DNA from: a virus
Virus record (IMG/VR): IMGVR_UViG_3300035670_000929
Location: 1-30,829 of that record
Length of the DNA: 30,829 nt
Strand: one strand, 5' to 3'
A model generated the notes under the pieces. The model ran no database searches. It had not been told where the DNA came from and was given only the letters and a program-made list of their open reading frames with translations. Both the position numbers and the translations under genes were made by a program. Below, piece by piece: positions 1 through 30,829 of the stretch (the stretch's first letter is position 1; the number at the start of each line of letters is the position of its first letter).

Positions 1-694
1 GTCCTTGATCCAAGGAAGCCGCATCTGTTGCCATATCTTCATCTTCAAGATCTGCAGATTGCATTACTGCAGCGGCTGGCGGGAATAGGACCGTGGAACC
101 CACTGCCTCACGGCCTAGTCTTGGCCGAGGCGGAGGAGCGGCTTGAGCAACAACGGGTTGAGCAACCGGAGGAGCGGCTGGTGCAGCAACTGGCGCGGCT
201 TCTCCCGGCCCAAAAAATCTATCTAAAGTTCGATACAGAGGGTCTTGCATTCTCTGTTCGCGAAGCATGGCTTCAATTTGATTAGCCCGTGCTGCGTCTC
301 CTGCAGCCCGAGCAGCCCGAAGTTCAGCCCTTAGCTCGGGAACAGAGCGCCCTTGCTGCATACGAACTATGCCACCCGGTACCATACCTCCACCGGCCAT
401 CATGGCAGGAGCTTGTTGCGGCATAGCCTGAGGGGGAGCCATGGGAGGAGCCATGCCCTGATCCATTGGGGCCTGAGGCATCGCTGAAGCAATACCGCCT
501 TGCAGGATCTGATCTTTAACGGTGGGTTCCATGCCCTGTTGCTGGGCTTGGAAACGCTGACGCATGTCCTGACGACGTTGCAGTTCCGACAAAGCCAAGA
601 ACTGCGGAACTTGGGCATCAGGGAACTGTGCGTATTGGGCAACAACTTGATCAGGGAGACCCTTGACCATGTCTTCCATTTCAAGAATGTTCAT
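1..694 (-). CDS. Internal virion protein, N-terminal part (cut by window edge)
   Basis: The reading frame is open from an ATG at 692-694 to the left edge, giving 231 codons with no stop, so the C-terminus is missing. The start follows AGGTGG with a 7-nt spacer. The N-terminal 50 residues are helical (MNILEMEDMVKGLPDQ, then QFLALSELQRRQDMR), a layout I associate with large internal virion or ejection proteins of podovirus-like environmental phages. After that comes a Met/Pro/Gln/Gly-rich linker (about 70-110), a charged Ala/Arg helix (about 115-150) and an Ala/Pro-rich stretch (165-195). It begins 3 nt after the previous virion protein ends. Family assignment is by resemblance, and the full length and any enzymatic domain (for example a transglycosylase) lie outside the window. 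Confidence 0.75.
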   Translation of the reverse strand, partial: MNILEMEDMVKGLPDQVVAQYAQFPDAQVPQFLALSELQRRQDMRQRFQAQQQGMEPTVKDQILQGGIASAMPQAPMDQGMAPPMAPPQAMPQQAPAMMAGGGMVPGGIVRMQQGRSVPELRAELRAARAAGDAARANQIEAMLREQRMQDPLYRTLDRFFGPGEAAPVAAPAAPPVAQPVVAQAAPPPRPRLGREAVGSTVLFPPAAAVMQSADLEDEDMATDAASLDQG

Positions 695-697
695 CGT

Positions 698-2245
698 TTA
701 ACCACCTCGTCCGAGGGTCTGGTAAAGACCCAAGGCTCCTAGCCCTGAACCCAGAAGTTGTTGCTCGGTAGTGGGAACCCGCCCGAAGGTGGACACCATG
801 CTACCCGGCTGAATCGGAACACCTTGCAAGAGGTTGCTAAGGTAACCCAACTGTTCCCGTCCGTAAGCCTGTTGACGCAGGAAGTCTTCGTAGCCGATAT
901 CCAACCCGCGCTGCATCAAGCCACGACGTTCCGCGCCGACACCCATCTGTGCGCCAAGGCGCTGCAGATCCAATGACTGTTGTTGACCGCCCAAGCCACT
1001 GAGAAGCTCTGCAGCAGCCAGTCTCTGGGCCATACCTGCACGGTCAGCCGCCAGTCCTTCAAGGCCGAGCAACGCTCTCTGTCGCTGCTGTTCGATGTTG
1101 AACTGGTCAGCCTGCATCCGGAACTGTTGCTCTGCCTGACGAGCCGCATCGGTCTGTTGCTGGGCTGATAATCCCAGTTCCGCTGCTCTCTGACGGGCCT
1201 GATCTGCAGCCTGTTGAGCCTGAAGATTGAACTGCGCCTGCTGTTGACGCGCTGCTTCTTGGGCTTGGAACCCGCTGATTCCAAACTGAGCCTGAGCCTG
1301 ACGGGCAGCTTCGGTCTGCTGGAACGCAGATTGACGGAACTGTTCTGCCGCCTGTTGAGCCGCCGCATTCTGTTGGGCTGCGCTCAATCCCATCTCAGCC
1401 GCACGTTGACGGGCCTGTTCCTGAGCTTGGAATGCACCCAGACCAAACTGAGCCTGTTGCAACCGAGCCGCACGATCCGCTTCAAAAGCCTCACGGGCTT
1501 GTTGGAATCCAGCTTGTGATCCACGGGCCTGAATGTCACCCAACTGCTGAGACAGATTGCGTTGACGCTCTGCCTCTATCAATGCTTCGCGAGTACCGCC
1601 TCTGGCTCCAGCCCTAGCGGCTGCGGCACCCATCTCTGGGGTCTGCATCTGCGAAGCCCGAATCGCCTCTCTCTTCTCAATGTCCGTTACCGCTTGCTGA
1701 TAAGGGGACATGTAAGATTCCAAAGCACCGGGAGCGGCCAAGGTTCCCGCCTCAAAACCGGGGCCAACCTGACCTGCCTGATAACCAGCCGTCACCATCT
1801 CAGGGCGATATCCTGCCGCCAAAGTTTCAGCCTGATATCCCGGCCCCACTTGACCCGCCTGATAGCCTGCACCGAACTGACCGGGGGCATAGCCCGTCTG
1901 GAACTGAGTGGCTTGATAGGTAGGTCTTACCGCACCCGGCTGGAACTGACCTGCGATACCCATCCCTGATGGCATACCGGCATAGCCCACACGGGCTGCA
2001 ATGTCAGAGGCCAGACCCATCTGTTCAGGACGCTGAAGGCCCATGATGTTTTGCTGGGCATAAGTTTCTTCAGGTGCGAACTGGGCCAAACGCTGACCGG
2101 GGAACGCCTCATAAGGACGCGCACTCTCATACAAGCCACGCTGGAGAATGTTCTCAAAGTATGGCTGAACGTATGCCGGAAGATTGGTTTGGGTTACTGT
2201 CGAACTAACTTGTTGTGGACCACCGCCACCGCCGCCGCTACTCAT
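698..2245 (-). CDS. Large helical internal virion protein with nonapeptide repeats
   Basis: A protein of 515 residues in the ejection-protein cluster. It starts with a Gly run (MSSGGGGGG), then a conserved-looking segment (about 20-75), seven tandem nonapeptides starting G/T-Y/F (109-171), and a long Ala/Gln/Arg-rich helical region (about 180-430) in which blocks such as QARQRAAE-GLSA-QQ recur. The C-terminus is glycine-rich. There is no signal peptide or enzyme motif. The start ATG overlaps the stop of the GNAT-like gene (ATGA). Position and composition fit a protein stored in the virion and released with the DNA; that is an inference, and no named family was recognised with confidence. Confidence 0.75.
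   Translation of the reverse strand: MSSGGGGGGPQQVSSTVTQTNLPAYVQPYFENILQRGLYESARPYEAFPGQRLAQFAPEETYAQQNIMGLQRPEQMGLASDIAARVGYAGMPSGMGIAGQFQPGAVRPTYQATQFQTGYAPGQFGAGYQAGQVGPGYQAETLAAGYRPEMVTAGYQAGQVGPGFEAGTLAAPGALESYMSPYQQAVTDIEKREAIRASQMQTPEMGAAAARAGARGGTREALIEAERQRNLSQQLGDIQARGSQAGFQQAREAFEADRAARLQQAQFGLGAFQAQEQARQRAAEMGLSAAQQNAAAQQAAEQFRQSAFQQTEAARQAQAQFGISGFQAQEAARQQQAQFNLQAQQAADQARQRAAELGLSAQQQTDAARQAEQQFRMQADQFNIEQQRQRALLGLEGLAADRAGMAQRLAAAELLSGLGGQQQSLDLQRLGAQMGVGAERRGLMQRGLDIGYEDFLRQQAYGREQLGYLSNLLQGVPIQPGSMVSTFGRVPTTEQQLLGSGLGALGLYQTLGRGG
1733..1921 (-). repeat. Seven tandem 27-bp units coding for nonapeptides
   Basis: Within the 515-residue virion protein, residues 109-171 are seven consecutive 9-residue units: TYQATQFQT, GYAPGQFGA, GYQAGQVGP, GYQAETLAA, GYRPEMVTA, GYQAGQVGP and GFEAGTLAA. 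Units 3 and 6 are identical in protein. The aromatic at position 2 is kept in all seven. This suggests growth by unequal recombination. Confidence 0.85.
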
Positions 2246-2685
2246 GTTGAGACCTCATCGAAATGCTTTTCGTAAACCACTGTTTTTACGGAATATCCTT
2301 GCTTCTTAACATGCGGCTCCCAACCGGGGCGACCGAAAAATTCAATGCCCTGACACCCCATCTCTTTGGCAAAACGATCTGCGGTGTCATGCATCTTTTG
2401 TTCAATGTGCTTCATGTGATTCGGAGTCATCGCACAGTACTGAATCACAAACATTTTCTTTTGTGGGTACTGCTTGATCTCAGTCATCACAAAGCCATGG
2501 ATGTCGTTGGTGTCTAAGTCGTACACCGCCCATAGCTGCATCTGCCCACTCAATGCGAAACGAACAATGTCATCTACACTGGCACGACCCATGGCCCATA
2601 ACTCCGATTCGTTTAAATAACGAATCAGAGAGGGGATCACATAGCTGATCTTTCCATAGGGGACGAGTGAGATCTCAAAGTTCAT
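2242..2685 (-). CDS. GNAT-like acyltransferase-fold protein
   Basis: A protein of 147 residues starting at ATG 2683-2685, which overlaps the TGA of the upstream gene (TGATG). The order of elements fits a GNAT fold: an N-terminal helix region, then LSGQMQLWAVYD, a beta strand with HGFVMTEI, a strand KMFVIQYCAM, a helix with HIEQKMHDTADRFAKEMG, then GIEFFGRPGWE and a C-terminal GYSVKTVVYEK strand. Small GNAT-like proteins of this type recur among virion genes of podovirus-like phages. The acetyl-CoA loop (Q/RxxGxG/A) is not evident, so it may be a non-catalytic fold. Substrate unknown. It lies inside the internal virion protein cluster. Confidence 0.65.
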   Translation of the reverse strand: MNFEISLVPYGKISYVIPSLIRYLNESELWAMGRASVDDIVRFALSGQMQLWAVYDLDTNDIHGFVMTEIKQYPQKKMFVIQYCAMTPNHMKHIEQKMHDTADRFAKEMGCQGIEFFGRPGWEPHVKKQGYSVKTVVYEKHFDEVST

Positions 2686-3176
2686 CAATAGTATCCGCCA
2701 CCAAAGAACGGACTAATTCCTCCGCCCATCATGGGTTGGGCATAAGCATTACCCAAACCTTGTGGTAGAGTCTGAATATCAAATCGCTGTTGCGGTGGGG
2801 GTTGGTACGACTGGTATCCCCCAAAAGGCATGGGGTTGTAGCCACCATACAATCCACCTATCCCCATTCCAAAGCCACCACCAAACCCACCATAAGGATT
2901 GTTGAATCCTCCAAAGGGTTGGCCGAACCCATAGGCTCCCATGAAAGGATTGATGAAAGAAGGCTGCTGGAACTGGCGACCAAAGCCCATGCTTCGATCC
3001 ACAGGGGAGAATCCTTGGAACTGGCGTCCCCCTTCATCCCGATCATCAATGCCGTTTCCGTTGGAGTCTCGGAAGTCAGCCGTTCTCATGACCGGATCTG
3101 AACCCGGTGAGGTAAAAGGACTGTTACCGGTTCCACCACCTGCAGTGGGTTCGTTTCTTACGCCGCCTGCTGACAT
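2685..3176 (-). CDS. Gly/Tyr/Phe/Pro-rich low-complexity protein with Ca-loop-like motif
   Basis: A protein of 163 residues with no recognised family. Residues 38-49 read DSNGNGIDDRDE, which looks like the calcium-binding DxNxDGxxDxxE loops of thrombospondin-type-3 or dockerin repeats. The rest (about 65-163) is dominated by Gly, Phe, Tyr, Pro and Gln (GFGQPFGG, GGYNPMPFGGYQ), so it is probably disordered. Start ATG 3174-3176 overlaps the previous stop (TAATG), and its own stop overlaps the GNAT-like gene. Position between internal virion genes suggests a minor virion component. Function unknown. Confidence 0.7.
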   Translation of the reverse strand: MSAGGVRNEPTAGGGTGNSPFTSPGSDPVMRTADFRDSNGNGIDDRDEGGRQFQGFSPVDRSMGFGRQFQQPSFINPFMGAYGFGQPFGGFNNPYGGFGGGFGMGIGGLYGGYNPMPFGGYQSYQPPPQQRFDIQTLPQGLGNAYAQPMMGGGISPFFGGGYY

Positions 3177-5203
3177 TACATAGCCCTCTCTTGATAGGGA
3201 CGAACCTGTTCCGTGGTCCCCATGGTCTTCATTCGGATGTCATCGACAAGTCCATCGAAGAAATCCGCACCGTTCCCAGAATATCCGCCACCGGCCATGG
3301 CCACGACATCTGCCGGGATGATGTATTCACCGGGCGATACGGCCACAGGACGCTGAGTACCGATCATGCCGGGAACCATGTCATCTTGTCCGCCGCCCAT
3401 GCCTTCAACCATGCCTTCGGTCTGTGCGCCCGGAACCACTTCCTGAAGCACTGCTTCACGAAGCTGCATAAAGGCATCGTTACCGAACTCTTCCACAAAG
3501 GCACGAATCACAGCCTGAGGCTCTTCCACTTCCCCGCGAATCGCGGCGATGGTCATATTGATAAGCTGCTCGTATTCGCCCTGCATGGCTCCCATCTCAT
3601 CAACCGGAGCCATCTCTTCCATCATCTGACCCGGCTCAGGAACCATGCCCCCTTCTTGGAAGGGGATCGCATTGAAGCGCATGTTCCTCATCGCCATCAG
3701 ATCTTCCATGGAAAGTTCCGGAATGGCAGGTTGTTCGACTGGAGTCTGGAACTGTTCCAAGTTAACGGGAGTCGCAGCCTGTTCCATCAAACGCTCATAA
3801 AGGGCTGTGTCGATCTGTGCTGGGTCAAATCCAGCCAACATATCCCGACCCATGGAACGATCTATGAAGTCCACAGAATCTTGTTGCATGACAGGCTGAC
3901 CCGCTCCGCCACCAAAAAGATCCATGTAGTTCTGATACCCACGGCCACCGCCAATGAATGCACCGAGGTCGAAGTTGGGATCGAAGTAGTCTCGGTAATC
4001 TCCGCCACCCGGCAATGAACCGGGATCAATGGCAGCAGGAGGAGGCGGTAACGGGGTACGGAAGTAGGTGAATTCAGGAGAGATACCGGGAATGTATCCT
4101 TCTCCACCTACGTCCAATGCGCTATAGCTGGCGGCAGGAGGAGCCACCAGTTCCGTTCCACGAAGAGAAAGCTGAGTCTCTTCAGCAGAAGGAATTCCGG
4201 CATAAGGCGAAGTGCGAAGCGCGTTGTAGATCTGATTCTCAAAGCTACCGCCATCAAAGTACCCTTCAATTTCGCCACCTTGTGCATAGCCAATGCCCGG
4301 ATAATCACGACGAAGCTGGTCAAACACCCCGGCCATTTGGCTTTGGGTTCGCATCAGATCAGCACGACGCTGGGCATCGCCTTCTTCTTGCTGTTTACGG
4401 AAACCCTCTTCTAACTCTTTTTGTGCGCGAAGCTGTGCGCTAGTTCCCATGCCCACATAAGCCGGTAGCGCCACACTGGGTTTGGTAACTTGCTCAAGTA
4501 ACGCACCCGGATCTTGGAATGGCTGCGCTAATCGCTGCATGAAGGTAGGCTCTGCTAGTGAAGCCTGACCTAGTTGTGGTGCAGCGGCTTCAATGGCAGG
4601 GGCAATACCCGTTGCTCCAACCTGACCAATTGACGGAGCACCGCCCATCAACTCAGCGCCACCGAAAGTTCCCCCAAGCTCCCTAGCAATGGCAGGATTC
4701 ACGGCGCTAGTCGATGCTGCATCAGCAACCGCTGTGGGGCTGGCCAATAGGTCTGGCGCAATACCCTCAGCCGTAATGCCTTGAGCCGCCTGTGCGGCTT
4801 CTCCTGCTGCACCAGCACCCGGCAAATTGCTTAGGGCGGAACCCAAGGCAAATCCGGTGATACCCGACAGAAGCCCCTGTTCCAAGTCCCCCGTCACTGC
4901 CGTGGTAGCGGCGGCTGAACCTAATGCTCCGGCTGCTGCACCGCCCAATGCGGTTGATCCCAGTGCTCCGGCAAGGGTAGAACCCAGTGCAGCCTGACCC
5001 AGAAACGATCCCAAGATGGGAGCCAAGAACGGAAGGAATGCTTCCGGCTGACCGGTAACTGGGTTAGTGGTCAACTTTCCAGTGGGAGATAAAGACGCCA
5101 ATCCCTGAACCTCAACCGGGTTCATGTGGACTAACTGAGAATCGCCTAGTCTTCCATATGTAGCCAAATGATCGGCAACTTGTTTATACGGCATTTGTTG
5201 CAT
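3176..5203 (-). CDS. Large internal virion protein with Gly/Ala hydrophobic segment
   Basis: A protein of 675 residues. Residues about 55-135 are Gly/Ala/Leu-rich and hydrophobic (PFLAPILGSFLGQAALG, then repeated ALGS blocks), which could insert into or cross a membrane as in phage ejection proteins. Then come Ala-rich stretches, a charged helix (about 260-305), a Pro/Gly linker and a Met/Glu-rich region. The C-terminal segment with SPGEYIIPADVVAM is a motif I recall near the end of many phage virion proteins of this kind. Start ATG 5201-5203 follows GGAGAG and lies inside the end of the nuclease gene (20-nt overlap). Proposed role: DNA ejection channel or internal core, by inference. Confidence 0.7.
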   Translation of the reverse strand: MQQMPYKQVADHLATYGRLGDSQLVHMNPVEVQGLASLSPTGKLTTNPVTGQPEAFLPFLAPILGSFLGQAALGSTLAGALGSTALGGAAAGALGSAAATTAVTGDLEQGLLSGITGFALGSALSNLPGAGAAGEAAQAAQGITAEGIAPDLLASPTAVADAASTSAVNPAIARELGGTFGGAELMGGAPSIGQVGATGIAPAIEAAAPQLGQASLAEPTFMQRLAQPFQDPGALLEQVTKPSVALPAYVGMGTSAQLRAQKELEEGFRKQQEEGDAQRRADLMRTQSQMAGVFDQLRRDYPGIGYAQGGEIEGYFDGGSFENQIYNALRTSPYAGIPSAEETQLSLRGTELVAPPAASYSALDVGGEGYIPGISPEFTYFRTPLPPPPAAIDPGSLPGGGDYRDYFDPNFDLGAFIGGGRGYQNYMDLFGGGAGQPVMQQDSVDFIDRSMGRDMLAGFDPAQIDTALYERLMEQAATPVNLEQFQTPVEQPAIPELSMEDLMAMRNMRFNAIPFQEGGMVPEPGQMMEEMAPVDEMGAMQGEYEQLINMTIAAIRGEVEEPQAVIRAFVEEFGNDAFMQLREAVLQEVVPGAQTEGMVEGMGGGQDDMVPGMIGTQRPVAVSPGEYIIPADVVAMAGGGYSGNGADFFDGLVDDIRMKTMGTTEQVRPYQERAM

Positions 5204-5618
5204 TGCTTCTCTCCAGATACCCGATCAATGACTTCAACCTATCCACGTTATCTTTTGCATGACCAAGAGTTACGTTGCACGAAGAACACAATAATCCGCG
5301 AATCTTTCCGGTGGCATGACAGTGATCAACATGCAGTCTTTTGCCCTTTTCCTCAATGTGCTTCACTTCCTTACAAACAGCGCAAACACCATTTTGCTCA
5401 TCAAGAATACGTTTAAACTCTTCTAGCGAAAACTTGTACTTACTCAGAACTCTGCGGCGATTTTTGTTTTCTCGCCAAACTGGATCGCCACGATATCGTT
5501 TCTCATACCAACGCTTACATGCAGCCCTTTGCTTTTCCACTAACTCAGGGTTGGATCGTCTGCGGCGCTCGTACTCTCTGTGATATTTACGCCTAACTTC
5601 GATATCTGCATAAGGCAT
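5184..5618 (-). CDS. Endonuclease VII-type HNH nuclease
   Basis: A protein of 144 residues. The N-terminal 55 residues are highly basic with many Arg/Lys (REYERRRRS) and can bind DNA. The core is a recombination endonuclease VII type zinc-binding beta-beta-alpha fold: C79-x2-C82, the catalytic VDHCH at 97-101, C111-x2-C114 followed by N115, and a GHAKDN helix. T4 endonuclease VII is a Holliday-junction resolvase; many phage relatives are instead stand-alone mobile nucleases. Start ATG 5616-5618 has GGAG 8 nt upstream. Insertion among tail and ejection genes, and the 20-nt overlap with the next gene, fit either a resolvase for packaging or a homing-type gene. Confidence 0.88.
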   Translation of the reverse strand: MPYADIEVRRKYHREYERRRRSNPELVEKQRAACKRWYEKRYRGDPVWRENKNRRRVLSKYKFSLEEFKRILDEQNGVCAVCKEVKHIEEKGKRLHVDHCHATGKIRGLLCSSCNVTLGHAKDNVDRLKSLIGYLERSNATNAV

Positions 5619-5697
5619 TACAAAGTCTCCGAGCAGAGAGCTACGGGTTCCACGATTCTGTGCGAACAGCGTTTAAATTTCAATAAACCCTTAAACA

Positions 5698-6303
5698 TCA
5701 AGTAGATCCGTTCAATTGATAGTTGGACACCCATGTCACCGTCATAATGATGGACGGGATTCCGGGGTAGTTGCTGGCTGGTGGATCAGCCAAGATGATC
5801 ACAGCCGTATCAGCGGACTGCCATGCCAACTCAAAGTAGTCTCCGGTCTGCATCAGCAACACAAAGTTCCATGCAGGAATCACTTCGTTGTTGGGGCCAT
5901 CGATAACGATCTTGGTCGCACTATCTGGGACGTTGACCCCATTGATACGGGGCCATATGTAGACAGGGGTGGCACCGCCTCCCGACTTATCTAACTGTGC
6001 AGAGAACTGAAAGTTATACAGTCCGGTTTCGTTGATAAAGATCTTGGATGTTGGACTGCCCCGTGAGATCTTGAACTCACTGACTTTGCTGTTATAGGTA
6101 AAAAGATTGACTGTATCCGCCACCGGGTTCGTCTGTGTGGTGGTGTCGTAATAGGATGCGTGAGGCGTAGGGGAATTTACTTCCCGAGTCAAGCTGTTAA
6201 AAAACAAACGCAGCGCGTTGGCAAACTGATCCTGATATCGACGCTCGTACTGATTGGGAGCAGTCGGTAAGTTAGGAGGGGTAACGCCGCGAGGTGCAGA
6301 CAT
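5698..6303 (-). CDS. Virion structural protein, C1q/jelly-roll-like
   Basis: A protein of 201 residues. After a Pro-rich N-terminus and a helix (QYERRYQDQFANALRLFFNS) the remainder is beta-rich: FKISRGS, a turn motif ETGLYNFQFSAQLDKSGG, YIWPRINGVNVPDS, AWNFVLLMQTGDYFELAW and a C-terminal SIIMTVTWV strand. This alternation resembles the C1q/TNF-like jelly-roll modules found in phage tail and fibre-associated proteins. The gene lies between the large tail protein and the nuclease gene and starts 5 nt after the former. Exact position in the virion unknown. Confidence 0.72.
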   Translation of the reverse strand: MSAPRGVTPPNLPTAPNQYERRYQDQFANALRLFFNSLTREVNSPTPHASYYDTTTQTNPVADTVNLFTYNSKVSEFKISRGSPTSKIFINETGLYNFQFSAQLDKSGGGATPVYIWPRINGVNVPDSATKIVIDGPNNEVIPAWNFVLLMQTGDYFELAWQSADTAVIILADPPASNYPGIPSIIMTVTWVSNYQLNGST

Positions 6304-6308
6304 TGACT

Positions 6309-8609
6309 TTACCTACGCCCATCGGGTCGAATGTCTAAACGCATCGCGCCCATCTGCCAAGCGACTCCCAAGTCTGATGAGGCCACACGGAAGGCTATCT
6401 GCCTACCCCTGATGCGGGTATACACCTGCGTGGTGTATTGCTCTACAGGAAGAACCGTTGATGCCTGAACAGGATCAGAGTCTCCAGTTCCGTATGCAGC
6501 ACCCGGATAATCATGGGGTGTAACGGTCAACGTTACAGAGGGACTGGATGCTGTCGAACCTAAGAACTTCACATCAGGAATGATGCGCGACACAAAGGCA
6601 AAGCTATCGCCATCACCAATGTCGAAGTCTGAGGTCTCAATGAATGACGTAATGGGACGCGCCACACCTGTGGACTGATCATCCCAACCGATCTCATGGA
6701 ACATCACCTGATTAGGGACTTCAAAAGTAACTGGGGTGTACACAGCATACGAAGCTGCCGTGGTGTTGTTGTAACCGCGAACACAGTCCAACAACGTGTT
6801 ACCGCTAATAGCGCCGTAAAACACTTCCTCGGAACCAATAAGGACGACACCTGTTGAAGGGTACGTCGAAGCATCAGTGAGAGAAATGCTGGTATCCGCT
6901 GTACCCACCGTGGTTGCGGTGTAGGCATTCTGAACGCTAAACGACAGCATGGGAAACTGTCGAATACTCTGCGGAGAAAATGCCGAACGATCTAAACTTC
7001 CGTAGTACCAGACGTTTTCAAGATAGTTATAGACCACATACAGGTTATTTACCAAGCTTCCAGTTCCGGGGTAGAACCACCAGATCTCACTGTAAGCTTC
7101 ATTGTGGCCACAGATAATTTGCCCAATCTGATCGCGATTCAGAGTGGAGTACACATGCTGACGCAGAGTGCAGTCCAAAGTTTGAACACGACCGTTGTAG
7201 ATGAAGAACTTATCTAACCCCATCCAGTAAACAGAGTTGTTCACCGAGATGGCGGCATTCTGTGAAGCCACAGAAGTTTCTTGGTCCATCAAGGTCACGG
7301 ACCACACAAAGGGTGGGCCAATGTACTGCATGGAAAACACTGCCGTGTCAGTCAGGATTACGATTTCCTGACGAGTGTTCACAGCAGCCATGATCTTAGA
7401 GCCGTTGGATAGAGCAATTTCACCGGACTGGTTAGTGACTCGCGGAACCCATTCGTAAGGATTACCTTGATCTGACCATCGAACCAATAGCGGATCGAAG
7501 ACCGTATTAAAGTTCGTCACGCTATACGGACTAGACCCCATGCAAATAAGGAAATCATTAACAGGGGAGTCGATAATCAAAAGGGTTTCATTGGGAGCAT
7601 GACGCCCTGCGTAGGACACATCAATCGGAGTCACCGTTCCAGAAGACGTTGTCGCTGCAGACAGCGTTAAAGAAACACTACCGTTCCAAGATGTCGTGAC
7701 AAAGGTTCCCGCAGGAATACCGCTACCGGAGATCACGGAACCTGTATCGATCTGTGAGGCGTCAGGCACCACAATGGTGGTGGAACCCGAGGCAAAGGTG
7801 GCTGTCGTTGAAAACTTAACAACCGAATTAGCTTTGGTTTCTAGTGTGACGGCACGGCTCCAAGTTGTGGTATCAGCCGTCCAGTAATAAATCTGATCCT
7901 CACGTTCCGCGAAAATCAAATCGTCACCAAAGTTGGTCATCGACCAAATACGTTGCGGCAAACCAACAGCCGTGTTGGAACCCCATCCGCCTTGGCCCCA
8001 AGGAGGACCGCCCCAGCCTACACCCTGAGACGCCACAGCCGGACCCGCATTGATGTCGTATTCCACAACCACCGCTGCACCACCGCCCGTTGCTGTAGAG
8101 GTAGCTGCTGTGGGGGAGACAATGTTGTAGCTGTCGTTGTCTATAACTTCGACAATCTCATAGGAACCTGACAGGGTAATACCCCCCACCGCCGTGGCTC
8201 CTGAGATATTGATATAGGTATTGACCGCTGCACCGTGGGCCGTGGCATTAATGGTAACCAATGTGCTACCACTGACCGTGTCGATGGGATCCGTTCCCAG
8301 TGTCACAGTGGTTCTTAGCGGGGTGATGTCGTTGTAATTACCACCCTGCTCTACATAGACTTTCTGGTTGGTAGCCACGCCCAGCAGGTTCTGCGACACA
8401 GAGGTCACATAGTTCCAGAGGTATCGGGCTACCCCTTTAAACGTGTTCAGGGCAGTATTAACGGCAGTGATGTTCTGCCAGCCGCCAATCTTCTGAGCCG
8501 CTCCACCACGGAACCTCACCTTCTCAGAAACGAAGAACCCGCCTTCGTTGGCGTAGTTCGTCATTTCTCGGTTAACACCGGGCCTGAGTGTGAGCTTAGA
8601 TAGTGGCAT
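6309..8609 (-). CDS. Large tail protein, nozzle/P22 gp10-like stabilisation type
   Basis: A protein of 766 residues. The N-terminus (LRPGVNRE, then YANEGGFFVSEKVRFRG and QKIGGWQNI) is the signature of a widespread podoviral tail protein usually annotated as stabilisation or tail nozzle-like protein (P22 gp10 and T7 gp12 analogues). The rest is beta-strand rich, with WSMTNFGDDLIFA, GRVQTLDCTLRQHVYS and VENVWYYGSLDRSAF-like blade elements and two inserted Ser/Thr/Gly-rich domains (about 100-180 and 270-320). It would form the hollow tail hub below the adaptor ring through which DNA leaves. The start ATG 8607-8609 is preceded by AGGTTTAAACG. Confidence in structural role is high, in the exact analogue moderate. 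Confidence 0.82.
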   Translation of the reverse strand: MPLSKLTLRPGVNREMTNYANEGGFFVSEKVRFRGGAAQKIGGWQNITAVNTALNTFKGVARYLWNYVTSVSQNLLGVATNQKVYVEQGGNYNDITPLRTTVTLGTDPIDTVSGSTLVTINATAHGAAVNTYINISGATAVGGITLSGSYEIVEVIDNDSYNIVSPTAATSTATGGGAAVVVEYDINAGPAVASQGVGWGGPPWGQGGWGSNTAVGLPQRIWSMTNFGDDLIFAEREDQIYYWTADTTTWSRAVTLETKANSVVKFSTTATFASGSTTIVVPDASQIDTGSVISGSGIPAGTFVTTSWNGSVSLTLSAATTSSGTVTPIDVSYAGRHAPNETLLIIDSPVNDFLICMGSSPYSVTNFNTVFDPLLVRWSDQGNPYEWVPRVTNQSGEIALSNGSKIMAAVNTRQEIVILTDTAVFSMQYIGPPFVWSVTLMDQETSVASQNAAISVNNSVYWMGLDKFFIYNGRVQTLDCTLRQHVYSTLNRDQIGQIICGHNEAYSEIWWFYPGTGSLVNNLYVVYNYLENVWYYGSLDRSAFSPQSIRQFPMLSFSVQNAYTATTVGTADTSISLTDASTYPSTGVVLIGSEEVFYGAISGNTLLDCVRGYNNTTAASYAVYTPVTFEVPNQVMFHEIGWDDQSTGVARPITSFIETSDFDIGDGDSFAFVSRIIPDVKFLGSTASSPSVTLTVTPHDYPGAAYGTGDSDPVQASTVLPVEQYTTQVYTRIRGRQIAFRVASSDLGVAWQMGAMRLDIRPDGRR

Positions 8610-8618
8610 CGTTTAAAC

Positions 8619-9617
8619 CTATACAGCTTGACCCCTGAACCATGCCTGACCGCGCTCTACAATGCACAGATCAGGTGGTAACAGGTATCCGTCCTTAAAC
8701 GTCAGCACCGCAAAGCCGGAGGCCCAGTTCAGTGGCGCAGCTTCGGTGTAGTCAAATTGCGGTCCCTGTGGCTCGGCAAGCGTTCCACAGTCGATACCGT
8801 ATCGGCGTCCTCGGTAATCAGACCAAGGCTTTACCTCCAGTTTATGAAGGTGTCCGTGAACATAATGTACACCAGATTTCAATGTACTGTTATAGGCGGA
8901 ATGTACCCCGCCCCCTACGGGCCGGTGTCTGACGGTCACCCAGCTATCGGTGGCAGCATTTAAATGCACTGCCCAACCTGCCCGCCAACGGGGTAGGTAG
9001 TCCAGTAGGGTTGTTCCCATCATCTCTTCAAAGTCAGGAGCCATCCGGCAGAGGTAATTCTCAAACCGAGAGTCATGGTTCCCTATGGTGCGGATCAATG
9101 CCGCTTTGCCCGAAGCCCGTTCAATTTCAGCACAGCGATCCTGAACGGCATGAACCTCGTCCTTCACGGTGGGTAACTTCTGCCACATCGACCGGTCATG
9201 GCGACTGATTCTGGCCCCATCCAAGATGTCTCCGTTCAGGATGACGGTATGGGGCTTCAACTGTTTGGCTAACTTGCAGAACGCTTTGTGAGCTTCCGAC
9301 ACCATACCGGGCCAGTAATGGCAGTCCGAAGCAATCATGACTACGCCATTGGCGCATTCTATTTGTATATCCCGCTCGTATATACGCGCCCGTGTTTCAG
9401 CCAGTTTGTTGTGCTTTTCCCCTGATTTAACTGTAGGGGAATCCGGTGCGGTAGAAGACATTTTAGACTTCAAAACAATCCCATAACGGGACTCCAATGT
9501 CCTACGTCTTTCAAAAACAGGACGAGCCGCCATGCCAAAATGTTTAGCAACTTTGGAGGCTGAGCCTAGTCTTTGCCATGCAGCGATAAACTCTTCATCT
9601 GTACAAATAATCGGCAT
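8619..9617 (-). CDS. Calcineurin-like metallophosphoesterase with N-terminal HTH
   Basis: A protein of 332 residues. The C-terminal two thirds carry the metallophosphoesterase signature in order: D98-x-H100 (SDCHYW), G129-D130-x2-D133, G179-N-H-D182, and G255-H-x-H258 (HGHLHK). These ligate the two metal ions, so the active site looks intact. Residues about 5-45 look like a helix-turn-helix (EEFIAAWQRLGSASKVAKHFGM). Such enzymes hydrolyse phosphomonoesters or phosphodiesters; the substrate here (nucleotide, DNA end or modified base) cannot be told. The gene lies between the lysis genes and the tail protein, separated by 4 and 9 nt. Confidence 0.9.
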   Translation of the reverse strand: MPIICTDEEFIAAWQRLGSASKVAKHFGMAARPVFERRRTLESRYGIVLKSKMSSTAPDSPTVKSGEKHNKLAETRARIYERDIQIECANGVVMIASDCHYWPGMVSEAHKAFCKLAKQLKPHTVILNGDILDGARISRHDRSMWQKLPTVKDEVHAVQDRCAEIERASGKAALIRTIGNHDSRFENYLCRMAPDFEEMMGTTLLDYLPRWRAGWAVHLNAATDSWVTVRHRPVGGGVHSAYNSTLKSGVHYVHGHLHKLEVKPWSDYRGRRYGIDCGTLAEPQGPQFDYTEAAPLNWASGFAVLTFKDGYLLPPDLCIVERGQAWFRGQAV

Positions 9618-9621
9618 CTTC

Positions 9622-9930
9622 TTATTCCATCGTCGTCAGCATTTGCTGCAACAGATGCCCGAGTCGGTCCACAAGCTGTTCGTCTTGCGATAAATCATCA
9701 TGACCCCCGATCTCAAGCATGGCGTGAATCGCTTCATGCGCCCACACCTGTTGCCTGTTTGTACCTTTGCAAGAACTTAGAATGTGTATTTCACATTTGT
9801 CGGGTAGCCACATCCCGACGCATTTCTTGCTGTGCTTCCACTTCGCTGGGGAGATGACTTTGACTTGAATGGTATGACCGGCTAATTGGAACCGGGATGG
9901 AATCCCATCTGATCGCATGACAACCCCCAT
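9622..9930 (-). CDS. Small zincin-like metallopeptidase
   Basis: A protein of 102 residues from ATG 9930, or 98 from ATG 9918. The latter has GGGGG 5 nt upstream and may be the true start. It contains the zinc-metallopeptidase motif H65-E66-x2-H69 (VWAHEAIHAMLEIGGH) followed by a helix with DEQLVDRLGH, in which E84 could be the third zinc ligand. The fold class resembles ImmA/IrrE- or SprT-like minimal zincins seen in phages. The N-terminal half is a small beta sheet with two or three Cys. It directly follows the M15 endolysin gene, so cell-wall, virion or regulatory cleavage are all possible. Substrate unknown. Confidence 0.75.
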   Translation of the reverse strand: MGVVMRSDGIPSRFQLAGHTIQVKVISPAKWKHSKKCVGMWLPDKCEIHILSSCKGTNRQQVWAHEAIHAMLEIGGHDDLSQDEQLVDRLGHLLQQMLTTME

Positions 9931-9937
9931 GCATAAA

Positions 9938-10309
9938 CTAATAAGACCAGACGTTTGGTCGCGGAGCTTCCTCCAATGTATCCAAATGGATAAACCTGCC
10001 TGATGTCTTTTGGTTCACGCCAATACCTTTAAATCCCAAGGCAAAGGCATGTTTCATCAACTCATATGCCTGTTGTCCATCGACACCAACATCACAAGCC
10101 AGACCCGAAGCATGTGCTCCGGGTTTCATTTTCTTGGCTTCAATAGGATGTTCCGGACATCGATAACCGCTGGTAATTCGCATGGGCTTGCCATACGTCA
10201 TTCGCAAAGCCTGTAGCTTCGCCATGAACTCGGGTTTCATTTCATTCTTACCGCAGTGGCTGCATTTAAACTCATCAGCCTTAAAGTTCGGATAGATTCC
10301 CCAGTCCAT
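9938..10309 (-). CDS. Endolysin, M15 family D-Ala-type peptidase
   Basis: A protein of 123 residues. The ATG at 10307-10309 overlaps the holin stop (TAATG) and has GGAAG upstream, so I prefer it to an in-frame alternative about 75 nt upstream inside the holin gene. The M15 signature is complete: SGYRCPEHP (47-55), the first zinc site GAHASGLACDV with H66 and D73, and the second ligand in FIHLD (H108). A CxxC pair sits at C16 and C19. Enzymes of this family cut peptidoglycan cross-bridges or stem peptides. There is no signal peptide, so release depends on the neighbouring holin. Confidence 0.92.
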   Translation of the reverse strand: MDWGIYPNFKADEFKCSHCGKNEMKPEFMAKLQALRMTYGKPMRITSGYRCPEHPIEAKKMKPGAHASGLACDVGVDGQQAYELMKHAFALGFKGIGVNQKTSGRFIHLDTLEEAPRPNVWSY

Positions 10310-10710
10310 TACTTCTTCCTCATATCCATGATTTTTTCTAGGGTCCGGCCCCCAAAGTATGCACTCATGACCAGCATTCCCCACTGGCCTAACAAGGTGA
10401 CATAAGCTTCGGCAACCTTAATACCAAAACCATCTAGCAAGGCCAACCCCAAATATGCCGTCAAAATGTAGGCTAGGGTCATAGGCCGAATGTTCTGGGC
10501 TAACCAAGAGTTCGTGGCAGCATCAGCTTGCCAGCGGTTAGTGACGTTGTCCTGTTCGGCTTTATAGAGTTCCGTCTCATTCGCCATCTTCGCCAACTCA
10601 CCCTCTTGCGCCATCTTCGCAAGATCCATTTGGGCTTTGGCTTTGGCTTCGGGATCAGGAATGAGCTTATCAACGATCTTAGCCGCGAAAGGTAGTAGCT
10701 GCTGCCACAT
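10309..10710 (-). CDS. Holin of the GTA-type 3TM family
   Basis: A protein of 133 residues. The start ATG 10708-10710 overlaps the previous stop (TGATG) with GGGAG upstream. It has an N-terminal amphipathic/hydrophobic helix (QQLLPFAAKIVDKLI), a charged Ala/Lys/Glu helix, the motif DAATNSWLAQNIRPMTL, and two hydrophobic segments (about 78-98, LAYILTAYLGLALLDGF, and about 103-122). The order matches the three-TM holins described from gene transfer agents and phages (PDPEAKAKAQ, NIRP). It would form membrane lesions that release the M15 endolysin encoded next. Confidence 0.85.
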   Translation of the reverse strand: MWQQLLPFAAKIVDKLIPDPEAKAKAQMDLAKMAQEGELAKMANETELYKAEQDNVTNRWQADAATNSWLAQNIRPMTLAYILTAYLGLALLDGFGIKVAEAYVTLLGQWGMLVMSAYFGGRTLEKIMDMRKK

Positions 10711-10868
10711 CACTTGTCTCCCAGCTTCTTATTGAAGAGATCAAATAAGGTCTTCACCTTCTCTTCCAACACCGCTACGCGCAAGTCCAGCTTCGCCAAT
10801 ACAATAATCAACGTAATAATACCCAAAAATATGGGCCATGATTTGATGAGAAGCTCAGTGGTGCTCAC
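10710..10868 (-). CDS. Micro-protein, one TM segment plus coiled coil (52 aa)
   Basis: A 52-residue frame from GTG 10866-10868 to TGA 10710-10712. The GTG overlaps the upstream stop (GTGA) and the stop overlaps the holin ATG (TGATG), so translation is coupled on both sides, which supports it as a real gene. The protein has a short N-terminus, one TM helix (WPIFLGIITLIIVLAKLDL, about 11-29), then a heptad-like Leu/Val/Lys helix (RVAVLEEKVKTLFDLFNKK). Likely an inner-membrane lysis accessory, spanin-like or antiholin-like, by position only. Confidence 0.7.
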   Translation of the reverse strand: MSTTELLIKSWPIFLGIITLIIVLAKLDLRVAVLEEKVKTLFDLFNKKLGDK

Positions 10869-11092
10869 TGCTTATCAGCCTTGTCATCTAACTTGTCGTT
10901 GATACGCATCAACATCGCTTTGATTTCGTCAATGTCAGCGCGGTAATCGGCACGGGTGACGTAAGTCAACGGCAACGCACGGACATCTTTATCCAACCGT
11001 TCAATAGAGCGGGAGATATTGTTGAGTATCCACCCGCCAAACATACCGGCTACACCGACCGCGATGTTAAAAAGAACTTGTCCGTCTTCCAT
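10865..11092 (-). CDS. Small membrane protein of lysis cassette (75 aa)
   Basis: A protein of 75 residues with an N-terminal TM helix (FNIAVGVAGMFGGWILNNI, about 8-26) followed by a long charged helix with RSIERLDKDVRALPLTYV, RADYRADIDEIK and MRINDKLDDKADK. This layout is common in lysis cassettes of phages and recalls a widespread uncharacterised family. Its start lies 1 nt after the preceding gene's TGA and its stop is inside the next GTG. Possible role: regulator of holin timing or inner-membrane spanin. Not assignable further. Confidence 0.75.
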   Translation of the reverse strand: MEDGQVLFNIAVGVAGMFGGWILNNISRSIERLDKDVRALPLTYVTRADYRADIDEIKAMLMRINDKLDDKADKQ

Positions 11093-11093
11093 C

Positions 11094-11270
11094 TCATAAG
11101 CTCCGTATCAGCCCCGTTGCCAACCAACTAATCACGGCCCCCGCCGACAGCCACAACAATTTCTCTACCCAGTCCACCCTCTTCTCTACTCGTCCGATCC
11201 GATTACTGACCTCGCGAATCTTGAGGGTGTATTCGTTCTTCAGCAGCTTCAGGTCTTTGGCCTCAACCAT
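11094..11270 (-). CDS. XhlA-like small coiled coil plus TM protein (58 aa)
   Basis: A 58-residue frame from ATG 11268-11270 to TGA 11094-11096, overlapping the upstream gene by 8 nt. The N-terminal 38 residues form an amphipathic charged helix (EVSNRIGRVEKRVDWVEKLL), followed by one TM segment (WLSAGAVISWLATGLI, about 40-55). This coiled-coil-then-TM order is that of haemolysin XhlA family lysis proteins. It sits at the head of the holin/endolysin block, one nt before the next gene, which supports a lysis accessory role. Confidence 0.72.
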   Translation of the reverse strand: MVEAKDLKLLKNEYTLKIREVSNRIGRVEKRVDWVEKLLWLSAGAVISWLATGLIRSL

Positions 11271-11658
11271 TTACCTTGCCTCGGTTCTTGAACAGGATGA
11301 CCCGTTCATCACCTTCATTTGACCAAGGCAACATAACCTCCACTGACTCAGGCTCTGCTAAGTCCTTGAGATTGTTGAGTAATTCCTGTTCATGGTCATA
11401 GATCGTGGCAGTGCCGATAGCTTTCTTGGTCCAGTCAAGAACCATTTCCTCGGTCAAATTCTGATACGCCACAAAATGATTACGTTCCGGTGGAGGGAGC
11501 ATGACCTCTCCAGCCACCACACTAATCTCACCGCTAGGCTCATGGCAGGCAGAGATTTCGTAATACACCACCCGCACTACATCCGCGAGGCGTCCCAAAT
11601 TCGGAACCACCTTCATGCGACCCACGCGCCATTTGAAGCTAACGCCTACAACACCCAT
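11263..11658 (-). CDS. Small conserved phage protein, paralogue A of a duplicated family
   Basis: A protein of 131 residues, ATG 11656-11658 inside the end of the thioredoxin-like gene. It shares an order of motifs with the protein at 15315-15668: FKWRVGRMKVVPNLGRLADVV here versus FNWNISQLDCIPDVDGKQDYVV there, then a beta strand pair, then YQNLTEEMVLDWT versus YDQLTQEIVLNWV, and VMLPW versus PPLPW. The two are therefore paralogues of one small beta/alpha family that I associate with fibre regions of cyanophage-like phages. Function unknown; a fibre-attachment or assembly role is inferred from position. Confidence 0.7.
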   Translation of the reverse strand: MGVVGVSFKWRVGRMKVVPNLGRLADVVRVVYYEISACHEPSGEISVVAGEVMLPPPERNHFVAYQNLTEEMVLDWTKKAIGTATIYDHEQELLNNLKDLAEPESVEVMLPWSNEGDERVILFKNRGKVNG

Positions 11659-11960
11659 GACTTGATGACCTCCTTCAACTGTCCCCGACTGTTTGTAATG
11701 CCGTGGAATTCATTTACTCGGTATCCGCCTACAAACAGGATCAGTGACGGCATAGCAGGAGGCGCAAACAAAGGAAGTTCGTTAAGGCTATGAATCTGCA
11801 TTTCCCTGAATTCGATTTCGGGGAACACTTCCTCCATGCTTTCCACTACGGGCTTGAACTCCGCGCAGGATTTGCATCCGTTTAAATGCAGATACAAAAG
11901 CATGAACGACTCAGGGTCGTTCCGGTATTCATCGATGTTGATTTCGGATAAAGGTGCCAT
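11646..11960 (-). CDS. Thioredoxin-fold protein with CKSC active site
   Basis: A protein of 104 residues from ATG 11958-11960, which overlaps the upstream stop (TAATG); an in-frame TTG further up is less likely. The strand FMLLYLHLNG leads to the redox motif C29-K-S-C32, then helix AEFKPVVESMEEVFP, and the conserved cis-Pro strand AMPSLILFVGG (P71). This is a minimal thioredoxin fold; the usual WCGPC is replaced by GCKSC, so redox potential and partner may differ. Phage thioredoxin-like proteins can serve as reductases or protein-folding helpers. A Cys-rich 41-residue protein and a protein with a Cys-rich C-terminus are encoded just upstream. Confidence 0.85.
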   Translation of the reverse strand: MAPLSEINIDEYRNDPESFMLLYLHLNGCKSCAEFKPVVESMEEVFPEIEFREMQIHSLNELPLFAPPAMPSLILFVGGYRVNEFHGITNSRGQLKEVIKSWVL

Positions 11961-12532
11961 TAGGTACACCCTGAGAAACAAGCACCACGGTTAGAATCTA
12001 ATCCGCAGTAACGTACCTTGTATCGGAAATAAGTTCCGGGAGGGCAAGTTGTTGCCGAAGAATCTGGGCTTCCTTCACCGCCGCCTGATGACAAGGTGTA
12101 TCCGAATCCAAGGGTGTAATCGTTCCAAGGATTCGCTTCGCCTGCCGTAGCGCCTACGTTGTATTCAGCGTAGTTATCTTGAACCCCACTGTAGTCGGTA
12201 TTAGCTCCACATGAGGAAGGATCTGACGGGTTAGCCCCAGCTCCGGGGATACTTAAATAACAAGCGTTATAGGTGGCGTTGACATAGAACACTGTCGATA
12301 CACCATCGGGACTACCGAACCAACCTAAAGTACGGGACACCCCAGACACATTCTGCAGATTGTTCCCGACCGAAGCGCGTTCTGCACTAGAGTTCTCAGG
12401 AATAAAAAGCGACTTGCCGGTGTCGTTCGTCCACCGTTTCCAACGATACTTCTGCCGGTTAAACCCTGATGTCCAGTTATCAAGGTATTTGCCTGACATG
12501 GTCTGTGCGGTGGGGAAGGTATAGAAACTCAT
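11960..12532 (-). CDS. Hypothetical protein with Cys-rich C-terminus
   Basis: A protein of 190 residues, not recognised. It is rich in Tyr, Asn, Ser, Gly and aromatic residues (NWTSGFNRQKYRWKRWTND; TLGWFGSPDGVSTVFYV), suggesting an extracellular beta structure. The C-terminal 90 residues contain six Cys (NACYLS, SSCGAN, TTCPPG, RYCGLD, GACFSGC), which could form disulfides or bind metal. It starts in an ATGA overlap with the small Cys-rich gene and overlaps the thioredoxin-like gene. A fibre-tip or receptor-related protein is possible but unproven. Confidence 0.65.
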   Translation of the reverse strand: MSFYTFPTAQTMSGKYLDNWTSGFNRQKYRWKRWTNDTGKSLFIPENSSAERASVGNNLQNVSGVSRTLGWFGSPDGVSTVFYVNATYNACYLSIPGAGANPSDPSSCGANTDYSGVQDNYAEYNVGATAGEANPWNDYTLGFGYTLSSGGGEGSPDSSATTCPPGTYFRYKVRYCGLDSNRGACFSGCT

Positions 12533-12654
12533 TTATGTTTCCCCAGTGGGCAGGTGTCTTGGTCTAGCCAAACCTTCAAAGCCATGAAGCAGCCGCATTC
12601 CTTGCAGCGTGTGGTCACCGCGCAATACCGATCACATGACCGGCATATCTTCAT
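12529..12654 (-). CDS. Cys-rich zinc-ribbon-like micro-protein (41 aa)
   Basis: A 41-residue frame from ATG 12652-12654 to TGA 12529-12531, ending in an ATGA overlap with the next gene. It contains C4-x2-C7-x3-C11-x5-C17-x2-C20-x-C22, then CFMALKVWLDQDTCP with a final Cys at 35. The pattern MxICxxC ... CxECGCFMxxK ... CPxGxxK matches a tiny conserved zinc-ribbon-like protein known from marine T4-like and related phages. Function unknown; metal binding is inferred from the CxxC pairs. Confidence 0.78.
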   Translation of the reverse strand: MKICRSCDRYCAVTTRCKECGCFMALKVWLDQDTCPLGKHK

Positions 12655-12667
12655 CCGGCGATTACGT

Positions 12668-13204
12668 TCAGCTAGAACGACCACGCTTCAAGTCCTCTAC
12701 TTCGGCCTTCAGTTCTTTCACTGCCGCCACTAAGTAGCCAATCAAAGTCGCTGCGTTGACGGACAACTTACCGCTGTCGTACTCCATCATGACGGCTTCA
12801 GGAATAAGCTCCTGTACCTGCTGGGCAATGACCCCTGCATCCGCGCCACCATCTTTCCAGCGGAAGCTCACGCCCTCAATCTGCGACACCTTCTCTAAGG
12901 CATTGGTCAAAGGCTTCACATCTTCTTTGTCTGCGATGTCAGAGGTATAAAAAAACGCCTTGGCATGGACCTGTGTGGCGTAAAAGCGACCGTCGTAATT
13001 TAAACGGAACGAAGTGGAGTTGGCGCTAGGATTCTCCGTTCCCCCATAGAACTTACCGGGGCTTCGGATATGACCGTTGTAGCTCAGAACCCCAGTATCC
13101 GTACTGCCGCCGCGAAGTTTATCAGGGGGAAGCGGGGCTTCTTTCTCAGGGGTGGTGGTATAGCGCACCGTCTCGGGGGCGACTAACGGGAGATTCTGTT
13201 CCAT
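12668..13204 (-). CDS. Tail spike/fibre protein with S74 intramolecular chaperone (short)
   Basis: A protein of 178 residues. The C-terminal half is a peptidase S74 intramolecular chaperone domain: FFYTSDIADKEDVKPL with the catalytic pair S88 and K93 (spacing of five), then VSFRWKDGGADAGVIAQQVQ, IPEAV, and a C-terminal coiled coil (AAVKELKAEVEDLKRG). This domain trimerises the fibre and cuts itself off at the Ser. The N-terminal half is short, Pro/Gly-rich then beta (RLNYDGRFYATQVHAKA). It may be a separately made chaperone/fibre tip partner to the longer S74 protein directly upstream. Confidence 0.88.
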   Translation of the reverse strand: MEQNLPLVAPETVRYTTTPEKEAPLPPDKLRGGSTDTGVLSYNGHIRSPGKFYGGTENPSANSTSFRLNYDGRFYATQVHAKAFFYTSDIADKEDVKPLTNALEKVSQIEGVSFRWKDGGADAGVIAQQVQELIPEAVMMEYDSGKLSVNAATLIGYLVAAVKELKAEVEDLKRGRSS

Positions 13205-14355
13205 TACTTCGCCTCCAAAGCTTCAACTTTGGCAGAGAGTTCCTTGATGGCTTCAATTAAGACACCCACCAAGTTCCCGTAAGCCACGCTCATCATCGCG
13301 GTTTCTTTATCTACCACCACCACTTCAGGAACCACTTCGCACATCTCTTGGGCAATCACACCCACCGTGCTACCCATGCCGTTAGCCCAGTCAAAAGACA
13401 CACCGCGCATGGCATTAACCTTTGCCAAGGCATCCGTTAACGTTTTGACGTTATTCTTAACACGAAGGTCAGAGGTGTAGAAGTAAGCCGGAGCGTTGAC
13501 GTTGCCCGTGAAGGTGGCTCCCGACAGCAGGGCGTAGCCTGAAGAAGACACACCCCCCAATGCACTTGCATTGCTTGCCGTTCCGGAAATACTAATCGCC
13601 CATGTCCCTGATGCACCGGAACCTGTGGTGCTGGGAACAACCAAGTTAGATCGGGCTGTGGTTGCATCCGTCGCACCCGTACCACCCCGCGCCACCGACA
13701 AAGTTCCTGTGGTTCCTCCCACAATGGGAAGCCCCGTAGCATTGGTTAGGGTGGCAGCAGAAGGGGTGCCGAGATTCGGAGTTGTTAAGGTAGGACTCGT
13801 CGCAAGGACGTTGTTGCCGGAACCTGTGTTCGTGACACTGACCACCTCTTTGGAAGCGTTTAAAGCTAACGCCGTGGAGGCAGTCAGGTTAGAAAGAGTC
13901 AGGGTTCCCGTGATGGTAAGGTTGCCACCTGTGGTACTGATGAAGTTTGTGGCTTCAACAATGTCTGTGCCGTTGCTAACAAGGATCTGCTTTTGACCAC
14001 TGGGGACCGCAACACCGGTCTGACCCGATACTTTCACCGTGACTGAAAAGCCACCGCTGGTGTTGTTATAGATGAAGTACAGCTTCTTGTTGGCTGGAAC
14101 AATTAAGTCTCGGTTGGCAGTCAACGTCCCCGTCAGTTCCAAGAACATGTTCCGGGCCACACCTGTGGCACCGTTTGGGATGGTAAGGGTGGTTGGACTT
14201 GCTGGGTTATCAGAAACACCTTGGGTCACATAGCCTGAGATAGCCTGCTCAATGAGCGTTCCCAGATTGGTGTTGGTAGTCGCACCCCAAGTACCGGCCT
14301 GATCGTTGTTACCGATCAGTTCTAAAGCAAGGTTGGTTGAATATGTACTAGCCAT
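13204..14355 (-). CDS. Tail fibre with C-terminal S74 chaperone domain
   Basis: A protein of 383 residues. The N-terminus (LALELIGNNDQAGTWGATT, then GTLIEQAISGYVT) is a module recurrent in phage fibre proteins. The middle (about 100-285) is Thr/Ser/Gly-rich beta-helix-like sequence. The C-terminus is an S74 self-cleaving chaperone: YTSDLRVKNNVKTL with S295 and K300, GVSFDWANG, TVGVIAQEMCEVVPEVV, and a coiled coil at the end. Predicted trimeric adsorption fibre. TAATG overlap with the next S74 gene, so the two are translated together. Confidence 0.9.
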   Translation of the reverse strand: MASTYSTNLALELIGNNDQAGTWGATTNTNLGTLIEQAISGYVTQGVSDNPASPTTLTIPNGATGVARNMFLELTGTLTANRDLIVPANKKLYFIYNNTSGGFSVTVKVSGQTGVAVPSGQKQILVSNGTDIVEATNFISTTGGNLTITGTLTLSNLTASTALALNASKEVVSVTNTGSGNNVLATSPTLTTPNLGTPSAATLTNATGLPIVGGTTGTLSVARGGTGATDATTARSNLVVPSTTGSGASGTWAISISGTASNASALGGVSSSGYALLSGATFTGNVNAPAYFYTSDLRVKNNVKTLTDALAKVNAMRGVSFDWANGMGSTVGVIAQEMCEVVPEVVVVDKETAMMSVAYGNLVGVLIEAIKELSAKVEALEAK

Positions 14356-14365
14356 TAGCTCACCT

Positions 14366-15151
14366 TTAGAAAACCTTCGGGATATCTACCCAAGTTGAAG
14401 TTTGAGAATCGTCTACCGGACTCCATATGCCGCTTTGTGAGTCATCGACTAGCTGCCAATTGGCAGTTTGGTTGTCATCCACCGGGTTCCAGAGATATGA
14501 CCCAGCCATAATATCAGCCATCACGACTGACTCAAACACAAGCGAAGCGAAGTCCACCCCGCCAATGGCATCCAGATCCTGTGCCACCGCGCTTTCAGAT
14601 ACCGACACGGCAAAATCAATCAAAGCACCGGGGGTTCCCGCCACCGACGCTGCGTCATCAAATGCTGCCCCAAAGTCAGGGTTAGCGTTCGTGAAGTCTT
14701 GGGCTGTAGCAGTAACCGCTACAGATGAGATGTAGCCTATGAGCGATGACGTAAAGTCCTGTGCCGTCGCGGTTTCATCAGCCTGAGAATCAAACTCTTG
14801 TGAGGCTTGGGTGAAGTCTTGGGCGATAGCAGATTCTGCAATCTGTGGGGCATGACCCTGTGCAGCGGAGGTGAAATCAAATACCTGTATCGCTTCGGAT
14901 ACAGAGGAGGCAAAGTCAACAAGGCTGATTGCCGTATCCGATATGACCGCTGTCTCAGCGACAGACACCCCAAAGTCGGGGTTAGCAAGGACGGTATCTT
15001 GACCTGATGCCGTGTCAGATACGGAAGAGCCAAACCCGACAATAGCCGCCACCGCATCCTGCGCCGTGACCGTTTCATTCACGAACACAAACACTGCACT
15101 TTCTGCAGTGCCGCAAATCGGCGCGGATGAGATGGGACTAAAGCCGAACAT
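14366..15151 (-). CDS. Repeat protein: nine 20-residue units plus WxxVDDSQ repeats
   Basis: A protein of 261 residues. Residues 27-207 are nine tandem units of 20 residues (the last has 21), consensus T-A-x-A-Q-D-x-x-x-A-x-x-x-F-x-x-x-V-x-E. Residues 221-254 are three 11-residue units starting with W (WNPVDDNQ, WQLVDDSQ, WSPVDDSQ) closed by a final W. The protein is acidic with no Lys until near its end. Similar repeats occur in phage fibre or collar proteins; the regular spacing suggests a rod or solenoid. It begins 5 nt after the preceding small gene with only a weak ribosome site. Confidence 0.78.
   Translation of the reverse strand: MFGFSPISSAPICGTAESAVFVFVNETVTAQDAVAAIVGFGSSVSDTASGQDTVLANPDFGVSVAETAVISDTAISLVDFASSVSEAIQVFDFTSAAQGHAPQIAESAIAQDFTQASQEFDSQADETATAQDFTSSLIGYISSVAVTATAQDFTNANPDFGAAFDDAASVAGTPGALIDFAVSVSESAVAQDLDAIGGVDFASLVFESVVMADIMAGSYLWNPVDDNQTANWQLVDDSQSGIWSPVDDSQTSTWVDIPKVF
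14531..15073 (-). repeat. Nine tandem 60-bp coding units (20-aa repeat)
   Basis: These are diverged direct repeats coding for the 20-residue units of the repeat protein (residues 27-207). The best-conserved positions are Q-D at 5-6, an aromatic at 14 and an acidic residue at 20. Examples: TATAQDFTNANPDFGAAFDD and TASGQDTVLANPDFGVSVAE. The DNA is recognisable through recurring words for TAQDF and VSE, but units are no longer identical. Confidence 0.8.
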
Positions 15152-15156
15152 TTAAA

Positions 15157-15318
15157 CTATGCCGCCTCTGGGGGTGGGTCCGCAGGTTTGACTTGGGGTT
15201 CTGCCTGCATACGAATCTTTTGCAAAAGAGGCCATGCCCCCGTCTTAGACGGGAGGTCACCCAACACCTGAATGATGGCGTTTACTTCGTCTACTGATAG
15301 CTCAAGCTTAATGTTCAT
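15157..15318 (-). CDS. Small conserved phage protein (53 aa)
   Basis: A 53-residue frame from ATG 15316-15318 (ATGA overlap with the upstream gene) to TAG 15157-15159. The protein starts MNIKLELSVDEVNAIIQVLG, followed by DLPSKTGAWPLLQKIRMQ and a Pro-rich tail. Short proteins with this N-terminal strand-helix and the GAWPLLxKI motif recur in phage fibre regions. Function unknown; overlap and composition support that it is real. Confidence 0.75.
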   Translation of the reverse strand: MNIKLELSVDEVNAIIQVLGDLPSKTGAWPLLQKIRMQAEPQVKPADPPPEAA

Positions 15319-15668
15319 GCCGATACCGTTTCTGTGTTAGCCCAAGGGAGTGGTGGGGAAATGACGGGAGGATTGATCTGATCATCAATCTGCTTTTGCA
15401 CCGCCGCTTCCGTGGCGTCTTTGTCGATGCCACTTGCCCACACCCAGTTTAAAACAATTTCCTGAGTGAGTTGATCGTAGGGAATGTAGTCAGGACCGGG
15501 GTCCACTTGGAAACTGCTGGTCCCATAAATCTGTGAGGTGTAGGTCTTGCCACCCGACTCTTCCGAGCCATTGCATTGCCAGTGGGCAGTGACGACATAG
15601 TCCTGCTTCCCATCGACATCAGGGATGCAGTCCAGTTGAGAGATGTTCCAGTTGAATGTAGCGGGCAT
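15315..15668 (-). CDS. Small conserved phage protein, paralogue B of a duplicated family
   Basis: A protein of 117 residues, paralogous to the product of 11263-11658: same N-terminal FxWxIxxLxxxP motif, a YVVTAHWQC strand, the YDQLTQEIVLNWVW helix, a charged helix (DATEAAVQKQIDDQ) and PPLPW near the C-terminus. The family is found near fibres of cyanophage-like viruses; the function is not known to me. It lies directly after the GxGTxxP fibre gene (13-nt gap) and overlaps the 53-residue gene. Confidence 0.72.
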   Translation of the reverse strand: MPATFNWNISQLDCIPDVDGKQDYVVTAHWQCNGSEESGGKTYTSQIYGTSSFQVDPGPDYIPYDQLTQEIVLNWVWASGIDKDATEAAVQKQIDDQINPPVISPPLPWANTETVSA

Positions 15669-15681
15669 GGTTAAGTTCCTA

Positions 15682-16734
15682 TTAGTCTGATACGGAAAAT
15701 ACTGAAATTGTTATACTTTTGGTGCTTCCAAGCCTGTTTTTTATATTCAAATCGCTTGATGTTGCACTTTTTGTAGCACAAATAAAGTTGTCTGTATCGG
15801 CTGTTGCGCCAATCCCTGATGGGTCTGCAATCTTTACTACTGTTCCAGAGGCGTACCCACAAAAAAACAAAATTCCAGTTCCAACATTATTTTCTGCTAC
15901 AAAAACTAAAGATGAATTTGATATGCCTACGGTTACAGTCGCGTCATCTGCAACATCTTGAGCGCCAGCTATTCTGATAGTGTTTGATGCAAAACCAGAG
16001 GCAACTGTTGCACTGTTGATTCTTATTCTGCCGTTTGTGATTTGTAATTTTTCACTGGGTGAACTTGTGCCGATGCCAAAATTCCCCGACGATGTTAGCC
16101 TAACAAGCTCAGAATTATTTGTAGTGAATCTAAAAGCGTCTGTTCCGTGATCAAAACTAAAACGACCTGACAAAGTTCCGTCAGAATCACGAAAATTCAA
16201 ATATCCAGTTTGACTTGCTCCTGACTGTTCAATGTTGATGCCGCCATTATCGCCTACAAGAAGCTCTAATTTGTTATCAGGCGAAGTCGTCCCGATGCCG
16301 ACGTTGCCGGATTCATTTATACGAAGTCTTTCTGTGCTAGGTGAGCCGGTATAGAAAATGTGGCTGCTGCGACCAGCAGTGGAAGTTACGCGGGTGCGAT
16401 AAACCAATGACCCTGCTTGGTTAAAAGGAGCAGAACCTGCGCCTCCTGTTCTACAGATAAAAACAGAGGTGTCATAAGTTGCCGAGGGAAAATCTCCTGC
16501 GGAAATATCAAATAAAATTTCGTTTGCCGACCCAAGGGAGAGTATCGTTGCCGGACTGCTCGTCCCCACCCCCAAATTCGTGCCATCGAACACCAACGCC
16601 GATCCACTCGTCGCGACCTTACTGCCGTTTAAATACAACACCCCGTTGGCGGTGCCGCCCGGTAGTTCAAGATCCCCGCTGCTGTTAATGGCAGGGGTCG
16701 TAATACCTGTCGTGCCATCAAGAATAATAGTCAT
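15682..16734 (-). CDS. Tail fibre with GxGTSSP repeats (1)
   Basis: A protein of 350 residues. The N-terminus MTIILDGTTGITTPAINSSG is a frequent leader of phage fibre proteins. It contains four GxGTSSP/GIGTTSP-type motifs (LGVGTSSPA, VGIGTTSPDNKLEL, FGIGTSSPSEKLQI and variants), each followed by a beta segment, as in trimeric fibres. The C-terminal 100 residues form a separate beta domain ending SVFSVSD. The part coded by 15690-16500 is clearly richer in A/T than the N-terminal coding part, suggesting exchange of the distal domain. Probably a receptor-binding or side fibre. Confidence 0.82.
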   Translation of the reverse strand: MTIILDGTTGITTPAINSSGDLELPGGTANGVLYLNGSKVATSGSALVFDGTNLGVGTSSPATILSLGSANEILFDISAGDFPSATYDTSVFICRTGGAGSAPFNQAGSLVYRTRVTSTAGRSSHIFYTGSPSTERLRINESGNVGIGTTSPDNKLELLVGDNGGINIEQSGASQTGYLNFRDSDGTLSGRFSFDHGTDAFRFTTNNSELVRLTSSGNFGIGTSSPSEKLQITNGRIRINSATVASGFASNTIRIAGAQDVADDATVTVGISNSSLVFVAENNVGTGILFFCGYASGTVVKIADPSGIGATADTDNFICATKSATSSDLNIKNRLGSTKSITISVFSVSD

Positions 16735-18308
16735 TACTTAGACTCCGGCTTTTCAGGTTCGACGATGACTTTGCCGTTTTCGTCTGTCCATGATGTGTCA
16801 TACATGTGTTGGTCTTGACGCTCACCAATTACGAGCCAAGAGACCGTGGCGGATGAGTTAGCGTTCTGGCATTCAATGGTCAGAATGTTTCCTGCAACAG
16901 TTCCGCGCACCGCATCCCAATCAGATTCGTTGCTGGTTAAACACTGAACCTCACGGCACAACGCCACGAATGTGCCTTCAGTCATTCCTGCCGCAACATC
17001 AATGTTGATCGTTGCCTTGCCTTCGTTCAACGCGACTTTTCCGCGATAAATCAGGTCGGCTTGCGGGCCTTCAATAAACGAATGCACAAGGTGGTGCGTT
17101 TCAGGCTTTAACGGGTGGTCAATCTTGAACGAACCAGATCCTTTAGATAAGGCGTTCGCTATGTTTACATTACCGTTTGTTGCAATTGAAAAATATCTTG
17201 TAGGCCAACTGCTAAAAGTACCCGGAGTATTTGACGCTCTATAACCTATTCCGAATTCATCATTCGTTCCCCATCCACTAGTTATCATCCCAATTTGCCA
17301 ACTATGAGCCGCTTGACCGCTATATATAAGAATAGACGGTCTATCCGCATCTGTTGAACTGGACATTGAGAAAGTAGATACGATTCCGTAACTGTGGTTT
17401 CCCCTTGTATTAATTACATTTAATGCTGGGAAAAATACAGCCCCACCATCATTAGTATTTTGTATTTTTACTAATCCTTCATCATCAGTTGCCGCACCGT
17501 TAACATGAAGCAGGCAGGCAGGACTTGATGTTCCAAGACCAAAATTCCCAGCAGCCGTGATGCGTGCGCGTTCGGTGGAACTTGTGCCAGTACGGAAAAG
17601 AATGTTTGTGCTTGCCGTGCCGTTTGCATCAATGTTGAAGTTATCGGTGCCAGTTGTATAAATACGGCCAGAATTACTACCGCCAGCACGAAGCGTAATA
17701 ATTGATCCGTTTGCTCCGTTAACGGTAAATCCACCATAACCGGAGTCACTTTGCGGGCTAGTCGTCCCCACCCCCAAATTCCCCGACGAATCCAGCGTCA
17801 TTCTGTCGGTATTTGAGCCGGGACTGCCGGTATTAAAAAATAACCCTCCGTTACCGTTCTTTGTTCCAATAATCCAACGGTCTGCTACGGTGTCTTCAGT
17901 AAACGATAGCCACCCATCTTTGCCGGATGCTGGGCGAACATGAAGTTCTGATGACGTAGTACTAGAGTTTCTTAAAGTGATTGAACCAACCGACGATGGT
18001 AACGTCGCCCCTAAAGTTCCACTAAAGTTTCCGTTTCCGTTTACATCTAGTTTGCTTCCCGGTGTCCCTGTACCCACGCCCACCCTGTCCGTCGACGCAT
18101 CCACAAACAGAAGATTCGCGTCGGTGTCGCCTTCCACCCTGAAATCGACATCCGCTCCGGCTTCGTTAATAACAACGCTAGAAGATCCCAAGGTGAACTG
18201 GGTGGTCCCGTTCGATTGCAGTTCCAATACGCCACTATTGTCAGCGGAGGTTTTGACTCCAGCCGATCCTGAAACGACACCGTCATCAGCGTTGATTGTA
18301 GAGGCCAT
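16734..18308 (-). CDS. Tail fibre with GxGTSSP repeats (2)
   Basis: A protein of 524 residues. The N-terminal ~110 residues (MASTINADDGVVSGSAGVKT, then FTLGSSSVVINEAG and VGVGTGTPGSKLDV) are the conserved attachment-type part. Further GxGTTSP motifs follow at LGVGTTSPQSD and FGLGTSSPACLL. The C-terminal ~130 residues (FKIDHPLKPETHHLVHSFIE, then RGKVALNEGKATINID) are a module I recall at the end of many phage fibres. The middle (17160-17700) is A/T-rich compared with both ends. TAATG overlap with the next fibre gene. Confidence 0.85.
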   Translation of the reverse strand: MASTINADDGVVSGSAGVKTSADNSGVLELQSNGTTQFTLGSSSVVINEAGADVDFRVEGDTDANLLFVDASTDRVGVGTGTPGSKLDVNGNGNFSGTLGATLPSSVGSITLRNSSTTSSELHVRPASGKDGWLSFTEDTVADRWIIGTKNGNGGLFFNTGSPGSNTDRMTLDSSGNLGVGTTSPQSDSGYGGFTVNGANGSIITLRAGGSNSGRIYTTGTDNFNIDANGTASTNILFRTGTSSTERARITAAGNFGLGTSSPACLLHVNGAATDDEGLVKIQNTNDGGAVFFPALNVINTRGNHSYGIVSTFSMSSSTDADRPSILIYSGQAAHSWQIGMITSGWGTNDEFGIGYRASNTPGTFSSWPTRYFSIATNGNVNIANALSKGSGSFKIDHPLKPETHHLVHSFIEGPQADLIYRGKVALNEGKATINIDVAAGMTEGTFVALCREVQCLTSNESDWDAVRGTVAGNILTIECQNANSSATVSWLVIGERQDQHMYDTSWTDENGKVIVEPEKPESK

Positions 18309-18310
18309 TG

Positions 18311-18568
18311 TTACGGTCCGGGGTTAGGCGGTGGATACGGTTGCGGAGATGGTTGACTCCATGCGTAGTTGGCAATGTCTAGGTAATAGGGTTCGTCGCC
18401 CAGCACAGCCTGCGCTTGGGGGTCGTTGGGAATTAATACGCAGCGCCAATAGGTCTGCGAAATTACCGCGCCGTCTTTCAAAATCTCAGTGGTCTTACGA
18501 ACACCAATGCAGCCGGTGGGCAGGATGTTAAACTCACTGATGTAAATCTTTTCTTCAAAATTCGCCAT
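18311..18568 (-). CDS. Small protein with Pro-rich tail (85 aa)
   Basis: A protein of 85 residues. The N-terminal 60 are beta-rich (KIYISEFNILPTGCIGVRKT, then WRCVLIPND), followed by helix AQAVLGDEP and a C-terminus SPQPYPPPNPGP. Start ATG has AGGAG upstream. It lies between two fibre genes; proteins of this layout accompany fibres in other phages. No function can be given; a fibre connector or assembly factor is possible. Confidence 0.7.
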   Translation of the reverse strand: MANFEEKIYISEFNILPTGCIGVRKTTEILKDGAVISQTYWRCVLIPNDPQAQAVLGDEPYYLDIANYAWSQPSPQPYPPPNPGP

Positions 18569-18618
18569 GTTTATCTCCTATGGCAGGACTGTCCGTCTGC
18601 ACCGTCCGATGCAGATAA

Positions 18619-19713
18619 TTAAACACGATATACGGCATTGATATAAATGTATCCACCGGCAGTAAATCCTCCTCCGTCATTACCTGAACTTCTTGTTCCT
18701 GAGCGAAATAGCATATCTGTTCCGGTTATCCATGCGGCATAAATAGTATTGGCAAAGCCATCGTTATAACCAATCACTGCTTGCCCTGAATATGTAACGT
18801 CACCATTAGAAAAAGGAAGCCCAGATATTGTGGTATTGCCACCCGCCGCGCCAGAAACTGTATTAATAACAATACTAATTTGTACGCGAACAATGTTACC
18901 TATCTTTGTGTATGACCCACTTTGTACGGTGTAAGTAATAGTTTGCCCAGTGCAAACTGCTGTCGGAGTAAAACTCCCTTCCTCATAATCATCCAGCGTG
19001 TTGGCGTTAGCCGATGCGTTTTGTGATGCTGGGAAGGTAATGCCGGTGCCGGTTTGCGATGTTGCGCCTTGAAGAGCCAGTGAGGTTCCTAGACCAACGC
19101 TAAGAGCCTGCGTGAACGTGATGGGGTCGCCTGCGGTGCCGGAGGCTGCTGTGTGCCAAGCGTGTGCGCCGTTGTATTGCTGATAATAAGTCGCACCGAT
19201 ACTGCTTGCGCCGTATGTTTCGTTTGCTGCTGTAAAAACTGCGTTATTAGCGATTCGTAATACGTTATTGGTATACCCAAAAATAGAACTGAACCCGCCT
19301 AGCTGCATTACCCTTGCCGACGAATTCCATGTTGTATCCGGCGTCACCCCCAAGCCGAGGTTGCCGGCGCTGTCTAGCCTGAGACGCTCTGCGCTAGCAG
19401 TAAAATCATAAAAGCGCAGACTGTTGCTTGATCCGGAACCGCCGTCTGTAAATATCCCGTAAGTTCTGCCCGTGTTGGCAAACTTGATTCCTGTGTTTGT
19501 GTCGGTTGAGTTATCGGCAAGGATGTAGCCGTTTGCGCTGAACTCTACTTCTAACTTTTCTGCAGGGCTGCTGGTCCCAATCCCCACATTAGCCGAAGCA
19601 CTGACCGTAACCGCAGTCAGACTTTCACTGACAATAAATACCAAGTCTCCGTTAGTGTTGGCATCGACGGAGTAAGCCGTGGTGTTAGTCGTACCGGACT
19701 TAATAATACTCAT
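18619..19713 (-). CDS. Tail fibre with GxGTSSP repeats (3)
   Basis: A protein of 364 residues. It has VGIGTSSPAEKLEVE near residue 45, then FTASAERLRLDSAGNLGLGV, and a middle with Ala/Tyr/Gly-rich sequence. The C-terminal ~130 residues start DDYEEGSFTPTAVCTG, a beta domain common at the end of phage fibres (EEGxFTP). Its ATG overlaps the upstream gene's stop (ATGA). Predicted fibre or receptor-binding component; the GxGTSSP stalk is shared with the next two long fibre genes. Confidence 0.85.
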   Translation of the reverse strand: MSIIKSGTTNTTAYSVDANTNGDLVFIVSESLTAVTVSASANVGIGTSSPAEKLEVEFSANGYILADNSTDTNTGIKFANTGRTYGIFTDGGSGSSNSLRFYDFTASAERLRLDSAGNLGLGVTPDTTWNSSARVMQLGGFSSIFGYTNNVLRIANNAVFTAANETYGASSIGATYYQQYNGAHAWHTAASGTAGDPITFTQALSVGLGTSLALQGATSQTGTGITFPASQNASANANTLDDYEEGSFTPTAVCTGQTITYTVQSGSYTKIGNIVRVQISIVINTVSGAAGGNTTISGLPFSNGDVTYSGQAVIGYNDGFANTIYAAWITGTDMLFRSGTRSSGNDGGGFTAGGYIYINAVYRV

Positions 19714-20210
19714 ATGATCACATGCCTCTGACCGGCTGAGATGGTGAGAGACACTCCACTAGCAATCGTGAATGGACCCACCGTGAAGCCGTTGAATCCT
19801 GAATCAATGGTGAAGCTAATGCTCATGGTCGATGCATTAACGAAGATACCGTTACCTGCCGTGACATTACCCACGACATCGACGTTCCCCGCTACGTCTT
19901 CATAGACCGCCTTACCTGCTGGATAGTCCACGAAAACGCGCTTGGTTCCCGCAGAGAAATTGACCAAGGCTCCACCGCTGGTGGAGGACAACACTTGATC
20001 ACGGGACAAAGACGGAGTCGCGGAAGTGTAGGTGCCGATCCCTACTTCCCATTCATCCAGACTTTGGTGAGCAATGACGTAGTAGGTCTGGTTCCCGTCA
20101 CCAATGACAGAGAAGGTCCGGTATCCGCTTACCGCCCCGAGTAGGGTGACTGTTCCTGACCCCGTCGTTGTCGTGGTTTCATTGACGCGATCCGCAAGTA
20201 CCAGCGCCAT
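19710..20210 (-). CDS. Conserved virion protein at base of fibres
   Basis: A protein of 166 residues. The N-terminus MALVLADRVNETTTTTGSGT with VTLLGAVSGYRTFSVIGDGN and QTYYVIAHQSLDEWEVGIGT belongs to a family repeatedly seen next to fibre genes in T4-like and podovirus-like phages. The SLSRDQVLSSTSGGALVNFS segment is typical. The protein is beta-rich. Its gene runs into the first fibre gene by an ATGA overlap, so an adaptor between tail and fibre is a reasonable inference. Confidence 0.82.
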   Translation of the reverse strand: MALVLADRVNETTTTTGSGTVTLLGAVSGYRTFSVIGDGNQTYYVIAHQSLDEWEVGIGTYTSATPSLSRDQVLSSTSGGALVNFSAGTKRVFVDYPAGKAVYEDVAGNVDVVGNVTAGNGIFVNASTMSISFTIDSGFNGFTVGPFTIASGVSLTISAGQRHVII

Positions 20211-20211
20211 T

Positions 20212-20391
20212 TCATACCCCGGTCAATTGGTCTTCCGGAAACCATCGGGATTGATTCTCACCATTCGCATCTTTCCAGCTAATGAGGCACAGGATCGTGC
20301 CATCAGGCAGCATTTTGAACTGCTCTACTGGACCTTCTGGAACGGTGATGTTCACCTTCACCACATCGCCTTGTTTAAATTTAAGAGCCAT
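20212..20391 (-). CDS. Small SH3-like/DUF2158-like protein (59 aa)
   Basis: A 59-residue frame from ATG 20389-20391 to TGA 20212-20214, one nt before the next ATG. The order FKQGDVVKVNI, PEGPVEQFKMLPDGTILCLI, SWKD and WFPEDQLT resembles the YodC/DUF2158 type of small SH3-like barrels (FKxGDxV, GG/GP, xVxCxWF). Four or five short strands are predicted. Function unknown. Tight spacing and a family-like pattern support it as real. Confidence 0.72.
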   Translation of the reverse strand: MALKFKQGDVVKVNITVPEGPVEQFKMLPDGTILCLISWKDANGENQSRWFPEDQLTGV

Positions 20392-20402
20392 CTGTATTCT
20401 CC

Positions 20403-20984
20403 TTACGCCGCATCAAGGCTGAAGGTATAGGTCACGTTCAAGGTATCGCCGTTCTGCACCACACGGTCACCGGGGGCTTGGAAGTCAGAGGCCGAAAACA
20501 GCACTCCCGACGTACCACCCGGTAAGTCGCCCGTGGTCAAGAACGCACCGCCCACATTGGCTGATGCATTGATCAGGAACTGAGCCGGTGAAGCTGAGTT
20601 CGCAATGACCGAAGGATCTGCTGTAGTCGCTGCCCCAAAGATCGCAGCAGGACGGGTCGCGTTGGTGTAGTCCGTGACTTCAGTCCAACCCGCATGGGAA
20701 GCCATCGTGTCCGCAGAGGACGGATCGTTCGATGACGCAGGGCCGTAGATGCCCACATACCATGCAGCGGTGTAGCCTGAACCCGTGAAGTAGTTGGTGT
20801 TCATGTCAGCCAAACCGACGTTCACCACTAGGTTCTTGGACTTCTCCACCCACTTCACGTTGCCATCTTTGTCACGGCATTCCACAGTGAAGATACCACC
20901 GGCACGGAGCTTGTTACCCGCACCGCTTTTCTTGGTGACGTTCCCGCCAACCAAGTCGCTTGATTTCGCTTTATCGTTCGACAT
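20403..20984 (-). CDS. Conserved virion structural protein
   Basis: A protein of 193 residues. After a charged N-terminus (about 1-25) comes GGIFTVECRDKDGNVKWVEK, then NLVVNVGLADMNTNYF and AAWYVGIYGPASSNDPSSAD, a pattern found in many phage and prophage structural proteins. The last 60 residues are Ser/Gly-rich strands ending LNVTYTFSLDA. The gene is placed between the adaptor region and fibre genes. A collar or fibre-associated role is likely; exact function not known. Confidence 0.8.
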   Translation of the reverse strand: MSNDKAKSSDLVGGNVTKKSGAGNKLRAGGIFTVECRDKDGNVKWVEKSKNLVVNVGLADMNTNYFTGSGYTAAWYVGIYGPASSNDPSSADTMASHAGWTEVTDYTNATRPAAIFGAATTADPSVIANSASPAQFLINASANVGGAFLTTGDLPGGTSGVLFSASDFQAPGDRVVQNGDTLNVTYTFSLDAA

Positions 20985-20993
20985 CTCTCGCTC

Positions 20994-21407
20994 CTAAGTA
21001 AATCTCAGCAGTGCAGAACTGAATGTATTGGCAGGGATTTGTACCGTAAAGGAATTGGTCGCTGTTTTGTCCCCACCGAAACTCAAAACAGCAATCGACT
21101 TGTTTGACTTACTGGAGTTGTAAATCAATGCACCTGCCGCCGTGAAACTGGCAGGGGTCCAAACCACATCATCAAAGTCTACATACACCACGCTGTTTAA
21201 AGCGTTGATAGTAACATTTGTGATGACATTGCCTCCGGCGGTATAGCCCCCGCCAGAAACCTCGTTGGTCACCGAATACGCTGTAGTGTCTTCGTTTAAA
21301 GAAGCACTGCTCGTATAAAGCGCCATCTTCAGGACATCCGTCAAAAGGTCATGCTCCCCCTTGAGGATCTGTTCTTTAAAGCTCAGGGTTAGGGTTTGAA
21401 AGATCAT
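20994..21407 (-). CDS. Conserved virion structural protein (137 aa)
   Basis: A protein of 137 residues with the order LTLSFKEQILKGEHD, DVLKMALYTSSASLN, TAYSVTNEVSGGGYTAGGN and a C-terminal Ser/Asn-rich beta region. This signature (SFKxExLxGxH ... ALYTSxAxLxxxTTAYxxxxEVxGxGY) is common in phages next to tail adaptors and fibres. The start overlaps the upstream adaptor stop (ATGA). Probably a fibre/collar attachment subunit, by context. Confidence 0.8.
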   Translation of the reverse strand: MIFQTLTLSFKEQILKGEHDLLTDVLKMALYTSSASLNEDTTAYSVTNEVSGGGYTAGGNVITNVTINALNSVVYVDFDDVVWTPASFTAAGALIYNSSKSNKSIAVLSFGGDKTATNSFTVQIPANTFSSALLRFT

Positions 21408-22042
21408 GTGTTCACCGGAACCCTAACTTGGCCAGAACGATAGGCATCGCGACGGTTTAAACCATCTCCCATTCGTAGCAACTGAGCCAGTGCTTCTTGG
21501 TACTTCTGTTCGTAGTTGGCAATCATGTCGGCTTCACCCTTGAGGTAGATATAAGCCTCACGCAAAGCGCCATACAACAAAACCGTTTCGAAGTTGTTGC
21601 CCAGCCAACTTGTCCCCGCCGTCACAATAGATTCTGGGTAGTAATAGTAGTGCATTTCCACCTGATAGTTTGAATCAGGGGTAGGACCAAGGATGAAGGT
21701 GTTGGCATCGAAGATCGCATAGAACTTCGGAACCCCATTGGTTGTGGGATCGGGATAGCATTCCCGAATGAAGTTCACATCCTTGTCCAACAAGAAACTC
21801 TGTGACCCATCCGAATCAATCACCGCCAAGGAGAATGTCGCCAGCCAATCTGCTGGGACAGATAAGTACTTGTTGTTCGGGGTTAAGGTTCCAATCTGGT
21901 TCCTTCGGATGTCAGGGATCTGAACAGAGTTAAAGATCCGCTCTTCGGCAAGCTGCACGAAGTTCGGAATGTTCGCGACAAACGAAGTTTCCGTGGACTG
22001 AACGTAGTCTTGGATCAGGGTTACAAGCTGTGAATAATTCAT
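21404..22042 (-). CDS. Head-tail adaptor (T7 gp11-like tail tubular type)
   Basis: A protein of 212 residues. The N-terminal helix region (QLVTLIQDYVQSTETSFVA, then FVQLAEERIF), the strand KYLSVPADWLATFSLAV, the aromatic VEMHYYYYPESI segment, and the C-terminal helices (LLYGALREAYIYLKGEADM, YEQKYQEALAQLLRM) match the phage adaptor family that includes T7 tail tubular protein gp11-like proteins. It would form the ring between portal and tail nozzle. Preceded by a 9-nt gap. Confidence 0.85.
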   Translation of the reverse strand: MNYSQLVTLIQDYVQSTETSFVANIPNFVQLAEERIFNSVQIPDIRRNQIGTLTPNNKYLSVPADWLATFSLAVIDSDGSQSFLLDKDVNFIRECYPDPTTNGVPKFYAIFDANTFILGPTPDSNYQVEMHYYYYPESIVTAGTSWLGNNFETVLLYGALREAYIYLKGEADMIANYEQKYQEALAQLLRMGDGLNRRDAYRSGQVRVPVNT

Positions 22043-22051
22043 TTAAACACC

Positions 22052-22429
22052 TCAAGTAACCGTTATCGTCACGGTTCCCACCAGAGAAGTGGAAACCAAA
22101 AGATTCGGGGTGAGATTGAAGTCGTAGGCTTCACCCCCGCCAACCGGGTTCCAGCCCCATTGGATCATGCGACTACCGTTGGCTCCTTCGTTACCCGGCG
22201 CAAAGAACGTGTTATCCACCCGCGCATAGCGCAGAGCCTGTGGATCATCCATGGGAACTCGTCCCAACTGTAGCTGCGGATGGTCAACGTCCAAGCACTC
22301 AAAGCAGACCCGAAGCCCAGTCGGAAGCAGATTGACGTACTGTTCCTGAAAGGATGGGTACTCCACTCTGAAACCGCATCGGTCACAGAACCCGAAGGCA
22401 TGTTTGCCAGATGCAAATGCCTGCGTCAT
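22052..22429 (-). CDS. Zinc-ribbon protein in head-tail region
   Basis: A protein of 125 residues. C15-x2-C18 (FCDRCGF) and C42-x2-C45 (VCFECLD) form a probable zinc ribbon in the first 50 residues. The C-terminal 60 residues are beta-rich (RMIQWGWNPVGGG, then SLVGTVTITV). The family recurs between the two adaptor genes of podovirus-like environmental phages. Its ATG overlaps the upstream stop (TGATG). A structural or assembly role is inferred from position. Confidence 0.78.
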   Translation of the reverse strand: MTQAFASGKHAFGFCDRCGFRVEYPSFQEQYVNLLPTGLRVCFECLDVDHPQLQLGRVPMDDPQALRYARVDNTFFAPGNEGANGSRMIQWGWNPVGGGEAYDFNLTPNLLVSTSLVGTVTITVT

Positions 22430-23133
22430 CAGATGTTCCTACCAATGCTCCCCATCATGGGGACAAAACGAACAGAAGCTTTTTCGCGATCTTCGCCTGC
22501 GGCAAGATCCCATTGGGCTTCGTATTCTTGTTTCAGCATAGGGAGTCGATCTGAAGACTCCGGCTTTTTCATAGCAATGTAGTACGCCAGTCCTGCTACT
22601 AAGCAGGGCAAGAATCGGGCCGGAACATCAATGGTGTTGGCACCACCTGATCCCACATCCTGAATTCGGCGCATTCTCCAATACACCAAGGTATAGGTCT
22701 GTGAGTTATCAGGGACCGGCCACACATACACCACCGGGGCTGCACGTTGCCGATCAATATAAACCTGAAGGGGCTGACCCTGAGTTAACTTGTTCGATAA
22801 CTGGGCATAGTCAGATACGGAAATACGGGACAACGTATAGTCAGTCTGACCAGATGTGCTACCGGCATCGGTCCTGAGTTGATGCTCCAAAAGATCAATC
22901 GTGTCGGCTGGCATGGTGTAGGTGAAAGTTCCCGGTGTTAAGACCTGAGAACCCTGTTCCACAGTCCAAAGGTTGATACCTCTGTTCTGCCATTCCTGAG
23001 CCATAAAGTTCATGGAACGACGGGCCGTTCTGAGATCGTAACCGGATCTCAGTTCTAAACCCGCTCTCTCAAAAGCTTCTTCTACAAGCTCTGAGAACTC
23101 TGGGTTAAAGACCGCTGTTCCACTGGTAGCCAT
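22429..23133 (-). CDS. Head-tail adaptor (P22 gp4-like)
   Basis: A protein of 234 residues. EFSELVEEAFERAGLELRSG, YDLRTARRSMNFMAQEWQNR and GINLWTVEQGS are typical of the podoviral portal-adaptor family (P22 gp4-like). Then a strand FTYTMPADTIDLLE, VYVWPVPDN and MRRIQDVG, and C-terminal helices (ARFLPCLVAGLAYYIAM, LPMLKQEYEAQWDLA). It should form the first ring below the portal. TAATG overlap with the previous gene, TGATG with the next. Confidence 0.85.
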   Translation of the reverse strand: MATSGTAVFNPEFSELVEEAFERAGLELRSGYDLRTARRSMNFMAQEWQNRGINLWTVEQGSQVLTPGTFTYTMPADTIDLLEHQLRTDAGSTSGQTDYTLSRISVSDYAQLSNKLTQGQPLQVYIDRQRAAPVVYVWPVPDNSQTYTLVYWRMRRIQDVGSGGANTIDVPARFLPCLVAGLAYYIAMKKPESSDRLPMLKQEYEAQWDLAAGEDREKASVRFVPMMGSIGRNI

Positions 23134-23426
23134 TAGCGATAAGTGCCTTTGGTTTTGCCGCGCATCGCACAGCCATCAATGCGACCGCCTTTGCGATACT
23201 CCATCGGTTCCATTTCTGGACCGGCAGAAATTTCGATCTCTACCACTCCACCACCGGCTTTTTTACGGGCCTCGGATAAGGCAATGGCCATGGCCTGTTT
23301 ACGGTCCTTCACAACAGGCCCATTCTTCCCTGAATGCAGGGTGCCTTCCTTAAATTCCCGCATGACCTTCCTGACCTTGCCGGGTTTCTCAATCTGCTGA
23401 GACATGTTAGCGCGTGACATTGCCAT
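23133..23426 (-). CDS. Small basic DUF6496-like phage protein
   Basis: A protein of 97 residues. The motif KVMREFKEGTLHSGKNGPVV followed by RKQAMAIALSEARKKAG is the hallmark of the DUF6496 type. The C-terminus KGGRIDGCAMRGKTKGTYR is a tail I recognise from several phage virion proteins. Strongly basic. AAGGGG lies upstream of ATG 23424-23426. Probably a minor virion or DNA-associated protein; unknown function. Confidence 0.78.
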   Translation of the reverse strand: MAMSRANMSQQIEKPGKVRKVMREFKEGTLHSGKNGPVVKDRKQAMAIALSEARKKAGGGVVEIEISAGPEMEPMEYRKGGRIDGCAMRGKTKGTYR

Positions 23427-23437
23427 TCTTTTTCCCC

Positions 23438-23692
23438 TTAGCCTTTGCCCTTTTGGCGGAAGCGGCGCGTTTTAGCAGCAATGCCTTTGGGCTGCTGTAC
23501 GAACTGCTTTCCTTCTTTTTTGCCTTTACGCTTGGCGGCGGTGGTTCGGGCATACTCGGAGGGGGAAAGAGCTTTGATAGCAGCTTCCGGTAAATATCTT
23601 TCACCTGTTTTACTAGATGGTTTGCCAGATTTTGTACGCCAACGCTGGTCTCCCCAAGCTTTAAGCGATTGTTGACTTTTTCGTAGCGCCAT
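23438..23692 (-). CDS. Small basic DUF5872-like protein
   Basis: An 84-residue protein from ATG 23690-23692 with AGGTGG 8 nt upstream; an in-frame GTG 12 nt earlier is possible. Motifs: RWRTKSGKPSSKTGERYLPE, KALSPSEYARTTAAKRKG and GKQFVQQPKGIAAKTRRFR, the core of the DUF5872 type. Very rich in Lys and Arg, so DNA binding is likely. Its Shine-Dalgarno (23701-23706, opposite strand) directly abuts the ATG of the inverted HNH gene. Confidence 0.8.
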   Translation of the reverse strand: MALRKSQQSLKAWGDQRWRTKSGKPSSKTGERYLPEAAIKALSPSEYARTTAAKRKGKKEGKQFVQQPKGIAAKTRRFRQKGKG

Positions 23693-23706
23693 ACCATAAT
23701 CCACCT

Positions 23707-24231
23707 ATGGAAAACAAAACTCAGGAAATTTGGAAGTTAATCCCTGACACAGACGAGAGATACTCGGTAAGCAATTATGGCGCAATACGTTCGAATTGGT
23801 CCGATATTCCGCAACGAAATTTAACTTACCGTAAACGAATTGAAAAAACTTCGTTATTAACTGCTTGGCTACACACAACCGGATATATGCGAATTGCTTT
23901 AGGTCGGAATAACCAGAAGTATGTTCACCGGCTAGTGGCGCAAGCGTTCTTGCCAAATCCTGACAACTTACCGCAAGTTGACCATATAGACGGGAACCGT
24001 ACAAATAATCACGTTTCAAATTTACGTTGGGTAACAGCAAATCAAAATTTAAAATATGGCGGTGAACGGCATAACTGGGAATCACAACGAATAGCGAGCG
24101 CAAAAAGACGAATTTATGACGCACAGAAAGCGGAGTACCAGACCTTGGTTGAACAAGGGTACAGTTTGAGACACATTGCGAAACTTTTTGGTACATCACA
24201 TTCCGTTATAAGTCGGGTTTTAAAAAACTAG
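23707..24231 (+). CDS. NUMOD4-HNH homing endonuclease (antisense insertion)
   Basis: A protein of 174 residues, the only plus-strand gene. An N-terminal NUMOD4 motif (EIWKLIPDTDERYSVSNYG, about 7-25) is followed by an HNH domain: VHRLVAQAFLPNPDNLPQVD with H74, D92-H93, then N97 and N101 and NLRWVTANQN. A C-terminal helix-turn-helix (GYSLRHIAKLFGTSHSVISR, 151-170) gives DNA recognition. All catalytic residues appear present. The sequence is A/T-rich compared with the flanks. It fills the gap between two small virion genes exactly, shares a CTAG double stop with the neighbour, and has no clear ribosome site or promoter on its own strand. Confidence 0.92.
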   Translation: MENKTQEIWKLIPDTDERYSVSNYGAIRSNWSDIPQRNLTYRKRIEKTSLLTAWLHTTGYMRIALGRNNQKYVHRLVAQAFLPNPDNLPQVDHIDGNRTNNHVSNLRWVTANQNLKYGGERHNWESQRIASAKRRIYDAQKAEYQTLVEQGYSLRHIAKLFGTSHSVISRVLKN

Positions 24232-24419
24232 TCTCTGTATCCACCGCCTGCAGCCTTATATTTTTTGGCAAGTAACTGACTCTTCCTCGCGGACCATTGA
24301 CCTGCTTTGGTTCCTTGAACCGCAGATCCTTTGATCTGGTTAAACAGGCGCTTACGCATTTCAGGCTTGGTGTAGTTACCTGCCGCATTCACCGTGCTTT
24401 TTGTTTTGGACTTACCCAT
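24228..24419 (-). CDS. Small conserved basic phage protein (63 aa)
   Basis: A 63-residue protein from ATG 24417-24419 (TAATG overlap) to TAG 24228-24230. KTKSTVNAAGNYTKPEMRKR then QWSARKSQLLAKKYKAAGGG is a signature repeatedly found in marine and freshwater phages. Highly basic. Its stop overlaps the HNH stop on the other strand. Function unknown; grouped with the DUF6321/DUF5872/DUF6496-like genes. Confidence 0.8.
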   Translation of the reverse strand: MGKSKTKSTVNAAGNYTKPEMRKRLFNQIKGSAVQGTKAGQWSARKSQLLAKKYKAAGGGYRD

Positions 24420-24703
24420 TACCACTTCACCTTATCTGCCCAGTACGCCGCAGACATCTTTCCTTTGGAAATGTTTTTGGCGTGACGGGCTTTAAACGAT
24501 TCGCGACGATTGCGGTAAGACTCAGATTCCCCGGATTTCTTCGGGGAACCTGATACACCTTGCTGACCAAAGCGAATAGTCTTGACCTGATCGCCAGACT
24601 TGGCGACCACCACATGGGACTTGGTCGGATGACTCGGAGTTCTCTTGGGTTTGTTAAAACCAGATACCCCAGCCCTTTTCAGCCTTGGGTCTCTCTCTGG
24701 CAT
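24419..24703 (-). CDS. Small basic DUF6321-like protein (94 aa)
   Basis: A protein of 94 residues: MPERDPRLKRAGVSGFNKPK, TKSHVVVAKSGDQVKTIRFG, and FKARHAKNISKGKMSAAYWA. These are the DUF6321-type features (KTIRFGxQG, KARHxKNIxKGKMSxAYWA). Strongly basic. It starts 3 nt after the upstream virion gene and ends in a TAATG overlap. Probably virion- or DNA-associated, function unknown. Confidence 0.8.
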   Translation of the reverse strand: MPERDPRLKRAGVSGFNKPKRTPSHPTKSHVVVAKSGDQVKTIRFGQQGVSGSPKKSGESESYRNRRESFKARHAKNISKGKMSAAYWADKVKW

Positions 24704-24706
24704 AAC

Positions 24707-25309
24707 TTACCCGCAAAGCACCGTTACATCTGACACCTGACTCAAAGACATCACAGCGTAGTCGTTTTGACTACCCTTGGTTGTCAACACTCCCTCAGGG
24801 GGAATGATGAGATCATGAGCGCCAGTCGCGTTAGCAGGAGTGTTTAGCTTCAGGATTACCCGATTTGAGGGTTGAGCCGTAAAGGTAATCGTTCCTGCTG
24901 TTGCCACCGACAAATAGGACAGTCCTTTGATACGGGTACGGGGGAATGCAAGATCCCCACCATAACCAATCTTGACGCCACCATTTGAGGCTGCGCTAAC
25001 TGAGATGCTGTTGATTCGGGTGTAGTAGTTGGTGGAATACACCACCGTGGCGGAGGGGCCATTGACCACCTCGGTCACCACGCCGTCGTATCCCACCGCT
25101 CCAACCTTCACTCCAGTAATCGTAAAGAGCGTTCCACTCTCTGCGCCATCGGACGTAATCGAAACCTTGTAACCGGTTCCGTTATATCCCATGTCATTAT
25201 TTAAAAGCGATATGGAACCGCTTCCGGAAATGCTGGCAGAAGAACGAAAATAAGCATCGTTACTGTCTGGAGTAACCGCCCAAATATCATATTGAATAGT
25301 GTTAGCCAT
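24707..25309 (-). CDS. Hypothetical beta-rich virion protein (200 aa)
   Basis: A protein of 200 residues, no family recognised with certainty. It opens MANTIQYDIWAVTPDSNDAY and is rich in short strands (GYKVSITSDG, TVVYSTNYYTRINSISVSAA, TITFTAQPSNRVILKLN), with a helix-poor composition typical of capsid decoration, tail or fibre-associated proteins. GGAGAG precedes the start. It lies between the capsid block and the basic small genes. Confidence 0.7.
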   Translation of the reverse strand: MANTIQYDIWAVTPDSNDAYFRSSASISGSGSISLLNNDMGYNGTGYKVSITSDGAESGTLFTITGVKVGAVGYDGVVTEVVNGPSATVVYSTNYYTRINSISVSAASNGGVKIGYGGDLAFPRTRIKGLSYLSVATAGTITFTAQPSNRVILKLNTPANATGAHDLIIPPEGVLTTKGSQNDYAVMSLSQVSDVTVLCG

Positions 25310-25339
25310 GCGTTCTCTCCAATAGGGGAAACCCCGTTA

Positions 25340-25591
25340 TCAGACAGTGACGCTCTGGTACAGGGCAATGTAAGCGGTCGTGGAACCTACCAAAACAGGG
25401 ATGTAACCCAACTGAGCCGACACCGCACCCGAGGCAGCATTGGCATTGCTGAATGCCACGTTACCTAGCGTTGCGGAAACTGCCGTCAATACCGTGGCAG
25501 ACAAGGCGCTGGTCGAAACCGTACCAGAAACCAAATTGCCTTCAAAACCGTTGTCGGACTTAACCGGGCCGGAAAAACGAGTCTGAGCCAT
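25340..25591 (-). CDS. Small conserved virion protein (83 aa)
   Basis: A protein of 83 residues starting MAQTRFSGPVKSDNGFEG, a start common to small structural proteins downstream of phage capsid genes. The rest is Ala/Ser/Thr/Val-rich beta sequence (ATLGNVAFSNANAASGAVSA). Its ATG overlaps the stop of the GIY-YIG gene (TAATG). Before the GIY-YIG insertion it would have followed the capsid gene directly. Possible head decoration; unproven. Confidence 0.72.
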   Translation of the reverse strand: MAQTRFSGPVKSDNGFEGNLVSGTVSTSALSATVLTAVSATLGNVAFSNANAASGAVSAQLGYIPVLVGSTTAYIALYQSVTV

Positions 25592-26193
25592 TACAAATCT
25601 CCTTTAAGATGCTGATACTTCAACGCTAATCTACGCACTGAACTCGTATCAGACCCAAGCCTTCTTGCGCGTTCAGCATACGTTAATTGAGGATTCTCTA
25701 CAATAAATTTGATCTTTGCCATTAGTTTCGGGTCCGAGTAAATACGAGCCATATGTGCGCGAGAAAGAGTGGCCCTGTATTCCGGACTTCTGTAGTCAAA
25801 CGTACTAGCCCTTCTTCCTAACCTAATGCGCTCACGAACCTCTTCAGAATGCTCTTTCCCCCTCATTGGGGCTTTAGCAAAATCAGCAATGTTGTACACA
25901 GTAGGCTCATCAAACCAAGCCTTTTTCTGAAGGAACATAGTCTCTAACTTATCAAGCTCTTCCAGATCATTACATTCGATCTCTATCGCTCCGTAAAACG
26001 CTTCTGCACCATACCTGTTGTAAGAGTTTTGCAAATGAGGATTCGTGTGCTTGTTCCATCTGAGCAAGCGAAAATGCTCTTTTAAACGCTTCTTAACACG
26101 TTGAGACTGACCAACATAGCATTGACCTGTCACCTTATTGACGATCTTGTATATGCCGCAAATGTCAATCTTGTATGGCATAAACAACACCAT
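25591..26193 (-). CDS. GIY-YIG homing endonuclease with NUMOD3-like region
   Basis: A 200-residue protein from ATG 26191-26193, with AAGG upstream. A longer in-frame TTG at 26253 would put the start in the terminator and is rejected. GIY (13-15) and YVG (26-28) are intact, as are R32/R36, H40 and the catalytic E84 (LDKLETMF). A NUMOD3-type motif (MRGKEHSEEVRERIRLGRR) and a C-terminal helix-turn-helix (LTYAERARRLGSDTSSVRRL) follow. The gene lies just after the capsid terminator and overlaps the next gene; a free-standing intron-type endonuclease is the best reading. Confidence 0.9.
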   Translation of the reverse strand: MVLFMPYKIDICGIYKIVNKVTGQCYVGQSQRVKKRLKEHFRLLRWNKHTNPHLQNSYNRYGAEAFYGAIEIECNDLEELDKLETMFLQKKAWFDEPTVYNIADFAKAPMRGKEHSEEVRERIRLGRRASTFDYRSPEYRATLSRAHMARIYSDPKLMAKIKFIVENPQLTYAERARRLGSDTSSVRRLALKYQHLKGDL

Positions 26194-26215
26194 AAGACCT
26201 TGAATGTGCCATGTC

Positions 26216-26250
26216 AAAACAAAAAGAAAGGGGGCATAAAGCCCCCTCTC
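26216..26250 (-). terminator. Rho-independent terminator after the major capsid gene
   Basis: On the minus strand, GAGAGGGGGC and GCCCCCTTTC pair through 10 bp (one G-U) around the loop TTTAT, followed by TTTTTGTTTTG. The stem is GC-rich and the U tract long, so a strong terminator is expected. It lies 22 nt after the capsid stop and would limit readthrough into the downstream genes. Confidence 0.88.
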
Positions 26251-26251
26251 C

Positions 26252-26269
26252 AATCAACATGTGTTGATT
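26252..26269. repeat. 18-bp inverted repeat between capsid stop and terminator
   Basis: AATCAACA and TGTTGATT flank a 2-bp centre, giving an 18-bp palindrome just downstream of the capsid stop. The centre is too short for a stable simple hairpin, so it may be a protein-binding site, an endonuclease target remnant, or an extension of the terminator structure. Confidence 0.65.
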
Positions 26270-26271
26270 TA

Positions 26272-27180
26272 TCAGGTCGAACCGGGCGAACCCCAGACAC
26301 CAAGCGGATCCGACACGCCGAACGAATATCGCTCGCGAGCCTTGTACCGCACGTTGCCGGTATCGAAGTCCCCGTCCATGCCGGTCGTCATCGGCGTACG
26401 CACGAAGTGCTTCATGCCATTCGGTACGTCCGTGATGATGAAGAAGGCGTTGGTGTCGGTCAGATAATGGTTGACCGCATAGCCTTCCGGAATGGCACCC
26501 ATGTTCCGGATCGCGTTGATGTCGTTATCGGCAGTCGCCGTACGGAGAGTGGTCTCCATGAGGCGCTCGGCAACGAACATCAAGTTGGACGGAACAATGA
26601 GACGCTTCGGGCGAGCCGCAATCAAGAGACCACGCTCGTCTTGGAAGTTGGCAATCGCGATGATCGCATCTTCCAGCGAAGTCTCGTTGAGGTCGGCACC
26701 CACGGTCGGACGGTTGGCATTGGTGCCACCGCTGACCAACGGGTGAGCCGTGCTGAACAGGGTCACGCCGTCGCCAGACTGGAACGTCGTGAAGCCGTTG
26801 TTCAACAAAGCAGCCGCCTTGACCTGCTTGGTGTTCGCCATACCACGGGCGAGAGCCTTGGTGTAACGAGCAGAGAGTTGGTCATAGAGGTTGTCCTCCA
26901 TGGCTTCCTCAGTGATTGAAAAGCCCATGGCAATCGTTTCGTGGTTGTAACGAGCCGTCCAAGCCTCCTGAGCATTGTCATAAGCAATGGCCTGACCTTC
27001 CGGCTTCACCGGGGCCGTGCCAAAGCCCGACAACTTGACTTCCTCTTCGAAAGCCTTCTCAGAGTTCTCGGTCTCATAGATGAGCGTGTGCTCATCCTCA
27101 TACTTGGCATACTCCAAACCGAAGAGCGCATTCAGCCCCGGCAGGAGTTCCTTCAACATTTGTGCGCGTGAAATAGCCAT
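26272..27180 (-). CDS. Major capsid protein (HK97-fold, Mu gpT-like)
   Basis: A protein of 302 residues. The N-terminal helix region (ELLPGLNALFGLEYAKYED), E-loop-like GFGTAPVKPEGQAIAYDNAQ, FSITEEAMEDNLYDQLSARY, and HPLVSGGTNANRP lie in the order of the Mu gpT-like capsid family. Later PKRLIVPSNLMFVAERLME and HFVRTPMTTGMDGDFDTG with KARERYSFGVSDPLG are typical C-terminal strands. Codons are G/C-ending and regular, as expected for the most expressed gene. It follows the scaffold region and ends before a strong terminator. Confidence 0.92.
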   Translation of the reverse strand: MAISRAQMLKELLPGLNALFGLEYAKYEDEHTLIYETENSEKAFEEEVKLSGFGTAPVKPEGQAIAYDNAQEAWTARYNHETIAMGFSITEEAMEDNLYDQLSARYTKALARGMANTKQVKAAALLNNGFTTFQSGDGVTLFSTAHPLVSGGTNANRPTVGADLNETSLEDAIIAIANFQDERGLLIAARPKRLIVPSNLMFVAERLMETTLRTATADNDINAIRNMGAIPEGYAVNHYLTDTNAFFIITDVPNGMKHFVRTPMTTGMDGDFDTGNVRYKARERYSFGVSDPLGVWGSPGST

Positions 27181-27194
27181 TTGTGCTAACTCCC

Positions 27195-28043
27195 TTAGGC
27201 CGTAACGCTACTGTAGTAGCCGTGGGTCAAAACGTTGATCTTGACCAACAACTCACGGTAGATCGTGAAGACCACGGTCGAAGCAGCAGGAATCGCCGTC
27301 ACCGAACCCGGCACATCAATTGCCGCATTGAGGGTGATCGACGTATCGCCAGCCGCAGCCGCCGTATCCACGAACGAACCGGTCTCAATCAACTGACCAT
27401 TGCTGGCGTAGTACGCCACACTGGTTCCCACCGGAAGTGCCGCCGGAGCGCCCGAACCCGTGAGGGTCAAGGTGGTGCTGGACGACGAACCGCTGGCGGT
27501 ATAGCTGATTGAAGTTTCCGGAACCACACCGACACAACGAACCGGAAGGATCGTGGTGGCAGGCGTATCGGTCGGAGCAAGGATTGCGTTCAAGCTGTTG
27601 CCGGTGTTCACGTTACCTGAAGCATTGTCGATCATCGACAAGTTCGTTCCCACCAACGCATACGCGCCCGAAGCCATGACGACGCCCGACGAGCAGACAG
27701 CCGCTTTAAACACGGTATCCGGATCGTCAACAACGTACGCCACCGCATCGCCAGCCAAGGTCGAAGCGGGCCAGTACTGGCTGAAACGCTTGTTCTTGGT
27801 GACAGGGTCCGTATACGAACATCCCACAAACACACCCGTGACTGCGTTCGACGAGGTGGTAGCACCAATCGCCGCCCGAGTTACGGAACCACGCACGACT
27901 TTAACGAAATCACCGTTGAAGATGTTCGTCGCATAGCCGTACTGAATCGGGTACATACGGGTGGAACCCGCAAATACCTGACCGCCGATCAGGTTGATCG
28001 GCTTCAGCCCATAAGGGGCCGTCACATCAGTTCCTGAAGCCAT
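27195..28043 (-). CDS. Conserved virion protein upstream of capsid (282 aa)
   Basis: A protein of 282 residues with the start MASGTDVTAPYGLKPINLIG, then RMYPIQYGYATNIFNGDFVK, GVFVGCSYTDPVTKNKRFSQ and YWPASTL. Similar proteins sit next to the capsid gene in related podovirus-like genomes and are usually called structural. Residues about 175-260 hold a separate Ser/Gly/Thr-rich domain. G/C-ending codons match the capsid gene, suggesting high expression. Likely a head decoration or stabilising protein. Confidence 0.78.
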   Translation of the reverse strand: MASGTDVTAPYGLKPINLIGGQVFAGSTRMYPIQYGYATNIFNGDFVKVVRGSVTRAAIGATTSSNAVTGVFVGCSYTDPVTKNKRFSQYWPASTLAGDAVAYVVDDPDTVFKAAVCSSGVVMASGAYALVGTNLSMIDNASGNVNTGNSLNAILAPTDTPATTILPVRCVGVVPETSISYTASGSSSSTTLTLTGSGAPAALPVGTSVAYYASNGQLIETGSFVDTAAAAGDTSITLNAAIDVPGSVTAIPAASTVVFTIYRELLVKINVLTHGYYSSVTA

Positions 28044-28079
28044 TTGAAAATACCTCTAAAGAATGGATAGATAAAGGAT

Positions 28080-28526
28080 TTAACCTCTTCCGAAAGTTGT
28101 GCGCGTAGACCGTTCTGGATTCAGAAGCGGCATACGAGGATCATTTTCCCGTAGGTAACTACGGTCCACTCCATCGATCTGGCGATCCGAAAGTTCTTGG
28201 AAGTATTTCTCACGTTTCTTCATCTTCTCAAGCGGGGCTTTGCATAGCAGCAAACCACCCACTTCCACATTCCCTTTGAACTGAGAATTGATGTCAGACA
28301 TGATCTTCAACTCTGGATGATCCTCTGCCTTGACAGGTTCCCAGCCCTCACGGAACTGGCGTGACACGTTGGTGTTATCCGAACGTCCTAACGAAGAAGT
28401 GCGAATCCAGCGAAATACCCAGCCATCTTTCGGCTCCGGTACCGGTAGAGCAGATTGCGGCATCCATGAATCATCGGGACGAGACTCAGATGCACGGTCA
28501 ATACGAACTTTGCGCTCATCGGCCAT
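28080..28526 (-). CDS. Small protein between scaffold and head genes
   Basis: A 148-residue protein from ATG 28524-28526, preceded by TAAGGAGAG. In-frame starts further upstream are less well placed. It overlaps the scaffold stop by 11 nt. The protein is charged and helical at the ends (DERKVRIDRASESRPDDSWM; KMKKREKYFQELSDRQIDGV) with a middle VFRWIRTSSLGRSDNTNVSR. It recurs at this place in similar phages. Head-assembly role inferred. Confidence 0.75.
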   Translation of the reverse strand: MADERKVRIDRASESRPDDSWMPQSALPVPEPKDGWVFRWIRTSSLGRSDNTNVSRQFREGWEPVKAEDHPELKIMSDINSQFKGNVEVGGLLLCKAPLEKMKKREKYFQELSDRQIDGVDRSYLRENDPRMPLLNPERSTRTTFGRG

Positions 28527-29511
28527 TTGAACTCTCCTTAATGAGTTGTTTGGCATACTGCTCTGGGGTTAGGCCAAGTCGCTTTGCGAGAGAGACTTGT
28601 GTGGCAGTCAACTGGATTTTGCGGGGCTTGGCTCCATTGTTTCTATTCGCCGGAGCTACCACCGTTGAAGGGGTGCGTTGAGGGGCAACGGAAACTTGAA
28701 TGTTGTCCCCGTCTTTCTCAAAGTAATCTGGGAAGCGCGTTCTCATGGCGTTGTCGATCTTTTCATAATACTCATCCGTGTCGGGCTTAACACCCTCATC
28801 ACGGATCAAAGTCTCATGAACGGCATAAGCCAAGGCCGTCATCTGACGATCACCTTTGGGACCAAACCATGGATTGCGTTGAGTCCATTCCAAAGCCTTT
28901 TGACTGGGCTTTGGGGGTTGATAGTTTTGCTGAACAGGTTCTTCCTGCTTGGGTGCAGCTTGGGGCTTTGGCCGAGATTGAAGGGTCTTCTCATACCTTT
29001 CAGCCTCCCGAAACTCCGTCTGTGCGTTCAGGAGCTTTTCCTGAGCGGCAATAATCTTTTCAGCGTCACCCTGTTCGTAAGCTTCTTTGTAGATCGTCTT
29101 GGCTTGTTCCAAGGCAATCGAAGCTCTGGCTTTGATTTGCTGTACTAATGCCCCTTCTCCGCGCTGGATCAGGGATTCGTACTGTTGGTTTTTTGCAGCT
29201 AATTGCTGGGCAAAGCGAACCGCCTCTTCCCGCATCTTTTCAGCAGCTTCCCGCTGACGTTCTGCTTCGTGCTGTTCGTACTTTAACTTATTGATTCTCT
29301 TGCGAACTTTCTCACTGTAGTCAGAAAGTTCTTCGTCGTTGTCCTCTTCCTTGGCTTCCTGCTTGGCAGGCTTTTTTGGAAGGTCATCGACAATCTCTAG
29401 CTCTACTTCCTCTTCGGGAGCAGATTTGGCTTCCTTCTCAGGAACTTGCAACGGGGCGGTGACCCCGAAGAACTTGTCCTCACGGGACATTTCTGAAGCT
29501 TCTACGCTCAT
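28516..29511 (-). CDS. Capsid scaffolding protein
   Basis: A protein of 331 residues. An acidic N-terminus (about 20-65, Glu/Asp/Lys-rich), a long coiled coil (65-175), a Pro/Gln linker (180-205), a conserved block with LEWTQRNPWFG, MTALAYAVHETLIRDEG and YYEKIDNAMRTRFPDYF, and a basic C-terminal segment (KIQLTATQVSLAKRLGLTPE). This is the architecture of phage capsid-assembly scaffolds in this position. ATGA overlap with the GroES-like gene. Confidence 0.87.
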   Translation of the reverse strand: MSVEASEMSREDKFFGVTAPLQVPEKEAKSAPEEEVELEIVDDLPKKPAKQEAKEEDNDEELSDYSEKVRKRINKLKYEQHEAERQREAAEKMREEAVRFAQQLAAKNQQYESLIQRGEGALVQQIKARASIALEQAKTIYKEAYEQGDAEKIIAAQEKLLNAQTEFREAERYEKTLQSRPKPQAAPKQEEPVQQNYQPPKPSQKALEWTQRNPWFGPKGDRQMTALAYAVHETLIRDEGVKPDTDEYYEKIDNAMRTRFPDYFEKDGDNIQVSVAPQRTPSTVVAPANRNNGAKPRKIQLTATQVSLAKRLGLTPEQYAKQLIKESSNGR

Positions 29512-29858
29512 GCCTTCACCACTCCTCGCGGATCTTCAACGATAGCTTCCACAGAATCATCGTTGATCAAGCGAAACTCTTTGCCATGGACCTTGAAGCG
29601 GGTTCCCGAATAGGAACGCATCATGATCCAGTCCCCTTCTTTGCAGTAAGGGCCAGTAGGGAAACGATCAGTGGACTTGTAAGCATCCGGTCCCATCGCG
29701 ATGACGAAACCAACGATGCTCCCAATCTCTTCAGCTTCAAGTGTCTGAGAAGCCTTAATGATTCCACCTTCCGTCTTCTCCTCAGGATTTGGGAGAGCAA
29801 TGAGTAGCTTGTAGCCAGTGGGTTTAGGCAATTGACTTGCGGTTTTTTCTTCCGACAT
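29508..29858 (-). CDS. GroES-like co-chaperonin
   Basis: A protein of 116 residues. TGYKLLIALPNPEEKTEGGI is the first strand and mobile loop, with the hydrophobic GGII (31-34) that contacts GroEL. Then IGSIVGFVIAMGPDAY, YCKEGDWIMMRSYSGTRFKV, and LINDDSVEAIVEDPR follow the GroES order. Its length is near that of GroES (about 97) with a longer N-terminus. Phages such as T4 (gp31) use such proteins to fold the capsid with host GroEL. It lies directly upstream of the scaffold. Confidence 0.88.
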   Translation of the reverse strand: MSEEKTASQLPKPTGYKLLIALPNPEEKTEGGIIKASQTLEAEEIGSIVGFVIAMGPDAYKSTDRFPTGPYCKEGDWIMMRSYSGTRFKVHGKEFRLINDDSVEAIVEDPRGVVKA

Positions 29859-29935
29859 TGTTTCCTCGCACCGGATTTAAACGCATGTCCGGAGTCATGA
29901 TGCACTGCACAACGCAGCGAATTAACTAATTGCGT

Positions 29936-30133
29936 TTAATCATTATCTAAATTCTTACATAAATCAAGTAGTTCCCGCTCCGCGATAGCTAAACCGTGGA
30001 TGATCCCACAGCAGCGTTTGTAATCTGCGAAGTCGATACAGGCTCCACCAGCAACGTGGTCGGCCATTTCGTTCATCTGTTGACGGATGGACTTACGAAG
30101 TGCCTCGTCCAGATTCGTTGTTGCGTTCTGCAT
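29936..30133 (-). CDS. Small helical protein overlapping the portal gene (65 aa)
   Basis: A protein of 65 residues, ATG 30131-30133, overlapping the portal coding end by 41 nt. The sequence (LDEALRKSIRQQMNEMADHV, CIDFADYKRCCGIIHGLAIA) is mostly helical with three Cys. Small proteins of this kind follow portal genes in related phages. Function unknown. A 77-nt gap follows, before the GroES-like gene; it holds no clear promoter or terminator. Confidence 0.75.
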   Translation of the reverse strand: MQNATTNLDEALRKSIRQQMNEMADHVAGGACIDFADYKRCCGIIHGLAIAERELLDLCKNLDND

Positions 30134-30829
30134 TCAATAGCTCCCTTGCGATTTGAACACCCAGCTTGGCTCCTTCGACTTTGTCTTTCGACGCAATCTT
30201 CTTGGACTCCAGTTCCTCTCGCGTATTGGTCTCCGCGATCTGGACGCCCAACTTGGCTCCTTCGATACGCTCCTGACTTCTCTGGCGATCCTTCTCTGCC
30301 GCCAACCGGAGTTTGGTTTTCTCCATGTCGGCCTGAACCTTCGCCATGTCGGACTGAGCGCGTTGCTGGATTTCTTGTGCGCGAAGCTGGAGCTTCTGCA
30401 TTTCCATCTGAAGAACAGGGTCTTGGGCTTCCTGCATTTGTTTCTGCATTTGAGCCTCGGCCTGTGCGCGTCCCAATACTTGTTCGGCAGCAGGGGCCAC
30501 CAATTGGGCAATGCGGTATTCGATATCTTCTGGGAGGGGTTCGTCTGGGGGAGGCAGTTTGACTCCCAACTGCTTCTCAATTTGTTGCCGGTACGCAAAG
30601 GCCAAGTGTTCCGCGATGTGTGCTTGCATTGCGCCTTGCAACATTTGCGCGGCATCGGGCGCTTGCTGGAGCATTCCCTGCAAACGGGGGTCTTGGCCAA
30701 AAGACATATGGACTGCGATGTGAGCCTGATGGTCCTGATAGATAAACGCCTTCACCGGCTTACCGGTGATCATGTTCATGTTCTCAGTGACCGGATCGGT
30801 CGGCAGCATCTCATCTTCAGGCGGGATGA
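30093..30829 (-). CDS. Portal protein, C-terminal part (cut by window edge)
   Basis: The frame stays open to the right edge, so only about 245 C-terminal codons are visible. VKAFIYQDHQAHIAVHMSFG, followed by YRQQIEKQLGVKLPPP and a long Gln/Ala/Lys/Arg helix, is the C-terminal layout of podoviral portals. Two copies of EGAKLGVQIA (residues about 185-195 and 215-225 of the visible part) show a small internal duplication. The internal ATG at 30809 is not taken as the start. The family is inferred from context and pattern; the clip domain is outside the window. Confidence 0.78.
   Translation of the reverse strand, partial: IPPEDEMLPTDPVTENMNMITGKPVKAFIYQDHQAHIAVHMSFGQDPRLQGMLQQAPDAAQMLQGAMQAHIAEHLAFAYRQQIEKQLGVKLPPPDEPLPEDIEYRIAQLVAPAAEQVLGRAQAEAQMQKQMQEAQDPVLQMEMQKLQLRAQEIQQRAQSDMAKVQADMEKTKLRLAAEKDRQRSQERIEGAKLGVQIAETNTREELESKKIASKDKVEGAKLGVQIARELLNAERNNESGRGTS

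Follow-up and report, generated by a model that had tools for sequence, protein, structure and literature searches.

A predicted antisense homing endonuclease gene with a promoter pattern in the codons of its proposed target gene and a stop-free reverse frame in a probable phage late operon

The homing endonuclease genes of phage T4 are co-directional with their neighbours, with segD as the sole exception, and a promoter for segD was not identified (PMC2988022). I-HmuI, which belongs to the NUMOD4-HNH family, is encoded by an intron. Translational coupling by gene overlap, in turn, is established (PMC6728339). Here we describe a phage locus where a predicted homing gene stands against the direction of the operon around it.

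The DNA analyzed, called the window below, is a 30.8-kb virus fragment with its genes on the minus strand. Between two small genes, which we named B and C, lies a single plus-strand gene, the HNH gene. The features of the locus are as follows.

23707-24231, plus strand: predicted HNH homing endonuclease gene (NUMOD4, HNH and a C-terminal HTH), ATG start, 174 residues, antisense to the operon.
24228-24425, minus strand: gene B (phrog_17747), 63-65 residues, the upstream operon neighbour of the element.
24228-24231, both strands: palindromic CTAG, the stop of the HNH gene (plus) and of gene B (minus).
23438-23692, minus strand: gene C (phrog_14910, MALRKSQQSLKAWGDQRW...), whose first ~20-28 codons are the version associated with the HNH gene.
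23701-23706, minus strand: Shine-Dalgarno AGGTGG of gene C, abutting the HNH ATG, apparently supplied by the element and missing from the empty allele L318.
23642-24235: approximate tract that is foreign relative to L318; nucleotide homology ends at 23641 in C and restarts at 24236 in B.

An earlier sequence-only reading had described the HNH gene as antisense, with its ATG against the minus-strand Shine-Dalgarno at 23701-23706 and its stop in a CTAG common to the 63-residue gene, and all of this was confirmed. The same reading put a DUF5872 label on the gene served by that ribosome site. That gene is C; the DUF5872 match is weak (E 0.026, below the cut-off) and belongs to B.

The HNH protein contains NUMOD4 (residues 7-65, E 5e-9), HNH_3 (residues 71-115, E 9.4e-13) and HTH_38 (residues 145-173, E 8e-8) according to Pfam. 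Residues D92, H93, N105 and N114 of the HNH domain were invariant in 22 sequences, so the catalytic residues are conserved. The HNH profile matched I-HmuI (PDB 1U3E) with an E value of 4.5e-16, and the AlphaFold model (pLDDT 87.5) retrieved 1U3E in Foldseek (E 1.2e-6). By Pfam as well as by the sequence and fold of 1U3E, the DNA-binding modules of I-HmuI are thus present. The subfamily is under purifying selection, with a median dN/dS of 0.12 (range 0.02-0.26, 40 pairs). The gene is free-standing: both flanking genes are complete ORFs with their own starts and stops, and no Rfam intron match was found in 23000-26500.

Genes B and C were found together in many IMG/VR contigs, and gene C is present in HMO-2011-like isolates, namely Puniceispirillum, Pelagibacter, Roseobacter and Methylophilales phages. 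We consider it likely, as part of the overall explanation set out below, that the invaded operon is a late operon of HMO-2011-like phages. Among 219 distinct B/C junctions, 97 were empty, with the B stop overlapping or touching the C start; 26 carried this HNH gene, 92 carried other inserts whose main reading frames were mostly co-directional with the operon (16 Endo VII-like nucleases included), and 4 were unclassifiable. The B/C junction is a hotspot, where nuclease genes and small genes recur as inserts. In the cultured phages HMO-2011, CRP-1 and MEP401, the start of C lies 4-8 nt within the gene before it; in the cultured phage HTVC104P it follows that gene by 1 nt.

A second scan brought the HNH set up to 39 distinct loci (77 records), and in all 39 the gene stands beside C and antisense. 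The subfamily is discrete, since below 56% identity the next relatives reach at most 46% over most of the length. No close member was found in cultured phages, where the best full-length matches were at ~39%, or in a scan of bacterial genomes (best 38% over most of the length). The closest relative of the window, L318 (adaptor 98% and capsid 99% identical in amino acids), is without the HNH gene and serves as the empty comparator, though it has a second difference from the window close by, in the slot of the 94-residue gene A; its C start lies in TCATGA, inside the B stop. The HNH gene therefore varies in presence at a single site, and its empty allele can be recognized (39 occupied loci, 97 empty junctions, L318). 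A gene found in the same place and between conserved flanks in all relatives would have spoken against the mobile origin proposed earlier; many relatives are without it, and the proposal survives.

Several other observations concern the surroundings. In ~16 distinct loci, L005, L035, L065, L090 and L110 among them, the same B/C junction is occupied by an Endo VII-like HNH nuclease (CxxC...DHNH) that is co-directional with the operon and has a start overlapping the B stop. A co-directional GIY-YIG homing-type gene (25591-26181, minus strand) lies between the small gene at 25340-25591 and the major capsid gene; since it is absent in the near-identical L318, it is a second mobile nuclease gene in the window. 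The slot of gene A (phrog_7595; 24419-24703, minus strand) shows no homology to gene A of L318, with both flanks 87-91% identical in DNA, and by this alignment it is apparently a further exchange point beside the HNH element. An Rfam SraG match at 26139-26251 (plus strand) scored 32 bits, below the gathering score of 50, and is probably due to chance.

The comparison with the empty allele, which the sequence-only reading had suggested, also located the insertion. Gene C of the window is a mosaic: compared with L318, its 5' part is 59% and its 3' part 95% identical, and for the HNH-bearing L335 the values are 86% and 73%, respectively. Over 31 loci, HNH distance tracked that of the C 5' end (rho 0.68) and barely that of the 3' part (rho 0.18). 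The 5' part of C thus travels together with the HNH gene, as in co-conversion of flanking sequence. In five distinct loci (L335, L165, L185, L172 and L415), remnants of 36-42 nt of an ordinary C start lie between the upstream gene and the HNH stop, and they end at or just past codon 12. The remnants of the old start together with the mosaic C show that the element must, as judged from these alignments, have inserted inside gene C at about codon 12. They likewise show that it evidently brought a replacement for C, consisting of a ribosome site, a start codon and ~20-28 codons. The earlier reading of a mobile gene filling an intergenic gap was right as to mobility: relatives lacking the gene are known, and L318 shows the empty site. 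The landing place, however, lies within C. A WGDQ sequence after Trp13 of C was also considered as a resistance signature of HNH-bearing alleles and was dropped, as it occurs in about half of the empty ones too.

These data bear on whether the HNH gene is instead an old, vertically inherited antisense gene that is no longer mobile and was lost by the empty relatives. Its site and orientation are always the same and most of the left junctions share one form (GA|[CT]TA), as such inheritance would predict. However, the 5' and 3' parts of C have different histories, with HNH distance only weakly correlated with the 3' part, remnants of older C starts lie beside HNH genes of divergent lineages, the near-identical L318 is without the gene, and the enzyme is intact and under purifying selection. 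We regard vertical inheritance as decidedly unlikely, and the element as likely a free-standing homing endonuclease, I-HmuI-like and of the NUMOD4-HNH family, with the 5' end of the small gene C as its target.

We then consider how a gene in this position could be expressed. A putative promoter lies antisense within the first codons of C.

23672-23677, plus strand: -35 box TTGACT, opposite C codons 6-7.
23678-23694, plus strand: promoter spacer of 17 bp (TTTTCGTAG...), opposite C codons 1-5, unusually conserved.
23695-23700, plus strand: -10 box CATAAT; the HNH ATG begins 6 nt after it, at the predicted +1, and would be leaderless.

The pattern TTGACW-N16-18-YATAAT, which was composed post hoc around this promoter, has one match on both strands of the 30.8 kb, with 0.03 expected. 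In 36 of the 39 distinct HNH-bearing loci, the best sigma70-like match is at the identical position with a 17-nt spacer. We divided the loci by the identity of their HNH to that of the window, above (type 1) or below (type 2) ~64%; the -35 box is TTGACT in nearly all type-1 loci and mostly TTGTTC or TTGCTC in type 2. Because the promoter overlies C codons, its constraint can be measured. Synonymous-entropy ratios for C codons 3-7 of HNH-bearing loci were 0.28, 0, 0, 0 and 0.30, compared with ~0.9 in the rest of C and in alleles without the HNH gene; in empty alleles only the second codon, which overlaps B, is similarly constrained. Codon 3 is CTA or TTA in 39/39, codon 4 is CGA and codon 5 is AAA in 37/37 each, codon 6 is AGT in 18/18 where it encodes Ser, and codon 7 is CAA in 37/39. 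The [CT]TACGAAAA motif is present in 0/97 empty and 0/92 other-insert alleles. A-rich early codons are sometimes also favoured for translation initiation. The counts show a predicted sigma70-type promoter pattern conserved antisense within the replaced C codons, and from this conservation we infer that the HNH gene is driven by a promoter of its own. The sequence-only reading had found neither a ribosome site nor a promoter and left expression open. A Shine-Dalgarno for the HNH gene is indeed absent, whereas the promoter pattern TTGACT-N17-CATAAT is present at 23672-23700, and this promoter with a predicted leaderless start is now a strong candidate answer.

Within the spacer, the part TTTTCGTAG that adjoins the -35 box (23678-23686) is conserved beyond what a promoter needs. 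By analogy with the known autorepression by I-TevI (PMC2988022), we speculate that the spacer might be an operator bound by the HNH protein itself.

Outside the clade of the window, GGAG precedes the HNH ATG by 6-8 nt in 33/33 loci. In the clade of the window, made up of the window and five other distinct loci, AAAGGAG is replaced by TATGGA, and TATGGA with an ATG at the predicted +1, 6 nt past the -10 box, is found in 6/6. The old HNH ATG is gone in most of this clade, and L161 has both. We predict that in this clade the former Shine-Dalgarno became an ATG and that the HNH message is leaderless. The loss of the Shine-Dalgarno, and in most members of the old ATG, would also fit a decaying element, poorly translated for want of a ribosome site and with an upstream ATG that is incidental. 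Yet in all six distinct members the new ATG coincides exactly with the predicted +1, both ATGs persist in L161, and the HNH genes of the clade have dN/dS values of 0.13-0.19 with no frameshifts or stops, which makes decay unlikely. Apparent in-frame stops in L186 and L113 had suggested pseudogenes, but their position is in the leader, ahead of the true ATG, so this reading was rejected and the decay argument built on it was dropped.

The predicted start also bears on antisense RNA, which had been raised earlier as a possible effect on the small virion genes. The HNH gene is convergent to B and no terminator-like site was found after it, so read-through into B and A is possible. However, the predicted transcript begins at 23707 and leaves the C ribosome site uncovered; only B and A could be reached, by read-through. 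Antisense RNA as the main effect is thus unsupported. As selection acts on the HNH protein and no Rfam family was found at the locus, we consider it extremely improbable that the locus is mainly an antisense RNA regulating these genes; the expression of an enzyme from its own promoter remains our preferred reading.

We also analyzed the strand opposite the HNH gene and found one further feature.

23705-24199, minus strand: operon-sense open frame of 164 aa, with GTG at 24199 or ATG at 24196, on the back of the HNH gene; a proposed translational bridge.

In the window, an SD-like GGAA precedes the GTG/ATG at 24199/24196, and the frame ends at the TAG at 23707-23705, overlapping both the C Shine-Dalgarno and the HNH ATG. 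One reverse frame had no stops past nine codons in 38/38 loci. It is open end to end in 19/19 type-2 loci, and the 19 type-1 loci have only one or two stops, all within the first nine codons from B. Stops in this frame (frame 3) averaged 0.63, against 4.48 under synonymous codon shuffling within each gene, and in the other two reverse frames stop counts matched the shuffling expectation. Past codon 10, a cut chosen post hoc after the stops of the 19 type-1 loci had been seen to fall there, the 13 loci that diverge from each other by 30% or more had 0 stops against an expectation of 49.6 (Fisher p 2e-16); as the loci are metagenomic and related by descent, combined p-values such as this overstate independence and are optimistic. 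HNH-synonymous transversions that create a stop numbered 0/281, against 8.3% expected. The reverse frame of 76 other HNH genes had no stop deficit (11.4 stops, 11.9 expected).

Both ends of the frame carry signals. In 18/19 type-2 loci it starts at a GTG or ATG overlapping the stop of the preceding gene, and in 32/32 loci of usual spacing it ends with TGA, TAG or TAA exactly one base before the C ATG. This stop at -4 of C shares part of its sequence with the -10 box, which leaves its conservation partly entangled with that of the promoter. In the clade of the window, however, the spacing is 1 nt shorter, which puts the triplet before the C ATG out of frame, and it is a non-stop in 6/6; this argues against the promoter as the whole cause. 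In type-1 loci, including the window, the frame starts ~30 nt downstream of the B stop and not inside B, which weakens direct B-to-C coupling there. We rejected the possibility that the reverse frame runs on in frame into C, since in loci with a spacing of 15 nt the two are read in different frames.

Could the reverse frame be a true protein-coding gene of an antisense overlapping pair, whose product matters? It is 162-183 aa long in 38/38 loci, with complete start and stop signals that fit the operon. By the test for such pairs, the second frame is uninterrupted and has these signals (in type 1 only past the first nine codons), whereas purifying selection on it at the amino-acid level was not found. 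In comparisons where the HNH proteins are 64-74% identical, the amino-acid identity of this frame is down to 29-30%. Changes that are synonymous for the HNH affect its residues no differently from random changes, with BLOSUM scores at expectation (-0.78 vs -0.83 in one case, -1.58 vs -1.51 in the other). Codon identity at conserved HNH residues is barely over the usage expectation (0.41 vs 0.36). We therefore hold a functional product to be very unlikely. The simplest reading is that ribosomes must pass and that the peptide itself is not what matters. We lean, with some reserve, towards the view that the non-coding strand of the homing gene evolved into a translational bridge: selection would remove only stops and in only one frame, so that the antisense insertion keeps the operon coupled, and the same few bases would serve as promoter, start codon, bridge stop and C ribosome site. 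In the literature searched, in which few subscription journals were covered, we found no previous account of a homing gene whose reverse strand keeps a frame free of stops.

We propose the following model. The HNH enzyme would nick or cut C near codons 12-13 in phages without the element, and repair would copy the element along with the donor C 5' end, so that C is kept intact and the target destroyed. Transcription of the HNH gene would start at its own promoter and would probably rely on the host RNA polymerase at an early stage of infection, and in the clade of the window its message would be leaderless, beginning with the ATG at the predicted +1. Ribosomes leaving B would translate on through the element and re-initiate at C; the reverse-frame bridge would in this way restore the B-to-C coupling seen in empty alleles and/or prevent polarity on the downstream structural genes. 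We consider the model as a whole, combining a homing endonuclease, a replaced C 5' end, an own promoter and a reverse-frame bridge, to be likely on the comparative evidence. It would show one way for a mobile gene opposing an essential operon to be tolerated, through a new 5' end, a promoter in codons and a translatable reverse strand. Selection against stops in the absence of amino-acid selection is an unusual and testable signature, and phage operons could be screened with it for further antisense insertions. The clade of the window further provides a worked example of a Shine-Dalgarno turned into a leaderless start codon.

Compared with the known systems, the HNH gene shares domain order, fold and the conserved HNH catalytic motif with I-HmuI (PDB 1U3E) and the NUMOD4-HNH family (phrog_59); it differs in being free-standing, and antisense to its target operon, instead of intron-encoded. 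Like the free-standing seg and mob genes of T4 (PMC2988022), it is intergenic, at one site, and present or absent in relatives. The operon-sense strand of T4 segD has 9, 12 and 26 stops in its three frames, whereas the element here has a conserved promoter pattern of its own and a stop-free reverse frame. In ShiLan, the DNA of an HNH element is likewise open in the frame of the host gene and leaderless initiation has been suggested; there the HNH occupies a different frame of the methylase insertion and the host protein becomes longer, whereas here the HNH gene runs on the other strand, the length of the host gene is kept, and the open frame apparently links two genes. Mitochondrial introns also supply the gene they invade with a foreign 5' end and leave its old 5' end behind as a remnant, as this free-standing phage gene appears to do, here with a putative promoter embedded in the replaced codons. 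Finally, the stop/start overlaps of B and C in empty alleles and those at both ends of the bridge frame resemble the sites of termination-reinitiation coupling (PMC6728339). There the coupling is between ordinary genes; here the non-coding strand of a mobile element would be the link.
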